The translations under genes were made by a program, and so were the position numbers. DNA of 64,000 nucleotides from Pseudorhizobium pelagicum (lineage in GTDB: Bacteria; Pseudomonadota; Alphaproteobacteria; Rhizobiales; Rhizobiaceae), in NCBI GenBank assembly GCA_000722615.1, contig JOKI01000003.1, positions 56,623 through 120,622 on the forward strand, read 5' to 3'. The notes beneath the pieces are model-generated. The model did not search any database. It saw only the letters and a list, made by a program, of their open reading frames with translations, and had not been told where the DNA came from. Of this stretch, positions 1 through 64,000 are shown piece by piece. Every line of letters begins with the position of its first letter. Position 1 is the first letter of the stretch.

Positions 1-210
1 GTCTATTCCTATGACCGCATGATCAATGCGATCGGGCTGCTGCTCGATCGCGCGGTCAAAGCAGGCGCGATCCGCGACGATGTTCCACCCGAAGACCTGC
101 TCCGGACGCTGGTGGGCATCTATTATTCGCAGGGCCCGGGGGACTGGCAGCCGGTGGCCCTGCGGATGGTCGACGTGTTTGTCGACGGCTTGCGCCTGCG
201 CCAAGGTTAG
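1..210 (+). CDS. TetR/AcrR-type regulator, C-terminal fragment (5' end outside window)
   Basis: The window opens inside this gene; only the last 69 codons are visible, in frame from base 1 to a TAG at 208-210. The visible part is a ligand-binding-domain tail rich in Leu/Ala, with the segment PPEDLLRTLVGIYY that resembles the C-terminal helix region of TetR family repressors. The DNA-binding domain is not in the window, so the assignment rests on this tail alone. It ends 21 bp before the stop codon of the convergent octapeptide-repeat gene. Its target cannot be told from here. Confidence 0.5.
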   Translation, partial: VYSYDRMINAIGLLLDRAVKAGAIRDDVPPEDLLRTLVGIYYSQGPGDWQPVALRMVDVFVDGLRLRQG

Positions 211-231
211 CCGTTCAGCCGAAATCGACGC

Positions 232-3200
232 TCAATATCCCTCGTAGGCCGACACGACGGCCGCGATCTGGGCGGCGTTCATCGCTTCCATCTGCGGGAC
301 CGTGATGGCCTGGAGCTGACTTCTCGACAGGCCGGTGATGTCGTCCGTCGACAGGCCGGCGATGCCCGTGGCGCTGATCGAGGCGATATCCTCCAGAGAG
401 AAGACCGCCAGATCGTCGGCGTTGAGGGCTGCGATCTGGGCAGAGCTCATGCCTGCCACCTGGGAGGGTGTGAAGGCCTCGATCTGGGCCGTCGACATGC
501 TGCTGATCTGCGCCGTCGTCAGGCCGATGATCGCCTTGCCGCTGATGGCAGTGATCTGCTCGGTGGTGAAGGCCGCGATGCTGCTCGTACCGAGGGCGGC
601 CAGCTGGATCGCATTAAGGGCCCCGATCTGACCGGAAGTCAGCGCGCCGATCTGCGCCGGGTTCATGGCCCGAACCTGACCGAAACCGAGGGCCGCGATC
701 TGGGTGGTCGTCAGGGCAGCGGTGTCTTCCGAGCTCAGGGTGCCGATGGTGGTGGTGGAAAGGCCCGCCAGCGCCGCGATGCCGATTGCGGCGATCTCGC
801 TGCTGGAGAAGGCGGCCAGATCCTCGGCAGAGAGAGCGCCCACCTGGGTCGAGTTCAGCGCGGCAATCTGTGCCGCGGAGAGAGCTTCGACCTGGGTGGT
901 GGACAGGGCATCGATCTGCGCCGTCGTCAGACCAGCGATCGCACCGTTGCTGAGGGCCGCGATCTGGTCCGTGGAGAGTGCCGCAATGGCAGAGGTGGGC
1001 AGGGCCGAGAGGCCTGAGGAACCCAAGGCGCCGATCTGGCTCGTCGTCAAGGCCGCAATCTGCTGCGTTCCCAGACCCTGAAGTTGTTCCGATGTCAGCG
1101 CGGCGACCTGACCTGTGGTCAGAGCCCCAAGCTGCGCGGTGGTCAATCCGCTCACGTTGGCGGGCGACAGACCTGGAATGGCTGCCGCGGTGATGGCTGC
1201 GATATCGGCTGTCGAGAAGGTCGAGAATGCTGCCGTGCTCAAGGCGGAAAGCTGCGTGGAGCTGAGATTGGCAACCTGGGAAGGGGTGAGGGCCTCGATC
1301 TGCGCCGAGGACAGGGCGCCGATCTGTGCGGTCGTCAGCCCCGATACCGTCTTCCCGGCCAATGCGGCGATCTGCTCGGTCGACAGGGCGGCAAGGTTGC
1401 CGGCCGGGAGACCGGATATCGCCGAGGAACTCAGCGCGGCGATATCTTCGGTCGAGAGGCCGGCGAGGACGGCAGGCGTCAGCGCTGCGACCTGGCTGGA
1501 GCTGAGGCCGGCGACCTGCGCTGTCGTGAAGGCGTCGACCTGCGCGCTGGACAAAGCCTCCACCTGGGCGGTGGTCAGTCCTGCCACGGCCTTGGGGTTG
1601 AGGCTGGCAACCTGGTCCGTCGTCAGGGCGGCCAGCGTGGAGGTCGACAGGCCGGAGATCGCGGTCGAGCTCAGGGCGCCGATCTGTGTGCTCGTGAAGC
1701 TGACGATCTGCGTCAGGGTGAGGGCCTGGATCTGGCTCGACGTCAGCGCCGCCACCTGGCTCGATGTCAGGGCGGCAAGCTGCTCGGAACTCAGCATGCC
1801 GATGCTTGCACTGGAGAGGCCCGCGATCGCGGCCGTTCCGATCGCGGCAATATCGGCGGTCGAGAAGGTCGCGATGTCCGCGGACGACAGGGCGCCCACC
1901 TGCGTGGAGCTCATGGTCGCCACAAGACCCGGTGTCAGCGCCTCCGCCTGTTCCGTATTCAGGGCATCGATCTGTGCCGAGCTCAGGCCGGGAATGGCCT
2001 TGGTCGTCAGTGCCGCAATCTGCTCGGTCGAGAGGCTGGCGACGGCGTTGGTCGACAGCGCGGCCACTTGCGCCGAGCCGAGGGCGGCCACCTGCGTGGT
2101 GCTCAGGGCCGCCAGCTGGTCGGTCGTCAGCGCGGCCATCTGGGCGGTGGTCAGCGCGGCCACCTGGGTCGGCTTCAGAGCCTCGACCTGTTCATTGCTG
2201 AAGGCGGCCACGCTTTCGGTGGGCAGCCCGCTGATCGCCGAGGAGGACAGGGCGGCGATGTCTTCAATCGAGAAAGTGGCGAGATCGGCAGTGGTCAGGG
2301 CGGCCACCTGGGCCGAACTGAGACCCGCGACCTGCGTCGAGGTCAGAGCCTCGACCTGATCGGTCGAGAGAGCCTCCATCTGGTCGACGGTCAGCCCTGT
2401 GATGGCCTTGCCGCTCAGCGCTGCAATCTGATCGGTCGAAAGAGCTGCGATGGTCTCGGAGGCGAGCGCCGCCACCTGCGCGGCGGTCAAGGCACCGATC
2501 TGGGTGGAGCCAAGGGCCGAGAGCTGGGATGTGGTCAAGGCGGCGAGCTGGCCCGTCTTCAGTGAGGCGATCTGGGCACTGGTCAGTGCTGCCACCTGGT
2601 CTTCGCTCAAGGCCGCAATGCTGTCGCTCGACAATCCGGCGACGGCTGCTGCATTGATCGCGGCCAGACGCTCGGGCGAGAGGCTCGTCAGCGCGGTGGT
2701 GCTGAAGGCGGAGATCTGGGCGGAGCTCAGGCTGCCAATCTGGGATGAGGTCAGGCCGTCGATCTGCGCGGTCGAGAGGCCCTGGATCTGGGTCGACGAC
2801 AGGGCGCCGATCGCCTTGGTATTCAATCCGGCAATCTGCTCGGGAGACAGGGCAGCGATCTGTGCGGTGGAGAGCCCTGAGATGGCGGCCCAGTTGAACG
2901 TGCCGATCTGGGCCGGGGTCAAGGTGGACAGCTGCTCGCTGGTTAGGGCGGCGAGCTGGCCGGTCTTCAATGCCGAAATTTGCGTCGCCTTCAGCGCCGC
3001 CACCTGCTCGGCGCTCAATGCTGCCAGACCTTCGCTGGAGAGGCTGGAAATGGCCGACGCGCTGATTGCCGCGATGTCGGACGTCGAGAAGGTGGCGATA
3101 TCCGCAGAGGACAGGGCCGCGATCTGCGCCGCGCTCATGGCCGCCACCATGACAGATGTGAGGGCTTCGGCCTGATCCGTCGTCAACGCCGCCACCTGGG

Positions 3201-5535
3201 CCGTCGTCAGGCCGGAAACGGCCTTGGTGCTGAGGGCTGCAATCTGCTCGGTCGACAGCAGCGGGATGCTGTCGGTGGAGAGAGCCTTGAGCTGGACGGC
3301 TGACAGTGCTGCAACCTGGGACGTCGTCAGCGCCGCAAGCTGCTCGCTCGTCAGCGCAGCGACCTGCGCCGTCTTCAGGGCCGCGATCTGGCTCGCCTTC
3401 AGGGCCGAGATCTGGTCGGCGGTGAGGGCTGCGATACCGGTGCTCGACAGGCCGCTGAGTGCCGAAGCGCTGAGTGCAGCGACATCCTCGGCCGAGAATG
3501 TCGCCAGTCCCGCTGTGCCGAGTGCCGCCAGCTGTGACGAGGTGAGGTAGGCCACCTGCGACACCGTCAAGGCCTCAGCCTGCTCACTGCTGAGCCCGGC
3601 AATCTGGGCCGTGGTCAGTCCGGAAATGGCCTTGGCGTTCAGAGCGGCCGTCTGGTCGAGGTTGAGGGCGCTGACTGCCGCGACGGACAGAGCCTTGACC
3701 TGCGTGGCGTTGAGGGCACCGATCTGGGCGCTGTCGAACGCTGCGATCTGATTGGTGGTCAGAGCTGCAACCTGTGCCGTCTTCATTGCGGCAATCTGAT
3801 TTGTCCGCAGCGAGGCGATCTGCTCGGCGCTCAAGGTCGCGACATTGGCGGCGGTGAGCGCCGAGAGGGCGGCCGGGCTGAGCGCCGGGATATCTGCGAT
3901 CGAGAAGGTAGCCAATGCTTCGGGGCTCAAGGCGGCGACCTGGCGGGACGTGAGGCTTCCCACCTGGGAAGAGCTCAAGGCCTCAACCTGCGTGGTGGAC
4001 AGGGCGGCGATCTGAGCGGGGGAGAGAAGGGCTATTGCCTTGCCGGTGAGGCTCGACACCTGCTCGAGCGAGAGTGCCGCCATGCTGGAGGTCGACAGGC
4101 CCGCAACTGCGGCTGGACTGATGGCGCCTATCTGCGAGGTCGTGAGGGCGGCAAGCTGATCGGTCGTGAGAGCGGCAAGCTGCTTCGACTTCAGGGCTGC
4201 GACCTGGGTGACCTTCAGTGCGGCCACCTGGTCCGAGCCCAAGGCGGCGATGCTGCCGCTGGAAAGACCGGCGATGGCGAGGGCGCTGATCGCGGCAATG
4301 TCTGCGGTGGAGAAGGTGGCGATGTCTTCGGACGAGAGCGCAGCAATCTGCGTGGAGCTCATGGCACCGACGAGTGCCGAAGTGAGCGCTTCCGCCTGAT
4401 TGGTGGTGAACGTGGCGATCTGTGACGCCGTCAGGCCGGAGATCGCCTTGGCGTTGATGGCGGCGATCTGGCTCGTCGACAGTGACTGAATGCTGGCCGA
4501 TGACAGTCCCCTGATCTGGAGCGCCGTCAGCGCCCCGATCTGCGTGGTGCTCAGGCTTGCGATCTGGTCCGTCGAAAGAGCCGCGATCTGCGTGCTCTTC
4601 ATGCCGGCGACCTGGGAGGTCTTCAGTGCCGCCAGCTGCTCCGTGGTCAGGGCCGCGACGGAGGCAGTGGACAGGCCGGAGATGGCTGGCGAGGTGATGG
4701 CCGCAATGTCGGCCGTGGAGAAGGTCGCAATGTCTGCGGACGACAGGGCGCCGATCTGCTGGGCGTTCATGGCGCCGACATGGGCCGGGGTCAGTGCTTC
4801 CGCCTGACTGGTGGAAAAGGCCGCGACCTGGGTCGTTGTCAATCCCGGGATGGCCTTGGCACTCAAAGCCGCAATCTGGCTTGTCGACAATGCCGCGACG
4901 CTGGCGGTGGTCAGGGCCCTCAGTTGCGTGGAGCTCAAGGCGCCGATCTGGGAGGTGGTGAGGCCCGATATCTGATCGCTCGTCAACGCCGCGATCTGCG
5001 TCGTCTTCAGGACGGCAACCTGTGTCGGCGTCAGTGCCGCCAGTTGCTCCGAACTCAGCGCCATGACGCTGCCGCGCGAAAGGCCGGCGATGGCCGAGGA
5101 GCTGATGGCGGCAATATCGGCCGTCGAGAAGGTGGCAATTTCCTCGGTCGTCAAGGTCGACAGCTGCGAGGCGTTCAGCGCCGCGACCTGCGCCGGGGTC
5201 AGGGCTTCGATCTGGAAGGAGTCAAGTCCGCCGATCTGTCTTGCGCTCAAGGCGCCGACCTGATTGGCCGCCAGGGCTTCGATCTTCTGGGTGGTGAAGG
5301 CCGCCAGCTGGTCCAGCGTCAGTCCGACCATGGCGGGCGTCGAAATGGCCCGCAACTGCGAGGTGGAGAAGGCGTCCAGGTCTTCCATTTCCAGTGCCGC
5401 AATCTGGGCGGCGGAGAGGGCACCGATCTGCGCCGTGGACAGCGCGTTGATGTCCTCCGTCGTCCAGGCCTTGATCTCCCAGGATTTCAGAGCCTTGATC
5501 TGGCTGATGCCGAGGGAAGGAACGGTGGAAGTCAT
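232..5535 (-). CDS. Giant octapeptide-repeat protein (about 1767 aa)
   Basis: I do not recognise a function. Apart from a short N-terminal stretch the whole protein is an uninterrupted series of about 220 octapeptides of the form L-[ST]-x-x-Q-[IV]-x-A, for example LSTAQIGA and LTPAQVAA. The Leu, Ser/Thr, Gln, Ile/Val and final Ala/Gly positions are the conserved ones. A second period of 17 octads (136 aa, 408 bp) is superimposed, marked by octads such as FSTADIAA and a once-per-module [AGTN]-K-A-[IV] octad. Charged residues are few and mostly Asp/Glu. I see no signal peptide, membrane helix, RTX nonapeptide or enzymatic domain; the end is VVSAYEGY. The frame is open upstream to 5730, but the ATG at 5535 has a good Shine-Dalgarno (AAGGGG) and begins the repeat-like sequence (MTSTVPSLGISQIKAL), so I chose it. 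S/T-x-x-Q is a helix-capping pattern, so a solenoid of short helices is possible (inference). A secreted or surface role is plausible but unproven. Confidence 0.85.
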   Translation of the reverse strand: MTSTVPSLGISQIKALKSWEIKAWTTEDINALSTAQIGALSAAQIAALEMEDLDAFSTSQLRAISTPAMVGLTLDQLAAFTTQKIEALAANQVGALSARQIGGLDSFQIEALTPAQVAALNASQLSTLTTEEIATFSTADIAAISSSAIAGLSRGSVMALSSEQLAALTPTQVAVLKTTQIAALTSDQISGLTTSQIGALSSTQLRALTTASVAALSTSQIAALSAKAIPGLTTTQVAAFSTSQAEALTPAHVGAMNAQQIGALSSADIATFSTADIAAITSPAISGLSTASVAALTTEQLAALKTSQVAGMKSTQIAALSTDQIASLSTTQIGALTALQIRGLSSASIQSLSTSQIAAINAKAISGLTASQIATFTTNQAEALTSALVGAMSSTQIAALSSEDIATFSTADIAAISALAIAGLSSGSIAALGSDQVAALKVTQVAALKSKQLAALTTDQLAALTTSQIGAISPAAVAGLSTSSMAALSLEQVSSLTGKAIALLSPAQIAALSTTQVEALSSSQVGSLTSRQVAALSPEALATFSIADIPALSPAALSALTAANVATLSAEQIASLRTNQIAAMKTAQVAALTTNQIAAFDSAQIGALNATQVKALSVAAVSALNLDQTAALNAKAISGLTTAQIAGLSSEQAEALTVSQVAYLTSSQLAALGTAGLATFSAEDVAALSASALSGLSSTGIAALTADQISALKASQIAALKTAQVAALTSEQLAALTTSQVAALSAVQLKALSTDSIPLLSTEQIAALSTKAVSGLTTAQVAALTTDQAEALTSVMVAAMSAAQIAALSSADIATFSTSDIAAISASAISSLSSEGLAALSAEQVAALKATQISALKTGQLAALTSEQLSTLTPAQIGTFNWAAISGLSTAQIAALSPEQIAGLNTKAIGALSSTQIQGLSTAQIDGLTSSQIGSLSSAQISAFSTTALTSLSPERLAAINAAAVAGLSSDSIAALSEDQVAALTSAQIASLKTGQLAALTTSQLSALGSTQIGALTAAQVAALASETIAALSTDQIAALSGKAITGLTVDQMEALSTDQVEALTSTQVAGLSSAQVAALTTADLATFSIEDIAALSSSAISGLPTESVAAFSNEQVEALKPTQVAALTTAQMAALTTDQLAALSTTQVAALGSAQVAALSTNAVASLSTEQIAALTTKAIPGLSSAQIDALNTEQAEALTPGLVATMSSTQVGALSSADIATFSTADIAAIGTAAIAGLSSASIGMLSSEQLAALTSSQVAALTSSQIQALTLTQIVSFTSTQIGALSSTAISGLSTSTLAALTTDQVASLNPKAVAGLTTAQVEALSSAQVDAFTTAQVAGLSSSQVAALTPAVLAGLSTEDIAALSSSAISGLPAGNLAALSTEQIAALAGKTVSGLTTAQIGALSSAQIEALTPSQVANLSSTQLSALSTAAFSTFSTADIAAITAAAIPGLSPANVSGLTTAQLGALTTGQVAALTSEQLQGLGTQQIAALTTSQIGALGSSGLSALPTSAIAALSTDQIAALSNGAIAGLTTAQIDALSTTQVEALSAAQIAALNSTQVGALSAEDLAAFSSSEIAAIGIAALAGLSTTTIGTLSSEDTAALTTTQIAALGFGQVRAMNPAQIGALTSGQIGALNAIQLAALGTSSIAAFTTEQITAISGKAIIGLTTAQISSMSTAQIEAFTPSQVAGMSSAQIAALNADDLAVFSLEDIASISATGIAGLSTDDITGLSRSQLQAITVPQMEAMNAAQIAAVVSAYEGY
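375..5118 (-). repeat. Nested tandem repeat: 24-bp octad unit inside a 408-bp module
   Basis: The codons for the octad equivalent to xxADIAA(I) were located in each module. Reading the plus strand, the equivalent GC(A/G)ATxTC-like sites start at 5111, 4703, 4295, 3887, 3479, 3071, 2663, 2255, 1847, 1439, 1199, 791 and 383. Eleven of the twelve intervals are exactly 408 bp; the one from 1439 to 1199 is 240 bp (10 octads), as if seven octads were lost. The module at 2663 keeps register but its marker octad has become LSPERLAA. Modules are diverged at the nucleotide level, so this is an old duplication series maintained without a single out-of-phase indel. Confidence 0.92.
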
Positions 5536-5787
5536 GAACGAAGCCCCTTGATGTAATCCATCATCCAAATCAGCCATGTCGCATGGCGAGGGCGGCAGAG
5601 CGATCTTCACCGCTTCTGTACCCTTCACATGCCACGGGCAGCAGCAGAACCGCCGCTTGCCATACGCGCACCCGTAAGCGTTTATCGACAGGCAGGCTTG
5701 CTCCAACCTGTCGCGAGGGGCGCGGTTCATGTCACGGGAAGAGGCTGACGAAACCCGCGGTCCGCTTGGCTGCGATATTGACAGGTA

Positions 5788-5797
5788 CTGTATACAG
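5788..5797. promoter_or_regulatory. CTGTATACAG palindrome, candidate operator 1
   Basis: A perfect 10-bp palindrome with core TGTATACA. This core is typical of operators of GntR-family (FCD/VanR-like) repressors. It lies 5-14 bp after a TTGACA hexamer. The same core recurs 168 bp downstream. No GntR gene is present in the window, so the cognate protein is unknown. Confidence 0.4.
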
Positions 5798-5955
5798 ACC
5801 CTAGGCTGTGGGCGAGGAGAGGCATTTTTCTGGCGGACCGGGAGGCCGCGGCCAAACGATATGCTTACCGCTTAAATCAAGGCTGCCAGCTGCAGCTGCA
5901 GCACGCAGATGTGTTCGCAACCCTTGGCGCGGATGGCTGTCGGAATCGCCAGTTG

Positions 5956-5965
5956 ATGTATACAT
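5956..5965. promoter_or_regulatory. ATGTATACAT palindrome, candidate operator 2
   Basis: A second perfect 10-bp palindrome with the same TGTATACA core, 136 bp before the substrate-binding-protein start codon. The two cores are 168 bp apart, equal to 16 turns at 10.5 bp, which would put two bound dimers on one face of the helix. The binding role is inferred. Confidence 0.4.
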
Positions 5966-6100
5966 TGCGGTCAGACGCATTCGAGATGTGCTCGACGGAC
6001 CGACGAGGTTCAGAGCCATATCGATGGTCATAGGGGTGGAGACCTATGGCCGCCGCAGCCATCCCGGCTGGGGTTTTGGGTTCTAAGAGGAGGAGAAGGC

Positions 6101-7270
6101 ATGCTCAAGAGAAGAAGTTTCATGGCCGCCGCGGGCGTGGCGCTGGGATGCCTGATGGCGCTTCCGGCCCAGGCGCAGGAAGCGGTGAAGATCGGCCTCG
6201 TATTGCCGATGACGGGACCTTTCGCGTCCACGGGCCGGCAGGTCGAGGCAGGGGTGCGCGCATACATGGCGCTGAACGGCGACGAGGCGGCCGGCAAGAA
6301 GATCGAGATCGTGCTGCGCGACGATGCCGGTACCGCCGACCAGACGCGCCGCATCGCGCAGGAGCTGGTGGTCAACGAGGGCGTCAGCATTCTGATGGGC
6401 TTCGGGCTGACGCCGCTGGCCATGTCCGTGGCGCCGGTTCTCAACCAGGCCAAGATCCCGGCGATCATTACCTCGGCAACGACCTCGGCGATCATGCCGC
6501 AATCGGAATATTTCGTGCGCACCAGCATGGGCGGGCCGCAGTCGGCCGTTCCCGTGGCGACCTGGGCGGTGGAGAACGACCTGAAGCGGGTGGTTACCCT
6601 GGTGACCGACTACGGCCCGGGTCATGACATCGAAAAGGGCTTCGTCGACCAGTTCAAGAAGGATGGCGGGGAGATCGTCGAGTCTGTGCGGGTGCCGCTG
6701 CAGAACCCGGATTTTGCGCCGTTCCTGCAGCGCGTTCGCGATGCCAAGCCGGATGCCGTGTTCGTCTTCGTGCCTTCGGGCGTCGGCTCGCTGTTCATGA
6801 AGCAGTTCGTCGAACGCGGCCTGGCGGATGCCGGCATCAAGCTGATCGCCACGGGCGACGTGACCGACGACGATCTCCTGAACGGCATCGGCGACGCGGC
6901 CAAGGGTGTCATCACCGGGCACTTCTATTCGGCCAATCACGACAGCCCGGAGAATAAGGCCTTCGTCGAGCAGGTCCGCAAGACCAACAACATGCGGCCG
7001 AACTTCATGTCGGTCGGCGGCTATGATGCCATGCATCTTGCCTATGCGGCCCTGGAAAAGACCGGCGGCGACACCGATGGCACGAAGTTGATCGAAGCGA
7101 TGAAGGGGATGGAGTGGACGAGCCCGCGCGGGCCGATCATGATCGATCCGGAGACGCGCGACATCGTCCAGGACATCTACATCCGCGAGGTCAAGGAGGT
7201 CGACGGCGAACTCTACAATGTCGAGTTCACCAAGTACGAGAAGATCCGCGACCCGAACACGGCCAAGTAA
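6101..7270 (+). CDS. ABC transporter substrate-binding protein, branched-chain/aromatic-acid type
   Basis: This is the periplasmic ligand-binding subunit of a LivK-like importer (389 aa, normal for the family). A cleavable signal peptide is seen at residues 1-26 (KRRS, then a hydrophobic stretch ending AQAQ), followed by the type I periplasmic-binding fold beginning KIGLVLPMTGPF. It is the first gene of a five-gene operon with two permeases and two ATPases. It is a close paralogue of the likely protocatechuate-binding protein at 39000: both share HDSPEN and the SPRGP-[IV]-xIDPE segment near the C-terminus, so an aromatic or related carboxylate ligand is more likely than a simple amino acid (inference). 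The start has an AGGAGG-type ribosome-binding site. Confidence 0.87.
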   Translation: MLKRRSFMAAAGVALGCLMALPAQAQEAVKIGLVLPMTGPFASTGRQVEAGVRAYMALNGDEAAGKKIEIVLRDDAGTADQTRRIAQELVVNEGVSILMGFGLTPLAMSVAPVLNQAKIPAIITSATTSAIMPQSEYFVRTSMGGPQSAVPVATWAVENDLKRVVTLVTDYGPGHDIEKGFVDQFKKDGGEIVESVRVPLQNPDFAPFLQRVRDAKPDAVFVFVPSGVGSLFMKQFVERGLADAGIKLIATGDVTDDDLLNGIGDAAKGVITGHFYSANHDSPENKAFVEQVRKTNNMRPNFMSVGGYDAMHLAYAALEKTGGDTDGTKLIEAMKGMEWTSPRGPIMIDPETRDIVQDIYIREVKEVDGELYNVEFTKYEKIRDPNTAK

Positions 7271-7279
7271 CAGACAAGA

Positions 7280-7304
7280 CGGCCGGCCGGTCAACGGCCG
7301 GCCG
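7280..7304 (+). promoter_or_regulatory. Intercistronic GC hairpin after the substrate-binding-protein gene
   Basis: A perfect 10-bp stem (CGGCCGGCCG on each side) with a GTCAA loop lies 9 bp after the stop codon and 18 bp before the permease start. There is no T-run, so full termination is unlikely. Such hairpins commonly stabilise the upstream message and lower expression of the permease part, giving excess binding protein. Confidence 0.6.
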
Positions 7305-7322
7305 CCCCACCGGTGAGGGCCA

Positions 7323-8180
7323 ATGCTGACCATCCTGTTCGACGGCATCGCCTATGGCATGCTTCTGTTCATCCTGGCGTGCGGACTGACGATCACGCTC
7401 GGCTTGATGAATTTCATCAATCTTGCGCACGGCGCCTTCGCCATGACGGGCGGTTACGTCACCGTCGTGATGATGAACCGCTACGGCATTGCCTTCTACT
7501 GGTGTCTGCCGGCCGCCTTCCTGGTCAGCGCGGCGCTCGGCGCGATCCTTGAGCGGACCCTTTACCGACAGCTGTACCAGGCGAGCCATCTCGACCAGGT
7601 TCTGTTTTCGGTTGGCCTCGTGTTCATGTCGGTGGCTGCCGCCGACTACATCATGGGCGGCCAGCAGCAGTTGATCCAGCTGCCGCCGGAGCTCTCCGGT
7701 CGCGCCGAGTTCTTCGGTGTCGGCATTGGCCGATATCGCTTGTTCACCATCGTCATCTGCGCGGCGCTGGCGCTGGCGCTGCAGCTCATCCTGGCGAAGA
7801 CCAGGTTCGGCAGCCGCCTTCGCGCGGCGGTGGACGATCGCCGGGCGGCGATGGGGCTTGGCATCAATGTCTCTGCCGTCTTCGCGCTTACCTTCGCCTT
7901 CGGTTCGGGCCTTGCCGGCCTCGGCGGTGCCATGGGAGCGGAAATTCTGGGCCTCGACCCGAATTTCCCGCTGAAGTTCATGATCTACTTCCTGATCGTC
8001 GTGGCAGTCGGTGGTACCTCCACGGTCAGCGGGCCCTTTCTTGCAGCGCTGCTGCTGGGCATCGCCGATGTGGCAGGCAAGTATTACGTCCCGGCCATCG
8101 GTCCCTTCGTGATCTACGGACTGATGATCATCATGCTGATCCTGCGCCCAGCCGGCCTGTTTGCGCGAGGCGGGCGATGA
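7323..8180 (+). CDS. ABC transporter permease, LivH type
   Basis: An inner-membrane permease of 285 aa with about eight hydrophobic segments and the LivH hallmark near the N-terminus (GLTITLGLMNFINLAHGAF). It would pair with the LivM-type protein to form the channel. It follows the binding-protein gene after the hairpin and overlaps the next gene by 4 bp (ATGA at 8177-8180), which indicates translational coupling. The substrate should match that of the binding protein at 6101. Confidence 0.88.
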   Translation: MLTILFDGIAYGMLLFILACGLTITLGLMNFINLAHGAFAMTGGYVTVVMMNRYGIAFYWCLPAAFLVSAALGAILERTLYRQLYQASHLDQVLFSVGLVFMSVAAADYIMGGQQQLIQLPPELSGRAEFFGVGIGRYRLFTIVICAALALALQLILAKTRFGSRLRAAVDDRRAAMGLGINVSAVFALTFAFGSGLAGLGGAMGAEILGLDPNFPLKFMIYFLIVVAVGGTSTVSGPFLAALLLGIADVAGKYYVPAIGPFVIYGLMIIMLILRPAGLFARGGR

Positions 8181-9217
8181 GTGTGATTACACGGGAAGAT
8201 GTCGCTCCGGTCGAGGACGGGCAGGACGACCAGGCCCGCGCCATGCGGCTGATGCGCAGGCGAAGCCGGATTCGCTTCTTCGAGTTCATCATCTGGCCGG
8301 CTGCCGTTGCGGCAATCTTTCTCCTGCCGTCGAAGATGCTGATCCTGACCGAGATCGCCATTCTGGCGCTGTTTGCCGTGTCGCTGGATCTCGTGCTCGG
8401 TTTTGCGGGCATCGTCTCGCTCGGCCATACCGCTTTCTTCGGGATCGGCGCCTATACGGCGGGGCTCTTTGCACGGCATTATTTTGCCGAGCCCGTCACC
8501 GGCCTTCTCGTCGCCGGCGTGGTCAGCGGCATCCTGGGGTTTGCGACGAGCTTCCTGATCCTGCGCGGCTCCGACCTGACGCGGCTGATGACGACGCTCG
8601 GCATTGCCCTGATGCTCGGGGAGGCCGCCAACCAGATGGGCTGGCTCACCGGCGGGGCCGATGGGTTGAGCGGCTTCAGTCTCGGCCCGATCCTCGGGCT
8701 GTTCGAGTTCGATCTCTGGGGCCGCAACGGCTATATCTATTGCCTGGCCGTCCTGTTCGTCACCACCATGGTCGCACGACGCATTGCATTTTCCCCGTTC
8801 GGCCTGGCGCTGAAGGCGATCAAGAGCAATCCCACCCGGGCCGCGCTGGTGGGCGTCCCGGCGCGCCGGCGTCTGGTGATCGCCTATACGATCGCGGCGG
8901 TAATGGCGGGCTTTGCAGGGGCGCTCCTGACGCAGACGACCTCCTTCGTGTCACCGGACGTTCTGGCCTTCCACCGGTCTGCCGACGTGCTGCTGATCCT
9001 GGTGATCGGCGGCACGGGCTATCTCTACGGTGGGATCTTCGGCGCGATCGGGTTCACCTTGCTGAAGGACTGGCTGTCCGTCGTGACGCCGCAATACTGG
9101 ATGTTCTGGATCGGCCTTCTGCTGGTGATCCTGGTGCTTGTCGGACGCGGGCGGATCGCGCGCTGGATCGAATATATCCCGCAGCGCCTGACGGCTGCGA
9201 TGGGAGGCAAGCCATGA
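8177..9217 (+). CDS. ABC transporter permease, LivM type
   Basis: The second inner-membrane permease subunit, 346 aa. A polar N-terminal extension of about 35 residues rich in Arg precedes the membrane segments. The LivM signature is present (FAGIVSLGHTAFFGIGAYTA, about residues 75-94). It overlaps both neighbours by ATGA, so the four downstream genes read as one coupled transcript. Confidence 0.88.
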   Translation: MSVITREDVAPVEDGQDDQARAMRLMRRRSRIRFFEFIIWPAAVAAIFLLPSKMLILTEIAILALFAVSLDLVLGFAGIVSLGHTAFFGIGAYTAGLFARHYFAEPVTGLLVAGVVSGILGFATSFLILRGSDLTRLMTTLGIALMLGEAANQMGWLTGGADGLSGFSLGPILGLFEFDLWGRNGYIYCLAVLFVTTMVARRIAFSPFGLALKAIKSNPTRAALVGVPARRRLVIAYTIAAVMAGFAGALLTQTTSFVSPDVLAFHRSADVLLILVIGGTGYLYGGIFGAIGFTLLKDWLSVVTPQYWMFWIGLLLVILVLVGRGRIARWIEYIPQRLTAAMGGKP

Positions 9218-9960
9218 CGGTCGTTCTGGAAACGCGCGGACTGCAGCGGCGCTTCGGAGCCTTCCTCGCCACCAATGATGTTTCGCTGACGGTGGAGCAG
9301 GGCGCGCGCCACGCCCTGATCGGGCCGAACGGGGCCGGCAAGACGACGCTGATCAATCTGCTGACCGGCGTGCTGCAGCCGAGCGCCGGCCAGGTGATCC
9401 TGCAGGGGGAAGACATTACCCGCATGCCTTCCCACCAGCGTGTCAAGAAAGGGCTGACGCGGACGTTCCAGATCAATCAGTTGTTCGCCGACTACACGCC
9501 GCTCGAGACAGTCACTCTGGCGATGCTCGAACGGGATGGGCTGGGCAGCAACCTGTGGTCTCCGGTTGCAGGCCATGCGGACCTGATCGACGAGGCCGCG
9601 GCACTGCTGTCGCGGTTCGGCCTGTCGCCGGTCATGCAGGAGCGGACGGACCGGCTGCCCTATGGAAAGCAACGGTTGCTGGAAATCGCGCTGGCCTTCG
9701 CCTCCAAGCCTCGGGTGCTTCTGCTCGACGAGCCGGCAGCCGGCGTGCCGGAAGACGAACGCCACGAAGTGCTGTCGATCGTCTCCGATCTGCCGGCAGA
9801 AGTCACGGTCGTGCTCATCGAGCACGACATGGATCTGGTGTTTTCCTTCGCCAGCCGCATCTCGGTTCTGGTCGCCGGCGCGATCTACGCCGAAGGGACG
9901 GTGGCCGAGATCGCTGCCGACCGGGGCGTCAAGGCCGTCTACCTGGGAGAAAGCGCATGA
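9214..9960 (+). CDS. ABC transporter ATP-binding protein, LivG type
   Basis: A cytoplasmic ATPase subunit of 248 aa. Walker A is GPNGAGKTT, the degenerate LivG signature region reads LPYGKQRLLEIA, and Walker B is VLLLDEPAAGVP, followed by the H-loop EHDMDLVF. The open frame extends far upstream, but the ATG at 9214 overlaps the LivM stop (ATGA) and gives the normal LivG N-terminus, so it was chosen. It would work with the LivF-type subunit that follows. Confidence 0.9.
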   Translation: MTVVLETRGLQRRFGAFLATNDVSLTVEQGARHALIGPNGAGKTTLINLLTGVLQPSAGQVILQGEDITRMPSHQRVKKGLTRTFQINQLFADYTPLETVTLAMLERDGLGSNLWSPVAGHADLIDEAAALLSRFGLSPVMQERTDRLPYGKQRLLEIALAFASKPRVLLLDEPAAGVPEDERHEVLSIVSDLPAEVTVVLIEHDMDLVFSFASRISVLVAGAIYAEGTVAEIAADRGVKAVYLGESA

Positions 9961-10679
9961 CCGCGCCGCTGCTCGCCACACGCAAGCTGGTGGCCGGTTA
10001 TGGCGAAGCCGCCGTGCTGGCCGGGATCGACCTGACGCTCGAGGAAGGTAGAACACTGGCGCTGCTCGGGCGCAATGGAACCGGCAAGACGACGCTCGTC
10101 GAGACGATTGCGGGCCTTACCACCCATCACGGCGGCACGATCCACCTGATGGGCCAGGACATCACCCGGATGCGGGCCGACCGGCGGGTCGCGGCAGGGA
10201 TCGGCTGGGTGCCGCAAGAGCGCAACATTTTCAAGTCCCTGACGGTCGAGGAGAACCTGACGGCGATCGCCCGTCCCGGCGTCTGGACCGTCGACCGGGC
10301 CTATTCGATGTTTCCACGCCTCAAGGAGCGCCGGCGCAATCTGGGCAGCCAGCTTTCCGGTGGTGAACAGCAGATGCTCGCCGTCGCCCGTGCGCTGATG
10401 GTCAATCCTCGTCTGCTGCTCCTTGACGAGCCTCTGGAGGGCCTCGCGCCGATCATCGTGGACGAGCTTCTGGCGGCGTTGCGGCAGATCGTCGACGGCG
10501 AGGGCATGTCTGCGATCATCATCGAGCAGAAGGCGCGGAAGGTCCTGCCGCTGGCGCATGAGGCGATCATTCTGGATCGCGGCGCCATCGTCTACCAGGG
10601 ATCGAGCAGTGATCTGCTCGCCGATGAGAAGGCTCTCGGGCAGCATCTCGGCGTCGAAAAGGTACCGGCCAGGGTCTGA
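9957..10679 (+). CDS. ABC transporter ATP-binding protein, LivF type
   Basis: The second ATPase subunit, 240 aa. Walker A is GRNGTGKTT, the signature LSGGEQQMLAVARAL, and Walker B LLLLDEPLEGLAP. It starts on the ATGA overlap with the LivG-type gene and ends the operon; about 120 bp separate it from the next gene, which has its own FNR-like box. No clear terminator hairpin with a T-run is seen after it. Confidence 0.9.
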   Translation: MTAPLLATRKLVAGYGEAAVLAGIDLTLEEGRTLALLGRNGTGKTTLVETIAGLTTHHGGTIHLMGQDITRMRADRRVAAGIGWVPQERNIFKSLTVEENLTAIARPGVWTVDRAYSMFPRLKERRRNLGSQLSGGEQQMLAVARALMVNPRLLLLDEPLEGLAPIIVDELLAALRQIVDGEGMSAIIIEQKARKVLPLAHEAIILDRGAIVYQGSSSDLLADEKALGQHLGVEKVPARV

Positions 10680-10727
10680 GACCAAGGTCGTTTGCACCGC
10701 GGATCCGTTCCGCAGTCCGTCTCCGGC

Positions 10728-10741
10728 TTGACTTTGATCAA
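10728..10741 (+). promoter_or_regulatory. FNR/FixK-type box, TTGAC-N4-ATCAA
   Basis: TTGACTTTGATCAA matches the anaerobox consensus TTGAY-N4-RTCAA at every defined position. Its centre is about 65 bp before the SDR start codon. A weak -10 (TAGGGT, 10764-10769) is placed as expected if the box is centred near -41.5 of a start site around 10776, the usual class II activator geometry. Binding by FixK or FnrN is inferred. Confidence 0.6.
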
Positions 10742-10799
10742 AGACCAGCCCGCCGCCTCACCCTAGGGTCGTCTCAATTCAACGGAAAGGGCGACGAAG

Positions 10800-11552
10800 A
10801 TGGAGCGGCAGTTTGCAGGCAAGGTCGCGATCGTGACAGGTGCCGGATCCGGCATCGGCGAGGCGGTCGCCAAGGAACTGGCTGCCTGCGGGGCTCGCGT
10901 GCTCGTGGCAGATCTCTACCAGGATGCCATTGACCGGGTGGTTGGCGAAATCTGTGCGAACGATGGCAAGGCGCTCGGCTTCCAGGCCGACGTATCCGAT
11001 CCAGTTGCCGTCGAAGCCATGGTTGCCTACGCGGAAGAGACCTTTGGCGGCCTCCATCTCGCCGTCAACAATGCCGGTGTCGGCGGCCCGCTCGAGCCTG
11101 CCGCAGACTATCCGCTGGACGGCTGGCGGCAGGTGATCGACATCAACCTCAGCGGCGTCTTCTACTGCACGAAGTTCGAGATCCAGGCGATGCTGCGCGC
11201 CGGTGGCGGTGCCATCGTCAACATGGCCTCCATCCTCGGCAGCGTCGGTACGGCAGGCGCGATTGCCTATGTGGCTGCCAAGCATGGCGTCCTCGGGCTG
11301 ACCAAGGTTGCTGCCATGGAATATGCAGCGCAGGGGGTGCGGGTCAATGCCGTCGGCCCCGGCTACATCGACACGCCGCTTCTCGCCAATCTCGATCCGG
11401 AGGTATACGAGAAGCTGAAGTCCCTTCATCCGATCGGACGCATAGGCACCTCGGAAGAGGTCGCTGCACTGACCTGTTTCCTGCTGTCAGACCGTGCCTC
11501 CTTCATCACCGGCAGCTATCACTTGGTTGATGGCGGCTACGTCGCACAATAA
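10800..11552 (+). CDS. SDR family NAD(P)-dependent oxidoreductase
   Basis: A classical short-chain dehydrogenase of 250 aa. The cofactor motif is TGAGSGIG near residue 13, the NNAG motif follows at mid-protein (VNNAGVGG), and the catalytic YxxxK is YVAAK with an upstream Ser in NMASILGS. The C-terminus VDGGYVAQ is typical. The substrate is not evident; members include 3-oxoacyl and 3-hydroxyacyl dehydrogenases. It lies 75 bp upstream of the CoA-transferase gene and shares its strand, so a small acyl-CoA or short-chain acid pathway under oxygen control is conceivable (inference). Confidence 0.82.
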   Translation: MERQFAGKVAIVTGAGSGIGEAVAKELAACGARVLVADLYQDAIDRVVGEICANDGKALGFQADVSDPVAVEAMVAYAEETFGGLHLAVNNAGVGGPLEPAADYPLDGWRQVIDINLSGVFYCTKFEIQAMLRAGGGAIVNMASILGSVGTAGAIAYVAAKHGVLGLTKVAAMEYAAQGVRVNAVGPGYIDTPLLANLDPEVYEKLKSLHPIGRIGTSEEVAALTCFLLSDRASFITGSYHLVDGGYVAQ

Positions 11553-11627
11553 ATCAAGCGGCATGACGGGCGAACATCGTGGGACGGTGCCGCTCCTTCC
11601 GCTCGCATACCAGATAGAGACCAGTAC

Positions 11628-13130
11628 ATGATCGCCGACCGTATCCGCCGCCCCGCGCTTCTCGACAAGATAACAACGGCGGAGGCTGCCACCGCCCTGA
11701 TCAAGGACGGCATGATCATCGGCATGAGCGGCTTTACCCGGGCCGGCGACGCCAAGGCCGTGCCGATCGCCATGGCTGAGCGCGCCAAGACGGATCCGTT
11801 CAAGATCACCCTGATCACTGGCGCGTCGCTTGGACATGACGTCGACCGGATGCTGACCGAGGCGCATATCCTCGCGAGACGGATGCCTTTCCAGGCGGAC
11901 CGGACATTGCGGGCGGCGATCAACCGCGGCGAGGTGATGTTCATCGACCAGCATCTGTCGGAGACGGTGGAGCACCTGCGCTCGAACCAACTCGGGCCGA
12001 TCGACTATGCGATCATCGAAGCCGCGGCGATCACCGAGGACGGCGGGATCGTTCCCTCGACCTCCGTCGGCAACTCCGCAAGCTTTGCAGTGCTGGCCAA
12101 GAAGATCATCATCGAGATCAACCTCAGCCAGCCTGCCGAGCTGGAGGGGCTTCACGACATCTACTTTCCGGGGCGCCGTCCCTCGCGCGTGCCGATCCCG
12201 GTCGTCGCCTGCGACAGTCGCGTCGGCTTTCCCTATGTGCCGATCGACCCGGACAAGATCGTCGCGATCGTCGTCACCGACGAGAAGGACAGCGCGTCGT
12301 CTATCGAAGCACCGGATGCCGATACGGATGCGATTGCCGGCCACCTGATCCGGTTCTTCGAGGACGAAGTGGCCAAGGGCCGGCTCGACCTGACGCTGCA
12401 CCCTCTGCAGGCCGGGATCGGCTCCATCGCCAATTCCGTGCTCAGCGGGCTTGCCCACGGTCCCTTCCATCATCTGCGCATGTACAGCGAGGTGCTGCAG
12501 GACAGCACCTTCGACCTCTTCGATGCCGGCAAGCTCGTCTTCGCCTCCGGGTCCTCGATCACCCTGTCGACGGCCTGTGCGGAGCGGGTCTTTGGCGATT
12601 TCCACAAATACAAGGAGCACATCGTCCTCCGGCCCCAGGAAATCAGCAATCATCCGGAGGTCATCCGCCGCCTGGGCGTCATCGGCATCAACACGGCGCT
12701 GGAATTCGACATCTACGGGAACGTCAATTCGACCCACGTCGGTGGCACCCACATGATGAACGGCATCGGCGGTTCGGGCGATTTTGCACGCAATGCCTAT
12801 CTGTCGATCTTCGTCACCAAGTCTCTGGCCAAGGAGGGACGGATTTCCTCCGTCGTCCCGATGGTGCCGCATGTCGATCACACCGAGCACGACGTGGACA
12901 TCCTGGTGACCGAGCAGGGCCTGGCGGACCTTCGCGAGCTGGCGCCGCGGGAACGCGCCCTGCAGATCATCGAGCACTGCGCTCATCCTGATTTCAAGGA
13001 AGCGCTCTCCGACTATTTCCGGCGCGCCTGCGCTCGAGGCGGCCATACCCCGCATCTTCTGGAAGAGGCACTGTCCTGGCATGAGAAGGCTCGGACGGCG
13101 GGTACGATGGTGCCGTTGACGCGAATGTAG
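11628..13130 (+). CDS. Acetyl-CoA hydrolase/transferase family (succinyl-CoA:acetate CoA-transferase-like)
   Basis: A cytoplasmic class I CoA-transferase of 500 aa, the usual length for the AarC/Cat1/Ach1 family. It moves CoA between short-chain acyl donors and a carboxylate such as acetate or succinate. The glycine-rich GIGSIANSVL segment, the catalytic-glutamate region MYSEVLQD (Glu near residue 288) and the GNVNSTHVGG / GIGGSGDFARNA segments near the C-terminal third are all present. It is probably co-transcribed with the SDR upstream. In low oxygen such an enzyme would support acetate/succinate exchange; exact acyl specificity cannot be read from the sequence. Confidence 0.85.
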   Translation: MIADRIRRPALLDKITTAEAATALIKDGMIIGMSGFTRAGDAKAVPIAMAERAKTDPFKITLITGASLGHDVDRMLTEAHILARRMPFQADRTLRAAINRGEVMFIDQHLSETVEHLRSNQLGPIDYAIIEAAAITEDGGIVPSTSVGNSASFAVLAKKIIIEINLSQPAELEGLHDIYFPGRRPSRVPIPVVACDSRVGFPYVPIDPDKIVAIVVTDEKDSASSIEAPDADTDAIAGHLIRFFEDEVAKGRLDLTLHPLQAGIGSIANSVLSGLAHGPFHHLRMYSEVLQDSTFDLFDAGKLVFASGSSITLSTACAERVFGDFHKYKEHIVLRPQEISNHPEVIRRLGVIGINTALEFDIYGNVNSTHVGGTHMMNGIGGSGDFARNAYLSIFVTKSLAKEGRISSVVPMVPHVDHTEHDVDILVTEQGLADLRELAPRERALQIIEHCAHPDFKEALSDYFRRACARGGHTPHLLEEALSWHEKARTAGTMVPLTRM

Positions 13131-13247
13131 AGGCGCTGCAAAACAGATATCTGCATCTGGCAATCCCGTCCTGCCGCCCTAGCTAATGCCGGTCATGACG
13201 CCTTTCGCAAGATACAGATTCTGTTTTGGGCCGGGTGGACGTCGTCG

Positions 13248-16200
13248 ATGCCGCCTGCTTGGAACCTTTCTATGACCGCATCCGCGTCCGCGACCGCATT
13301 TCTCAACCATAACGGCGAACTTGCCCGGCTCATTGCCGCCTTCGACTGGAGCCGCACGTCGCTGGGGGATATGAGCCAGTGGCCCCAGGGTACGAAGGCC
13401 GTGGTGTCGCTCATCCTGCAGTCTCCGGTTCCGATCGTCACCCTTTGGCACGAGGATGGCGTGATGATCTACAACGATGCCTATTCCGTGTTCGCGGGAG
13501 GCCGGCATCCGCAACTTCTCGGCTCCAAGGTGCGTGAGGGCTGGTCCGAGATTTCCGAATTCAACGACAACGTCATGAAGGTCGGGCTGACCGGACAGAC
13601 CCTTGCCTATACCGACCAGGAGCTGACGCTGCACCGGCGCGGGGTCCCCGAGCAGGTCTGGATGAACCTCGACTATTCGCCGATCATGGATGATGCCGGT
13701 CGTCCCGTCGGGGTCATGGCCATCGTCGTCGAGACCACGGGCAAGGTGCGGGCGGAACGGCATTTGCGCGGAGAACGCGAGCGGCTGCGCAAGATGTTTG
13801 AGCAGGCGCCAGGCTTCATGGCGACGCTGGTCGGGTCCGACCATGTGTTCGAAGAGGCAAACTCCGCCTATCTTTCGCTGGTCGGCAATCGCCCGATCGT
13901 CGGCAAACCTGTCCGGGAAGCGCTGCCGGAGATTGTCGGCCAAGGCTTTATCGCGATGCTCGACGAGGCGCGGGAGACCGGACAACGTCATATCGGCCGC
14001 AGCGTCCCCGTGACACTCGCCCGCACGCCCGGATCGCCTCCGGAAGAACGGTTCATCGACTTCGTGTTCCAACCTATCCTGGACGAAGCGGGCCGCCCGG
14101 ACGGCATTTTCGTCCAGGGCAATGATGTGACCGAGCAGCGCCGAGCGGAGCTGGCACTGCTGCGCGAGAAGCGGCACCTTGAAGTCCTGAACAGGCTGGG
14201 GGCGGAGCTTGCCGCTGAGCTTGACCTGGAGAAGGTCGTGCAACTGACCACCGATGCAGCGGTCGAGCTCACGGGAGCTGCCTTCGGGGCCTTCTTCTAC
14301 AATGGGTTCGATGAAAAGGGCGAGAGCTATCGGCTCTATGCCCTCTCGGGTGCTGACCGATCGGCATTTGAGAATTTGCCGATGCCGCGCAACACGGAGG
14401 TTTTCGCGCCGACCTTCAAGGGGCAAGGCGTCGTGCGTTCGGGCGATATTCTTGCCGATCCGAGATACGGCCACTCTGCTCCGCATTTCGGAACGCCCCA
14501 AGACCACCTTCCCGTTCGCAGCTATCTCGCCATTCCCGTCGTTTCCAGATCGGGCGAAGCCATCGGGGGATTGCTGTTCGGCCATCCGGAGCCGCACCGT
14601 TTCGAGGAGGAGCATGAACGGCTGCTCGTCGGCGCTGCCGGTCAGGTCGCGATTGCGCTCGACAACGCGCGGCTTTTTCAGGCGGCACAGAACGAACTGG
14701 CCGAGCGCCGGCGCGCAGAGGAGGCCTTGCAGGAGCTCAATGCGCGCCTTGAGCAGAAGGTCGCGGAAGAGATTTCCGAGCGCATGAAGGCAGAGGAAGC
14801 GCTGCGGCAAAGCCAGAAGATGGAGGCCCTGGGGCAGTTGACCGGAGGCGTCGCCCATGACTTCAACAACCTGCTACAGGTGATTTCCGGCAATCTGCAG
14901 CTTCTGTCGCGCGATGTGGCCGGCGACGAGAGGGCCGAACGACGCGTCGAGAACGCGCTGTCCGGCGTCCAGAGGGGGAGCAAGCTGGCCAGTCAGCTGC
15001 TGGCCTTCGGCCGTCGCCAGCCGCTGGAACCGAAGGTGGTCAATGTCGGCCAGTTGCTGCGCGGCCTCGACGACCTGCTGCGACGGACGCTCGACGAGGA
15101 CATCGACATCGAAATCATCACGGACGGCGATCTCTGGAATACCTTCCTCGATCCGGCGCAGATCGAGAACGCCCTGCTGAACCTCGCCATCAATGCGCGC
15201 GACGCGATGGACGATGGCGGCAAGCTGACCATCACGGCAAGCAATGCCATTCTGGATCAGGCCTATACGAGGCAGGAAACGGATGTCGCTCCCGGAGGAT
15301 ATGCCCTGCTGACGGTTGCCGATACCGGAACCGGAATGAGCCAGGACGTGCTTGCGCAGGTCTTCGAACCATTCTTCTCGACGAAGCCGGTGGGAAAAGG
15401 GACCGGCCTCGGGCTGTCCATGGTCTACGGCTTCGTCAAGCAATCCGGCGGGCACATCAAGATCGACAGCGAAGTCGGTCGCGGAACGACGGTCAAGCTG
15501 TACTTCCCACGCATTCGTCGTCGAGAGGATGCCATCGCGGCTCCCGATGACGGGGCCATCGTCGGGGGAACGGAGACCATCCTCGTCGCGGAGGATGACG
15601 AGCAGGTCAGAGCCACGGTCGTGGAGATGCTCAGCGACCTCGGTTATCGCGTCCTGAAGGCGAAGGATGCGGCAGCCGCACTCCAGGTCGTCGAGAGCGG
15701 CGTGGCGCTCGACCTCGTCTTCACCGATGTCGTGATGCCAGGACCGGTCAAGAGTACGGAACTGGCCCTCAGGGTGCATGAGCTTTGTCCGGATGCCGCC
15801 GTCCTGTTTACCTCCGGATACACGCAGGACTCGATCGTGCACGATGGTCGCCTCGACGCCGACGTCGATCTCCTGTCTAAGCCCTACTCACGGGAAGCGC
15901 TGGCACGCAAGGTGCGTCAGGTGCTGAACAATCAACAATACCGCAATCGTACCCGCGCCACAGCCGAGAATAGCGATGCGGCTGCCACGAAGATGGATCG
16001 TAATGCCATGCCAGTCTACCGCGTTCTGCTTGTCGAAGACGACTTCCTGATCCGCATGAGTACCGCCGACATGCTGGCTGATCTCGGCCATCAGGTCGAA
16101 GAGGCGGCCAACGCCGAGGAAGCGCTGACGTTGCTGGAGACCGGCAGCTTCGACATCCTGATGACCGACTATGGGCTTCCTGGCATCAGCGGCGGTGAAT

Positions 16201-16370
16201 TCGCCCGCAAGGCCCGGAGCCTGGCGCCGGAGATTGGCGTTATCTTTGCCACGGGAAGAGACCGTATCCCAGACGACGGGGCGGTTGAGGGCGCCATGCT
16301 GTTGAAGAAGCCGTTCGTCACCGAGGAGATTGCCCGCGCATTTTCCGAGATGCGCAGCGCAGAGGTCTGA
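13248..16370 (+). CDS. Hybrid sensor histidine kinase, PAS-PAS-GAF-HisKA-HATPase-REC-REC
   Basis: A 1040-aa soluble hybrid kinase. Two PAS-like domains (about residues 30-170 and 180-300) are followed by a GAF domain (about 315-485), a coiled-coil linker rich in Glu/Ala/Arg, HisKA with the phospho-acceptor His near 537 in GGVAHDFNNLLQ, HATPase with N, G1 and G2 boxes (NLAINARDAM, DTGTGM, GTGLGLS), and two receiver domains with phospho-acceptor Asp near 827 (FTDVVMP) and 974 (MTDYGLP). No transmembrane segment is seen, so the signal is cytoplasmic. An alternative start at 13272 (MTASAS) would shorten it by eight residues; neither start has a strong ribosome-binding site. It stands alone with no partner regulator next to it and is convergent with thiD. 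Confidence 0.88.
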   Translation: MPPAWNLSMTASASATAFLNHNGELARLIAAFDWSRTSLGDMSQWPQGTKAVVSLILQSPVPIVTLWHEDGVMIYNDAYSVFAGGRHPQLLGSKVREGWSEISEFNDNVMKVGLTGQTLAYTDQELTLHRRGVPEQVWMNLDYSPIMDDAGRPVGVMAIVVETTGKVRAERHLRGERERLRKMFEQAPGFMATLVGSDHVFEEANSAYLSLVGNRPIVGKPVREALPEIVGQGFIAMLDEARETGQRHIGRSVPVTLARTPGSPPEERFIDFVFQPILDEAGRPDGIFVQGNDVTEQRRAELALLREKRHLEVLNRLGAELAAELDLEKVVQLTTDAAVELTGAAFGAFFYNGFDEKGESYRLYALSGADRSAFENLPMPRNTEVFAPTFKGQGVVRSGDILADPRYGHSAPHFGTPQDHLPVRSYLAIPVVSRSGEAIGGLLFGHPEPHRFEEEHERLLVGAAGQVAIALDNARLFQAAQNELAERRRAEEALQELNARLEQKVAEEISERMKAEEALRQSQKMEALGQLTGGVAHDFNNLLQVISGNLQLLSRDVAGDERAERRVENALSGVQRGSKLASQLLAFGRRQPLEPKVVNVGQLLRGLDDLLRRTLDEDIDIEIITDGDLWNTFLDPAQIENALLNLAINARDAMDDGGKLTITASNAILDQAYTRQETDVAPGGYALLTVADTGTGMSQDVLAQVFEPFFSTKPVGKGTGLGLSMVYGFVKQSGGHIKIDSEVGRGTTVKLYFPRIRRREDAIAAPDDGAIVGGTETILVAEDDEQVRATVVEMLSDLGYRVLKAKDAAAALQVVESGVALDLVFTDVVMPGPVKSTELALRVHELCPDAAVLFTSGYTQDSIVHDGRLDADVDLLSKPYSREALARKVRQVLNNQQYRNRTRATAENSDAAATKMDRNAMPVYRVLLVEDDFLIRMSTADMLADLGHQVEEAANAEEALTLLETGSFDILMTDYGLPGISGGEFARKARSLAPEIGVIFATGRDRIPDDGAVEGAMLLKKPFVTEEIARAFSEMRSAEV

Positions 16371-16407
16371 TCGTTGTGGCGCCGAGCGACCGGGCTGTGG
16401 TTGTCTC

Positions 16408-17208
16408 CTACCACCACTGGTGGAAGTGATGCACCGGTCCGTGCCCGGCTCCGACGGACAACTCTTCCGCGCGGGCGATCGCAGCGGCGATATAGCCCTT
16501 GGCTTCCGTCACGGCTTGCAGCGGATCCAGCCCCTTTCCGAGCTCGGCCGCGATGGCGCTCGATAGCGTGCAGCCGGTGCCATGGGTGTTGCGCGTCGCA
16601 CTCCGTCTGCCTTCCAGCCAGGTGAGCCTGCCACTGGCAGCGAGAACGTCGGGACTTTCATTCGATGGAAGATGGCCTCCCTTTATCAAAACCGCACGCG
16701 GCCCCAGCGCCAAAAGCCTTTCGGCCTGATGGGCCATCGTGTCTCGATCACCGGCCTCCGCTTCGCCGAGCAGCGCGGCGGCCTCCGGCAGATTTGGCGT
16801 GATCAGGGTCGCGAGCGGAAGCAGCCGCCGGTTCAGGGCTTCGACGGCATCCGCGGCCAGAAGCGAGGCGCCGCCCTTGGCGACCATCACCGGATCGACG
16901 ACGACCGGAACGCCTTCCCCGTGTTTCGTGAGGGCATCGGCCACCGCTTCGGCGATTTCGGCCGTTGCGATCATCCCGATCTTGACCGCATCGACACGAA
17001 TGTCTGCGAAGACGGCGCGGATCTGATCGGCGACGAAGGATGCCGGCACGAGATGCACGCCGGACACTCCTTGCGTGTTCTGGGCCGTCAATGCCGTGAT
17101 CACGGCCATGCCGTAGGTGCCACGCGCCGCGAATGTCTTCAGGTCCGCCTGGATGCCGGCGCCACCGGACGGATCCGAGCCCGCGATGGACAGGATGTTT
17201 GCGATCAT
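16408..17208 (-). CDS. thiD: Hydroxymethylpyrimidine/phosphomethylpyrimidine kinase ThiD
   Basis: ThiD phosphorylates HMP and HMP-P to give HMP-PP, the pyrimidine half of thiamine. The 266-aa protein has the ribokinase-like start ANILSIAGSDPSGGAGIQADLKTF, the segment VDPVMVAKGG at mid-length, and the nucleotide/catalytic motif NTHGTGCTLSSAIAAEL near the C-terminus. It is last in thiM-thiE-thiD and its ATG overlaps the thiE stop (ATGA, 17205-17208), so it should be under the TPP riboswitch at 18700-18778. Confidence 0.95.
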   Translation of the reverse strand: MIANILSIAGSDPSGGAGIQADLKTFAARGTYGMAVITALTAQNTQGVSGVHLVPASFVADQIRAVFADIRVDAVKIGMIATAEIAEAVADALTKHGEGVPVVVDPVMVAKGGASLLAADAVEALNRRLLPLATLITPNLPEAAALLGEAEAGDRDTMAHQAERLLALGPRAVLIKGGHLPSNESPDVLAASGRLTWLEGRRSATRNTHGTGCTLSSAIAAELGKGLDPLQAVTEAKGYIAAAIARAEELSVGAGHGPVHHFHQWW

Positions 17209-17840
17209 CGGCGGGCCTCCTCGATTTCCCGGGCAAGAGAACGGGCCGCGGTCTCCGGATCCGGCTGGCCGCAGATGGCCGAAACTACGGCAAGGCCATG
17301 CGCGCCGGCGGCAAGAACCGGCACGGCGTGACCCTGCTTCAGCCCGCCAATCGCCACGGCCGGGACGGGTGCTGCCGCAACAATGCGCGCCAGGCCATCG
17401 AAGCCGATCGGGGTCTTGTGGTCCGGCTTGGTGCCCGTGGCAAAGACAGGTCCGATGCCGACGTAGTCGACGAGACCTGCATCCACCTGGCGCGCCAGTT
17501 CCTCCGTCTCAACCGAAACACCGAGGATCATCGTGTCCGGGATGCGCCGGCGTGCCGCCGCGGCGGCGAGGTCGCTCTGGCCGACGTGGACACCTTCGGC
17601 GCCAAGGACAATGGCAGCCTCGACGTCGTCGTTGATGATCAGGGGAATCCCGGTCCCGGCGAGTGCCAACTGCAGTGCACGACCGGTTTCGATCATGGTC
17701 GCGGTGTCGGCGGACTTGTCGCGCAATTGCACCATGGTTGTGCCACCGGCCACGGCCAGCCTTGCGGTTTCCACCATGCCGATCTCGCGGCAGAGGTCAG
17801 GGTCAAGTACCAAGTAGAGAGAGAGATCGAAGCTTTTCAT
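17205..17840 (-). CDS. thiE: Thiamine-phosphate synthase ThiE
   Basis: ThiE joins HMP-PP and THZ-P to make thiamine monophosphate. The 211-aa TIM-barrel protein contains VQLRDKSADT, LIINDDVEAA, GAEGVHVGQSDL and the phosphate-binding stretch YVGIGPVFATGTK, all characteristic. The frame is open further upstream, but the ATG at 17840 begins the normal N-terminus (MKSFDLSLYLVLD) and overlaps the thiM stop by ATGA, so it was chosen. It sits between thiM and thiD in a salvage operon. Confidence 0.95.
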   Translation of the reverse strand: MKSFDLSLYLVLDPDLCREIGMVETARLAVAGGTTMVQLRDKSADTATMIETGRALQLALAGTGIPLIINDDVEAAIVLGAEGVHVGQSDLAAAAARRRIPDTMILGVSVETEELARQVDAGLVDYVGIGPVFATGTKPDHKTPIGFDGLARIVAAAPVPAVAIGGLKQGHAVPVLAAGAHGLAVVSAICGQPDPETAARSLAREIEEARR

Positions 17841-18643
17841 CGCATTGTGATCCTTGCTTCGGCATCGAACCGGTCGCTGCCAAGCGCTGACAGGGCGTCC
17901 AGAAACAGGGGTTGAAAGGATCCGGGGCCGCGGGCATGGCCATCGGCATCCTGGCCGCTGACGGCAAACAGGGCGAGGGCGGCAATGGTCGCCTCGAAGG
18001 GCTGATCCGGAGTGCTGGCGGCGAAGGCTCCGACCAGGCATGTGAGGGCGCAGCCGAGTGCCGTGACTTTCGGCATCAGGGGCGATCCCCCCTCGATGGT
18101 GGCCGAACGACTGCCATCGGTGACGAAGTCGACGTCGCCCGTCACGGCAACGATGCAACCATATCGTCGTGCCAGCGTCAGCGCCGCGTTCTGGGCAGCC
18201 ATGGCGCTGTCGCCGCTGTCGACGCCCTGGCCGCGGGTTGCTTCGCCGGCCATGGCCATGATTTCGGAGGCATTGCCGCGCAGGATGGTGGGCTCCAGCG
18301 CCATCAGCTCACCGACGACCCGTCTGCGGAAACCGGTGGCGTAATGGGCGACCGGGTCAAGCACCCAGGGCTTGCCGGCGCCATTGGCCGCGTTTGCCGC
18401 TGCCAGCATACCCGCAACGCCGCCGGACCAGAGCGTGCCGATGTTGATCGTCACGGCGCCGGCGATCCGGGCGAATTCCCCAGCCTCCTCTTCGGCACTG
18501 ACCATAGCCGGCGATGCGCCTGCCGCCAGAAGCACATTGGCGGCTATGTTCATCGCTACATCGTTGGTGATGCATTGGACCAGGGGATTGGCCTGGCGCA
18601 TCGCTGCGAGAAGCCTGCCGCAGGAGAAACTTGGGTTGGTCAT
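17837..18643 (-). CDS. thiM: Hydroxyethylthiazole kinase ThiM
   Basis: ThiM phosphorylates salvaged hydroxyethylthiazole to THZ-P. The 268-aa protein shows PLVQCITNDVAMNIAANVLL and AGASPAMV near the N-terminus, VLDPVAHYATGFR, and RGNASEIMAMAG. The catalytic region KVTALGCALT is present, in place of the usual GTGC form. The start at 18643 has an AAGGGG ribosome-binding site; 13 upstream codons are also open but less likely. It is the first gene after the TPP riboswitch. Together the three genes can make thiamine phosphate from salvaged moieties; no de novo genes such as thiC or thiG are in the window. Confidence 0.93.
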   Translation of the reverse strand: MTNPSFSCGRLLAAMRQANPLVQCITNDVAMNIAANVLLAAGASPAMVSAEEEAGEFARIAGAVTINIGTLWSGGVAGMLAAANAANGAGKPWVLDPVAHYATGFRRRVVGELMALEPTILRGNASEIMAMAGEATRGQGVDSGDSAMAAQNAALTLARRYGCIVAVTGDVDFVTDGSRSATIEGGSPLMPKVTALGCALTCLVGAFAASTPDQPFEATIAALALFAVSGQDADGHARGPGSFQPLFLDALSALGSDRFDAEARITMR

Positions 18644-18699
18644 CGTGTATGCCCCTTCTTGCGGGGCAGGCGCAGGCGACATTTTCTGGAATGCGCCGT

Positions 18700-18778
18700 C
18701 GCGACTCCCTCCGCCAGCATGATCTGGTTCAGGTTCAAAGGGTCCTTCTCAGCCTGCAATCGCAGACGCCCCTGTCGA
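18700..18778 (-). promoter_or_regulatory. TPP (thi-box) riboswitch
   Basis: On the minus strand the conserved thi-box pieces appear in order: GGGGCG of the first helix, GGCTGAGA, then ACCCTTTGAACCTGA, CCAGATCATGCTGGCG and GAGGGA. The aptamer ends about 57 bases before the thiM start. In this family TPP binding typically hides the ribosome-binding site or causes early termination, so thiMED should be off when thiamine is plentiful. Confidence 0.95.
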
Positions 18779-18840
18779 GATCGAAACTTACAGAAAAAGC
18801 GCCGATTGTCACCCGCCAATCCAGGTGCGCCGGGTGACCC

Positions 18841-20526
18841 CTAAACCTTCTCGAGGTGGCAGAGCAATGCAAAGGCCTCATAGGGGCGCAGGGTCACGGT
18901 TTCCCCGATCCTGTCCATGTCGGTATAATTGCCGATGAGGCAGCGCCCCCGCACCTGCAATTCATCCGGCATCGTCACGGTGACTTCATGCGGCCTGAAG
19001 TTGGCGAGAACGACCAGGCGGTCCCCTTCCAGCGTTCGGCTGTAGACGAAGACATCGGGGTGCTGATCGAGCCAGGATTGGTACCGGCCATAGACGATAA
19101 CCTGATGGTGCTTGCGCAGGTCGATCAGCTTCCGGTAGTGGCTCCAGATCGACTGGTCGTCCTCAACCTGGGTTTCCGCATTCACGGTCGCAAAATTGGG
19201 ATTCACCTCGATCCAGGGCGAGCCGGTGGTGAACCCGCCCTGCGGCGCGCTGCTCCACTGCATCGGCGTGCGGGCATTATCCCGTCCACTTTCATTGGCG
19301 CCCCGAATGAAATCGTCCGGCGACAAGCCTGCCTCCACGTGAAGACGGTGCATGTTCAGCGTTTCGATGTCCTTGTACTGATCGATCGACGTGAAAGGGA
19401 CGTTGGTCATGCCGATCTCCTCACCCTGATAGACGAAGGGTGTGCCCTTCATCAGGTGCAGAACCGTCGCCAGCATCTTTGCCGATTCCACGTGGAAGCC
19501 GGTGGTGTCGCCATAGCGGGAGACAGCACGCGGCAGGTCGTGGTTGCCCCAGAACAGGGAGTTCCAGCCATCCTCAGCGAGCGCAGTCTGCCATTTGCCG
19601 AAGACCGCCTTCAGCGCGACGAGGTCGAACGGCCTTGGCCGCCATTTGCCGTAGGTCTGATCCCAGAACTGGGTGACATGCTCGAACTGGAAGACCATCG
19701 ACAGTTCCTGCCGGTCGCGACCGGAGTAGAGCAGGGCCGATGTGGGCGTGGCGCTCCAGGCCTCACCCACGGTCAGCACGTCACGGCTGCCGAAGGTCTC
19801 GCGGTTCATTTCCTGCAGATAATCATGCAGATGCGGGCCGTCACTGGTGATGCCGGCATCCACCTGTTTTCCGATCAGGTCGATGACGTCCATGCGAAAG
19901 CCGGCGATGCCGCGGTCGAGCCACCAGTTCATCATGCGGTAGACCTCTGCCCGCACCTGCGGATTTTCCCAATTGAGGTCCGGCTGACGGCGCGAAAAGA
20001 GGTGCAGGTAATATTCGCCGGTCTGCGGATCCAGCGTCCAGGCCGGACCGCCAAAGGTCGATTCCAGTGCGCTCGGCAGTCCGCCTTCCGCGGACGGGCG
20101 CCGCCAGATGTAATAGTCGCGATAAGGATTATCAGTCGAGCTGCGCGCTTCCCGAAACCAAGGATGCTCGTCGGATGTGTGATTGACGACAAGGTCCAGC
20201 ACGATGCCGATGCCGCGCTTCCTGGCCTCGGCGACCAGCCGATCGAAATCGGTGAGCGTGCCGAACTCGGGGGCAATGCCCTGGTAATCGGAAATATCGT
20301 AGCCGTTGTCGTCCATCGGGGAAGTGAAGATCGGCGAGAGCCAGATCACGGTTATTCCGAGCGACTGGAGATAGTCCAGCCTGGAGATGATACCCGGGAT
20401 GTCGCCGACGCCATCGCCGTCGCTATCGCAGAAACTGCGGGGATAGATCTGATAGACGGTGGCGGTGTGCCACCATTTGCGGTCGATCGCCGGCGTCGCA
20501 AGCGGCTGGGGTGCTGGCTGGCTCAT
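18841..20526 (-). CDS. Alpha-glucosidase, glycoside hydrolase family 13 (oligo-1,6-glucosidase type)
   Basis: A cytoplasmic GH13 enzyme of 561 aa that should release glucose from short alpha-glucosides. The catalytic triad is visible: nucleophile Asp213 in GFRMDVIDLI, acid/base Glu255 in LTVGEAWS, and Asp330 in WGNHDLPR. Conserved region I (DLVVNHTSDEHPWF) and the N-terminal WWHTATVYQIYPRSF are also present. No signal peptide is seen. The start has a GGAGAC ribosome-binding site. It stands alone without a sugar transporter. Trehalose-6-phosphate hydrolase is a possible alternative; the sequence alone does not decide, though rhizobial AglA-type enzymes look like this. Confidence 0.88.
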   Translation of the reverse strand: MSQPAPQPLATPAIDRKWWHTATVYQIYPRSFCDSDGDGVGDIPGIISRLDYLQSLGITVIWLSPIFTSPMDDNGYDISDYQGIAPEFGTLTDFDRLVAEARKRGIGIVLDLVVNHTSDEHPWFREARSSTDNPYRDYYIWRRPSAEGGLPSALESTFGGPAWTLDPQTGEYYLHLFSRRQPDLNWENPQVRAEVYRMMNWWLDRGIAGFRMDVIDLIGKQVDAGITSDGPHLHDYLQEMNRETFGSRDVLTVGEAWSATPTSALLYSGRDRQELSMVFQFEHVTQFWDQTYGKWRPRPFDLVALKAVFGKWQTALAEDGWNSLFWGNHDLPRAVSRYGDTTGFHVESAKMLATVLHLMKGTPFVYQGEEIGMTNVPFTSIDQYKDIETLNMHRLHVEAGLSPDDFIRGANESGRDNARTPMQWSSAPQGGFTTGSPWIEVNPNFATVNAETQVEDDQSIWSHYRKLIDLRKHHQVIVYGRYQSWLDQHPDVFVYSRTLEGDRLVVLANFRPHEVTVTMPDELQVRGRCLIGNYTDMDRIGETVTLRPYEAFALLCHLEKV

Positions 20527-20592
20527 GGGCGGTCTCCGTTTGCGGGTTTGTGCGTGACGAACGCTGGATAACAGTCAGGGTTCCGCATCCCG

Positions 20593-20617
20593 GGAACATC
20601 AGTCTGGTCGGACGGTT
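20593..20617 (+). promoter_or_regulatory. Candidate EcfG (general stress sigma) promoter, GGAAC-N16-GGTT
   Basis: GGAAC at 20593-20597 and GGTT at 20614-20617 are separated by 16 bp. The known alphaproteobacterial EcfG consensus is GGAAC-N16/17-CGTT, so one -10 base differs. The start codon of the small stress-like protein is 33 bp downstream. The same GGAAC-N16-GGTT form appears at 31212-31236. Confidence 0.6.
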
Positions 20618-20649
20618 GGGAGAATAGACACAACGGCAAGGAGGTTCCT

Positions 20650-20835
20650 ATGAACAGCAAGCTCCCACCAGTCCCGGAAGAAAACCGCAGCCACAAGGGC
20701 GCAGGCGAACCGGCGACGGCAAACCCTTCCGAGGGCGACGCGATTGATCCTCGCGGCAAGAACTTCGACAAGCAGGGCCAGCAGGGCAATACCAAGGTCA
20801 ACACCACGAACCAAGGTTACCAGCAGGACCGCTAA
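20650..20835 (+). CDS. Small hydrophilic stress-type protein (61 aa)
   Basis: A very polar 61-aa protein rich in Asn, Gln, Gly, Lys and Pro with no hydrophobic core, ending TTNQGYQQDR; it is likely unstructured. It has an excellent ribosome-binding site (AAGGAGG) and a probable EcfG promoter, so it is a real gene despite its size. Similar small hydrophilic proteins are common in Rhizobiales stress regulons. It is divergent from the alpha-glucosidase gene. Function is unknown; a protective role in osmotic or desiccation stress is inference. Confidence 0.75.
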   Translation: MNSKLPPVPEENRSHKGAGEPATANPSEGDAIDPRGKNFDKQGQQGNTKVNTTNQGYQQDR

Positions 20836-20911
20836 ATCGTCATTCTCGCTCGGACTGGTGCCGACGGAGCCCTCCAGCTAAAACCTCGTGGGCTTCGCCA
20901 GCCTCCGCGTA

Positions 20912-22144
20912 TCAACCCAGTCCGGCGGCATGATCCGAAGTCGATAGGTCGGTGTCGCGCGCCTCTTCGCTGGCGGAAACGCGATTGCGCCCGTTTTGCT
21001 TGGCCTGGTAGAGGGCACGGTCGGCCCGGCGTAGCAGCTCGTCGGTCGTGGTCTTCTCGTTTGGCTCGAGGCTGAGGGCGCCTATGCTGATCGTCTGCCT
21101 GGGCGGGCTGCCGGCAAGCGACGAGATGTCCATCAACTTCACCGCCACCCTTGCCTGTTCGGCCGCGCGCAGAGCTTCCGTCGAGCCTGCTCCGGGCATC
21201 AGGACCGCGAATTCCTCGCCGCCATAGCGTGCCACCAGACTTCCTTCGACCCAATTACAGGACGCCAGGGTTGCGGCCACCTTCTTCAGGCATGCGTCGC
21301 CCGTCTGATGCCCATAGGTGTCGTTGAACAGCTTGAAATGATCCACGTCGATCAGCAGCAGGGAAAGCGGCATCCGGTTTTCGGCAGCCAGTCTCAGGGA
21401 GGATGCCAACCTATCATCGAGCTGACGCCGATTGGCAAGGCCGGTCAGACTGTCGGTGGTGGCAAGGACTGCGAGCCTCGCGTTGGCATTCTCCAGCTCG
21501 CTGTTCTTCTCCAGGATCTGCTCGAGCAGCGTTTCGGACAAGCGCTCTGCCTTCAACTGCCGCAGCCGCAGCTTCACCATCATGACAATGAACGAGATCA
21601 GGAAGCCCAGGTAGATCACTGCGGCGGGCACCATGAGATAAGTGCCATCAAGAAAGGCTGCGGCGCTGATCGGCCCCAGAATGAGCAGGAGATTGAAGAC
21701 GGCGGTCCCCGGCATCATGTAGGCCCGCGCGGCAACGCCCTGGGCGATGGCGCAGGCGACCGCAACAACAAGCAGCTGCGTGCCCTGCGTGGCGCCCATC
21801 AGAAGTACGCTTCCCGCCGTGCCATAGCTGGCGCAGGAAAAGAGGGAGCCTGCGACGAAACGATAGGCCCACACCTTTTGAAGAAGGTCTGCATCCCGCC
21901 GGATGTAATGCCACTGCAGCGCAGCCCTCACTGCAAGTGAGATGAGCACTGTTGCCAAGGCAATGACAGCGCTCCACTCGGCTCCTGCCATGGCCGCGCT
22001 GATTGCCGCCAGCATCATCCCGGCGGTCGCCGCGAGGTGCGGGGTGAGGCTGAAGAGCTCCGCCAGCGTCTCCTGCTTCTGCTGATCCGAGCTGATTTCG
22101 GCGCCGGAAAAAGCAAAAGGATTCAGCATGGATAGTGTCGGCAT
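20912..22144 (-). CDS. Membrane diguanylate cyclase (GGDEF)
   Basis: A c-di-GMP synthase of 410 aa from this start. Six hydrophobic segments fill residues of about 35-190, then a short coiled coil (LSETLLEQILEKNSELENANARL) leads into a GGDEF domain with the active-site motif RYGGEEF and the metal/substrate segment LLIDVDHFKLFNDTYGH. The RxxD inhibitory site typical of feedback-controlled enzymes is not obvious just before the active site. The frame opens at 22165, but the ATG at 22144 is the one with a GGAG ribosome-binding site at a proper distance. No EAL domain is present. It probably senses a membrane or envelope signal. Confidence 0.88.
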   Translation of the reverse strand: MPTLSMLNPFAFSGAEISSDQQKQETLAELFSLTPHLAATAGMMLAAISAAMAGAEWSAVIALATVLISLAVRAALQWHYIRRDADLLQKVWAYRFVAGSLFSCASYGTAGSVLLMGATQGTQLLVVAVACAIAQGVAARAYMMPGTAVFNLLLILGPISAAAFLDGTYLMVPAAVIYLGFLISFIVMMVKLRLRQLKAERLSETLLEQILEKNSELENANARLAVLATTDSLTGLANRRQLDDRLASSLRLAAENRMPLSLLLIDVDHFKLFNDTYGHQTGDACLKKVAATLASCNWVEGSLVARYGGEEFAVLMPGAGSTEALRAAEQARVAVKLMDISSLAGSPPRQTISIGALSLEPNEKTTTDELLRRADRALYQAKQNGRNRVSASEEARDTDLSTSDHAAGLG

Positions 22145-22272
22145 AGTCATCACTCCGCTACCCATGCCTTAGCGATCTGTTGTTAACGGAAAGTAAGGAC
22201 TCGCTGGCGTCTGGCGATTTGCAGAGCTTTTTACTGGCCGCTGCGTCAAAACGTCCAGTGGCAAGAGCGGGC

Positions 22273-23064
22273 CTAGCGCAACAGGCTTTGGCCGCCGTCC
22301 ACGAAGATGGGGACGCCGGTCACGTGGCGTGCGCGGTGGGAGGCGAGAAAAAGGATGACGTCTGCCACGTCCACGGATGCGCCGGCCGTGCCTTCGGTCA
22401 GCGGGATGTCCCCTTCCGACCACTCGACCGGGACTGCCGTCTCGTCCTCGTCCCTGATATGGGTATTATCCTGAATATCCGTATCGATCTTGCCGGGGCA
22501 GACAGCGTTGATGCGTATCTTGTGGCGACCGAGTTCTACTGCAAGCTGCTGCACAATGGCCACCTGGGCAGCCTTTGTGGCCGAATAGGCGGTCGCGCCT
22601 GGAGACGTGAAGGTGCGGTTGCCGTTTATCGACGAGACGATGATGATCGAGCCGCCGCCATGCGCCTTCATGTGCGGCACCGTCGTGTTCAGCGTCAGGT
22701 AGGTGCCGCGCAGGTTGACGCGGATGGTCTGGTCCCATTCTTCCGGCTTCAGATCGTCGATCGGTGCCCAGACGCCGTTGATGCCGGCGTTTGCCACGAC
22801 GATGTCCAGCCTTCCATAGGTCTCCACGATCTTCTCCACCGCAGCCCGCATGGCGGTCTCATCGGCGACGTCAGCATCCAGCGCGATTGCGGTGCCGCCC
22901 CTGGAGGTGATTTCCGCCACCGTCTCGTCCAGCTCGCTGCGCGTACGGCCTAGCACCCCGACCTTTGCGCCTTCGCGTGCCAGCGTGACTGCGGTCGCCT
23001 TGCCAATTCCGGATCCGCCGCCCGTTACCAGTGCTACCCGTGCCTGAAGTTCCATGTTGTTCAT
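22273..23064 (-). CDS. SDR family oxidoreductase
   Basis: A 263-aa classical short-chain dehydrogenase: TGGGSGIG cofactor motif near residue 15, NAG at VANAGING, catalytic Ser in IVSSINGN and YSATK as the YxxxK motif, and C-terminal VDGGQSLL. The substrate is unknown. An alternative start three codons in (MELQ) has slightly better ribosome-binding-site spacing. It is on the same strand as the HD-domain and PPOX genes upstream, with a 56-bp gap, so co-transcription is possible. Confidence 0.82.
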   Translation of the reverse strand: MNNMELQARVALVTGGGSGIGKATAVTLAREGAKVGVLGRTRSELDETVAEITSRGGTAIALDADVADETAMRAAVEKIVETYGRLDIVVANAGINGVWAPIDDLKPEEWDQTIRVNLRGTYLTLNTTVPHMKAHGGGSIIIVSSINGNRTFTSPGATAYSATKAAQVAIVQQLAVELGRHKIRINAVCPGKIDTDIQDNTHIRDEDETAVPVEWSEGDIPLTEGTAGASVDVADVILFLASHRARHVTGVPIFVDGGQSLLR

Positions 23065-23120
23065 CTCTCTGCTGTTTGCTCGCCGTGGTGTGGTGGCGGT
23101 CGCACCGGCAAGGGGTCTAT

Positions 23121-23540
23121 CTACGCGTCGACCCTGCCATCCAGAATCTCGAGCCCGATCCGGTACTTGCTGCCATCGCGGCCGGTGCGTTCGGCTTCCG
23201 TCAGGTTGTCGGCAAGATCGGCGCGCTTTACCGTTCGTGCCAACGCATTCCTTGCACCCCGGCGGACAAGATCGGCGTGATCCTCCCCCGGCCGCTTGGT
23301 CAATGCGTCGACAGCTTCGATGACCTCTTCGGCGAAACCTTCCTGCCGGAGGCGCGCCAAGCTCCAGTCCGGTGCTCTTTCCAGAACATCGTGCAGCCAG
23401 GCGACCGTCGTTTCCGTCTCTCCAGAGACCGAACCGGCAACCCGCGAGACATGCTCGATGACCAGTCCGCCAGTCTTCTTCGTCTGTCCCTGAAGGGACT
23501 GCTCGGCAATCTGGCGCGCCCTGTCGACCCCGGCCGTCAT
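23121..23540 (-). CDS. HD-domain phosphohydrolase-like protein
   Basis: A 139-aa protein resembling the HD domain of RelA/SpoT-type (p)ppGpp hydrolases: IEHVSRVA early, then AWLHDVLE (the HD pair), GF-x-x-x-V-x-x-AVDALTKRPGE and VKRADLADN. Only the hydrolase part is present, so it may be a small alarmone hydrolase or another nucleotide phosphohydrolase. The frame opens at 23576, but the start at 23540 has a purine-rich ribosome-binding site and gives the usual short N-terminus. It follows the PPOX stress gene by 57 bp on the same strand and likely shares its EcfG promoter. Confidence 0.72.
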   Translation of the reverse strand: MTAGVDRARQIAEQSLQGQTKKTGGLVIEHVSRVAGSVSGETETTVAWLHDVLERAPDWSLARLRQEGFAEEVIEAVDALTKRPGEDHADLVRRGARNALARTVKRADLADNLTEAERTGRDGSKYRIGLEILDGRVDA

Positions 23541-23597
23541 GGCAAAGCTCTTTCGAAAGGCCTGAACGCTGCGCATGCGACCAGAAGAAAATGCAGA

Positions 23598-24014
23598 CTA
23601 CAGGACAATCTCGCCTTCCTCCTCACCTTGCCAATAGTGGATCCGTGTCGCACGAACCTTGATCATGGCGACGCCCGGGGTTTCCATTCCGTTCTCGAAC
23701 CACTTGTCGAGATCCGGGTTCCAATGGTCCTTGAATGCCGACCGGTCCCGAACGACTTCGGCTTTTCCTTCCACGGCGATCAGGAAGTGCTTGTCGGACT
23801 GGAGGCCAAGAGAGACATTGGCATCGCGCCCGATCTCGCCGATCATGTGGGAGTCTTCCCAGGTGAAGTAGTAGGAGTCGCCGTCGTAATCCACGTCGCG
23901 GTTGTTGCTCATTGGGCGGGCGGCGATGGCGCCGTTTTCGGCGTGGGTGGACAGCATCGTGATGTCGATATCGCGCATCACGGCCGAAATCTCGGCAAGC
24001 GTCTTGCTACTCAT
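23598..24014 (-). CDS. Pyridoxamine 5'-phosphate oxidase-fold general stress protein
   Basis: A 138-aa protein of the split-barrel flavin-binding stress family: MLSTHAENGAIAARPMSN, YYFTWEDSHMIGEI and the C-terminal TRIHYWQGEEEGEI region fit that family. These proteins bind FMN or similar cofactors; the cellular reaction is usually unknown. The start has an AAAGGAG ribosome-binding site and lies 29 bp from a consensus EcfG promoter. It is divergent from the YqaE-type gene. Confidence 0.85.
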   Translation of the reverse strand: MSSKTLAEISAVMRDIDITMLSTHAENGAIAARPMSNNRDVDYDGDSYYFTWEDSHMIGEIGRDANVSLGLQSDKHFLIAVEGKAEVVRDRSAFKDHWNPDLDKWFENGMETPGVAMIKVRATRIHYWQGEEEGEIVL

Positions 24015-24042
24015 CGGGAAGCTCCTTTTCTGATGCGGCCAC

Positions 24043-24068
24043 AACGGCAGGATCGGCGCATGTGTTCC
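24043..24068 (-). promoter_or_regulatory. EcfG-type promoter, GGAAC-N17-CGTT
   Basis: Read on the minus strand, GGAAC (24068-24064) and CGTT (24046-24043) are 17 bp apart, an exact match to the general-stress sigma consensus. It points at the PPOX-fold stress gene starting at 24014. Confidence 0.78.
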
Positions 24069-24087
24069 GAAGTCGTTGCCGGACAAT

Positions 24088-24112
24088 TGAACTTGTCGGC
24101 GTTTCGGGCGTT
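24088..24112 (+). promoter_or_regulatory. EcfG-like promoter, TGAAC-N16-CGTT
   Basis: TGAAC (24088-24092) and CGTT (24109-24112) with a 16-bp spacer, one mismatch from the general-stress consensus. It points at the YqaE/Pmp3 gene 29 bp downstream and is divergent from the exact-match element at 24043-24068. Confidence 0.55.
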
Positions 24113-24140
24113 GTAGCGCCATCAATCTTGGAGACTGATC

Positions 24141-24299
24141 TTGGACATTATCCGTATTCTGCTCGCATTCTTGCTGCCCCCGCTTGGGGTGTTTCTTCAG
24201 GTGGGGCTCGGGCTGCATTTCTGGCTCAACATCCTGCTGACGTTGTTTGGCTGGGTACCGGGCATCATTCACGCGCTGTGGGTGATCCTGAAGAAATAG
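24141..24299 (+). CDS. YqaE/Pmp3-family small membrane protein (52 aa, TTG start)
   Basis: A 52-aa protein with two hydrophobic helices. It starts at a TTG (M)DIIRILLAFLLPPLGVF, continues through the loop GLGLHFWLN, and ends GIIHALWVILKK. This is the Pmp3/YqaE/stress-induced membrane peptide family, which affects membrane potential and salt tolerance in other organisms. There is no ATG; a GGAGA ribosome-binding site sits 6 bp before the TTG. Its size and start codon make it easy to miss. A hairpin follows at 24311-24344. Confidence 0.88.
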   Translation: MDIIRILLAFLLPPLGVFLQVGLGLHFWLNILLTLFGWVPGIIHALWVILKK

Positions 24300-24310
24300 G
24301 CCTTCATAGC

Positions 24311-24344
24311 GGCGGCAGGCTCACCAAGAGTTGAACCTGCCGCC
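24311..24344 (+). terminator. Terminator-like hairpin after the YqaE gene
   Basis: Perfect 9-bp stem GGCGGCAGG / CCTGCCGCC with a 16-nt loop, starting 12 bp after the stop codon. There is no T-run, so it may act as a Rho-associated or 3'-stabilising structure rather than a classical intrinsic terminator. Confidence 0.45.
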
Positions 24345-24408
24345 GGACCAGGCGCTCACACCTGGAAGCTCCTGTGTTAGGGTAGGCCACTGACGCTGTG
24401 AGGTGGCC

Positions 24409-25185
24409 ATGCTTGCAACAGTTGCATTGATGCTCAGCTTCTCGACCGCACCGTCCCTGCTGGCCCAAACCACCGCGGCCGGCGAGGTGGACGTCGAGCT
24501 GGTTCTCGCCGTCGATGTCTCACGGTCGATGGATTACGAAGAAGTCCGGATCCAGAGAGAGGGATATGTGGCCGCCCTCCGGCACCCCGACTTCTTCAAT
24601 GCCGTCAGAAACGGCCTCGTCGGGAAAATCGCCATCAGCTACTACGAGTGGGCGGGCGCCGTCGACGAGACTTCGGTGCTGGATTGGCAGGTGATTGAAA
24701 CTGCCGAAGACGCTCAGGCATTTGCGTCCAGGCTGGAAGAGCGCCCGATCGGGACGCAGCGGCGCACATCGATCTCCGCAGCGATCGCCGAGGGTGCCAC
24801 GATGCTCCTCACAAACGAATTCCGCGGAATGCGGCAGGTGATCGACATCTCCGGCGACGGGCCCAACAATGTCGGGCAACCGGTTGCGCCGGCGCGAGAC
24901 AAGGCGGTCGATGCGGGTATCATCATCAACGGACTGGCGATGATGCTACGACCTTCCGGCGGCGGCACTCCTCTCGACAGCTACTATGAGGACTGCGTCA
25001 TCGGTGGACCCGGTTCCTTCGTGCTGCCTGTCCACGAGATCGAGGATTTCGCCATAGCGGTCCGTCGCAAACTGGTCCTGGAGGTCAGCGGCAGGACACC
25101 TGCATCCGACATCCGCAAAGTCGCGGAAGAAAGAACCGACTGCATGATTGGGGAGCGCCAGTGGCGAAACTACCTCGATCGGTGA
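24409..25185 (+). CDS. DUF1194 / von Willebrand factor A-like secreted protein
   Basis: A 258-aa protein with a signal peptide (residues 1 to about 20, ending LLAQ) and a VWA-like domain: VLAVDVSRSMDYEE carries the metal-binding DxSxS-type MIDAS motif, and QVIDISGDGPNN is the second conserved segment. It is expected in the periplasm. The ATG at 24409 is preceded by GAGG at good spacing. Family members have no settled function. It is followed by a HWE kinase gene with a 149-bp gap that holds no recognisable feature. Confidence 0.82.
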   Translation: MLATVALMLSFSTAPSLLAQTTAAGEVDVELVLAVDVSRSMDYEEVRIQREGYVAALRHPDFFNAVRNGLVGKIAISYYEWAGAVDETSVLDWQVIETAEDAQAFASRLEERPIGTQRRTSISAAIAEGATMLLTNEFRGMRQVIDISGDGPNNVGQPVAPARDKAVDAGIIINGLAMMLRPSGGGTPLDSYYEDCVIGGPGSFVLPVHEIEDFAIAVRRKLVLEVSGRTPASDIRKVAEERTDCMIGERQWRNYLDR

Positions 25186-25334
25186 TGTCGACTCCGGCTG
25201 TTCGAGACGTCCTAAAGTTGGCGTGGCCAAGGAGGCTTTTCCCAATCAGGTCATCTCTCACGCAGCCGGCAACTTTCTGATCAAGATTTTCTCGCGACCT
25301 TGACGGTTGCAGGGCCGCGGCTACCTATCGTTTC

Positions 25335-26321
25335 ATGGTCAAGCAAGACGTCGTGGGCGAACAGCTTTTTGAAGAACTCGCCGACAATGCTCCAGTCATG
25401 ATATGGCGCGCCGGCGCAGACAAGCTCTGCGATTTCTTCAACGCGCCGTGGCTGCAATTCACCGGCCGGCCGCTGGAGAAGGAACTGGGCGCCGGGTGGA
25501 TGGAATGTGTTCACCCCGACGACCTGAACCGCTGCCTTGAGGTCTACAACAGCGCCTTCGACCGCCGCGAAGCGTTCTCGATGGACTACAGGTTGCGGCG
25601 CCACGACGGCGCCTATCGGTGGGTCGCCGACAATGGCAAACCGTTCACGCGCAACGGCCAGTTTGCCGGCTATTTCGGGTCCTGCGTCGACGTGCATGAC
25701 CGGAAGGAACTCGAGGGCGGCCGCAAGGACCTGATCAGCGAGCTCAACCATCGGGTCAAGAACATGCTGGCCACCGTCCAGGCGCTGGTGCGGCAGAGCT
25801 TTTCGTCGGCCATGATGCCGAAGGACGCGGAGCAGCGCCTGACCACGCGCCTGATGGTGCTGTCGAGAACCCAGGAGTTGCTCGCCGACAACAGCTGGCG
25901 GGGCGGGGATCTGACGTCGCTCGCGGAACGTATTCTCCAGCTCACCGCTCCCAGTGCCGACCGAATGAAGGTCGATGGCCCGGAGGTGTTCATCGTGCCG
26001 GCACGGCTGCAGTCGCTCGCCATGGCTCTCGGCGAACTCGGCCTCAACGCCCGCCAGCACGGCGCCTGGTCGTCCGGTGCGGGGCGAGTAGAGCTTCGCT
26101 GGGAATGGCTTGAACCGGACGGGCTTCACCTTCGGTGGCAGGAGTACCAGGGGCCGGCGGTTTCCACGCCGCAAAAACGCGGGTTCGGGCTTCGTCTCCT
26201 GCAGGGAATGCTGCCCGGCGAGGCGGGCGGCAAGACCGATATCCAGTTCGATCCCCAGGGACTCGTCTGCGACATCACGCTGAAAATCGCCATGCCGCCG
26301 GGAAGCCGTGAATCAGGATGA
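25335..26321 (+). CDS. PAS-HWE family sensor histidine kinase
   Basis: A 328-aa soluble kinase. A PAS domain (about residues 12-125) with a PAC-type end is followed by the HWE module: phospho-acceptor His139 in ELNHRVKNMLATVQAL, the N-box LGELGLNARQHGAWSS, and the WxE motif in LRWQEYQGP. HWE kinases are frequent in Rhizobiales and often feed the PhyR-EcfG stress pathway, which fits the EcfG promoters nearby (inference). No transmembrane segment or own response regulator is adjacent. The PAS domain could bind a flavin, but I do not see the NCRFLQ LOV motif. Confidence 0.88.
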   Translation: MVKQDVVGEQLFEELADNAPVMIWRAGADKLCDFFNAPWLQFTGRPLEKELGAGWMECVHPDDLNRCLEVYNSAFDRREAFSMDYRLRRHDGAYRWVADNGKPFTRNGQFAGYFGSCVDVHDRKELEGGRKDLISELNHRVKNMLATVQALVRQSFSSAMMPKDAEQRLTTRLMVLSRTQELLADNSWRGGDLTSLAERILQLTAPSADRMKVDGPEVFIVPARLQSLAMALGELGLNARQHGAWSSGAGRVELRWEWLEPDGLHLRWQEYQGPAVSTPQKRGFGLRLLQGMLPGEAGGKTDIQFDPQGLVCDITLKIAMPPGSRESG

Positions 26322-26414
26322 AGCGTTCTCAGCGAACGACGATATGCTGACGCCAGCGCTGGCCGATGAGCTGATGCACTTGACCATGGTGCGACCCGCC
26401 GAGAGAACCACGAC

Positions 26415-27296
26415 ATGACCCAGCAATCCGGCCTGAGCCAAGGACAGGTTCCGCCAAGATCGCAGGCCTCGCGACAGTTCCTTGTCGGCCTGGGCCGCGG
26501 CGGGGCCGGAGCCCTGATCTTCGGCCTTCCGATGCTCATGACGATGGAACTGTGGTCGCTCGGCTTCTACATCGAGCGCTACCGGCTGCTTCTTTTGCTG
26601 CTGATCAACATGCCGTTGCTTGTCGTCCTGGCGCGCCGGATCGGGTTTGAGCAAACCTCCACCTGGCGTGAAGCCATCCGGGATGCCACTGTCGCCTACG
26701 CCATTGCCATAGCCATGAGTGCGGCGGTCCTGTTTTTGCTCGGTATCATCAAGCTCGACGTGCCCGCGACCGAGCTGCTTGGAAAGATTGCGATCCAGGC
26801 CGTACCCGCCAGCATCGGCGCGCTGCTCGGGCGCTCGCAGCTTGGTGGCCACCAGGACGATGGGCCGACCGACGAGGAAGGCGAGACGGAAAGCGAAGTC
26901 ATCACGAGCTACGGGCGCGAGCTTTTCATGATGGCAATCGGCGCCCTGTTTCTCAGCCTCAACGTGGCGCCGACCGAGGAGATCATCCTCATCTCCTACA
27001 AGATGACGCCATGGCATGCTCTGGCAACCCTGGCGCTCTCCATCCTGATCATGCATGCCTTTGTCTATGCCGTTGCGTTCCGGGGCGCGCACCAGCTCAG
27101 CCGCGGCACACCCCGCTGGCATGCCTTCGTGCGGTTCACGCTGCCCGGCTATGTCATCGCTCTCGCCATCAGCCTCTACGTCCTATGGACCTTCGGGCGA
27201 CTGGACGACACCGCGTCGACGCAGGTCCTGATGGCCGCGATCGTTCTTGGCTTTCCCGGCGCCATCGGCGCAGCCGCAGCTCGCCTGATCCTGTAG
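26415..27296 (+). CDS. TIGR02587-type integral membrane protein
   Basis: A 293-aa polytopic protein with about seven hydrophobic helices, split by an acidic cytoplasmic-type loop (DDGPTDEEGETESE, about residues 155-168). The layout and the paired gene downstream match the TIGR02587/DUF2391 family, whose biochemical role is unknown. It is followed 8 bp later by its usual partner. Confidence 0.78.
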   Translation: MTQQSGLSQGQVPPRSQASRQFLVGLGRGGAGALIFGLPMLMTMELWSLGFYIERYRLLLLLLINMPLLVVLARRIGFEQTSTWREAIRDATVAYAIAIAMSAAVLFLLGIIKLDVPATELLGKIAIQAVPASIGALLGRSQLGGHQDDGPTDEEGETESEVITSYGRELFMMAIGALFLSLNVAPTEEIILISYKMTPWHALATLALSILIMHAFVYAVAFRGAHQLSRGTPRWHAFVRFTLPGYVIALAISLYVLWTFGRLDDTASTQVLMAAIVLGFPGAIGAAAARLIL

Positions 27297-27304
27297 GACT
27301 CCAT

Positions 27305-27715
27305 ATGACCATCACCTCAAAAAGCCGCCATACGGAATCCAGTAAGCCAGACTGGCTTGAATGGGCAACAGGCATCGTCTCCGCGCTTCTTGTACTTGGT
27401 ATCGTCGGCTGGATCGCCGGTCAGGCCATGCTGCATCAGGAGACGCCGCCGGAATTCCGGTCGACGATCCATTCCACCCAGGCGGTGGCGGGCGGCTTCC
27501 GGGTCGAGTTCGAGTTGTTCAACGACGGATCGACGACGGCGGCCGCTGTCGAGGTGCGCGGGGAATTGATGGGTGGCGCCGCCGCTTCCGAAGCCGCCCA
27601 GGTCACCTTCGATTACGTGCCGGGAAAATCGAGTGCCAGGGGCGCCCTTCTGTTTGCCGAGGACCCGGTCGGGCGCGACATCCGGATCCGCGCTGTCGGC
27701 TACACCGAGCCCTGA
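27305..27715 (+). CDS. TIGR02588-type single-pass membrane protein
   Basis: A 136-aa protein with one N-terminal membrane helix (about residues 19-42) and a beta-rich extracytoplasmic domain containing FRVEFELFNDGSTTAAAVEVRGEL. It resembles the TIGR02588 family, which is found next to TIGR02587 proteins. The two likely form a membrane complex of unknown job. It ends 7 bp from the convergent pobA stop. Confidence 0.75.
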   Translation: MTITSKSRHTESSKPDWLEWATGIVSALLVLGIVGWIAGQAMLHQETPPEFRSTIHSTQAVAGGFRVEFELFNDGSTTAAAVEVRGELMGGAAASEAAQVTFDYVPGKSSARGALLFAEDPVGRDIRIRAVGYTEP

Positions 27716-27722
27716 AGCCCAT

Positions 27723-28960
<1,238 letters not shown>

Positions 28961-28983
28961 TCCTGTTATGGGACAAATCGAAC

Positions 28984-29886
28984 ATGGAAAAGAAAAGGCT
29001 GGCAATCGCTCGGCAGGTCCCGACTTTCGACCTCTATGGCGAGCAGGGCGCGCAACGTCCTGATTTCTGGGTGCATTGCGAGACGATTGCTGCCCGCAGC
29101 AGCACCTATCAATGGGAAATCGGACTGCATCGCCACGAGCGGCTGTTCCAGCTCCTGTACATTCGAAACGGCGCCGGCGACGCCCTCTTCGGGGGGCGGG
29201 CGGTCACTCTCGCGCCCCCGTGCATCGTGGTGATGCCACCCGGGGTCAGCCACGGCTACCGGTTTTCCCGAGACGTGGAAGGTTTCGTCATCACCGTGGT
29301 TGTCGATCAGTTGCGGCTCATCGCCGAGCTTCACAAGCGGCCTCAGGATTGGCTGGCGGCGCCGCAGGTGCTGTCGCCGGAGGGGGAAGACGGACGTTAC
29401 ATCGATGCGACCATCGTGCGGATTGCCGAAGAGTTCGAGGCGCGACGGACGGGCCGCAACGATCTCATCGATGCCTATATCACCACGGTGCTGATGCTCA
29501 TCGGTCGTCGTGCGGCGCCACAGCTTTCCGATGTCGGGAAGGATGCGCGTCAGCTCCGCGTCGAAACGTTGAAGGAGCTGATCGGCAGGCACTTCCGCGA
29601 GCATCTGCCGGCGGCGCATTATGCCCAGCTTCTCAATCTTTCGCCGACGCATCTCAACCGGATCGTGCGCGAGGTAACGGGCGTGTCGGTGCATGATCTC
29701 ATCATGGCACGCGTCATCGACGAAGCGCGTCGGGCGCTGGTGTTCACGCCGTCCAGCATCCAGCAGATCGCCGACAACCTCGGATTTTCGGATGCTGCCT
29801 ATTTCTCCCGCTGTTTCCGGACCAGGACCGGTCAGACCCCCGGAGCCTTCCGCCGAAGCGAGCGGCAGAAGCTCAGTGCGGCATGA
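28984..29886 (+). CDS. pobR: AraC-family regulator, PobR-like
   Basis: A 300-aa activator. The N-terminal half is a cupin-like sensing domain (RHERLFQLLYIRNG, then APPCIVVMPPGVSHGYRFS); the C-terminal third has two helix-turn-helix motifs of the AraC/XylS type, the second in IQQIADNLGFSDAAYFSRCF. Divergence from pobA and the N-terminal VPTFDLYGE fit the AraC-type PobR that activates pobA in response to 4-hydroxybenzoate in rhizobia. The frame opens 12 codons upstream at 28948; I prefer 28984 because it gives the family's usual N-terminus. Confidence 0.82.
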   Translation: MEKKRLAIARQVPTFDLYGEQGAQRPDFWVHCETIAARSSTYQWEIGLHRHERLFQLLYIRNGAGDALFGGRAVTLAPPCIVVMPPGVSHGYRFSRDVEGFVITVVVDQLRLIAELHKRPQDWLAAPQVLSPEGEDGRYIDATIVRIAEEFEARRTGRNDLIDAYITTVLMLIGRRAAPQLSDVGKDARQLRVETLKELIGRHFREHLPAAHYAQLLNLSPTHLNRIVREVTGVSVHDLIMARVIDEARRALVFTPSSIQQIADNLGFSDAAYFSRCFRTRTGQTPGAFRRSERQKLSAA

Positions 29887-31143
29887 CTAGCGGATCAGGA
29901 TTGCGCGGAAGTCATTGACGTTGGTGCCGGTCGGGCCGGTGACGAAGAGATCGCCGATCGCTTCAAATCCGGAATAGCTGTCATTGCCGGCGAGAAGCGT
30001 GCGGCCATCGAGGCCCAATGCACGCAGGCGCCGTGCCGTCGTGCCATCGACAAAGGCGCCGGCATTGTCCTCAGAGCCATCGATGCCGTCGGTGTCGGCG
30101 GCAAGCGCCGTCACGGGATGACCGTCGATCGCTAGGGCAAGTGCCAGGGCGAACTCGCCGTTGCGGCCGCCGCGGCCGCCCTTTCCGCGCAATGTCACGG
30201 TGGTTTCGCCCCCCGACAGCAGCACCGCCGGCCGCGGGAACGGCCGCCCCCGCTGGGCCACCTCCCGCGACAGTGCCGCATGCACCAGCGCCACGTCGCG
30301 AGCCTCGCCCTCGATGGAGTCGGAGAGAATGAACGGCTGCAGACCGTGATCCCGGGCGGTTTTTGCGGCCGCTTCCAGCGAGACGCCTGCCGAGGCCACC
30401 ACATGATGTTCATGGCGGGCAAAAGCCGGGTCATCCGGATGGGGCGCATCGGCTGCGGGGGAGCGAAAATGCGCAATCATCCTTTCGGGCAACGGCAGGC
30501 GGTATTGCTCGATGACGTCAAGCGCATCCTGTCGGGTCGTGGCATCCGGGACAGTCGGGCCGGAGGCGACGAAGGCCGGATTGTCGCCCGGAATGTCGGA
30601 AACGATGAGGGTCACGACCCGTGCCGCCGTGGCGGCAGCCAGACGTCCGCCCTTGATGGTGGAAAAATGCTTGCGCACGACATTCATGGCCGAAATCGGC
30701 GCGCCGGATGCCAGCAGCATCTCATTCAGGGCAATTTCGTCGGCGAACTCGAAGCCTTCGGGTGGGGCGGGCAGAAGCGCGGAACCGCCCCCGCAGACCA
30801 GGGCGATGACGAGGTCATCCTTGCCGAGACTGCCGATGGTCTCCATCAACCGGCGGGCACCGGCAAGGCCTGCTTCGTCCGGAACCGGATGCGCGGCTTC
30901 GATGATCTCGATGGAGCGGGTCCGGCAGCCGTAGCCGTAGCGGGTGACGACAACGCCGGAGAGCGGCTGCGGCCAGAGGCTTTCGAGCGCCGCCGCCATC
31001 TGCGCCGCACCCTTGCCAGCTCCGACCACGACCGTGCGGCCCTGTTGCGGTGGATCGGGAAGATGCGCCCGGATGCCGTTGAGCGGATCGGCTGCCTTAA
31101 CCGCAGCGCGAAACAGCGCCGTCAGCAGATCCCTGTCATCCAT
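29887..31143 (-). CDS. Glycerate 2-kinase (MOFRL family)
   Basis: A 418-aa kinase that phosphorylates glycerate to 2-phosphoglycerate. It has the N-terminal DUF4147-type domain (VVVGAGKGAAQMAAALE, CGGGSALLPAPPEG, VRKHFSTIKGGRLA) and the C-terminal MOFRL domain (LSGGETTVTLRGKGGRGGRNGEFAL, GTDGIDG-like AADTDGIDGSEDNAGAF). The start at 31143 has a GGAGG ribosome-binding site. It would serve glyoxylate, tartrate or serine-cycle carbon. Its stop codon abuts the pobR stop. No other genes of the pathway are adjacent. Confidence 0.9.
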   Translation of the reverse strand: MDDRDLLTALFRAAVKAADPLNGIRAHLPDPPQQGRTVVVGAGKGAAQMAAALESLWPQPLSGVVVTRYGYGCRTRSIEIIEAAHPVPDEAGLAGARRLMETIGSLGKDDLVIALVCGGGSALLPAPPEGFEFADEIALNEMLLASGAPISAMNVVRKHFSTIKGGRLAAATAARVVTLIVSDIPGDNPAFVASGPTVPDATTRQDALDVIEQYRLPLPERMIAHFRSPAADAPHPDDPAFARHEHHVVASAGVSLEAAAKTARDHGLQPFILSDSIEGEARDVALVHAALSREVAQRGRPFPRPAVLLSGGETTVTLRGKGGRGGRNGEFALALALAIDGHPVTALAADTDGIDGSEDNAGAFVDGTTARRLRALGLDGRTLLAGNDSYSGFEAIGDLFVTGPTGTNVNDFRAILIR

Positions 31144-31211
31144 CCGATCCTCCCCCCATTCCCTTGCCGTCACCCGTCAGTTCTCGGTCAGATTGCGCCC
31201 CTTGAGCTGCC

Positions 31212-31236
31212 GGAACAAACGCCGGGGCGACGGGTT
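31212..31236 (+). promoter_or_regulatory. Candidate EcfG promoter, GGAAC-N16-GGTT
   Basis: GGAAC (31212-31216) and GGTT (31233-31236) with a 16-bp spacer, the same form as the element at 20593-20617. The start of the 110-aa hypothetical gene is 34 bp downstream. Confidence 0.55.
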
Positions 31237-31269
31237 GTCCGTGGAACCCTGCATTAGGAGCACGAGAGC

Positions 31270-31602
31270 ATGAGCGAACATCTCACGCAAGCCAGCTATC
31301 CGGGCGAAATCGATATCAAGGGAGATCGATCGCCCGTGACCTACAAGCTCAAGGCTAGCAAGGAAGACGACGGTGCCATCCACGTGGCAATCAGCCTGAC
31401 TGCGCCGCGAGACTGGCTGTTGAAGCACGGCTTTCGACACGAGGCGACGCTGCGGCGCCAGGGGGGCGAGACCGTTCCTGTTCGATTCGAGGAAACCTTG
31501 AACGTGGCCGACAATGTCGCCGTCACATTGCGCGCGGATGAAGTTCTCTGCGCGAATATGGACGAACTCAATCGGTCGTTCCCGGAGCTGGCGAAAAGCT
31601 GA
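31270..31602 (+). CDS. Hypothetical protein (110 aa), probable stress gene
   Basis: I do not recognise this family. It is a soluble, charge-balanced 110-aa protein with alternating hydrophobic residues suggestive of beta strands (PVTYKLKASKEDDGAIHVAISL, then PVRFEETLNVADNVAVTL). A GGAG-type ribosome-binding site precedes the ATG and a candidate EcfG promoter lies 34 bp upstream, so it is probably a real, stress-induced gene. It is convergent with the Lrp-type regulator. Confidence 0.65.
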   Translation: MSEHLTQASYPGEIDIKGDRSPVTYKLKASKEDDGAIHVAISLTAPRDWLLKHGFRHEATLRRQGGETVPVRFEETLNVADNVAVTLRADEVLCANMDELNRSFPELAKS

Positions 31603-31646
31603 TCCCTTCGAACAGGCGCCTGGCGGCGCCACTCGTCGTTTACAGA

Positions 31647-32084
31647 TCAAAGGCGTGCTTTCGTGCTGCGTGGCGTGGCCAGCAGAAGATTGGTTTCGCT
31701 GGCGGTGATCCCTGGCATCAGGCGGATGCGTCTCAGGACGCTGTCAAAGTCAGCCAACGTCGCTGCCCCCAGCTCTGCAATCAGGTCCCAGCGGCCGTTG
31801 GTGGTGTGGATGGATGAGATTTCGGGGAGGGCACCGAGAGCGGAGATCACCCGGTCCGTCACCCGGCCTTCGATCTCGATCATCATGATGCCGCGGACCG
31901 GCAGCTCCACCGCGTCGGCTCTGAGGATGACGGTATAGCCGATGATGCTGCCGTTTTCCTCCAGCTTCTCCATCCGGCTCCGCACCGTGGCGCGAGACAC
32001 TCCAAGTTCGATCGCCAGATCGGATATGCTGCGACGCGCGTTGTGGCGCAGCAGCGTGATCAGCTTGCCGTCGAGATCATCCAT
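31647..32084 (-). CDS. Lrp/AsnC-family regulator
   Basis: A 145-aa regulator with an N-terminal winged helix-turn-helix (ISDLAIELGVSRATVRSRMEKLE) and a C-terminal RAM ligand-binding domain. It is divergent from the arginase-ornithine cyclodeaminase operon with a dyad between them. In Agrobacterium and related bacteria an Lrp-type protein controls the adjacent arginine-catabolism genes, so arginine or ornithine is the likely effector (inference). Confidence 0.88.
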   Translation of the reverse strand: MDDLDGKLITLLRHNARRSISDLAIELGVSRATVRSRMEKLEENGSIIGYTVILRADAVELPVRGIMMIEIEGRVTDRVISALGALPEISSIHTTNGRWDLIAELGAATLADFDSVLRRIRLMPGITASETNLLLATPRSTKARL

Positions 32085-32134
32085 ATCATTTTGCCCATTT
32101 CTGCTGCCGTTTTGCTAACATCGGAGGAAAAGAT

Positions 32135-32161
32135 TGGCAATTCTGGCTATTCAGATTGCCA
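32135..32161. promoter_or_regulatory. TGGCAAT-N13-ATTGCCA dyad upstream of arginase
   Basis: TGGCAAT (32135-32141) and ATTGCCA (32155-32161) are exact inverted repeats separated by 13 bp, in the 113-bp gap between the Lrp-type regulator and arginase. The overall 27-bp dyad is compatible with an Lrp-type dimer site covering the arginase promoter. Assignment is by position. Confidence 0.45.
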
Positions 32162-32197
32162 GACCGATGTGTTCTTCTGTCCTCAAAGGAGATCGCA

Positions 32198-33118
32198 ATG
32201 CACTGCAAATTGATCGGTATACCCCTCCAGGACGGTGCGTCGCAGCTTGGCTGCGAGATGGGGCCTAGTGCCTTGCGCGTCGCCGGGCTTGCTGCGGCAC
32301 TTGCCGATCTGGGGCATGAGGTGAGCGATCTCGGCAATCTGTCGCCACCGCCGACCCGCGACGTCGCGCATGGAAACTCCGCCGTCCGAAACCTGCCGGA
32401 AATCGTGGCCTGGACGGAACTGCTGGCCGACGTCGCCTATCGCGAAAGCGGCGAGGGCATGCCGATCTTTCTGGGCGGCGACCACGCACTTTCGGCGGGC
32501 ACAGTGGCCGGCGTCGCCCGCCGCGCCGCCGACAAGGGGCGGCCGCTCTTCGTTCTCTGGCTCGACGCGCATACGGATCTGCATACGCTGACATCCACCG
32601 AAAGCGGCAACCTGCACGGCGTGCCGGTCGCCTATTTCACCGGGCAGCCCGGCTTCGACGGGACCTTCCCGCCGCTTGTGGCGCCGGTCGATGCCGCCAA
32701 TGTCTGCATGATTGGCATCCGTAGCGTCGATCCGGCGGAGCGGGCAACGCTTTCGAAAGCCGACATCACGATCCACGACATGCGCTCCATCGACGAGCAT
32801 GGCGTGGCGGCACTGCTGCGCAGTTTTCTTGAGCGCGTGACCGATGCCAACGGTCTTTTGCATGTCAGTCTGGATGTCGATTTCCTCGATCCGGCCGTGG
32901 CGCCCGCCGTCGGCACGACGGTTCCCGGCGGCGCCACCTTCCGCGAGGCGCATCTGGTGATGGAAATGCTGCACGACAGCGGCCTCGTCTCAAGCCTCGA
33001 CCTCGTGGAGCTCAATCCCTTCCTCGACGAACGCGGACGCACGGCAACCCTTCTTGTCGACCTGACCGCCAGCCTGATGGGTCGCAAGGTTCTCGATCGT
33101 CCGACCAGGAGCTTCTGA
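32198..33118 (+). CDS. Arginase
   Basis: Hydrolyses arginine to ornithine and urea. The 306-aa protein has all three Mn-binding motifs of the ureohydrolase family: GGDHALSAG, LDAHTDLHT and SLDVDFLDP. The ELNPFLDERGRTA segment near the C-terminus is arginase-specific. The ATG at 32198 has an ideal AAAGGAG ribosome-binding site, whereas the in-frame start at 32156 does not. It overlaps the next gene by one base, giving ornithine directly to the cyclodeaminase. Confidence 0.94.
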   Translation: MHCKLIGIPLQDGASQLGCEMGPSALRVAGLAAALADLGHEVSDLGNLSPPPTRDVAHGNSAVRNLPEIVAWTELLADVAYRESGEGMPIFLGGDHALSAGTVAGVARRAADKGRPLFVLWLDAHTDLHTLTSTESGNLHGVPVAYFTGQPGFDGTFPPLVAPVDAANVCMIGIRSVDPAERATLSKADITIHDMRSIDEHGVAALLRSFLERVTDANGLLHVSLDVDFLDPAVAPAVGTTVPGGATFREAHLVMEMLHDSGLVSSLDLVELNPFLDERGRTATLLVDLTASLMGRKVLDRPTRSF

Positions 33119-34185
33119 TGGCGTCCCCAAGCCTCAACCTCGTGCCCTTCGTCAGCGTCGAGCACATGATGGACCTGGTGCTCGAGATCGGGATCGATCA
33201 ATTCCTGGTGGAGCTTGCCGGCACCATCGAGGACGACTTCCGGCGCTGGGAGGACTTCGACAAGACGGCGCGGGTCGCATCCCATTCGACGGAAGGTGTC
33301 ATCGAACTGATGCCGACGAGCGACGGGCGGCTCTACGCCTTCAAATACGTGAACGGCCATCCGAAGAACACCAGGACGGGCAAGCAGACGGTGACGGCGT
33401 TCGGGGTGCTGGCCGATGTCGAGACCGGCTATCCGCTCCTGCTCTCGGAGATGACGATCCTGACGGCGCTGCGCACGGCGGCAACCTCGGCCGTCGCTGC
33501 TCGCCATCTTGCGCGGCCCGATGCGCGCACCATGGCCCTGATCGGTAATGGCGCACAGAGCGAATTCCAGGCGCGCGCCTTCCACGCCCTGCTCGGCATC
33601 GATCGGCTGCGGCTTTACGACATCGATGCAGCGGCGACGAAGCGCTGCATGACGAACCTCGAGGGGCTTGGTCTCGACATCCAGGCCTGCGCCACGGCGG
33701 AAGAGGCGGTGGAGGGGGCCGACATCATCACCACGGCAACGGCCGACAAGCAGTGCGCCACGATCCTGTCGGACAACATGGTCGGGCCCGGGGTGCACAT
33801 CAATGCCGTCGGCGGCGACTGCCCCGGCAAGACGGAGCTTCATCGCGACATCCTGCTGCGGTCCGATATCTTCGTCGAATACCCGCCCCAGACGCGGATC
33901 GAGGGAGAGATCCAGCAACTGGACGACGATCATCCCGTCACCGAACTCTGGCGCGTCATCATGGACCAGACGCCTGGCCGCTCGTCCGACAGCCAGATCA
34001 CGCTGTTCGACAGCGTCGGTTTCGCGACGGAAGACTTTTCTGCCCTGCGGTATGTCCGAGAGAAACTTCTCGGCACTCGGCATTTCATCGAGCTCGACCT
34101 GCTGGCAGATCCCGACGAACCCCGCGACCTCTATGGCATGCTGCTGCGCCGCCAAGCCAAGCTGAAACCGTCGCAGCCGGCGTGA
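33118..34185 (+). CDS. ocd: Ornithine cyclodeaminase
   Basis: Converts ornithine to proline and ammonia with bound NAD. The 355-aa protein has the mu-crystallin/OCD fold: RTAATSAVAARHLA, the Rossmann motif MALIGNGAQSEFQARAF, and VHINAVGGDCPGKTEL with the catalytic Asp region. Its start overlaps the arginase stop (TGATG), so the two are translationally coupled. Together they turn arginine into proline, urea and ammonium. Confidence 0.94.
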   Translation: MASPSLNLVPFVSVEHMMDLVLEIGIDQFLVELAGTIEDDFRRWEDFDKTARVASHSTEGVIELMPTSDGRLYAFKYVNGHPKNTRTGKQTVTAFGVLADVETGYPLLLSEMTILTALRTAATSAVAARHLARPDARTMALIGNGAQSEFQARAFHALLGIDRLRLYDIDAAATKRCMTNLEGLGLDIQACATAEEAVEGADIITTATADKQCATILSDNMVGPGVHINAVGGDCPGKTELHRDILLRSDIFVEYPPQTRIEGEIQQLDDDHPVTELWRVIMDQTPGRSSDSQITLFDSVGFATEDFSALRYVREKLLGTRHFIELDLLADPDEPRDLYGMLLRRQAKLKPSQPA

Positions 34186-34197
34186 TGATGGACGTCT

Positions 34198-35124
34198 TCA
34201 GCGCCGGGGCATGATCTCTTCGGCCGCCTGGCGGATCGTCTGCATCAGGATGGCCTGCGGCGCGGAGGGCGGCGTGTCGGCCTTCAACGTCAGCCCGACC
34301 GGTCCCTTCGTCTCGCTGGTATCCACGGGAAGCGCGACCAGCAATCCTTCGGCGAGATCGTTGGACACGACGCCCTGCGAGATGATCCAGACGGCGTCAC
34401 TGGCGCGGACGAAGGCACGTCCGAAGGCGTGGGAGACCGTCTCCACCTGCGTCGGCAGGTTTCCAACGCCATTGGCGATCAGCAGCTGCTCGACCACCGG
34501 GCGGATGACGGAACCGCGGGTCGGCATAAGAACGGTGTATGCGGGTAAGCCTTCGAAGACCGAGCGACTGCCGTCGAGAAGCGGATGTCCGGCGCGCACG
34601 GCGAAGACGACCTGTTCGGAATAGAGATGCTCGAACGAGAAGCCGGTCATCTTCTCCGGCGCGGCAAGCCGCCCGACGACGAGATCCAGGTCGCCGACGC
34701 GCAGCTGCTCCAGGAGAACGGCATTCTCGCCGGTGACGATCTTGATGCGGCTGCCGGTCGCCTCCTGCAGGAAGAGCGTCATCGCCCGCGGCATGATGCG
34801 TGTGGAGACCGTCGGCAGTGCTCCGACGCGGACGGGTGGCGCTGCATCGGAAAGTTCCTGGGAGACGGAATCAATCCCCTGCTTCAGCGCCGACAGTGCT
34901 GCGCCGGCGTGCCGCAGGAAGACTTCGCCATAGCGCGTGATGCGGATGCCCCGACCCTCGCGCTCGAAGACCGCGACGCCGAGAGCCTCTTCGAGCTCCC
35001 GGATGGTCTTGGTCACCGCCGGCTGGCTGACATGCAGGACATTGGCGGCCTTGACGACGCTTTTTTGTCGGGCAACCTCAAGGAATGTATGCAGGTGACG
35101 AAACTTGACCCGGGAATCGATCAA
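34198..35124 (-). CDS. pcaQ: LysR-type activator PcaQ
   Basis: A 308-aa LysR regulator: N-terminal helix-turn-helix (SVVKAANVLHVSQPAVTKTI) and a C-terminal effector domain. Its place divergent to pcaD and the exact PcaQ box in between identify it as PcaQ, which activates pcaDCHGB with beta-ketoadipate/carboxymuconolactone-type inducers. The start is a TTG at 35124: no in-frame ATG exists near it, and GGAGGG lies at ribosome-binding distance inside the operator. The 12-bp gap to the convergent ocd stop is short. Confidence 0.93.
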   Translation of the reverse strand: MIDSRVKFRHLHTFLEVARQKSVVKAANVLHVSQPAVTKTIRELEEALGVAVFEREGRGIRITRYGEVFLRHAGAALSALKQGIDSVSQELSDAAPPVRVGALPTVSTRIMPRAMTLFLQEATGSRIKIVTGENAVLLEQLRVGDLDLVVGRLAAPEKMTGFSFEHLYSEQVVFAVRAGHPLLDGSRSVFEGLPAYTVLMPTRGSVIRPVVEQLLIANGVGNLPTQVETVSHAFGRAFVRASDAVWIISQGVVSNDLAEGLLVALPVDTSETKGPVGLTLKADTPPSAPQAILMQTIRQAAEEIMPRR

Positions 35125-35129
35125 CAGTC

Positions 35130-35145
35130 ATAACCCTCCGGTTAA
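35130..35145. promoter_or_regulatory. PcaQ operator, ATAACC-N4-GGTTAA
   Basis: ATAACCCTCCGGTTAA is an exact match to the PcaQ box ATAACC-N4-GGTTAA described for Sinorhizobium. The spacer CTCC/GGAG, read on the minus strand, forms the Shine-Dalgarno of pcaQ (GGAGGG), so the operator lies inside the pcaQ leader. It is 72 bp from the pcaD start codon. Confidence 0.85.
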
Positions 35146-35216
35146 TGGAAGCCTCCTGAAAGTCATTTTACCTAACCAGAATAATGGGGCATTGTATATC
35201 AGGGAGGAATTGGTCC

Positions 35217-36014
35217 ATGCAGTTTGTACGCATTGAAGGCGTGACGATCGCCTATGACGTGATCACGCCGGATCCCGCCAATCCCGTCCTCGTGCTGGTG
35301 AATTCGCTCGGGACCGATGCGCGCATCTGGCACTTCGTGGTACCGAAGCTTGCCGAGGACTTCACCGTCGTCACCTATGACAAGCGCGGCCATGGTCTGT
35401 CGGACCTTGGCAATCCGCCCTACCGGATCGAGGATCACGTCGCCGATCTCGCCGGGCTGCTCGATCATCTCGAGTTCTCCGATGCCATCATCTGCGGTCT
35501 TTCGGTCGGCGGGCTGATCGCCCAGGGGCTCTATGCGCAAAGACCCGATCTGGTCCGGGCGCTGGTGCTTGCCGACACCGCGCACAAGATCGGGACCGCC
35601 GAGATGTGGGACAAGCGCATCGCAGCTATCGAAGACGCCGGCATCGCGGCCATTCTGGACGACATCATGTCCCGCTGGTTCACCGCACCCTTCCGCAGTC
35701 CGGAAAACGCTGCCTACGGCGCCTATTGCAACATGCTGCTTCGCCAGCCGGTCTCCGGCTATACGGGCACCTGTGCGGCGATCCGGGATGCGGATTTCAC
35801 CAGGGAGGCGCAGGCCATTGCCGTCCCTACTCTGTGCATCGTCGGCGAGCAGGATGGATCAACGCCGCCGGATCTGGTGCGGTCGCTTGCCAACCTAATC
35901 CCGGGGGCCCAGTTCGAGGTCATCGAGGGGGCGGCACACATTCCCTGCGCCGAAGCGCCTGCCGCTTTCGCTGCCGTCGTGCGCAGCTTCATCGTCAACG
36001 ACGTCAAGGACTGA
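35217..36014 (+). CDS. pcaD: 3-oxoadipate enol-lactonase PcaD
   Basis: An alpha/beta hydrolase of 265 aa that opens the enol-lactone to 3-oxoadipate. The nucleophile elbow is GLSVGGLIAQ, the oxyanion-region text NSLGTDARIW is near the N-terminus, the acid is in VGEQDGSTPP and the catalytic His in IEGAAHIPCAEAP. The ATG at 35217 has a GGAGG ribosome-binding site; an in-frame start at 35184 is less likely. First gene of pcaDCHGB under PcaQ. Confidence 0.93.
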   Translation: MQFVRIEGVTIAYDVITPDPANPVLVLVNSLGTDARIWHFVVPKLAEDFTVVTYDKRGHGLSDLGNPPYRIEDHVADLAGLLDHLEFSDAIICGLSVGGLIAQGLYAQRPDLVRALVLADTAHKIGTAEMWDKRIAAIEDAGIAAILDDIMSRWFTAPFRSPENAAYGAYCNMLLRQPVSGYTGTCAAIRDADFTREAQAIAVPTLCIVGEQDGSTPPDLVRSLANLIPGAQFEVIEGAAHIPCAEAPAAFAAVVRSFIVNDVKD

Positions 36015-36018
36015 GATC

Positions 36019-36465
36019 ATGGACGACACTCCTTCCCAATCGGAGCGCTATCGGCAGGGGCTGGCGACGCGTCGCTCCGTTCTCGGCGAGGCGCATGTGG
36101 ATCGCGCGTTGGCCAATGAGACGGATTTTGACCGCTCCTTCCAGAGCTTCATCACCGAGGGGGCCTGGGGAACGGTGTGGTCCGGACCGGGCTTTTCCAA
36201 ACGGGAGCGCTCGATCGTGACGATTGCGCTTCTGGCCGGGCTTGGCCACCACGAGGAGGTCGCCATGCATGTGCGCGCGACCGCCCGAACGGGTGCGACA
36301 AAGGACGACATCTGCGAGGCGCTGATGCATGTGGCAGTCTATGCCGGCGTGCCGGCCGCCAACCATGCGTTCAAGATCGCAAAGGCCGTCTATGCGGAAA
36401 TGGAAGCAGAACGGGAGGCCGGACAAGAGACCGGGGGAGATCATGATGAGAAACGCACCACCTGA
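36019..36465 (+). CDS. pcaC: 4-carboxymuconolactone decarboxylase PcaC
   Basis: A 148-aa protein of the CMD/AhpD fold that decarboxylates carboxymuconolactone to the enol-lactone. It has the N-terminal [52 protein letters not shown] and the [19 protein letters not shown] end typical of PcaC. It lacks the CxxC of AhpD, as expected for a decarboxylase. It starts 4 bp after pcaD and overlaps pcaH by 20 bp. Confidence 0.93.
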
Positions 36466-37186
36466 GACAACGCCTTTCTTCGCCCGCGACCGCGAGATGC
36501 AGCCGCCGGCCTTTACGCCCTGGTACAAGACCACCGTTCTGCGATCGCCGCAGCGGGCGCTGATTTCGCTGGAAGGCACGAAGAGCGAAATCACCGGCCC
36601 CGTCTTCGGGCACAATATCATCAACGACACCGACAACGACCTGATCGTCAATTACGCCAAGCCCGGCGAAGGGCCGATCGGCCAGCGCATCCTGGTGCAT
36701 GGCCGTGTTCTGGACGAGCGTGGAATCGGCGTGCCGGGTGCGCTGGTGGAGTTCTGGCAGGCCAATGCCGGCGGCCGCTACCGGCACAAGAAGGAAACCT
36801 ATCTCGCGCCGCTCGATCCCAACTTCGGCGGCTTCGGACGCACCCTCACCGACGAGAATGGTTTCTACTGGTTCAAGACGGTCAAGCCCGGCCCTTATCC
36901 ATGGCCGAATGGCGTCAACGACTGGCGCCCGGCGCACATCCACTTCTCGGTCTTCGGGCATGGCTTCGCGCAGCGGCTGATCACGCAGATGTACTTCGAG
37001 GGTGACCCACTGATCTGGATCTGTCCGATCGTCAAGACGATCCCGGACGAGGAGGCGATCAAGCGGTTGATCGCACCGCTCGACATGAACGCCAGCATTC
37101 CTCACGACATGAACGCCTACAAGTTCGACATCGTGCTGCGCGGGCGCCGCTCGACACTGTTCGAGAACCGCAAGGAGGGCAACTGA
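36446..37186 (+). CDS. pcaH: Protocatechuate 3,4-dioxygenase beta subunit PcaH
   Basis: The catalytic subunit of the intradiol ring-cleaving enzyme (246 aa). The four Fe(III) ligands are Tyr112 (RYRHK), Tyr151 (KPGPYPW), His164 and His166 (RPAHIHF), with the same spacing as in the Pseudomonas enzyme. Two ATGs lie in tandem (36443 and 36446); the second has better spacing to GGGGGAG. It overlaps the end of pcaC, and pcaG follows one base after its stop. Confidence 0.95.
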
Positions 37187-37187
37187 C

Positions 37188-37805
37188 ATGGTCCAGCCAC
37201 TCGGCTATCTCAAGGAATCGGCGTCGCAGACGGCTGGTCCCTACGTCCACATCGGCTGCACGCCGAACTTCACCGGCATCCATGGCGTCTACGACCAGGA
37301 TCTTGGCTCGGGCTCGATGGTCACGGATCAGACGCGCGGCGAACGGATCACCATCCGCGGCCACGTCTTCGACGGCGCCGGAACGCCGCTCAAGGACGCG
37401 CTCGTGGAGATCTGGCAGGCCGATGCGGACGGCTTCTACAACAGCCCCTCCGAAACGCGGGGCACGGCAGACCCGAACTTCTTCGGCTGGGCCCGCTGCC
37501 CGGGCGACATGGACACCGGCGAATTCGTCTTCGAGACGATCAAGCCGGGGCGCGTGCCCTTCCGCGAAGGCAGGCCGATGGCGCCGCATGTCAACTTCTG
37601 GATCGTTGCGCGCGGGATCAATCTCGGTCTCAACACGCGCATGTATTTCTCCGACGAGGAAGAGGCCAACGGCGAAGATCCCATCCTGGCTCGTATCGAG
37701 CACCGGGTGCGCGTGCCCACGCTGATCGGCCGGCGGGAGGGAAACACGGTGACCTTCGACATCTATCTCCAGGGTGATAAGGAAACGATCTTCTTCGACA
37801 TCTGA
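37188..37805 (+). CDS. pcaG: Protocatechuate 3,4-dioxygenase alpha subunit PcaG
   Basis: The non-catalytic partner of PcaH (205 aa). It shares the intradiol fold (RGHVFDGAGTPLKDALVEIWQADADG, then FFGWARCPGD) but lacks the HxH iron pair, which is normal for the alpha chain. A GGAGG ribosome-binding site lies inside the end of pcaH. The two form the oligomeric dioxygenase that converts protocatechuate to 3-carboxymuconate. Confidence 0.95.
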   Translation: MVQPLGYLKESASQTAGPYVHIGCTPNFTGIHGVYDQDLGSGSMVTDQTRGERITIRGHVFDGAGTPLKDALVEIWQADADGFYNSPSETRGTADPNFFGWARCPGDMDTGEFVFETIKPGRVPFREGRPMAPHVNFWIVARGINLGLNTRMYFSDEEEANGEDPILARIEHRVRVPTLIGRREGNTVTFDIYLQGDKETIFFDI

Positions 37806-37815
37806 TCGGACGCCG

Positions 37816-38877
37816 ATGCCCCTTTCCGCCTTCAGCCATCCCTATCTTTGCGGTCTCCTTGGTGACGAGGAGACCGCAAGGCAATTCTCCGCGGAAGCGG
37901 AAATCGCGGCCATGCTCGGCTTTGAGCGGGCGCTTGCCCGTGCTGAGGCTGCGGCCGGTCTCATTCCGGAGGCCGCCGCAGAGCGTATCGATGCGGCCTG
38001 CGGTTCGTTTGTGCCCGATATGGAAGCCTTGCGCGTCGGTACGGCCAGGGATGGTGTCGTGGTTCCCGAGCTGGTTCGACAATTGAAGGCCGCCGTCGGC
38101 GCCGACGCGGGCGAGCATGTCCACATGGGCGCCACCAGCCAGGATGTGATCGACACTGCCCTGATGCTGCGGCTGCAGCGGGTCTGCGCGCTTTTCGTGC
38201 GCCGGCTCGGAGCCCTCGACCATCTCTTCCAGAATCTGGACGGCAGTTTCGGCAGCCGCGCCCTGATGGGCCACACGCGCATGCAGGCGGCGATCCCGAT
38301 CACCGTCGCAGACCGGATCCGGGCGTGGCGGGAGCCGCTGCAGCGGCATCGGGAGAGGCTGGAGGCGTTTTCGGTTGAAGGCTTTCCGGTTCAGTTCGGA
38401 GGGGCTGCCGGTACGCTCGACAGGCTGGGCGACGATGGACCGGCGATCCGCGCCGCCATCGCCACTGAGCTGGGGCTGGTGGATGCCAAGCAATGGCAGA
38501 GCCAGCGGGATCGCCTAGCTGAATTTGGAAGCCTCATCTCCTTGATCTCCGGCAGCCTGGGGAAATTCGGGCAGGACGTGGCGCTTCTGGCGGAGCTCGG
38601 CGGGGAGATCGAACTGGTCGGCGGCGGCGGGTCGTCGGCAATGGCGCACAAGCAGAACCCAGTGGCCGCAGAAGTCCTTGTCTCACTGGCGCGCTTCAAT
38701 GCGGTGCAGATTTCGGGTCTGCACCAGTCGCTTGTTCACGAGCAGGAACGATCCGGAGCGGCCTGGACGCTGGAGTGGCTTATCCTGCCGCAGATGGCGG
38801 TTGCCACAGGCGCGACGCTGAGGATTGCCGCCGAACTTGTCCGAAACATCCGATCGTTCGGCCGCGCCATAACATAA
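37816..38877 (+). CDS. pcaB: 3-carboxy-cis,cis-muconate cycloisomerase PcaB
   Basis: A 353-aa member of the fumarase/aspartase superfamily that lactonises carboxymuconate. The superfamily signature GGGGSSAMAHKQNP is near residue 275, and the other conserved pieces HMGATSQDVIDTAL and MGHTRMQAAIP are present. At 353 aa it is shorter at the C-terminus than the roughly 450-aa Pseudomonas enzyme, as usual in rhizobia. The ATG at 37816 gives the family start (LSAFSHPYL). It ends the pcaDCHGB run. Confidence 0.93.
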   Translation: MPLSAFSHPYLCGLLGDEETARQFSAEAEIAAMLGFERALARAEAAAGLIPEAAAERIDAACGSFVPDMEALRVGTARDGVVVPELVRQLKAAVGADAGEHVHMGATSQDVIDTALMLRLQRVCALFVRRLGALDHLFQNLDGSFGSRALMGHTRMQAAIPITVADRIRAWREPLQRHRERLEAFSVEGFPVQFGGAAGTLDRLGDDGPAIRAAIATELGLVDAKQWQSQRDRLAEFGSLISLISGSLGKFGQDVALLAELGGEIELVGGGGSSAMAHKQNPVAAEVLVSLARFNAVQISGLHQSLVHEQERSGAAWTLEWLILPQMAVATGATLRIAAELVRNIRSFGRAIT

Positions 38878-38893
38878 CCATTTCAATATGGTT
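38876..38893. promoter_or_regulatory. AACCAT-N6-ATGGTT dyad upstream of the protocatechuate-type importer
   Basis: A perfect 6-bp inverted repeat overlapping the pcaB stop, inside the longer string ATAACC-N10-GGTT. The half-sites resemble the PcaQ box (ATAACC, GGTTAA) but with a longer spacer. In Sinorhizobium a protocatechuate ABC importer is PcaQ-controlled, so this is a reasonable candidate second PcaQ-type site (inference). Confidence 0.4.
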
Positions 38894-38929
38894 TGCCGCC
38901 AGTAATTCATTTTACATTACCCCTTTGTG

Positions 38930-38945
38930 TGGCAAAGTCCCTGCA
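38930..38945 (+). promoter_or_regulatory. Sigma-54-like element, TGGCA-N8-TGCA
   Basis: TGGCAAAGTCCCTGCA has the invariant GG-N10-GC spacing (GG at 38931-38932, GC at 38943-38944) and agrees with TGGCACG-N4-TTGCA at most other positions. It ends 54 bp before the substrate-binding-protein start. Without an enhancer-binding protein nearby, it may be chance. Confidence 0.35.
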
Positions 38946-38999
38946 CCAGATGCTGATACGAGGACGCCTGAGCACAGGCGGTCGGCCAAGGGAGGAATT

Positions 39000-40172
39000 A
39001 TGAAGAAGCTCATTACCGCAACCATCGCGGCTGTCGTTCTGTCGAGCGCGGCCTATGCCGACACGATCAAGGTCGGCGTCGTCGGGCCGTTCTCCGGTCC
39101 GTTCGCCCTGCAGGGCAAGAATTTCAAGGCGGGTATCGACGCCTATTTCGCGCTGAACGGCAATACCGTCGGCGACGATACGATCGAAGTCATCTACCGC
39201 GACGTGCCGCAGGCAGATCCGGCGCAGTCCAAGGCACTGGCGCAGGAACTGGTCGTCAAGGAAGGCGTGCAGTATCTGGCCGGCTTCTACTTCACGCCGG
39301 ATGCCATGGCGGCGACGCCGATCCTGGAGCAGGGCAATGTGCCGATGGTGGTGATGAACGCCGCGACGTCCGCCATCGTCACCAAGAGCCCCTATGTCGT
39401 CCGCACCTCGTTCACGACCTGGCAGACGTCGACGCCGATCGCCAAGGTGGCCAAGGATGCCGGCGTCAACAAGGTCATCTCGATCGTCAGTGACTACGGT
39501 CCGGGCGTCGATGCCGAGAACGCCTTCAAGGCAGCCTTCGAGAAGGAAGGCGGCGAAGTCGTCGAGGCTATCCGCATGCCGCTTTCGACCAACGACTTTT
39601 CGCCGATCATGCAGCGGGTGAAGGATTCCGGGGCGGAGGCAGTCTTCGCCTTCCTGCCGTCCGGTCCGACGACGCTCGGCTTCGTGAAGGCCTTCAACCA
39701 GAACGGCCTCAAGGATGGCGGCATCAAGCTGTTTGCGCCGGGCGACCTGACGCAGGAATCGGATCTGCCGGCGCTCGGCGATTCCGCCCTCGGCATGCAG
39801 ACCACTTTCCATTATGCGGTTTCGCATGATTCACCGGAGAACACGGCCTTCGTCGAGGCGGCCCGCAAGGCCATCGGCAATCCGGCCGAGCTGTCGTTTC
39901 CCGCTGTTGGTGCCTTCGATGGCATGTATGTCATCACCAAGATGATCGAGGCTACCGGCGGAGAGCAGGATGCCGCGAAGGCGGTCGACGCCGTGAAGGG
40001 CCTGTCGTGGACGAGCCCCCGCGGGCCGGTCACCATCGATCCGGAAAGCCGTCACATCACGCAGAACATCTATCTGCGCGAAGTGACCAAGGCCGAGGAT
40101 GGCTCCTACTTCAACAAGGAGATCCAGACCTTCGAGAACCAGGGTGACCCGGGCCTCGCCGCTGCCAAGTAA
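39000..40172 (+). CDS. Substrate-binding protein of a probable protocatechuate ABC importer
   Basis: A periplasmic LivK-type protein, 390 aa, with signal peptide (MKKLITATIAAVVLSSAAYA) and the type I fold start DTIKVGVVGPFSGPF. It follows pcaB by 122 bp and heads an SBP-permease-permease-ATPase-ATPase operon. In Sinorhizobium meliloti a PcaQ-controlled, protocatechuate-inducible importer of this class is known (pcaMNVWX, as I recall), and this location supports the same role. A GGAGG ribosome-binding site precedes the ATG at 39000; the open frame upstream overlaps pcaB and is not used. It is paralogous to the protein at 6101. Confidence 0.85.
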   Translation: MKKLITATIAAVVLSSAAYADTIKVGVVGPFSGPFALQGKNFKAGIDAYFALNGNTVGDDTIEVIYRDVPQADPAQSKALAQELVVKEGVQYLAGFYFTPDAMAATPILEQGNVPMVVMNAATSAIVTKSPYVVRTSFTTWQTSTPIAKVAKDAGVNKVISIVSDYGPGVDAENAFKAAFEKEGGEVVEAIRMPLSTNDFSPIMQRVKDSGAEAVFAFLPSGPTTLGFVKAFNQNGLKDGGIKLFAPGDLTQESDLPALGDSALGMQTTFHYAVSHDSPENTAFVEAARKAIGNPAELSFPAVGAFDGMYVITKMIEATGGEQDAAKAVDAVKGLSWTSPRGPVTIDPESRHITQNIYLREVTKAEDGSYFNKEIQTFENQGDPGLAAAK

Positions 40173-40188
40173 CATCATCTAGACATTT

Positions 40189-40227
40189 CGTCAGGCGTGG
40201 GACCGGATACCGGTTCCGCGCCTGACG
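40189..40227 (+). promoter_or_regulatory. Intercistronic hairpin after the substrate-binding-protein gene
   Basis: Outer stem CGTCAGGCG / CGCCTGACG (9 bp, perfect) encloses an inner near-perfect stem GGACCGG / CCGGTTCC. It lies between the binding-protein stop and the permease start, as in the other importer operon (7280-7304). No T-run, so partial attenuation or message protection is expected. Confidence 0.6.
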
Positions 40228-40243
40228 TCGAAAAGGGGAGAGA

Positions 40244-41116
40244 GTGGCGCCGATGCAGACCGTGTTCAGCATAGCCGTCGACGCGCTGGCTTACGGAATG
40301 GTGCTGTTCGTGATTTCGATCGGCCTGTCCGTCACCATGGGCCTGATGCGGGTCGTCAACCTCGCCCACGGCGCTTTCGCCATGATCGGCGGCTATATCG
40401 CCTCCTATGCCGCGCGCGACCTGGGCGTCGGTTATGCCGCCGCGGTGCTGCTTGCCGTCGTCGGCACGGTGCTGATCGCCATCCCGATCGAGCGCTTTCT
40501 GTATCGCCGCATCTATGGTGCGCCGGAACTGACGCAGGTTCTTATGACAATCGGCATCACCTTCTGCGTCATCGGCATTGCCAATTTCGTCTTCGGGCCG
40601 ACGCTCAAGACCATTCCGCTGCCGGAAACGCTGCAGGGATCCGTTGACCTCGGCTTCCGCTCCATCGCCACCCACCGCATCTTCGCCATCGCCTGCGGAC
40701 TCGTTGTAGCGGGCGGCCTCTGGTTCCTGATCGAGCGCACCGCGTTCGGCATCAAGATCAGGGCTTCCGTCGACAATGCCAGCATGGCGGCGGCGCTCGG
40801 AGTTCGGACCGAGATCGTCTATGCCGTCAGCTTCGCCGTGGCGATCGGCCTGGCGGCCTTCGGCGGCGTGGTGGGCGCGGAGCTCCTGCCGGTCGAGCCC
40901 TATTACGCCTTGCGCTACATGGTGACCTTCCTCGTCGTCGTGTCGGTGGGCGGCGCGGGCTCCATCCTCGGTGCGCTGCTCGCCTGTCTCCTCCTCGGCG
41001 CGATCGATACCACCGGCCGCTATCTTGCACCCGAGTATGGAGAGTTCTTCTTCTATCTCGCGGTCATCATCATCGTGATCCTCTTCCCCCGCGGTCTTGC
41101 CGGGCGGTTCAAATAA
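40244..41116 (+). CDS. ABC importer permease, LivH type (probable protocatechuate)
   Basis: An inner-membrane permease of 290 aa with about eight helices and the LivH motif SVTMGLMRVVNLAHGAFAMIGGY. The start could be the GTG at 40244 (close behind GGGGAG) or the ATG three codons later at 40253. It overlaps the LivM-type gene by one base (TAATG). Confidence 0.86.
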   Translation: MAPMQTVFSIAVDALAYGMVLFVISIGLSVTMGLMRVVNLAHGAFAMIGGYIASYAARDLGVGYAAAVLLAVVGTVLIAIPIERFLYRRIYGAPELTQVLMTIGITFCVIGIANFVFGPTLKTIPLPETLQGSVDLGFRSIATHRIFAIACGLVVAGGLWFLIERTAFGIKIRASVDNASMAAALGVRTEIVYAVSFAVAIGLAAFGGVVGAELLPVEPYYALRYMVTFLVVVSVGGAGSILGALLACLLLGAIDTTGRYLAPEYGEFFFYLAVIIIVILFPRGLAGRFK

Positions 41117-42120
41117 TGGCTGCAAGCATGAATGATCCGATCCTTGTAGGCCCGCCGGTCCGTCGAAACATCCTCGGCAGCCTGATCGGCATCGCTGCCA
41201 TCATCGCTGTCGGGATCATCGGCTACTACCTTTTCCCGAACAATCTGGCGCTGCTCACCCGGATCATCGCCATTGCGTTTCTGGTGCTGTCCGTGGATCT
41301 GGTCACGGGCTATTGCGGCGTTGCGACGCTGGGGCACGCCGCGCTCTTCGGTGCGGGCGCTTATGCGGCCGGTATCGCCTCGGCGCACTACGGAATTTCG
41401 GACCCGCTGCTGATGACGGTCGTCGGCGCGCTTGCCGGAGCGCTGGCCGGGCTGGTCTCCGGCCTCATCATCCTTCGGGCTCATGGACTGCCGCAACTGG
41501 TGCTGTCGATCGCCGTCATCCACCTGTTCCACGAGGCGGCCAACAAGGCCTCGTCCTGGACCGGCGGCAGCGACGGCCTGTCGGGCATCTCGCCCACCGC
41601 ACTGCTCGGCATGTTCGAATTCGACCTCTGGGGCCGAACCTCCTACGTCTACGGGCTGGTGCTTCTCCTCGTCGTCTTCATCCTGCTTCAGGTTCTGGTG
41701 CGCTCGCCCTTCGGCATGCTGGCGCGCGGCGTGCGGGAAGATCCGGTGCGGATTTCTGCCATGGGTGCCTCCGTGCAGTCGGTGCTGCTGCGGATGTACG
41801 TCATCTCCGGTGTCGTCGCCGGCATCGGAGGCGCTCTGAACGCCATCTCCACGCAGGTCGTCGGCCTCGACAGCCTGTCCTTCACGCTCTCGGCCGAATC
41901 CCTGGTGATGCTCGTGCTCGGCGGCACCGGCAGCCTCTATGGCGCCCTCATCGGAACGGTGGTCTTCATGTGGTTCGAGGACGTCGTCTCCGCCGCCAAC
42001 CCGTTCCACTGGCTGACCATGGTCGGGGCGCTGCTGATCGCCGTCGTTCTGTTTGCGCCGAAGGGGCTCTACGGGACAGCTGCTGCCTTTGCCGAACGGA
42101 TGAGGGGACGGCGCGCATGA
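41116..42120 (+). CDS. ABC importer permease, LivM type (probable protocatechuate)
   Basis: The second permease, 334 aa, with the LivM motif YCGVATLGHAALFGAGAYAAG at about residues 67-87 and the ILRAHGLPQLVLS segment. It is coupled on both sides by start/stop overlaps (TAATG upstream, ATGA downstream). It would form the channel with the LivH-type subunit. Confidence 0.87.
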   Translation: MAASMNDPILVGPPVRRNILGSLIGIAAIIAVGIIGYYLFPNNLALLTRIIAIAFLVLSVDLVTGYCGVATLGHAALFGAGAYAAGIASAHYGISDPLLMTVVGALAGALAGLVSGLIILRAHGLPQLVLSIAVIHLFHEAANKASSWTGGSDGLSGISPTALLGMFEFDLWGRTSYVYGLVLLLVVFILLQVLVRSPFGMLARGVREDPVRISAMGASVQSVLLRMYVISGVVAGIGGALNAISTQVVGLDSLSFTLSAESLVMLVLGGTGSLYGALIGTVVFMWFEDVVSAANPFHWLTMVGALLIAVVLFAPKGLYGTAAAFAERMRGRRA

Positions 42121-42881
42121 GTGCCTTGTTCGAAGTCAACAGCCTCCACAAGAACTTCGGGGGGCTCGCGGTCACCAACAATGTGTCGCTGTCGCTTGCG
42201 GCAGGCGACCGCCTGGCGCTGATCGGCCCGAACGGAGCGGGCAAGACCACCTTTGTCAACATCGTCACCGGCACCCTGCCGCCCAGTTCCGGCAGCGTGC
42301 ATCTGGCCGGGCGGGATGTCACGCAGCTCAGCGCCATGCAGCGCGTCCGGCTGGGCCTGGTGCGATCTTTCCAGGTGACCCGGCTCTTCTACGAAATGAC
42401 CCCGGAAGAGCATGTGGCGCTGGCAATCCTGCAGCGGGAGGGCAAGTCCGGCCGGGTGATCGGACGGTACCGGCACATGCCGGCCGTGATGGAGGAAGTG
42501 CGCGACATCCTCGACCAGCTCGGCCTGCTGGCGCTGTCCCATCTCAAGGTCCGCGAGATTGCCTACGGGCAGCAGCGCCTGCTGGAGATCGCGCTGGCGC
42601 TGGCGCTGAGGCCGAAGGTGCTGCTCCTCGACGAGCCTGCAGCCGGTGTGCCGCAGAGTGAAACGGCCCGGATCGAGCAGGCGCTGGACAGGCTGCCGCC
42701 AGATCTCGCGGTGCTGATGATCGAACACGACATGGACCTGGTGTTCCGTTTTGCCAAGCGCGTCATCGTGCTGGCGGCGGGCACGGTGATCTTCGACGGG
42801 TCGCCACAGGACGTCACACAGGATCCCCGCGTGCGGGAAGCTTACCTCGGGAGCTATGCGAATGCCGGCAGCGCCGCTTGA
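42117..42881 (+). CDS. ABC importer ATPase, LivG type (probable protocatechuate)
   Basis: A 254-aa cytoplasmic ATPase. Walker A is GPNGAGKTTFVN, signature region IAYGQQRLLEIALALA, Walker B VLLLDEPAAGVP, H-loop EHDMDLVF. The open frame runs far upstream, but the ATG at 42117 overlaps the permease stop as ATGA and gives a normal N-terminus (MSALFEVNSLHKNFGG). Its 3' end overlaps the next gene by 20 bp. Confidence 0.9.
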   Translation: MSALFEVNSLHKNFGGLAVTNNVSLSLAAGDRLALIGPNGAGKTTFVNIVTGTLPPSSGSVHLAGRDVTQLSAMQRVRLGLVRSFQVTRLFYEMTPEEHVALAILQREGKSGRVIGRYRHMPAVMEEVRDILDQLGLLALSHLKVREIAYGQQRLLEIALALALRPKVLLLDEPAAGVPQSETARIEQALDRLPPDLAVLMIEHDMDLVFRFAKRVIVLAAGTVIFDGSPQDVTQDPRVREAYLGSYANAGSAA

Positions 42882-43578
42882 CATCAAGGACCTGTCGGCC
42901 GGCTATGGGCCGACGCGGGTCATCGAAGAGGTCTCTTTCGCCGTTCCGGCCGGTTCGCGGCTGGCGGTGCTCGGCCGCAACGGCATGGGCAAGACCAGCC
43001 TCTTTGCGACGCTGGCCGGGCAGACGCGCCGCTACGGCGGCGAGATTCGCCTCGGCGACCGCGACATCACCCGGGAGCCGAGCGCCGCTCGGGCTCTACT
43101 GGGCCTTGGCTACGTGCCACAGACCCGGGACGTATTTCCGACCCTGACGGTCGAGGAGAACCTGTTCGTCGGTTTGAAGACCAGGCCGAAGAGCGCGGTG
43201 GAAGAAGCCTACGATATGTTCCCGCGGCTGAAGGAGCGGCGCGGCAACCTGGGCAGCCAGCTCTCCGGCGGCGAGCAGCAGATGCTGTCGACGGCCCGGA
43301 GCATTCTCGGAAAGCCGAGCGTGCTTTTGCTGGACGAGCCGCTTGAAGGACTTGCGCCGGTGATCTGCGAGGAGCTGATGGCGGCCTTTTCCCGGCTGGC
43401 AGCCTCCGGGGACATGACGATCCTGCTCGTGGAGCAGCGGATCCAGATGGCTCTCGATTTTGCCGACCACGTCATCATCATGGAGCGCGGCAGGATTGCC
43501 TGGTCCGGCTCTCCCGCCACACTGGCGGGGGAACACGAGACGGTCGACCGTCTGCTCGGCGTCGGCGGCCTTCACTGA
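42862..43578 (+). CDS. ABC importer ATPase, LivF type (probable protocatechuate)
   Basis: A 238-aa ATPase with Walker A GRNGMGKTS, signature LSGGEQQMLSTARSI and Walker B VLLLDEPLEGLAP. Two starts are possible; the ATG at 42862 lies 8 bp after GGGAG and is preferred over 42856. The gene closes the operon and is followed by a GC hairpin and a convergent gene. Confidence 0.9.
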   Translation: MPAAPLDIKDLSAGYGPTRVIEEVSFAVPAGSRLAVLGRNGMGKTSLFATLAGQTRRYGGEIRLGDRDITREPSAARALLGLGYVPQTRDVFPTLTVEENLFVGLKTRPKSAVEEAYDMFPRLKERRGNLGSQLSGGEQQMLSTARSILGKPSVLLLDEPLEGLAPVICEELMAAFSRLAASGDMTILLVEQRIQMALDFADHVIIMERGRIAWSGSPATLAGEHETVDRLLGVGGLH

Positions 43579-43585
43579 GGCCGCC
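43564..43585. terminator. GC-rich hairpin between convergent genes
   Basis: GCGGCCT / AGGCCGC (extended by one G-C pair) with a 6-nt TCACTG loop, containing the LivF-type stop codon and facing the L,D-transpeptidase gene. It could serve both strands. The absence of a T-run lowers confidence. Confidence 0.45.
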
Positions 43586-43606
43586 CGCCGCAGATTGGAC
43601 TGGAGC

Positions 43607-44296
43607 TCAGACGCCGTAGCCTGAGGCCGGTCCCTGCAGCACGATCACCCGGGTCTTGGGCGGCACGCGGCGATAGAGGTCGATGATGTCCTGATTCAGC
43701 AGGCGGATGCAGCCGCTGGAGACCGCCTTGCCGATCGTCCAGTCCTCCGTGGTGCCGTGAATGCGATAGAGCGTATCCACACCATTCTTGAACAGGTAGA
43801 GCGCGCGCGGGCCAAGCGGGTTCAGAGGGCCTGGCTCCATGCCTGACGCCAGCGGACCATAGCGTTCCGGTTCGCGTGCAATCATGTCCTGGGTCGGCGT
43901 CCAGCGCGGCCACTGCCGCTTGTACTGCACCAGGGCCTCGCCGGAGAATTCGAGACCTGCCTTGCCGACGCCGATCCCGTAGCGCAGCGCCATGCCGTTT
44001 TCGCCGACCAGATAGAGGTAACGCGCCTGCGTATCGACCACGATGGTGCCGGTCGGTTCGGGCGTGTTGTAAGCCACCTCGCGTCGAAGGAAAGCCGGAT
44101 CCACGCGCGTCAGATCGGCCGCATCGACCGGATAGGGCTCGCCGTCGACGGCGTCATACATGGCAAGATATTCTGCCGGCACGATCGGTTTGGTGACGAC
44201 GGTCTCACGACTTGCGGTGGTGCATCCGGCAAGCACGAAGGGCGTCGATATCAGAAGGGCACGGCGGGTAAGCTTGGGCACGAAATGATTGTCCAT
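43607..44296 (-). CDS. L,D-transpeptidase (YkuD), probable lipoprotein
   Basis: A 229-aa envelope enzyme that cross-links or anchors at meso-diaminopimelate in peptidoglycan. A twin-arginine-like TRRALL stretch and the lipobox VLAGC (Cys25) make a lipoprotein likely. The YkuD domain starts near residue 84 (IVVDTQARYLYLV) and ends with the catalytic pair His180 (RIHGTTEDW) and Cys196 (SSGCIRLLNQD). It interrupts the pca region without an obvious link to it and points toward the importer operon. Confidence 0.9.
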   Translation of the reverse strand: MDNHFVPKLTRRALLISTPFVLAGCTTASRETVVTKPIVPAEYLAMYDAVDGEPYPVDAADLTRVDPAFLRREVAYNTPEPTGTIVVDTQARYLYLVGENGMALRYGIGVGKAGLEFSGEALVQYKRQWPRWTPTQDMIAREPERYGPLASGMEPGPLNPLGPRALYLFKNGVDTLYRIHGTTEDWTIGKAVSSGCIRLLNQDIIDLYRRVPPKTRVIVLQGPASGYGV

Positions 44297-44422
44297 CTAT
44301 CTGGGGAAGGGGAGCGCCAGGCGCATCGGCAGAGCCGTTGCGGCCTTGCCTGATGGTGGCCGGCTTCCTTGTCAAGCAATTCAGGCGGGTTCACCGGTTC
44401 GTGATCCCGCAGCTGCCGGAGG

Positions 44423-45178
44423 TTACTGCAGCATCGGCCGGAGGGTCGAAGACATTGCCAGCAGCGGCTCCAGGAACCGGTCGGCCAATTCCGAGGCGTG
44501 GAACTGTGCAGCCGGTGCACCGATGTTGATGGCGGCAATCACGGTTCCGCGGTCGTTGCGCAGGGGCACGGCAATCGAGCAGAGGCCAAGCTCCAGCTCC
44601 TGGTCGATGACCGCAAAGCCCCGGTTTCGGACCTTGGCCAACTCGTCGAGCAGTTCCTCGGGCTCGGTCTTGGTCAGAGGCGTGAAGGCCTGCAACTCGC
44701 TGCGAAGCAGCAATTCGCGCACCTCCTGCTCCGGCAGGGCCGCCAGAAGAACGCGACCCATGGAGGCGCAATAGGCGGGCAGTCGGCTTCCGGCAATCAG
44801 GTTGATCGACATGACGCGGCGCTGCGACGCGCGTGCGATGTAGACGATTTCCGTGCCGTCGAGGACACTGGCAGAGGCGCTCTGTCCAACCTCCTGCGAC
44901 AGGCGGTCGAGGAAGGGCTGGACGATCTGCGGCAAGGGCGTGGCGGACAGATAGGCATGGCCGAGCCGCAGGATGCGCGGCGTGAGGGCGAAGAACTTGC
45001 CGTCGTAGTCGGCGTAGCCCAGCTTCGCCAGAGTGAGGAGACAGCGGCGCGCCGTCGCGCGATCCAGTCCGGTCCGTCTGGACACATCCGCGATGGACAG
45101 GCGCGGGCTGGCGGCGCCGAAGGCCTCGATGACCTTCAGGCCCTTGGCAAAGCCACCGATGAAATCCGTTTCCTGCAT
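44423..45178 (-). CDS. pcaR: IclR-family regulator PcaR
   Basis: A 251-aa regulator of the PcaR/PcaU/PobR subfamily: N-terminal winged helix (LSIADVSRRTGLDRATARRCLLTLAKLGY) and the IclR effector domain (SVLDGTEIVYIARASQRRVMSINLIAGSRLPAYCASMGRVLLA). Divergence from pcaIJF supports PcaR, which activates pcaIJF with beta-ketoadipate as inducer. The 125-bp intergenic region carries a large dyad. Confidence 0.92.
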   Translation of the reverse strand: MQETDFIGGFAKGLKVIEAFGAASPRLSIADVSRRTGLDRATARRCLLTLAKLGYADYDGKFFALTPRILRLGHAYLSATPLPQIVQPFLDRLSQEVGQSASASVLDGTEIVYIARASQRRVMSINLIAGSRLPAYCASMGRVLLAALPEQEVRELLLRSELQAFTPLTKTEPEELLDELAKVRNRGFAVIDQELELGLCSIAVPLRNDRGTVIAAINIGAPAAQFHASELADRFLEPLLAMSSTLRPMLQ

Positions 45179-45189
45179 TGCGGGCTCCT

Positions 45190-45241
45190 ATGGCTAGTTT
45201 GTGCGATATATGAACAAATGTCAAATAACGCACATAGCCAT
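45190..45241. promoter_or_regulatory. Large two-block inverted repeat between pcaR and pcaI
   Basis: ATGGCTA (45190-45196) pairs with TAGCCAT (45235-45241), and GTGCG (45201-45205) pairs with CGCAC (45229-45233). Both pairs are exact and nearly concentric, giving a 52-bp dyad in the shared promoter region. It is the obvious candidate PcaR operator. The second half ends in a TTGACG hexamer (45241-45246) that could be a -35 for pcaI. Confidence 0.55.
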
Positions 45242-45303
45242 TGACGGTGGCTCCAAGTCGGGAGCTAACTGGGATATTATCGCCGCAATGGGAGAGGGTA
45301 TGC

Positions 45304-46026
45304 ATGGACAAGACAGTCGGCAGCACGGCAGACGCCGTCTCCGCCATTCCTGACGGAGCCACCGTCATGATCGGCGGCTTTGGTGGTTCCGGCGCCCCCA
45401 TCGAGCTCATTCATGCGCTGATCGATCAGTATCAGGCCACGGGGGGACCGAAGAACCTCACGGTGATCAACAACAATGCCGGCAACGGTCGCATCGGCAT
45501 CGCCGCCATGATCGATGCCGGCATGGTCAGGAAGATGATCTGCTCCTTCCCGCGCTCCTCCGATCCTCGCGCTTTCACAGACCGCTATCTGGCGGGTGAG
45601 ATAGAGCTTGAACTCGTGCCGCAGGGGACGCTTGCCGAACGCATCCGTGCCGGCGGCGCCGGAATCCCGGCCTTCTACACGCCGACCGCCTACGGGACCG
45701 AGCTTGCGGAAGGCAAGGTGATCGCGGAATTCGACGGACGGCATTACGTGCAAGAGCGTTGGCTGAAGGCGGATTTTGCCATCGTCAAGGCGCAGCTCGG
45801 CGACACCTACGGCAACCTCACCTACAACAAGGCCGGCCGCAACTTCAATCCGCTGATGTGCATGGCAGCGGCGGTCACGATCGCGCAGGTCTCCCGGATC
45901 GTGCCAGCGGGTGACATCGACCCCGAGCATGTCATCACGCCCGGCATCTTCGTCAACGGCGTCGTCGAGGTTGCCCATCCACAACAGGAAGAAGAGCTCA
46001 TTCGAGCCGGAGTGGCCTACGCATGA
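45304..46026 (+). CDS. pcaI: 3-oxoacid CoA-transferase subunit A PcaI
   Basis: The alpha subunit (240 aa) of 3-oxoadipate:succinyl-CoA transferase. It has the subunit A hallmarks MIGGFGGSGAPIELIHAL and INNNAGNGRIGIAAMIDAGMV, and the GGAGIPAFYTPTAYGT segment. The ATG at 45304 follows GGGAGAGGG; an open frame to 45241 exists upstream but lacks such a site. Its stop overlaps the pcaJ start (ATGA). Confidence 0.95.
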   Translation: MDKTVGSTADAVSAIPDGATVMIGGFGGSGAPIELIHALIDQYQATGGPKNLTVINNNAGNGRIGIAAMIDAGMVRKMICSFPRSSDPRAFTDRYLAGEIELELVPQGTLAERIRAGGAGIPAFYTPTAYGTELAEGKVIAEFDGRHYVQERWLKADFAIVKAQLGDTYGNLTYNKAGRNFNPLMCMAAAVTIAQVSRIVPAGDIDPEHVITPGIFVNGVVEVAHPQQEEELIRAGVAYA

Positions 46027-46712
46027 CCCTCGATACCCGCGAAGACATCAAGCTCTCCAACGCCCAGATCGCCTGGCGCGCGGCGCAGGACATCGAGGAT
46101 GACGCCTATGTCAATCTCGGCATCGGCTTCCCGGAAATGGTCGCACGCTTCCAGCCGCCGGGCCGGCAGGCGATCTTCCACACCGAAAACGGCATCCTGA
46201 ACTTCGGCGAGGCTCCGCCCGCCGGTGAAGAAGACTGGGACCTGATCAACGCCGGCAAGAAGGCGGTGACGCTGAAGCCGGGCGCGGCCTTCTTCCACCA
46301 TGCCGACAGTTTCGCCATGGTGCGCGGCGGCCATCTCGACGTCGCCATTCTGGGTGCCTACCAGGTGGCGCAGAACGGCGATCTTGCCAACTGGCGGGTC
46401 GGCTCTAAGGGCGTGCCGGCGGTCGGCGGCGCCATGGATCTCGTGCATGGCGCCAAGCAGGTCTTCGTCATCACCGAACACGTCACCAAGGACGGCAAGC
46501 CGAAGCTGGTCGACACATGCACCTTCCCGCTGACCGGCGTTGGCTGTATCACCCGCGTCTACACAAGCCATGCGGTCATCGACATCAAGGGCGGCCGGTT
46601 CGTCGTCCGGGAAAAACTTGCCGCCATGACCATGGACGAACTCCAGGCCATGACCGGCGCGCCGCTTCACACGGATGGCCCCGTGGCCGAACTCACCGTG
46701 CCGACACTCTGA
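46023..46712 (+). CDS. pcaJ: 3-oxoacid CoA-transferase subunit B PcaJ
   Basis: The beta subunit (229 aa), carrying the catalytic glutamate at Glu55 in HTENGILNFG. NLGIGFPEMVARF near the N-terminus and GGHLDVAILGAYQV at mid-length are conserved. Coupled to pcaI through ATGA; pcaF follows 11 bp downstream. Activates 3-oxoadipate to 3-oxoadipyl-CoA. Confidence 0.95.
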   Translation: MTLDTREDIKLSNAQIAWRAAQDIEDDAYVNLGIGFPEMVARFQPPGRQAIFHTENGILNFGEAPPAGEEDWDLINAGKKAVTLKPGAAFFHHADSFAMVRGGHLDVAILGAYQVAQNGDLANWRVGSKGVPAVGGAMDLVHGAKQVFVITEHVTKDGKPKLVDTCTFPLTGVGCITRVYTSHAVIDIKGGRFVVREKLAAMTMDELQAMTGAPLHTDGPVAELTVPTL

Positions 46713-46723
46713 GGAGCCAGCTC

Positions 46724-47929
46724 ATGACGGACGCCTATATCTGCGACTATATCCGCACCCCCATCGGCCGCTTCGGCGGATCGCTGTCCTCGGTGCGCGC
46801 CGACGATCTTGGCGCCATCCCCCTGAAGGCTCTGATGGAGCGCAACGCCTCTGTCGACTGGGAAGCCGTCGCTGACGTCATCTATGGCTGCGCCAACCAG
46901 GCGGGCGAGGACAATCGCAATGTCGCGCGCATGTCTCTGCTGCTCGCGGGCCTGCCCGTGTCGGTCACCGGCACGACGATCAACCGCCTCTGCGGTTCCG
47001 GCATGGATGCCGTCATCACCGCGGCGCGTGCGATCAAAGCCGGCGAAGCGGACCTGATGATCGCCGGTGGCGTGGAAAGCATGTCGCGTGCGCCCTTCGT
47101 CATGCCGAAGGCGGAAACAGCCTTTTCGCGCAACGCAGAAATCTACGACACCACCATCGGCTGGCGCTTCGTCAACCCGCTCATGAAGAAGCAGTATGGC
47201 GTCGATTCCATGCCGGAAACCGGCGATCATGTGGCGATCGACTTCAAGGTTTCGCGCGAGGACCAGGACGCCTTTACCGTGCGCAGCCAGGAGAAGGCGG
47301 CAGCCGCGCAGGCGAGTGGCCGGCTTGCGAAGGAGATCACGCCCGTCAGCGTGCCGCAGCGCAAGGGCGATCCTGTCATCGTCGATGCCGACGAGCATCC
47401 GCGCGTCACCTCCATGGAGGCGCTCTCCAAGCTGAAGCCGATCAACAAGGTCGAGGGCGGCACCGTGACAGCCGGCAATGCCTCCGGTGTCAACGATGGC
47501 GCGGCGGCGCTCATCATCGCCTCGGAAGCGGCGGCAATGAAATATGGGCTCACCCCGATTGCCCGCATTCTCGGCGGTGCGACGGCGGGCGTCGAGCCGC
47601 GGATCATGGGGTTTGGCCCTGCACCGGCGTCCAGGAAGCTGCTCGCGCGCCTGGGATTGAGCCCAGAGCAGATGGACGTGATCGAACTGAATGAAGCCTT
47701 CGCCAGCCAGGGCCTTGCTACCTTGCGGGATCTGGGCATTGCCGACGATGATGGCCGAGTCAACCGCAATGGCGGTGCTATTGCGCTCGGCCATCCGCTG
47801 GGCATGTCTGGCGCCCGCATTGCCGGCACGGCTGCTCTGGAGCTGCGGGAAACCGGCGGGCGCTATGCGCTCTCCACCATGTGCATCGGCGTCGGCCAGG
47901 GCATCGCCGTGGTGCTGGAGCGCGTCTGA
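46724..47929 (+). CDS. pcaF: 3-oxoadipyl-CoA thiolase PcaF
   Basis: A 401-aa thiolase that splits 3-oxoadipyl-CoA into succinyl-CoA and acetyl-CoA, the last step of the pathway. The nucleophilic Cys90 is in NRLCGSGMDAV, the His in GHPLGMSGAR and the second Cys in TMCIGVGQGIAV. The ATG at 46724 has GAGGAG upstream. It ends pcaIJF and is followed by a hairpin. Confidence 0.96.
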   Translation: MTDAYICDYIRTPIGRFGGSLSSVRADDLGAIPLKALMERNASVDWEAVADVIYGCANQAGEDNRNVARMSLLLAGLPVSVTGTTINRLCGSGMDAVITAARAIKAGEADLMIAGGVESMSRAPFVMPKAETAFSRNAEIYDTTIGWRFVNPLMKKQYGVDSMPETGDHVAIDFKVSREDQDAFTVRSQEKAAAAQASGRLAKEITPVSVPQRKGDPVIVDADEHPRVTSMEALSKLKPINKVEGGTVTAGNASGVNDGAAALIIASEAAAMKYGLTPIARILGGATAGVEPRIMGFGPAPASRKLLARLGLSPEQMDVIELNEAFASQGLATLRDLGIADDDGRVNRNGGAIALGHPLGMSGARIAGTAALELRETGGRYALSTMCIGVGQGIAVVLERV

Positions 47930-47942
47930 GGCTTATCTCTTC

Positions 47943-47961
47943 CGCCGCAGATCCTGCGGCG
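47943..47961. terminator. Hairpin after pcaF
   Basis: CGCCGCAG / CTGCGGCG, a perfect 8-bp stem with a 3-nt ATC loop, 14 bp after the pcaF stop and 9 bp before the stop of the convergent small gene. Positioned to end transcription from both sides; there is only a weak T-rich tail. Confidence 0.55.
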
Positions 47962-47969
47962 AGACAGTC

Positions 47970-48215
47970 TTACCAGGAGCGGCGGCTTTCATCGCCGCTT
48001 CTCGACTGTCCGGCGCCGAGAAGGTAGCCGACCAGCAGGCCGACGGTTGCGGCGGTCAGGACCAGCGACGTGGTGGCGACGGGATAGTCCCGGGCAGCAG
48101 TCGCCGCCATGGCCGCATCGTCGCGCAGGGCGACGGCCGTGTCCTTGATGCGTTCGCCGGCGGTCGGCTGGTATTCCGGGTCACCGGTGTAACCCATTCG
48201 CGATGGTCGTGACAT
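47970..48215 (-). CDS. Small membrane-anchored protein (81 aa)
   Basis: An 81-aa protein with an N-terminal polar half (GERIKDTAVALRDDAAMAATAARDYP) and one C-terminal membrane helix with a GxxxG-like end (TTSLVLTAATVGLLVGYLLGAG). The layout recalls ElaB/YqjD-type (DUF883) inner-membrane proteins that bind ribosomes in stationary phase, but I cannot confirm membership. The ribosome-binding site is AAGGAG. A weak EcfG-like element (GGAAC-N17-CATT, minus strand, 48261-48236) lies upstream. Confidence 0.65.
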   Translation of the reverse strand: MSRPSRMGYTGDPEYQPTAGERIKDTAVALRDDAAMAATAARDYPVATTSLVLTAATVGLLVGYLLGAGQSRSGDESRRSW

Positions 48216-48292
48216 GGCGTTCTCCTTTCTGAACTAATGGATCGGCCACACCATCGGTTCCCTCATGCGATCTTGCGCAGGCGGACTACCGG

Positions 48293-49804
48293 CTAGTCAT
48301 CCGAATAGAATGCCCGTGCGTCCTCGAACATCGCACGGCGGTCCTCGTCGCGCGTATAGAACATGTGGCCGCCGCGATAGACCTTCAGACTGACCCTGTC
48401 GCGTGCCAACTCCGGCGGCAGGTGATCGATGACATACCGGCTCATGCCGTAGGGCGTCAGGATGTCGCTATAGCCATGGACGACCATGAGCTTGAAGGAG
48501 GGAATGACGGAAAGCAGGTCGCGGATGTCGGTGGACACGCCTGCGGTCGCACGGCTGTCTCCGCCCCGGCCGCCGTTCCATTCCCAGCGGCGGTTCACGT
48601 CCTCGTTCAGGAGTGTGTAGGTCATTGGCGTATCAAAGCCCAAGGTGTCGCGGGCGTAGTCGGCAAAAGCCGAGCCATAGGCGCGGGTGTAGCCGTCCAG
48701 AATCGGGTCGTCATTGCGGCCAATGCCGGACTCGGGATAGGCGTCGGGAAGCGACAGTCCGGCGTCATAGGGGCTGACGATACGCCCTGTCCCTCCGGCT
48801 TCCTTCGCATAGACATCGCTCACAAAGCCGCGGGTGCGTTCCACGACAGCCATCGGCAGTCCTGTCAGGCTGGCGACGCGCGAATAGAATGCCTCTGCCT
48901 CCGGTCCTGTGGGCGCCGGCCCCGCGAGGGTCGTCAGGTATTCGTTCATCGCAAAGCGTTCGGCCTCGCGCAGGGCCTCCCGCTCGAAGCTGCCTCGACG
49001 CTCCATCTCGGCTGCGGCAAGGGCGGGGAATTGCAATGCGGATGCGAGCGGATCCTGGTCGAGGCCAAACAGGAAGCGTCCCTCGATCAGCGGCGATACC
49101 ATGATGATGCCGGCGGGGATCATGTTCTGGCTGTTCTTCATGGCGACGGCGACCTTGGCAGCGCGAAAGCCGCCATAGCTTTCGCCAAGCAGATATTTTG
49201 GTGCGGCCAGCACGTCGTTGTTCTGGACGTAGAGGGCGATGGCCTTGGCGATGCTCTCGGCATCCTGCCGAACGTTATAATAGCGCCCGGCCGCATCGTC
49301 GTTGGCCGCACGGCTCCAGCCAGTTCCGATCGGATCGATCAGGATGAGATCGGTGAATGCCAGCCAGCTTTCGGGGTTGTCCTTCAGCTCCGGCCGGGTG
49401 CCATCGCTGTTTTCCCCCTGGAAAGGCAGGATCGTCGGACCGACGAGCCCGAGATGGAGATAGGCCGAGGCGGCGCCTGGTCCGCCGTTAAAGGCGAAGG
49501 TCACCGGTCTGTCTGGGGCGCGGTCTTTTGCTTTATAGGCAGTGTAGAAGATCTTGGCGTTCTGTTTGCCGTCCTGGCCATAAAGATTCAGCGTGCCTGC
49601 CGTGGCCGTGTAGGCAAGCTCGCCTTCCCTTGTTTGCAGGACGTGCTCGGTAACCGAGTCCGCTGGCAGGAGGCCGAAGATGCCCTCCTCCGACGGCTGC
49701 TGCTGTTGCACTTCATCCCGCGGCGGCTGCTCCTGACCAAGGGCAGGCAAAGCCAGCAAGGGCGTGACAAGGACGAAGCAGGACAGGATTCGATGAAAGA
49801 GCAA
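48293..49804 (-). CDS. Serine carboxypeptidase-like peptidase (S10 family)
   Basis: A 503-aa exported protein. The signal peptide covers about residues 1-23 (ending ALPALGQ). An alpha/beta-hydrolase fold follows with FAFNGGPGAASAYLHLGL, the nucleophile motif YLLGESYGGFRAAKVA, and the C-terminal His in YRGGHMFYTRD. These fit the S10 carboxypeptidase family rather than ordinary esterases. It starts at a TTG: GGGAGA lies 5 bp upstream and no usable ATG is near. It stands alone; the 152 bp beyond its start hold no feature I can name. Confidence 0.86.
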   Translation of the reverse strand: MLFHRILSCFVLVTPLLALPALGQEQPPRDEVQQQQPSEEGIFGLLPADSVTEHVLQTREGELAYTATAGTLNLYGQDGKQNAKIFYTAYKAKDRAPDRPVTFAFNGGPGAASAYLHLGLVGPTILPFQGENSDGTRPELKDNPESWLAFTDLILIDPIGTGWSRAANDDAAGRYYNVRQDAESIAKAIALYVQNNDVLAAPKYLLGESYGGFRAAKVAVAMKNSQNMIPAGIIMVSPLIEGRFLFGLDQDPLASALQFPALAAAEMERRGSFEREALREAERFAMNEYLTTLAGPAPTGPEAEAFYSRVASLTGLPMAVVERTRGFVSDVYAKEAGGTGRIVSPYDAGLSLPDAYPESGIGRNDDPILDGYTRAYGSAFADYARDTLGFDTPMTYTLLNEDVNRRWEWNGGRGGDSRATAGVSTDIRDLLSVIPSFKLMVVHGYSDILTPYGMSRYVIDHLPPELARDRVSLKVYRGGHMFYTRDEDRRAMFEDARAFYSDD

Positions 49805-49956
49805 AGCTATCTCCCTTTTCTTGGCGCGACGAGCATCAAGATGTAGGGCGCCCGGGTGGCCAACAGCACCTCTCTTCGGATGGATCTTTGTCCATCTCGG
49901 CCTTTCTCGCGAAGACTTGATGAGAGACCCGGAGATTTATGTCGCTTCTGCGGTCG

Positions 49957-50226
49957 TCAGCGCATCGCAGCGACTTCGGCCGCCGTCACCAGGCCGTCGC
50001 CGTTCTTGTCGATCCGGTCGAAGGCGAGCCCATAGCGGCCCGCGGCCTTGACCTTCTGGGCCTGCGCCCGGCCTGCCTCCGCAAGACCATCGATGAAGGT
50101 TTTGAACTCGACAGGCGTCAGAGCACCGTCCCCGGAGGTATCGGCGCGGGAAAAGGCATCCTGTTGTCCATGCACCGGTCCTGCCAGCAGCGCCGCAACG
50201 AGAACAAGTGTCCACCGGACGTTCAT
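49957..50226 (-). CDS. Secreted EF-hand protein (89 aa)
   Basis: A small calcium-binding-type protein with a signal peptide (MNVRWTLVLVAALLAGPVHG) and two EF-hand loops, DTSGDGALTPVEF and DKNGDGLVTAAEV, each with canonical Asp/Asn/Gly spacing. It should be periplasmic. The ATG at 50226 has GGAGGAG upstream; the longer frame to 50280 is unlikely. Function unknown; such proteins may buffer or sense Ca2+. Confidence 0.85.
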   Translation of the reverse strand: MNVRWTLVLVAALLAGPVHGQQDAFSRADTSGDGALTPVEFKTFIDGLAEAGRAQAQKVKAAGRYGLAFDRIDKNGDGLVTAAEVAAMR

Positions 50227-50291
50227 ATGCTCCTCCTCTCCAACCGTTTCCGGACAACTATCTCCTGAAATGTCGTGCAAAGGAAGATCCC

Positions 50292-52103
50292 TCAGCTTGT
50301 TCCGCGCACTGATCTTGGCGACGGGGCGGTGGGGGGCGTCTCTGACGGAAAGAACGACAGCGGCTGGAGGTGAATGAGCCGCGGTCGGGTAACAGCTTCG
50401 AAGGCGGGGCTCCGACCGATATAGATCAGGGCGGTGTCTGTCATCCGCGACAGAACGTCTGCCAGCTCCTGCTGGGTCTCCTCTTCCAGCCCTTCAAGAA
50501 TGTCATCGATCACAAGCCAATCGGGCTCGATCAGCAGGGCGTTGGCGATCCGCAACCGGATCTGATCCTCTTCGGCGAGCTTTCGATCCCAGCGCTCCAG
50601 AAGATCAAGCGCGGCGGCCAGCGGCGAAAGACCCACCTCGTCAAGCACGGCCAGAAGCCTGTCATCCTGGAAAGCTGCCGGATCGAAGGGATAGGCAAGC
50701 ACCTCTCGCAGGCTGGCGTGAGGGAAGTAGCCCTTTTGCGGCATGAACAGCATTCGGCCATCGGGTGGCGTTGCGATCTCTCCGGTGCCCCATTCCCAGG
50801 CTCCCGCCAGCGCCTGAAACAGGAAGCGGCGATCAGCGCCTGCCTCGCCGTTGATCATCAGCCGTTCACCGGTGTGGAAGACCTCATCGCTGGGCAGGCG
50901 CAGCCCGTGATTGCGCGAGGAGCCGCCCTGCGCGGCATAGAGCTCCAGTCCCCTCAGCACGATCGTTCCGTCACCGGTCGTCGAATAGCGGATGCCTTCC
51001 CGTTGCGGCTCCTTCTCCAAGGCCGTGAGGGCGTTGCGAAACGTCGAGACCCGCATCAAAGTGGCCTTCCAGTCGGCGATCTGGCGAAAATTGTCGACGT
51101 ACCAGCGCAGGGCGGCATTGACCTGGTTGAAGGCGCCGACGGCCATCATCAGGCCGCCAAAGGTCAGGTTCCCGGCAAAGTAGACCGGCGCCGCGATGAG
51201 GATCGGTGCAACGGTCGAGAGCCAGCCGAAGCCCGCGGAGACCCAGGTGAGGTGCGTATAACCCAGTGCCAGGCGGCGAATGACATGGAGCACCGTGCTG
51301 ATCGCGCCATGGATGCGCTTGCGTTCGTTCTCCTCTCCCCTCGCGAGGGTGATGGCCACGAGGTTCTCGTTGGTGCGCATCAGAGCGAAACGCAGCTCGG
51401 CCTCCTTGGCATAGCGGTCGGCATTCAGACCTGGAAGCCGGCGTCCCACAACGTTGCTGAGCAGGGACGCCAGGCCGGCATAGAGCAAAGCCGCCCAGAC
51501 CATGTAGCCCGGTATAGCCACCTCATCACCGCCGATGCTGAAGCGGAAGGTGTCCGAAATGGCCCATAGCACGCCCACAAAGCTGGCAAGCAGAATGGTG
51601 GAGTTCACAAGGCCGATCGCCAGCGACGTCGTCAGCTCGGAGAGATTGCGGGCGTCCTCGTGCAGACGTTGGTCCGGGTTGATACCGATGGCGCCGAGAT
51701 GAGCGAGCTTGAGCGCGCGTCCCGGCTTGAGCCAGAGGTTGATCAGGTCGCGGGCCAATCCCTCGCGCATGAAGAGCGCCGTGATCTGGTTGAGCCAGGC
51801 CTGGATGACGTTGAGCACAAGAAGCGAGCCGGCAATGACGGCGAAGACCTGCAGCTGCTGAATGAAAGTGCTCAGGTCACGGCGTTCCAGCGCATTGAAG
51901 AAGGGCACGTTCCACTGGTTCAGGCGGTATTGCGCATAGACCGTGGCGAGAATGACAACAAGCAGCGCCACGGTGTATGTCAGCACGCGGTTTCGGACGC
52001 CGGATTGCCAGAAGGCACCCAGCATCATGACGATCTGCCGGGAGAAGGGGAGAGAAAACTCGCGAACCTCATCCTTTGAGGCCCATATGGTGTCCTGCTG
52101 CAT
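50292..52103 (-). CDS. SbmA/YddA-type ABC transporter fusion with a degenerate ATPase domain
   Basis: A 603-aa membrane protein: an N-terminal six-helix transport domain of the SbmA/BacA-like type (RLNQWNVPFFNALERRDLSTF is diagnostic; about residues 25-330) fused to a C-terminal nucleotide-binding-like domain (about 385-580). In YddA-type relatives the NBD has an intact Walker A, LSxGE signature and DE Walker B. Here Walker A reads NGEAGADRRFLFQ (no GK[ST]), the signature reads KLAEEDQIRLRIANAL, and Walker B LVIDDILEGLEEE. The surrounding fold sequence (LFQALAGAWEWGTG, MPQKGYFPHASLREVLAYP) is still recognisable. ATP hydrolysis is therefore doubtful. Frame is intact. Start chosen at the ATG that opens the conserved part; a GGGAG abuts it closely, so it is uncertain. 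Confidence 0.83.
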   Translation of the reverse strand: MQQDTIWASKDEVREFSLPFSRQIVMMLGAFWQSGVRNRVLTYTVALLVVILATVYAQYRLNQWNVPFFNALERRDLSTFIQQLQVFAVIAGSLLVLNVIQAWLNQITALFMREGLARDLINLWLKPGRALKLAHLGAIGINPDQRLHEDARNLSELTTSLAIGLVNSTILLASFVGVLWAISDTFRFSIGGDEVAIPGYMVWAALLYAGLASLLSNVVGRRLPGLNADRYAKEAELRFALMRTNENLVAITLARGEENERKRIHGAISTVLHVIRRLALGYTHLTWVSAGFGWLSTVAPILIAAPVYFAGNLTFGGLMMAVGAFNQVNAALRWYVDNFRQIADWKATLMRVSTFRNALTALEKEPQREGIRYSTTGDGTIVLRGLELYAAQGGSSRNHGLRLPSDEVFHTGERLMINGEAGADRRFLFQALAGAWEWGTGEIATPPDGRMLFMPQKGYFPHASLREVLAYPFDPAAFQDDRLLAVLDEVGLSPLAAALDLLERWDRKLAEEDQIRLRIANALLIEPDWLVIDDILEGLEEETQQELADVLSRMTDTALIYIGRSPAFEAVTRPRLIHLQPLSFFPSETPPTAPSPRSVRGTS

Positions 52104-52269
52104 CTCCCGATAAACCCCGACAGGCTGGCCAACTGCGAGCCATATTGGTATCCCACGACTGCTCAAGAAACGATGAAGCAGATCAATGCCGCGTCGCCAG
52201 AATGTGCGACGGCCAGCACGACCGTGCCGACTTGTCCAATCAACCCGGGAGGCGATCAAGATCGACAGC

Positions 52270-52677
52270 ATGCCGAAGAAACAGAAACGCCGAAAGGATC
52301 TTGAGCGGCCTTCCAAAGAGGCTGAGTTGTCGCGGCTGGCAAAGCTTGAGAAGGCATGGGTCAAGGCGAGCGCTGAAGAGCGGCTGCTGTTTCTGAAGAG
52401 GGTGGCGACGCAGGATGTCGATCTTTGGTCCGCCATCGATCCCGACAGGCAGCAGTTGATCGCCGACGGCCGCTATCTGTTGCCGTCGACGGTGACCCGG
52501 ATCGAGCGGATCATGGCGAAGCGGAGCATTCGACCTGACGAGGTGACTGCCGAGATCGGCTTTCCAGGCGAGGGAAAGACACTCATTCGGGCGCTGGCAA
52601 AAGGGGCGAGCCTGCGTCTGGCGATGGTGAAGGCGCTTGATGCGTGGCTGAAGAGGCAGGCGCTGAGAGGCAGCTGA
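52270..52677 (+). CDS. Hypothetical basic helical protein (135 aa)
   Basis: I do not recognise the family. The protein is Lys/Arg-rich at the N-terminus (MPKKQKRRKDLERPSKEAEL), then mostly helical. The middle (ITxR-like TVTRIERIMAKRSIRPDEVTAEIGFPGEGKTLIRAL) loosely resembles small DNA-binding or chaperone-type proteins but carries no motif I can name. The frame opens at 52186; I start at 52270 because the upstream part overlaps the 5' region of the divergent transporter. No good ribosome-binding site is seen for either start. Confidence 0.5.
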   Translation: MPKKQKRRKDLERPSKEAELSRLAKLEKAWVKASAEERLLFLKRVATQDVDLWSAIDPDRQQLIADGRYLLPSTVTRIERIMAKRSIRPDEVTAEIGFPGEGKTLIRALAKGASLRLAMVKALDAWLKRQALRGS

Positions 52678-52873
52678 TGTCGCCAGGGCAGCAGCAATGG
52701 GTACTATCGCAGCTGCATCAGCATCACATTTTGGTGCTCTCTCACCTACATCCCGTTTCTCCGTATCACCTTGAAATCTCTTGCAGGAGAAACAGATAGA
52801 TTGTCGTTGCCTGCTTGTCCGGGAACGCGACAGGCGGGAGTCCGAGTGGGGAAAGCAAAGAGGCCGCAGCATC

Positions 52874-53248
52874 ATGAAAATTCTGGTCCTGGAAGACGAC
52901 GTGCTCCTCGCGATGGACGTTGAAGATCACCTGACCGAGCAGGGTGTGCGTGTGGTCGGACCGTTCGGTCGCATTCCGCAGGCCCTCGAGGCGGTGGCGT
53001 CCACGGATCTGGACGGTGCCATCCTCGATCTCAACCTCAACGGCGAACTGTCTTTTCCGGTCATCGAGGCGTTGCAGTCGAAGGGCGTCCCGCTCATCGT
53101 GTGCAGCGGTTACGCGGAACTGCCGGAGTTGAAGTCGAAGCTTGCTGGCCTGCCGCTGCTTGCCAAGCCCTGGAGCCCTCAGAAGCTCGCCAAGCTGATG
53201 GACAAGCATTTTTCCAACAAGCCTGAGCAGAGTGCCCGCAACGGTTAA
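52874..53248 (+). CDS. Single-domain response regulator
   Basis: A 124-aa stand-alone receiver. Acidic pocket EDD at residues 7-9, phospho-acceptor Asp52 in AILDLNLNG, Ser in IVCSGYAEL and Lys in LLAKPWSP. There is no output domain, so it acts by protein-protein contact. It lies beside, and convergent with, the REC-HWE kinase at 53259 (10-bp gap). Such small receivers often partner HWE kinases (inference). Confidence 0.88.
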   Translation: MKILVLEDDVLLAMDVEDHLTEQGVRVVGPFGRIPQALEAVASTDLDGAILDLNLNGELSFPVIEALQSKGVPLIVCSGYAELPELKSKLAGLPLLAKPWSPQKLAKLMDKHFSNKPEQSARNG

Positions 53249-53258
53249 AGTCGCCCCG

Positions 53259-54266
53259 TCATTCTGCCGCCGAGAGCGGGAAGGTGATATCGCAGACCAG
53301 CCCAGTCGGGTTGTAGTGGAGCGTCACGTCACCCTCCAGTTCATAGCGGATGCTGCGGTCTATGAGGGTCGCGCCGAAGCCCTTGTCCTCCGGCACCCGT
53401 ACAGCCGGTCCATCGATTTCCTGCCAACGTATCACCACCACATCCGCAGCACTCCGATCCCAAGAAATCTTCACCACCCCATGGTCGTTTGACAGCGCTC
53501 CATGCTTCACGGCGTTGGTGGCAAGCTCGTTCAGGACCATGCCGAGCGCAAGCGCCGCCTTGGGCGGCAGCATCGTGAGCGTTCCCGGCTCCAGTTTGAT
53601 GCGCGTGCCATTGCGATCCTGCGGTGCGATTGTCCGCCTGATCACTTCGAGGAGCTCCGCCTCGCTCCAGTTCGTCTCGAACAGGAGCGCATGGGCATCG
53701 GCCATTGCCCGCAGCCGCCCCAGCAGATTGTCGACGTAGTCATCGACGTTGTCGCTGGTCTTGACGGTCCTTCGCACCAGCGACATGACCACAGCCATCG
53801 TGTTCTTGACCCGGTGGCTGAGCTCGCGGACCAGGAGTTCCTTCTGGTTCTCGGCCCTTCGGCGCTCCACCCTTTCACGAGCTTCTGCCAAGGCGCGCTC
53901 GACCGCTGCCGGTAGCCGGATCAGACGCTGTTTCAGCACATAGTCCGTTGCGCCGCGCCGAAACGATTCAATTGCCACCTCTTCACCGAGGATCCCGGAC
54001 ACGAAGATGAAGGGGACTTCCGGAACGGCCTCGCGGGCCATCTCCAGTGCGCTCATCCCATCAAAGTCCGGCAGGGAGAAATCGGCGAGAATGACATCGA
54101 AGTCAGGTGCCTCGAGCGCTTCGACGTACTCGCGCCGATTCGTTGCGTGATGAAGCACGGGCTGGGGGGTGATGGTCTCCAGGTGCTCGCGGATCAACTC
54201 CGCATCGAGACGGCTGTCCTCGAGCATGAGGATGCGCGGCGGGCGCGAACGCCTAATTTGCGTCAT
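53259..54266 (-). CDS. REC-HWE family histidine kinase
   Basis: A 335-aa protein with an N-terminal receiver (Asp62 in VILADFSLPDFDG) followed by a HWE kinase: His151 in ELSHRVKNTMAVVMSLVRR, N-box LNELATNAVKHGALS, and WxE in IRWQEIDGP. The architecture suggests it is itself controlled by an upstream kinase, most simply the bacteriophytochrome encoded two genes upstream. Its ATG overlaps the preceding response-regulator stop (ATGA, 54263-54266), so they are translated together. Confidence 0.9.
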   Translation of the reverse strand: MTQIRRSRPPRILMLEDSRLDAELIREHLETITPQPVLHHATNRREYVEALEAPDFDVILADFSLPDFDGMSALEMAREAVPEVPFIFVSGILGEEVAIESFRRGATDYVLKQRLIRLPAAVERALAEARERVERRRAENQKELLVRELSHRVKNTMAVVMSLVRRTVKTSDNVDDYVDNLLGRLRAMADAHALLFETNWSEAELLEVIRRTIAPQDRNGTRIKLEPGTLTMLPPKAALALGMVLNELATNAVKHGALSNDHGVVKISWDRSAADVVVIRWQEIDGPAVRVPEDKGFGATLIDRSIRYELEGDVTLHYNPTGLVCDITFPLSAAE

Positions 54267-54718
54267 TGGGGTCGATATCCAGGTGGGGGTTCGTTCAGCA
54301 GCGCCCAGAAGACGCCGAGATCCTGAATGGCCTTGAAGAACTCGTTGAACTCGACAGGCTTGACGACGAAGGCATTGACCCCAAGCTGGTAGCTGCGCAC
54401 GAGATCCTGCTCCTCGCGGGAGGAAGTCAGCATGACGATCGGGATATGTCGCAGCTTGGGGTCCTGCTTGACGCGTTCCAGAACCTCCAGACCGTCGACC
54501 TTCGGAAGCTTCAGGTCCAGCAGGACCACTGTGGGGTCTCCCTCTTCCCGCTCGGCGTACTGCCCGGTCGAAAACAGGTAGTCCACCGCCTCTGCACCAT
54601 CGCGTGCAATGACGATGTCGTTGGCAAGCTGGCATTTCTCGAGAGCGGCAAGCGTCAGTTCAAGGTCGCGGGGACTGTCCTCCACGAGCAGTATCGGTCG
54701 CAGTTCAGGCAAGCGCAC
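54263..54718 (-). CDS. Rcp1-like response regulator
   Basis: A 151-aa receiver of the phytochrome-partner type: acidic pocket VEDS, phospho-acceptor Asp68 in VVLLDLKLPKVDG, and the longer C-terminal tail seen in Rcp1-like proteins. It begins at a GTG (54718) that overlaps the 3' end of bphP, so it is the likely direct phospho-acceptor of the bacteriophytochrome. A TTG two codons later has better spacing to AAAGG. The next gene overlaps by ATGA. Confidence 0.88.
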   Translation of the reverse strand: MRLPELRPILLVEDSPRDLELTLAALEKCQLANDIVIARDGAEAVDYLFSTGQYAEREEGDPTVVLLDLKLPKVDGLEVLERVKQDPKLRHIPIVMLTSSREEQDLVRSYQLGVNAFVVKPVEFNEFFKAIQDLGVFWALLNEPPPGYRPQ

Positions 54719-56927
54719 GGCCTTTCTTTTCGGGTGTCGGCAATGCGAAGGTAAAGGTTGCGCCTTTGTCCTCTTCGCCGGTTGCCTTCACGGTTCCATT
54801 GTGGCGTTCGACGATCCGTCGAACGAGCGCAAGACCGATGCCGGTTCCGTCGAAGTCTTCCGCGCGCTGCAAACGCTGGAAGACGCCAAAAAGTTTCCCC
54901 ACGTAAGCCATGTCGAAGCCAACGCCATTGTCCGAGATCGAATAGACGGTCACGTCGTCCGCTGTCGATCCGTCGATGGAAATGACTGCGGGTTCCCGGT
55001 CGCGGGAATATTTTACCGCATTGTCGATCAGATTGTACCAGACCTGCCGCAACAGCGTGGCATCGCCCCAGGCGGTCGGGAGGCGTCCTATCTTCCACTC
55101 CACCTGCCGATCGGGACGGCTCAGCATGACGCTCTTGATGACTTCCTCGACGAGCTTGTTCATGTCGACATTCTTGGACGCGATCGAAGCTCGTCCAAGC
55201 TGAGAAAAGTTCAAGAGGTCGTCCACGAGACGGCCTGCGGCCAGGGCCGATTCAGAAATATTTCGCAGGTAGTGCTGGGATTTGGCATCGAGTGAGGTTT
55301 CGCGCTCGCGCAGCAGTTGGGCAAACCCGACGATGTGGCGGAAGGGTGCACGCAGGTCATGCGACACCGAATAGGAGAAGGCTTCCAGCTCCTTGTTTGA
55401 CCGGCGAAGTTCACTCGTCAGCTCGGCGAGTTCCTCCGCCCTGCGCAGGACTATGCCGACGATGGCACGACGCAGATCTCGCGCTGCAGAAAGCTCAGAC
55501 TCCGTCCATGGCTTCGCTTGCTGATGCACCTGTTCGCGCCAGGCATCGAAGGAGTTGCGTGGATGAATTCGTCCTTCTTCCGTCACCAGTTTATGCGGAT
55601 TGCCACCCCATTTCACCGTGCGCACCACTTCCGGGCGGAACCAGATGACCCAGCTCGGGTGGAGCTCGGAAATGCGGACAGCTAAGACACCGCTTGCAGA
55701 TGCGGCGAACGCGGATGCCGGCGGCAGTTCCGATGCAAGCGAATGGCTGGCGACGAGGTCGGCGTCGCTTCGTTCTTCTTCCAGCCATCTGACGATCGTG
55801 CGAACCTCATCCTCGCGGGGACACTCGCCCACGGTGAAATAGCCGGTTTCGGTGATGATGGCTGCGCCATCGGCACCGACCTGAGCCTGCAGATCATCTC
55901 CCGCATCTATCAGTTCCTCAGGCCACTTAGTGCCGGACGACATCAAGGTCAGAAGGCGCGATGTAATCCGGCCAAGCTGAGCGCGGCTGGCGGAGCTCAC
56001 TTCGCGCTGCTGCGCTGCGATGCGCATGGCAAGGGACTGGACGATGAGCTCGCAGACGTCGCGCGTGACGATGCCGACATAGTGGGGCGCTGCGCTATGG
56101 CATGAAACGAGCCCCCAAAGCCGCCCGTCGATCATGATCGATACGGACATCGAGGCTGCCGTCCCCATGTTGCGCATGTACTCAAGATGGACGGGAGACA
56201 CGCTTCGCAGCTGGGCAAAGCTCAAGTCCAGTGGCGTCTGTGTATCAGGGTTGGCGACGGGAATGATCGGAACGGCATCATAGGTGGCATTGGGAATGAT
56301 GCGGACAGGGTTTGTGGCATAAAGCGCGCGTGCCTGGGCCGGAATGTCGGAGGCCGGAAAGCGCAGATCGAGGTAGGAAGGCAAGGCACCGTTGCCAGCC
56401 TCCGCAACCACCTGTCCGTTCCAATCCTCGTCGAACTGATAGACGAGCGTACGATCGAAGCCGGTCAGCTGCCGGAGAAACCGGGCGGTTACCTGCAGGG
56501 AAGCGTCGTGATCCGCCTGCTGCGCCAACGTCTGCACGAAGCTGCGCAGACTCGTGAATGTCTGTGATGCGGTTTGTGGCTCTTCCCGTTCCGCTTCGAC
56601 GATGATGGAGCGTCCCGAGCGATGAGCGACGACGATGAGACCATAGGGAGCCACCGGAATCTGAAGGGTCGGTTCCGGAGTCTGGTGCCATTGCAAAATG
56701 GAGTCGAGCAGACCGCCAACGGCACCCCGCGGGCGTTCACCGACCACGATGTCATCGCCGAGATAGTCGGTTACGTTTATGCTTGCCTGCACGACGATCA
56801 TGTCGGAGGCGCGAAGCACGAAGAGCGCCCCATGGGGTTGGATGGCGCCCGGAATGTGGATCGGTTCGCGAGCACAGGTCTCCAGATCCGGTGTCGTGAT
56901 ATCTGCTATTATTGATCCTCCGCCCAC
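54705..56927 (-). CDS. bphP: Bacteriophytochrome histidine kinase BphP
   Basis: A red/far-red photoreceptor kinase (about 740 aa): PAS, GAF, PHY, HisKA and HATPase in order. The biliverdin-attaching Cys lies near the N-terminus in ETCAREPIHIPGAIQPHGAL. The GAF domain has FPASDIPAQARALY and SPVHLEYMRNMG; the kinase has SVSHDLRAPFRHIVGF with the phospho-His, and DNGVGFD and GTGIGLALV boxes. The start is uncertain: the GTG at 56927 is the only ordinary start near the conserved part, but the strong GGAGG lies after it, ahead of two ATA codons (56912, 56909). The operon continues into a response regulator and a REC-HWE kinase. Confidence 0.92.
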   Translation of the reverse strand: MGGGSIIADITTPDLETCAREPIHIPGAIQPHGALFVLRASDMIVVQASINVTDYLGDDIVVGERPRGAVGGLLDSILQWHQTPEPTLQIPVAPYGLIVVAHRSGRSIIVEAEREEPQTASQTFTSLRSFVQTLAQQADHDASLQVTARFLRQLTGFDRTLVYQFDEDWNGQVVAEAGNGALPSYLDLRFPASDIPAQARALYATNPVRIIPNATYDAVPIIPVANPDTQTPLDLSFAQLRSVSPVHLEYMRNMGTAASMSVSIMIDGRLWGLVSCHSAAPHYVGIVTRDVCELIVQSLAMRIAAQQREVSSASRAQLGRITSRLLTLMSSGTKWPEELIDAGDDLQAQVGADGAAIITETGYFTVGECPREDEVRTIVRWLEEERSDADLVASHSLASELPPASAFAASASGVLAVRISELHPSWVIWFRPEVVRTVKWGGNPHKLVTEEGRIHPRNSFDAWREQVHQQAKPWTESELSAARDLRRAIVGIVLRRAEELAELTSELRRSNKELEAFSYSVSHDLRAPFRHIVGFAQLLRERETSLDAKSQHYLRNISESALAAGRLVDDLLNFSQLGRASIASKNVDMNKLVEEVIKSVMLSRPDRQVEWKIGRLPTAWGDATLLRQVWYNLIDNAVKYSRDREPAVISIDGSTADDVTVYSISDNGVGFDMAYVGKLFGVFQRLQRAEDFDGTGIGLALVRRIVERHNGTVKATGEEDKGATFTFALPTPEKKGRALA

Positions 56928-57061
56928 CTTGCGATGGGTTGAACATGTGTTGCGATAATGGCGACGGTATCGGGGCCGGCAACTGCGCGTGCCGCAGGAT
57001 ATCGATCGAAAACACAATGTAAACACGTTGGTGGCCGGTGCCGACAAAGTGTCTGGAGACC

Positions 57062-57463
57062 TCAGACAAGCTTCTGCGTGATGAAAAAGCCCATGACCGC
57101 TGCAAAGGACGTCAGGATCGTCCCCCAGGACATGTCAACGACCGTCATGATGATCGGCCAGTTCTTCAGGGTCGCGAGATTGGTCATGTCGTAAGTACCG
57201 TAGGCGATGAATCCGAGGATGGCGCCGGCGATTGCGGCTTGCGTCCAGCCGCCGCCATTGAGGGCCGGCATCACTGCGAAATAGACGACGCCTGCCACAT
57301 AGACGAGATAGAAGACTGCCGCCGCTGCAAAGTTCGGCTGCTCCAGCATCATGTTGCCGATCCAGCCGCGATAATAGGTTGTTGCCACCCGTCCGAGCCA
57401 AAGGGCATCGATTCCGAGAAACACGATGGCGGTCGACACATAGGCTACCACGGGCGTCAGCAT
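57062..57463 (-). CDS. DUF2177 integral membrane protein
   Basis: A 133-aa protein with four hydrophobic helices and the DUF2177 features LGIDALWLG near the N-terminus, ILGFIAYGTYDMTNLATLKNW, and VDMSWGTILTS. Function is not established. It follows the anti-sigma gene by 24 bp on the same strand, so it is probably part of the ECF11 sigma regulon. Confidence 0.88.
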   Translation of the reverse strand: MLTPVVAYVSTAIVFLGIDALWLGRVATTYYRGWIGNMMLEQPNFAAAAVFYLVYVAGVVYFAVMPALNGGGWTQAAIAGAILGFIAYGTYDMTNLATLKNWPIIMTVVDMSWGTILTSFAAVMGFFITQKLV

Positions 57464-57487
57464 TGTTGTTTCCTCATCGCCAATCGG

Positions 57488-58156
57488 TCAGATCTTCAGG
57501 ATCGGCTGGATCATGCGGACGATCCAGCTGGTGAACCTCAACGGTGCTTCGGTGACCGCCAGGCAGATACAGTCTTCGCCTTCCGACGCGGTCGGCGTGT
57601 GCAGAAGATCGTCGTCCGCTTCTTCAATGTCCCCGCGCGCGAAGACGCTTTCCCCGTCACGAAAGCTGCCGGACAAAACCAGGGTCAGCTCCCGACCGCT
57701 GTGCGTGTGCTCCGGCACGGGCTTGCCTGCCGGAATTCTCAAAAGGCGCACCTGCGTCGAGGGATCGTCGGTCGGGATACGGATGTGATAGGCGCCGCGG
57801 CCCAATGCGCGCCATTTCAGACCCTCGACGTCGCTTCCCAGATAGGAGCGAAGCGGTTCCGGAATGACGGCCGCTGGCCGGTGTTCGCCCCGGGGCTTGG
57901 GTTTGCTTTCCGGCTGGGGCGCCTTGCTACCTTCAAGGCGGGCACGCATCCGCTGCCAGGACTCATCGTCCGCAACCGGTTCTACGGAGATCTTGTCGAG
58001 AAGCGCTCCGGCTGCGCCCTCCATGGCGTCAAGCTGGCGCCGGCAGGTCGGGCACAATGCCAAGTGCGTGGCGATGGCAAGGCTCCACCCTTCCGACAGA
58101 GTGCCGGCTGCGTAGTCCAGCAGCAGCTCGTCGCTGATGTGATGTCGAACGCTCAT
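57488..58156 (-). CDS. chrR: ChrR-family zinc anti-sigma factor
   Basis: A 222-aa two-domain anti-sigma factor. The N-terminal zinc-anti-sigma domain has His6, His31, Cys35 and Cys38, the same positions as the Zn ligands of Rhodobacter ChrR. The C-terminal cupin domain has His150, His152, Glu156 and His186, with the same spacing as ChrR's second Zn site. In Rhodobacter ChrR releases sigma-E on exposure to singlet oxygen. The start overlaps the sigma stop by ATGA, the usual arrangement for a sigma/anti-sigma pair. Confidence 0.93.
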   Translation of the reverse strand: MSVRHHISDELLLDYAAGTLSEGWSLAIATHLALCPTCRRQLDAMEGAAGALLDKISVEPVADDESWQRMRARLEGSKAPQPESKPKPRGEHRPAAVIPEPLRSYLGSDVEGLKWRALGRGAYHIRIPTDDPSTQVRLLRIPAGKPVPEHTHSGRELTLVLSGSFRDGESVFARGDIEEADDDLLHTPTASEGEDCICLAVTEAPLRFTSWIVRMIQPILKI

Positions 58157-58737
58157 CGCCGATCCTCCAGCGCATCGCGCAGCTTGGAAAATGCCAGCCG
58201 TATGCGGGATTTGACCGTGCCGAGCGGCAGACCCATCTGCTCGGCAATTGCGGAGTGGGGCTTGTCTTCAAAGAAGGCCATTTTCAGCACATCCTGCTGC
58301 TCCGGTGGCAAGGTCGCCAGCGCATTGCGAAGCAGTTTGGCTTCCTGCGCCTTCTCCAGTTCCCGGTCGGCTTGCGGAGCCTCCTCGGGCATCAGCGCCT
58401 GGTCGTCGAGGTCGAGAGCCGGGCGCTTGCGCCTGTAGGCATCGATGCGAATATTGCGGGCGATGGTGAAGATCCAGGCCGACGCATTGCCGCGATCCGG
58501 ATCGAACTGGGCAGCCTTGATCCATACCGAGCTCATGGTTTCCTGCATCAGTTCTTCCGCCGCCTGCCTGTCCTTTGTCTTCATCGTCATGAACGCGCGA
58601 ACCTTCGGCGCATAGAAGCGGAACAAGGCTTCGAACGCTTCGACATTGCGACTTTCTCCTACGGTCACGAGCAGGCGCGCCAATTCCGCGGGATCAACAT
58701 CACCGCCTTTGAGCTTTGGGGAATTGGGTTGCGTCAT
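58153..58737 (-). CDS. rpoE: ECF sigma factor, RpoE/ECF11 group
   Basis: A 194-aa ECF sigma factor with region 2 (ALFRFYAPKVRAFMT ... ETMSSVWIKAAQFDPDRGNASAWIFTIARN) and region 4 (LPPEQQDVLKMAFFEDKPHSAIAEQMGLPLGTVKSRIRLAFSKL). The ChrR partner places it in the ECF11 group that handles singlet oxygen and organic peroxide stress. The frame opens at 58863, but the ATG at 58737 gives the normal N-terminus. An ECF11-type promoter lies about 100 bp upstream, consistent with autoregulation. Confidence 0.93.
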   Translation of the reverse strand: MTQPNSPKLKGGDVDPAELARLLVTVGESRNVEAFEALFRFYAPKVRAFMTMKTKDRQAAEELMQETMSSVWIKAAQFDPDRGNASAWIFTIARNIRIDAYRRKRPALDLDDQALMPEEAPQADRELEKAQEAKLLRNALATLPPEQQDVLKMAFFEDKPHSAIAEQMGLPLGTVKSRIRLAFSKLRDALEDRR

Positions 58738-58834
58738 GCCGATGTCACGCCTTAGGGATCGCCGCCGAATGATGGCGAGCGTCTCGTTCTGGCATGTCTC
58801 CGACCCGATGTGAATGCTCAAGCTCATGGTCGCC

Positions 58835-58862
58835 TTTACGGCAGCCTCTTGCCCCCGGATCA
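58835..58862 (-). promoter_or_regulatory. ECF11-type promoter, TGATCC-N16-CGTAAA (rpoE-chrR side)
   Basis: On the minus strand TGATCC (58862-58857) is followed after 16 bp by CGTAAA (58840-58835). TGATCC is the -35 known for ECF11/sigma-E promoters. It faces rpoE. The element on the other strand (58899-58926) has the same spacing. Confidence 0.68.
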
Positions 58863-58898
58863 TTGGAAACCGTCAGCCGTAGAAAAAAATGCTCTTGG

Positions 58899-58926
58899 CA
58901 ATCCGGGCGCGCCGTATAGCCGTAGA
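58899..58926 (+). promoter_or_regulatory. ECF11-type promoter, CAATCC-N16-CGTAGA (lipid-operon side)
   Basis: CAATCC (58899-58904) and CGTAGA (58921-58926) with a 16-bp spacer. It shares the ATCC end of the -35 and the CGTA core of the -10 with the divergent element for rpoE. The FAD oxidoreductase starts 32 bp downstream. Confidence 0.58.
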
Positions 58927-58958
58927 TCCAGGCACAACAGCGGGAGAGTTTGCGTAAC

Positions 58959-60311
58959 ATGGGGCAGAACAGCGTGGCCGACACGACAGGAAAGCGTATT
59001 GCGGTCATCGGGTCGGGTATCAGCGGGCTTTCCGCCGCATGGCTGATGGCAAAGAGCCATGACGTGACCCTTTACGAAGCGGCCGAGCGCCTGGGTGGCC
59101 ATGCCAACACGGTGACGGTGCCGGTCGGAGAGGGCGAGGTCAGCGTCGACACTGGCTTCATCGTCTACAACGAGCTCAACTACCCCAATCTCGTGGCGCT
59201 CTTTCGGCACCTCAACGTTCCGACGGCGGCCTCCGACATGTCGTTTGCGGCTTCGCTCGACGGCGGCGCCTTCGAATATTCGGGAACCGGCATCAGCGGC
59301 CTCCTCGCCCAGCGCAGCAACCTGGCGCGGCCGCGTTTCTGGCGGATGATGTCGGACATCCTGCGGTTCTACAAAAAGTCTGCGGAGCTGCTGTCCGATC
59401 CCGGGCTGGATGGATTGTCGCTCGGCGAGTTTCTCGATCGCGGTGGCTATTCCCAGGCGTTCATCGACGATCACCTTCTCCCGATGGGAGCGGCGATCTG
59501 GTCCACATCTTCGGGAGAAATGCGGTCCTATCCGCTCAAGGCCTTCCTGCGCTTCTTCGTCAATCACGGTCTGACCACGATCTCCGGACGGCCGAAGTGG
59601 CGAACGGTGGAGGGGGGAAGCCGCGAGTATGTTCGCCGCATAGCGCAGGACTTCACAGGCACCATCCGCCTGAACAGCGCTGTCGTCGAACTGCGGCGCG
59701 AGGGCGATCATGTGGTCGTTACCGATGCTGGCGGTGCCACCGACCGGTTCGACGATGTCGTCGTCGCCACCCATGCGGATGATGCCCTCGCCATGCTGGC
59801 GGATGCAGACGATCTCGAGCGGCAGACGCTTGGGGCTTTCCGCTATACATCCAATACCGCGGTGCTGCATACCGATCCGCATCTGATGCCGAAGCGCCGC
59901 GCCGTCTGGTCGAGCTGGAACTACATCAGCGGCGGGCCGGGGCTCGGCAACAGCGATCTCTGCGTGACCTACTGGATGAACAGGCTCCAGAATATCGACC
60001 CGCAGCACCCGCTGTTCGTCACCCTCAATCCCTGCCGCCGGATACGCCCGGATGCCATCAAGGGTACTTTCGAATACTCCCATCCGCTCTTCGATGAGGC
60101 CGCGCTGCAAGCCCAGCAGCAGATATGGGATCTTCAGGGCCGCCGGAAGATCTGGTTCTGCGGTGCCCATTTCGGCAGCGGCTTTCATGAAGACGGGCTG
60201 CAGGCGGGGCTGGCGGTGGCCGAAAGGCTCACCGGAACGCACCGGCCGTGGCAGGTCGCCAACCCGTCCGGCCGCATCTTTGCGGCCATGCCGCTCGAGG
60301 CTGCCGAATGA
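58959..60311 (+). CDS. FAD-dependent amine oxidase-like oxidoreductase
   Basis: A 450-aa flavoprotein with the FAD motif RIAVIGSGISGLSAAWLMA and GGHANTVTV close behind, and the C-terminal FAD contact region WFCGAHFGSGFHEDGLQAGLAVAE. It belongs to the amine-oxidase/phytoene-desaturase superfamily; the GFHEDGL end is typical of members paired with DUF1365 and cyclopropane-synthase-like enzymes. In Rhodobacter related genes lie in the sigma-E regulon and act in fatty-acid modification, so a desaturase-like step on a membrane lipid is plausible (inference). The ATG at 58959 is preferred to a TTG three codons earlier. It overlaps the next gene by ATGA. Confidence 0.85.
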   Translation: MGQNSVADTTGKRIAVIGSGISGLSAAWLMAKSHDVTLYEAAERLGGHANTVTVPVGEGEVSVDTGFIVYNELNYPNLVALFRHLNVPTAASDMSFAASLDGGAFEYSGTGISGLLAQRSNLARPRFWRMMSDILRFYKKSAELLSDPGLDGLSLGEFLDRGGYSQAFIDDHLLPMGAAIWSTSSGEMRSYPLKAFLRFFVNHGLTTISGRPKWRTVEGGSREYVRRIAQDFTGTIRLNSAVVELRREGDHVVVTDAGGATDRFDDVVVATHADDALAMLADADDLERQTLGAFRYTSNTAVLHTDPHLMPKRRAVWSSWNYISGGPGLGNSDLCVTYWMNRLQNIDPQHPLFVTLNPCRRIRPDAIKGTFEYSHPLFDEAALQAQQQIWDLQGRRKIWFCGAHFGSGFHEDGLQAGLAVAERLTGTHRPWQVANPSGRIFAAMPLEAAE

Positions 60312-61090
60312 CAGAAACATCCGCGCTTTATCTGGGGGACGTGGTTCACCGGCGACATCGACCAGCGATGCACAGACTGCGATACCGCGTGTTCTCGTTG
60401 CTGCTCGACCTTGACGATCTGGCGGGGCTTGACCGGCGGCTTCGGCTGTTCGGCCACAATCGCGCGGCAGCCATCGGCTTCCGTGACAGCGACCATGGAA
60501 CCGGCGAAGCCGGAGCGCTCCGGGACTGGGTGGAAGGGCATCTGGAGAGTGCGGGTCTGGAAACGGGCGACATCCGCATCCGCATCCTTTGCTATCCGCG
60601 CATCTTCGGCTACGTTTTCAATCCGATTACCGTCTATTTCTGTGAAACGCCAGACGGGCGTTTGCTGGCGATCCTCTACGAGGTCTGCAATACCTTCCAC
60701 GAACGCCACACCTATGTCATTCCGGTGGCCGACGGCACGCAGCTGACAGTCAGGCACGCCTGCAAGAAGGAGCTGTATGTCTCTCCCTTCGTGCCGATGG
60801 ACTGCACCTATCACTTCCGCATCGGCCGCCCTGGAGATGCCGTGATGATCGCAATCAACGAGAGCGATGAAACAGGCCCGCTGCTCTACGCCAGCTTCGT
60901 CGGCGTGCGCCGTCCCCTGACGGACGCCACGTTGTTGAAAGCGCTGGTTGCACTTCCGCTGATGACCCTCAAGATCATGGCTGGTATTCATTGGGAGGCT
61001 CTGAAACTCTGGCTCAAGGGCGTGCCGGTTCACCGGCACAAGCCGAGCCTGCAGCGCAGGGCGAGTTCACTTGTTCCGGTCAACGAGTAA
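60308..61090 (+). CDS. DUF1365 protein
   Basis: A 260-aa protein of the DUF1365 family: the N-terminal RHRPAMHRLRYRVFSLLLDLDDL, ILCYPRIFGYVFNPITVYFC, and the C-terminal IHWEALKLWLKGVPVHRHKP are diagnostic. The reaction is not established; genes of this family almost always sit between the FAD oxidoreductase and the methyltransferase, as here, which points to a shared lipid pathway. The ATG overlaps the upstream stop. Confidence 0.9.
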   Translation: MTETSALYLGDVVHRRHRPAMHRLRYRVFSLLLDLDDLAGLDRRLRLFGHNRAAAIGFRDSDHGTGEAGALRDWVEGHLESAGLETGDIRIRILCYPRIFGYVFNPITVYFCETPDGRLLAILYEVCNTFHERHTYVIPVADGTQLTVRHACKKELYVSPFVPMDCTYHFRIGRPGDAVMIAINESDETGPLLYASFVGVRRPLTDATLLKALVALPLMTLKIMAGIHWEALKLWLKGVPVHRHKPSLQRRASSLVPVNE

Positions 61091-61094
61091 GCAG

Positions 61095-62312
61095 ATGAGT
61101 CATATCCCCGAAAGCCGCGCTTCCTTTGCCTCCTCCCCGATGCCCATGTGGCAGAAGTCCCTGTGCCGCTGGGCAGACCGCATTGCCGTAGGGCATCTGA
61201 CGGTGCGTTTTCCCGGTGGGCAGGAGCGACATTTCGCCGGTGCCGAGCGGGGGCCGGCCGCGACGATCCGTTTGAACAATGCGCAGCCGGTGCGGCGCCT
61301 CCTCAGCGGCGGAGCGCTCGGGTTTTCACGGGCCTATCTGGATGGTGACTGGGAGACGCCGGACCTCGGTGCCGTTCTGGAACTGGTGGTTGCCAATGAC
61401 CAGGTCTGGCGGCCGGTAACGCTGGCGGGTCCGCTCAGGGCGGCGGTCGCCTTCCTCCAGCACCGGCTGCGCCGCAACTCGCGCGCCGGCAGCCGTCGCA
61501 ACATCGCCTTCCACTATGACCTCGGAAACGAATTCTACCGGTTGTGGCTGGACGAGACCATGACCTATTCCTCGGCCCTCTACACCCAGCCCGACATGAC
61601 GCTTGCGGATGCGCAGCGGGAAAAATACCGGCGGATCCTGAGCGCCCTGAACATCGGGCCGGACGATCATGTCCTGGAGATCGGCTGCGGCTGGGGCGGA
61701 TTTGCCGAATATGCCATCCGGGAGACCGGCTGCCGGGTCACCGGCCTTACCCTGTCGCGCGAGCAGGCGGCTTTCGCACGGGAGCGGCTGCAGCGGGAGG
61801 GACTTGCCGACCGGGCCGACATCCGGCTGGAGGACTACCGCGATTGCAGCGGTTCGTTCGACAAGATCGTGTCGATCGAGATGTTCGAGGCCGTGGGCGA
61901 AGAGAACTGGCCGGTCTATTTCGATCGGGTGCGTGCGCTCCTGGCCGCAGGCGGGGAGGCGCTGATCCAGACGATCACGATCGCCGAGGATCGCTTTGCC
62001 AATTACCGGCGCAACGCCGACTTCATCCAGACCTATATTTTTCCCGGCGGAATGCTGCCGTCTGTTCGCGCCTTCCAGGAAGGGGCGACGGCGGCCGGAC
62101 TTGCGGTCGACGATGAATTCCGTTTCGGACAAGACTATGCCCGGACGCTTGTCGCGTGGGACCGCGAGTTTTGCACCAACTGGGCGGTGATCGCCAGGCT
62201 CGGCTTCGACCAGCGGTTCTTCCGGATGTGGCACTACTACCTGCACTACTGCGCAGTGGGCTTCCGCACCGGCCGGATCGATGTGGTGCAATTCAAGCTC
62301 TTACGCCCCTGA
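61095..62312 (+). CDS. cfa: Cyclopropane-fatty-acyl-phospholipid synthase family methyltransferase
   Basis: A 405-aa SAM-dependent methyltransferase acting on unsaturated acyl chains of membrane phospholipids. The N-terminal lipid-binding domain (NNAQPVRRLLSGGALGFSRAYLDGDWE) is followed by NIAFHYDLGNEFYRLWLDETMTYSSALY, the SAM motif VLEIGCGWGGFAEYA, VSIEMFEAVGEENW and YIFPGGMLPS. Third gene of the ECF11-controlled operon. It could make a cyclopropane or a methyl-branched (furan precursor) acyl group; with the FAD oxidoreductase beside it, the latter is attractive but unproven. Confidence 0.92.
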   Translation: MSHIPESRASFASSPMPMWQKSLCRWADRIAVGHLTVRFPGGQERHFAGAERGPAATIRLNNAQPVRRLLSGGALGFSRAYLDGDWETPDLGAVLELVVANDQVWRPVTLAGPLRAAVAFLQHRLRRNSRAGSRRNIAFHYDLGNEFYRLWLDETMTYSSALYTQPDMTLADAQREKYRRILSALNIGPDDHVLEIGCGWGGFAEYAIRETGCRVTGLTLSREQAAFARERLQREGLADRADIRLEDYRDCSGSFDKIVSIEMFEAVGEENWPVYFDRVRALLAAGGEALIQTITIAEDRFANYRRNADFIQTYIFPGGMLPSVRAFQEGATAAGLAVDDEFRFGQDYARTLVAWDREFCTNWAVIARLGFDQRFFRMWHYYLHYCAVGFRTGRIDVVQFKLLRP

Positions 62313-62326
62313 GGACCTGAGTGCGG

Positions 62327-63103
62327 TCAGCGGCGCAGCATCTTGCGCGTGATCATGAACAGCAGCGGTCGAGGCAGGGCGTTCAGGAGCTTGATAGCGA
62401 CGGCCATCTTCCAGGGGAAGATGATCTCGAACCGGCCGCTCTTCAGGCCCTTCACGATCGATTCCGCCGCTTCGTCGACACCAATCAGAAAGGGCATCGG
62501 AAAGTCGTTCTTCTGCGTCAACGGCGTTTCGACGAACCCCGGGTTGATGACGGTCAGGCGCACGCCTTCCTTCTCAAGCTCCGGATAGAGGCCCTCGCAG
62601 AGATTGATCAGGGCGGCCTTGGTCGCTCCGTAGAAAGCCCCCCCCGGTAGTCCGACATAGCCGGCCACGGAGGCAACGACTGCGATGTGTCCGGCGCGGC
62701 GCGCCACCATCTTCGGGATGACGGCATCCAGGCAATACCCGGTGCCAATGACGTTGAGTGTCATGACCTCGGCGAGATCCTTGCCCTGGAAGCAGGTGGC
62801 GCTGTCGCGCTTGTAGCTACCGGCGGAGAAAAGCGCGAGGTCGAGCGGCCCCATCCTGTCCTCGATCTCGGCCACGGTCGCGGCCACGGCATCCTGCTGG
62901 GTCACGTCTACTGGAAAGGACAGGATGCGCCCCGGCCGGAGTGCCTCCAGTTCGGCCAGCTTGTCGGTGCTGCGGGCGCTTGCGGCTACCTGCCATCCCT
63001 CGTCGGCCAGCCTGAGGGCGACAGCCCGGCCGATACCCGAGCTCGCGCCGGTGATCCAGGCGATTTTGTTGATGCTGGATGGGGAGGTGTCTGGGGAGGC
63101 CAT
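62327..63103 (-). CDS. SDR family oxidoreductase
   Basis: A 258-aa short-chain dehydrogenase: TGASSGIG, then a downstream LALFSAGSY in place of the usual NNAG, the catalytic Ser in VVASVAGYVG and YGATK as YxxxK. A C-terminal hydrophobic/Arg end (LLFMITRKMLRR) suggests membrane association, consistent with lipid metabolism. It is convergent with the methyltransferase gene (14 bp). SDRs of this type occur in Rhodobacter sigma-E-regulon clusters next to the same lipid genes, so a link is likely but not shown. GGAG lies at good distance from the ATG. Confidence 0.8.
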   Translation of the reverse strand: MASPDTSPSSINKIAWITGASSGIGRAVALRLADEGWQVAASARSTDKLAELEALRPGRILSFPVDVTQQDAVAATVAEIEDRMGPLDLALFSAGSYKRDSATCFQGKDLAEVMTLNVIGTGYCLDAVIPKMVARRAGHIAVVASVAGYVGLPGGAFYGATKAALINLCEGLYPELEKEGVRLTVINPGFVETPLTQKNDFPMPFLIGVDEAAESIVKGLKSGRFEIIFPWKMAVAIKLLNALPRPLLFMITRKMLRR

Positions 63104-63204
63104 GCCGTATCTCCGATCGTCATACGTTCACTTACGCAGCGATCACGGAGATGGTTCTGTCAGCCGATGTTTTTCGTCAGATCGGTCTCTGACCAGGGAT
63201 GCCG

Positions 63205-63390
63205 TCAGTCGTGGCGCGTCGGCTTCACGTCGTCGCGTACGGCCTCGTCATGATACCAGCAGCTGTCGAAGGCAAGGTCCGAAAACCGTGTCGCGTCATT
63301 GCCGGGCTCGCTCAGGGCGGCGCGCTTCGTCACCCGGTTGATCGGGAACTGGTAGATCTTGGCTGTTACACGCTCGAAACCTGCTGTCAT
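63205..63390 (-). CDS. gstI: GstI/DUF2735 small protein, glnII translation inhibitor
   Basis: A 61-aa protein with AKIYQFPINR near the N-terminus, the DUF2735 signature. In Rhizobium leguminosarum the gene next to and divergent from glnII is gstI, coding a small inhibitor of glnII translation. Size (about 63 aa there), position and orientation all match. A purine-rich AGGA lies upstream of the ATG. Confidence 0.82.
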   Translation of the reverse strand: MTAGFERVTAKIYQFPINRVTKRAALSEPGNDATRFSDLAFDSCWYHDEAVRDDVKPTRHD

Positions 63391-63429
63391 GGTGCTGTTC
63401 CTCGTGGCGGTCCTGACCTCAGTCTATTA

Positions 63430-63444
63430 GCACATATTTTGCGC
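63430..63444. promoter_or_regulatory. NtrC-like site, GCAC-N7-GCGC
   Basis: GCAC (63430-63433) and GCGC (63441-63444) match the NtrC pattern GCAC-N7-GTGC except for one base. It lies about 220 bp upstream of the glnII sigma-54 promoter and 40 bp before the gstI start codon, where it could activate glnII and influence gstI. Inferred from pattern and position. Confidence 0.4.
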
Positions 63445-63661
63445 ATTTGCACTCATATTCATCATGAGCTGCAATGATCGGCATCAGTCGCCGTTTCTGT
63501 TGTCCACTCCGTCCAACGGGCGCGATGGCTGTCAGTTCCAAGACCGTGAGACGGTCGGTGATATTGATATGAGAAGAATCAAGGAAAAGCGTCGGATGCG
63601 TAGTGCTTCAGCGCCTCCTAACATGCCGCATTTTTGGCCTCTCAGCCGATTTGGTCGCGAG

Positions 63662-63679
63662 TTGGCACGCCACATGCAT
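63662..63679 (+). promoter_or_regulatory. Sigma-54 promoter of glnII, TTGGCACG-N4-ATGCAT
   Basis: TGGCACG-N4-ATGCA agrees with the consensus TGGCACG-N4-TTGCA except for one base, and GG (63664-63665) and GC (63676-63677) have the required 10-bp spacing. The glnII ATG is 92 bp further on. Nitrogen-limited activation by NtrC is well known for rhizobial glnII. Confidence 0.88.
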
Positions 63680-63770
63680 CATCTCGTTCATCCAGCGACC
63701 GCCAAGCCCTCCGGGAGTTTTCGGAAAGCGGGTGGCGCTACGAACGCACCATGGTTTGAGAGAGAGTAAG

Positions 63771-64000
63771 ATGACAAAATACAAGCTCGAATACATTTGG
63801 CTTGACGGCTACACCCCGGTCGCCAACCTGCGCGGCAAGACGCAGATCAAGGAGTTCGATGCGTTTCCGACGCTCGAGCAGCTGCCGCTCTGGGGCTTCG
63901 ACGGCTCCTCGACCATGCAGGCCGAAGGCCACTCGTCGGACTGCGTCCTGAAGCCGGTTGCCATCTATCCCGACCCGGCCCGCACCAATGGTGCGCTGGT
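63771..64000 (+). CDS. glnII: Glutamine synthetase II (GSII), 5' part
   Basis: The window ends after 76 complete codons plus two bases. The start MTKYKLEYIWLDGYTPVANLRGKT and the GFDGSSTMQAEGHSSDCVLKP segment are characteristic of the eukaryote-type octameric GSII of rhizobia and some actinobacteria, not of GSI. It makes glutamine from glutamate and ammonium under nitrogen limitation. GAGAGAG lies before the ATG. Expression is expected from the sigma-54 promoter, with GstI limiting translation. Confidence 0.95.
   Translation, partial: MTKYKLEYIWLDGYTPVANLRGKTQIKEFDAFPTLEQLPLWGFDGSSTMQAEGHSSDCVLKPVAIYPDPARTNGAL

Follow-up and report, generated by a model that had tools for sequence, protein, structure and literature searches.

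Why should a protein built of eight-residue repeats also repeat itself at a second, much longer distance? The question is raised by a minus-strand gene in the window, the 64,000-nucleotide stretch of Pseudorhizobium pelagicum contig JOKI01000003.1 that was analysed here and to which all coordinates refer. The host is a soil bacterium related to Rhizobium. In the following we describe the repeat architecture, ask what it might serve, and propose that the longer repeat is set by whole turns of a superhelix.

A super-repeat of octapeptides

The open reading frame called at 232-5730 encodes 1832 residues. Starting at the MTSTVPS at position 5535, a choice that agrees with the N-termini of homologues such as MTSIISSLSVxQIRSLST, gives a protein of 1767 residues with 220 consecutive octads in one register; the final one (VVSAYEGY) is a tail and no real octad. 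The initial annotation, which described about 220 octapeptides of the form L-[ST]-x-x-Q-[IV]-x-A, is thus borne out.

Within this run, FSTADIAA-type octads start at 5130, 4722, 4314, 3906, 3498, 3090, 2274, 1866, 1458, 1218, 810 and 402, with a degenerate copy, LSPERLAA, between 3090 and 2274. The octad listing recovers the eleven 408-bp steps and the single 240-bp step reported before, and with them the module map in Table 1. A second class of octads, x-K-A-[IV], keeps the same spacing (eight times 17 octads, then 10, then 34), the 34-octad gap arising because the lysine was lost in one copy.

Table 1. Features of the octad gene in the window
Feature	Position	Strand	Basis or remark
Octad (ALTTAQ-repeat) protein	232..5535	-	1767 aa; likely start MTSTVPS; stop codon 232-234; PF20080 1060.8 bits
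Divergent N-terminal module, octads 0-16	5107..5514	-	contains AWTTEDI; octad listing
17-octad module, octads 17-33	4699..5106	-	octad listing
17-octad module, octads 34-50	4291..4698	-	octad listing
17-octad module, octads 51-67	3883..4290	-	octad listing
17-octad module, octads 68-84	3475..3882	-	octad listing
17-octad module, octads 85-101	3067..3474	-	octad listing
17-octad module, octads 102-118	2659..3066	-	final octad LSPERLAA, degenerate marker; octad listing
17-octad module, octads 119-135	2251..2658	-	octad listing
17-octad module, octads 136-152	1843..2250	-	octad listing
17-octad module, octads 153-169	1435..1842	-	octad listing
Short 10-octad module, octads 170-179	1195..1434	-	240 bp; octad listing
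17-octad module, octads 180-196	787..1194	-	octad listing
17-octad module, octads 197-213	379..786	-	octad listing
C-terminal 13-residue helix, conserved hydrophobic...Tyr tail	238..276	-	within IAAVVSAYEGY; AF2 helix 283-295 of the C-terminal segment

The identity autocorrelation of the protein shows the predicted peak at a lag of 136 residues (0.497 against a composition baseline of 0.119), followed by 0.488, 0.472, 0.463 and 0.454 at two to five times this lag. Other multiples of eight mostly lie at about 0.32-0.38, with raised values (0.40-0.43) at 56, 80, 216 and 352 residues. What had been called an exact super-repeat is exact in its interval but not in its sequence: modules compared at lag 136 share 50% protein and 60% DNA identity. 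Since codon agreement at identical residues (0.51) is only just above the background of 0.43-0.45, the modules are old.

Fold and family

The protein is a member of the Pfam ALTTAQ repeat family PF20080, which it matches in 73 stretches with a total far above the gathering cut-off of 26.4 bits (Table 1). AlphaFold (AF2) models one short helix per octad with high confidence (34 short helices, pLDDT 97.4). A literature search found no paper on the ALTTAQ-repeat or octad family, nor on HeliScrew4 (PDB 9zem), its relative of known structure. The earlier statement that no function is described for this architecture hence stands as far as this literature search goes, while the architecture itself already has a named Pfam repeat and a solved relative.

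Several other assignments were considered and set aside. Further Pfam matches (CAAP1, Sigma70_r4_2, EndoS LRR and others) and LRR matches in the PDB are in our judgement composition-driven, and an NCBIfam lanthipeptide-leader match scored under its cut-off. A phage origin found no match in phage records; the best fold matches in BFVD are phage proteins, with query TM-scores of at most 0.30 in the best 50. PADLOC matched no defence system. RTX proteins are recognised by GGxGxDxxx calcium nonapeptides; here, only octads are seen by eye, and no RTX family is among the Pfam matches.

Charge stripes and the octad period

Can the twist of such a solenoid be read from its sequence? For the octads that carry D or E in the window protein, the power spectrum reaches 51.1 at 5 cycles per 17 octads, and no other harmonic exceeds 5.5. 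We extended the measurement to homologues, dropping ORFs that were shorter than 900 residues or contained X and reducing the remaining 109 by shared 6-mers to 93, the set used for pitch, acid period, charge phase and harmonics. Some loci are duplicates of one place (L050/L106 and L061/L109, for instance), which is why counts are given as non-redundant. The D/E period lies between 3.30 and 3.50 octads in 89 of the 93 (median 3.388), the exceptions being L095, L121 and two frames of L143; in 92 the periodic signal is stronger than in any of 20 octad shuffles, for which a coarser frequency grid was used. The fifth harmonic dominates for D/E in 89, for K/R in 75 and for G in 60 of these homologues.

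Basic residues run opposite the acidic face, with a mean phase difference of 176 degrees (R 0.88). In 82 of 93 proteins it falls within 180±45 degrees, compared to 20-34 in ten permuted sets, for which whole-protein instead of windowed phases were taken. There are about three acids to each base (medians of 139 and 47).

The picture is less uniform in distant homologues. The acid stripe is absent from four of them (L158, L159, L161, L162), which have 15-20 acids per protein; others alternate strongly with a period of 2.0 octads. A D/E peak at 4.8 octads is higher than the one at 3.43 in L147 and L149, and L148 and L152 have no clear 3.4 period for K/R.

Sampling at the octad level would fit 3.4 octads per turn as well as an alias of about 1.42, and co-variation between octads favours the former. 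Mean-field direct coupling analysis (mfDCA) of 1145 two-module windows, not counting residue pairs fewer than six apart, places 40 of the top 100 couplings at an octad separation of 3, followed by 13 at separation 1 and 10 each at separations 2 and 4. Among the top 300 cross-position couplings, separation 3 accounts for 100 and separation 4 comes second with 39. Separations 1 and 2 stand out as well, which counts against this reading.

A probable glycosyltransferase partner and what the stripes may bind

In 58 of 97 non-redundant loci the octad gene is accompanied by a gene for a TPR-GT41 glycosyltransferase, which lies within 1 kb in 48. Of 60 relatives, 20 carry PF20080 octad genes, and exactly these 20 have close GT41 homologues; 'close' refers to a 570-bit line, which was set after seeing the gap between 573.6 and 315.4 bits. 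Strong GT41 matches are absent from two of five distant carriers at the class level, and from six of the 13 (out of 24) phylum-level carriers that were searched. The window gene's own locus (L039) contains no GT41. The only one in this genome, with PF13844 at 236 bits and TPR matches, lies on another contig (G000:C2:10489-12537) beside the octad paralogue L040. N-glycosylation in the manner of HMW1C is disfavoured, with only five NxS/T sites in the 1791 residues of the octad stretch.

Polysaccharide and sugar genes (glf, glycosyltransferases) are often found near octad loci, and glf hints at galactofuranose as the sugar that GT41 may transfer. The same neighbourhood would also suit stripes that serve ligand binding instead of self-assembly, with the basic face, 180 degrees from the acidic one, lying along an acidic polysaccharide (exopolysaccharide, capsule or LPS) of the cell surface and the acidic face pointing outward. 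We regard this as unlikely but the strongest of the rival explanations: the sugar genes may just supply GT41 with its sugar, and the threefold excess of acids counts against it.

Export or a cytoplasmic filament?

Type I secretion system (T1SS) genes adjoin octad genes in 10 of 124 loci from at least three lineages, all outside Rhizobiaceae. None was recognised among the ten neighbouring proteins of the window gene, whose locus aligns with T1SS ABC queries over only about 210 residues, at 31-32%, where the match falls on the ATPase of a sugar-type ABC set. T1SS genes are likewise missing beside the octad gene in nearly all Rhizobiaceae loci that were examined; there are ABC matches in L065 and L097 (39-45%) and an HlyD match in L097 (33%). 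Together with an N-terminus in which no signal peptide is apparent by eye, these absences would suit a cytoplasmic scaffold or filament, modified by GT41 as OGT modifies intracellular proteins. We consider such a scaffold improbable in view of the ten T1SS cassettes, of two HlyD-type adaptors that pass the curated cut-off elsewhere in this genome than the octad locus, and of a short, hydrophobic and conserved C-terminal tail that would fit an uncleaved export signal. Of 138 ORFs scored, fragments among them, 92 have this tail, [IVLM][IVLMA]xxY; its Tyr is invariant in the C-terminal set A3 by selection, as that set holds only C-termini with the Tyr tail. The C-terminal hydrophobic...Tyr helix is a candidate secretion signal or cap.

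Our best reading, by family context, is a secreted and probably O-glycosylated striped solenoid, neither partner of which adjoins the window gene.

Whole turns as the probable basis of the super-repeat length

How general is the 17-octad pitch? A lag of 136 residues ranks first in 56 of the 93 homologues, followed by 80 (19), 272 (5), 216 (4), 192 (3), 135 (2), 133 (2), 328 (1) and 263 (1). With top lags this varied, 17 is no fixed pitch; five homologues (lags of 135, 133 and 263 residues) do not even keep to whole octads. Super-repeats of 24 and 31 octads are found in distant lineages, with acid peaks at 3.434 and 3.444 octads. From the acid period of about 3.4 octads and the i+3 co-variation it follows that 17 octads would make about 5 turns (5.0), 10 about 3 (10/3.4 = 2.94, which applies to the short module of the window protein as well), 24 about 7 (7.06) and 31 about 9 (9.0), the last at the twist of its own lineage. 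When seven distant ORFs were added to the 93 homologues, 89.6% of the top five lags of these 100 proteins came to within 0.12 of a whole number of turns, while for all lags from 4 to 40 the share is 27%; the distant regions L153 (G200) and L160 (G520), where no ORF passed the octad filter, lie outside the measured set.

The initial annotation had proposed selection on both the octad and the 17-octad pitch, and had suggested asking whether 17 octads equal a whole number of superhelical turns and whether homologues share the module length. The whole-turn idea is supported, as are octad and pitch, with the qualification that other lengths near whole turns are also in use, next to the few that are not multiples of eight. 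It seems to be the rotational register, and not the number 17, that is conserved and under selection.

It is very improbable that the pitch merely records ancestral unequal crossing-over, in which a 408-bp unit was amplified and drifted for no structural reason: the modules do resemble each other, at 79-83% identity in some homologues (L057, L050), and among the top 400 couplings same-position pairs prevail at separations 10 (25 of 30) and 17 (30 of 33), which looks like exchange between copies, but synonymous agreement is near background, an arbitrary unit should give no preferred harmonic although the fifth dominates for D/E in 89 of 93, the alternative lengths fall near whole turns, and L148 and L152, which are without a strong super-repeat, keep an acid period of 3.444 octads.

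A model for a striped surface rod

Taken together, we think it probable that the protein is a rigid striped solenoid of about 3.4 octads per turn with whole-turn super-repeats, likely glycosylated and exported as a surface rod. Each octad would form one short helix of an α-solenoid or 'screw', with Ser/Thr as its probable cap. We infer its exact twist and handedness; at about 3.4 octads per superhelical turn (105-106 degrees per octad), the number of an octad would set the direction in which it faces, and its sequence would be specialised for that direction. Acidic residues would gather on one face, basic and small-residue (Ala5/Gly8) octads on the opposite one. Blocks of whole turns could then be duplicated or lost without breaking the stripes while other lengths could not, which would account for the exact 408-bp pitch. 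Ser/Thr residues would most likely be modified in the cytoplasm by TPR-GT41, and the protein, including the copy in the window, would most likely leave the cell by a type I system via its uncleaved C-terminal signal, both by family context. Outside the cell it would form a long glycosylated rod on display, which may bind or assemble laterally through its charged stripes.

More tentatively, and with the balance tilting against it, this might be coiled-coil logic one level up: octads take the place of residues and the superhelix that of the α-helix, with 10/3, 17/5, 24/7 and 31/9 as counterparts of heptads and hendecads. A seam of small-residue (Gly8/Ala5) and basic octads at positions 0, 3, 7, 10 and again 17, with the 3-4 spacing of a and d positions in coiled coils (K/R rises only mildly at 13/14), would lie opposite the acid stripe. 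Along it, glycosylated solenoids would pack side by side to give a secreted fibre or sheet. Lineages that differ slightly in twist would have come to differ in super-repeat length so as to keep their register.

Whole superhelical turns offer a simple, quantitative and testable reason for a higher-order repeat length in a solenoid protein. Sequence alone might reveal how a fold is twisted, and the rule predicts which module lengths are allowed. In addition, the exact co-occurrence across the 60 relatives ties a family of giant proteins to a dedicated glycosyltransferase, and other lineages tie it to type I export. These links suggest a glycosylated structure on the surface of root-associated bacteria.

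Comparison with known systems

The Pfam model of PF20080 spans 38 positions; the 17-, 24- and 31-octad super-repeats, the turn rule, the stripes and the linkage to GT41 and T1SS extend beyond it. HeliScrew4 has the same octad form (phmmer E 1.2e-18, 108 residues aligned), with aligned octads that mostly read [LM]-[ST]-P-[ED]-[QK]-x-A-A, and comprises only 120 residues; it is not among the best 50 of 353 Foldseek matches. The best PDB matches of that search are mesothelin-type superhelices, which are also helical solenoids. Their low query TM-scores (0.23-0.43 among the matches listed) and 13-17% identity make this an architectural analogy only.

For the proposed modification there are two precedents. 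FlmG of Caulobacter joins a substrate-binding TPR N-terminus to a GT-B domain and glycosylates flagellin, an exported surface protein, in the cytoplasm (PMC7591256). It is alike in being a TPR glycosyltransferase for an exported surface protein, whereas the enzyme here matches Pfam GT41 and is linked to octad solenoids. HMW1C is a cytoplasmic GT41 enzyme that modifies the large exported adhesin HMW1; it has no TPR fold and forms N-links (PMC3983070). HMW1 leaves the cell by two-partner secretion, whereas the export partner of octad proteins in other lineages is a T1SS.

The repeat family and its spacing

The octad protein belongs to a family that is already known by name, the Pfam ALTTAQ repeat (PF20080, 1060.8 bits), and its nearest solved chain is 9zem ‘HeliScrew4’ (120 aa). 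Literature searches under the family name, the HeliScrew4 name and typical peptides found no paper. The genome holds three octad genes: the window gene and two paralogues, L040 on contig C2 and L041 on contig C17. Carriers make up 20 of 60 relatives (chiefly Rhizobiaceae where named), 6 of 289 class-level and 25 of 299 phylum-level genomes, each sample counting the P. pelagicum genome itself; 22 of the 25 exceed the curated cut-off. Among 14 control genomes, Caulobacter vibrioides alone has the family.

We place the likely start at MTSTVPS because homologous N-termini match there (e.g. MTSIISSLSVxQIRSLST). The initial annotation described marker sites 408 bp apart with a single 240-bp gap, and these are real: FSTADIAA-type octads recur at that spacing, as do K-A-I octads, the K being lost in one copy. 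Autocorrelation of the protein reaches 0.497 at 136 aa (17 octads, one module) and stays high at its multiples, most other multiples of eight giving 0.32-0.38. The interval is exact, the sequence is not, with modules sharing 50% identity in protein and 60% in DNA. Since this identity is low and synonymous agreement between modules (0.51) is near background (0.43-0.45), the pitch has been maintained through much divergence.

In Pseudomonas asturiensis, Pseudoroseomonas cervicalis and one relative, octad genes are split into several frames, for which decay, programmed shifts and assembly error in repeats are candidates.

Octad genes, repeat positions and selected neighbours
Feature	Locus	Position	Strand	Remark
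Octad protein ORF, longest form	Window	232-5730	minus	1832 aa
Octad protein, likely start MTSTVPS	Window	start 5535, stop 232	minus	1767 aa, 220 octads in single register
FSTADIAA-type octad starts	Window	5130, 4722, 4314, 3906, 3498, 3090, (degenerate copy), 2274, 1866, 1458	minus	408-bp steps
Later FSTADIAA-type octad starts	Window	1218, 810, 402	minus	1218 lies 240 bp after 1458
Split octad gene	L143	6248-13689
Split octad gene	L145	10317-15437
Split octad gene	L046	6509-9568
GT41 match beside paralogue	L040 (C2)	5489-7537
GT41 in two overlapping pieces	L060	G016:C1:2270240-2272254
Type I secretion, ABC + HlyD	L135, L137, L145, L147, L149, L158, L159, L161, L162
Type I secretion, ABC, HlyD, TolC	L143

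Opposed charge stripes

Octads with D or E in the window protein give a spectral power of 51.1 at five cycles per 17 octads (k=5) and never above 5.5 at the remaining harmonics of 17. An alignment-free analysis of 93 non-redundant homologues placed the D/E period at 3.30-3.50 octads in 89 (median 3.388; outside are L095, L121 and two L143 frames), and in 92 the peak was higher than in any of 20 octad shuffles, for which the frequency grid was coarser. The K/R peak lies opposite, on average 176 degrees from D/E in phase (R 0.88), and falls within 180±45 degrees of it in 82 homologues. Permuting the K/R octads ten times gave 20-34 instead; phases were computed over whole proteins for the permuted sets and in windows for the real one. 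Were 17 an arbitrary number, any harmonic could dominate; k=5 is the dominant one for D/E in 89 of the 93, for K/R in 75 and for G in 60. T prefers k=7 (60) and Q k=2 (72), to which the second and third harmonics of k=5 alias, and no clear preference is seen for V, P and N.

A pitch probably set by rotation

AlphaFold2, run on two modules plus 60 further segments, predicts 34 short helices, one per octad (pLDDT 97.4, pTM 0.88). In the C-terminal 296 aa (pLDDT 96.5) the predicted solenoid continues to a longer last helix of 13 residues. A second C-terminal type (L044, L045, L099, L117, L141 and others) has a Ser/Thr/Ala-rich linker and then a short hydrophobic tail such as VASIISSYLAV. Among the matches listed in a PDB fold search, the best were mesothelin superhelices, at TM-scores of 0.23-0.43.

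A mean-field co-variation analysis of 1145 windows of two modules each (effective number 582) put 40 of the top 100 couplings at a separation of three octads, 13 at one, and 10 each at two, four and 17; among the top 300 cross-position couplings, separations 3, 4, 2 and 1 account for 100, 39, 28 and 26. For separations 10 and 17, the same-position couplings resemble the effect of exchange between modules. A turn of about 3.4 octads would put each octad in contact with i+3 and i+4 of the next turn, in line with these couplings; octad sampling alone would equally fit an alias of about 1.42, and the i+3 and i+4 couplings favour 3.4.

Mean octad-octad identity rises most at separations of 7, 10, 17, 20, 24, 27, 34 and 37, all near-whole multiples of 3.4. 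Over 100 proteins, 89.6% of the top-five lags deviate by no more than 0.12 from a whole number of turns; for lags 4-40 taken together the share is 27%. The sole odd interval of the window protein, 10 octads, equals 2.94 turns. The proposal that 17 octads make whole superhelical turns is well supported. Conservation of the 17-octad pitch holds in part: 136 aa is the top lag in 56 of 93 homologues, others have other lags, and in five the lag (135, 133 or 263 aa) is no multiple of the eight-residue octad. The original observation was right; what changes is that rotational register, rather than the number 17, seems to be conserved.

Distant lineages have other super-repeat lengths with the same whole-turn rule. 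L147 and L149 repeat every 192 aa (24 octads, 7 turns), with peaks at 3.434 for D/E and 3.425-3.434 for K/R and a higher D/E peak at 4.8 octads in both; in L151 the repeat length is 248/496 aa (31 octads, 9 turns; period 3.444, power 101). In such strongly repeated proteins the peak is forced onto a repeat harmonic, and the evidence is which harmonic dominates. L148 and L152 show the 3.444 acid period without a strong super-repeat, and no clear 3.4 period for K/R. The picture is weaker in still more distant proteins. Five giant octad frames of one distant family (L154-L157, L163; up to 6436 aa) have strong 2.0-octad D/E alternation (ADTQLNGL/TSxQLASL style), and a K/R peak at 3.38-3.41 that is strongest in four and second-strongest in L156. 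L158, L159, L161 and L162, with only 15-20 acids each, have no acid stripe; their identity lags (192, 384, 80, 304, 496 etc.) are near-whole turns at about 3.44. At L153 and L160 the octad filter returned no ORF.

Glycosyltransferase and secretion neighbours

A TPR-bearing GT41 glycosyltransferase (PF13844) occurs in 64 of 107 loci of a first set. In a larger set it is present at 58 of 97 non-redundant loci, at 48 of which no more than 1 kb separates it from the octad gene. A GT41 match above 570 bits, a line set after the gap was seen, is present in every one of the 20 PF20080 carriers among the 60 relatives and in none of the remaining 40, which reach at most 315.4 bits; because related genomes share ancestry, these are not 20 independent events. 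In one genome (G035) the best GT41 lies on a different contig from the octad gene examined. Outside the order, GT41 exceeds 575 bits in 3 of 5 class-level carriers and 500 bits in 7 of the 13 phylum-level carriers searched (of 24). The sole GT41 match of P. pelagicum adjoins a paralogue, not the window gene, so the three octad proteins may share a single enzyme acting in trans. In G016 the GT41 lies beside an octad gene in several frames. Of the 107 loci, 37 also have glf (UDP-galactopyranose mutase) and 19 have a gene of 417 aa that matches Methyltransf_FA.

Type I secretion genes adjoin octad genes in 10 of 124 loci, from Acetobacteraceae, two further families and Pseudomonas; the L145 ABC transporter is annotated ‘peptidase domain-containing’. 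Within Rhizobiaceae, moderate ABC matches (39-45%) occur at L065 and L097 only. P. pelagicum has two HlyD-type adaptors above the curated cut-off, on C18 and C5. The neighbours of its window gene are instead an ABC system of the branched-chain amino-acid type and a molybdopterin oxidoreductase set, the latter accompanied by a LacI regulator and a sugar-type ABC set. A flagellin gene lies near octad locus L144 (7809-9829) and a curlin gene near L140 (1-6013), possibly a shared surface-structure neighbourhood.

A proposed role and its known counterparts

Within the searches made, three things appear new: the whole-turn rule, the two opposite stripes, and the linkage to GT41 and type I secretion. 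The protein is most likely an exported screw, capped by Ser/Thr, that bears an acidic stripe along one face and a basic stripe of small residues along the opposite one, and it is probably O-glycosylated in the cytoplasm before export. Self-packing and acidic-polysaccharide binding are candidate roles for the stripes. N-glycosylation of the HMW1C type is set aside, the NxS/T sites being too few. HMW1C, as its source describes it, is a GT41 enzyme acting on an exported adhesin, a further analogue for the octad-linked GT41 with its probably exported substrate, but it forms N-links and is without the TPR fold (PMC3983070). The analogy for the octad-linked TPR-GT41 enzyme is FlmG, whose TPR domain is described as binding flagellin and whose GT domain as adding the glycan to that protein in the cytoplasm (PMC7591256).
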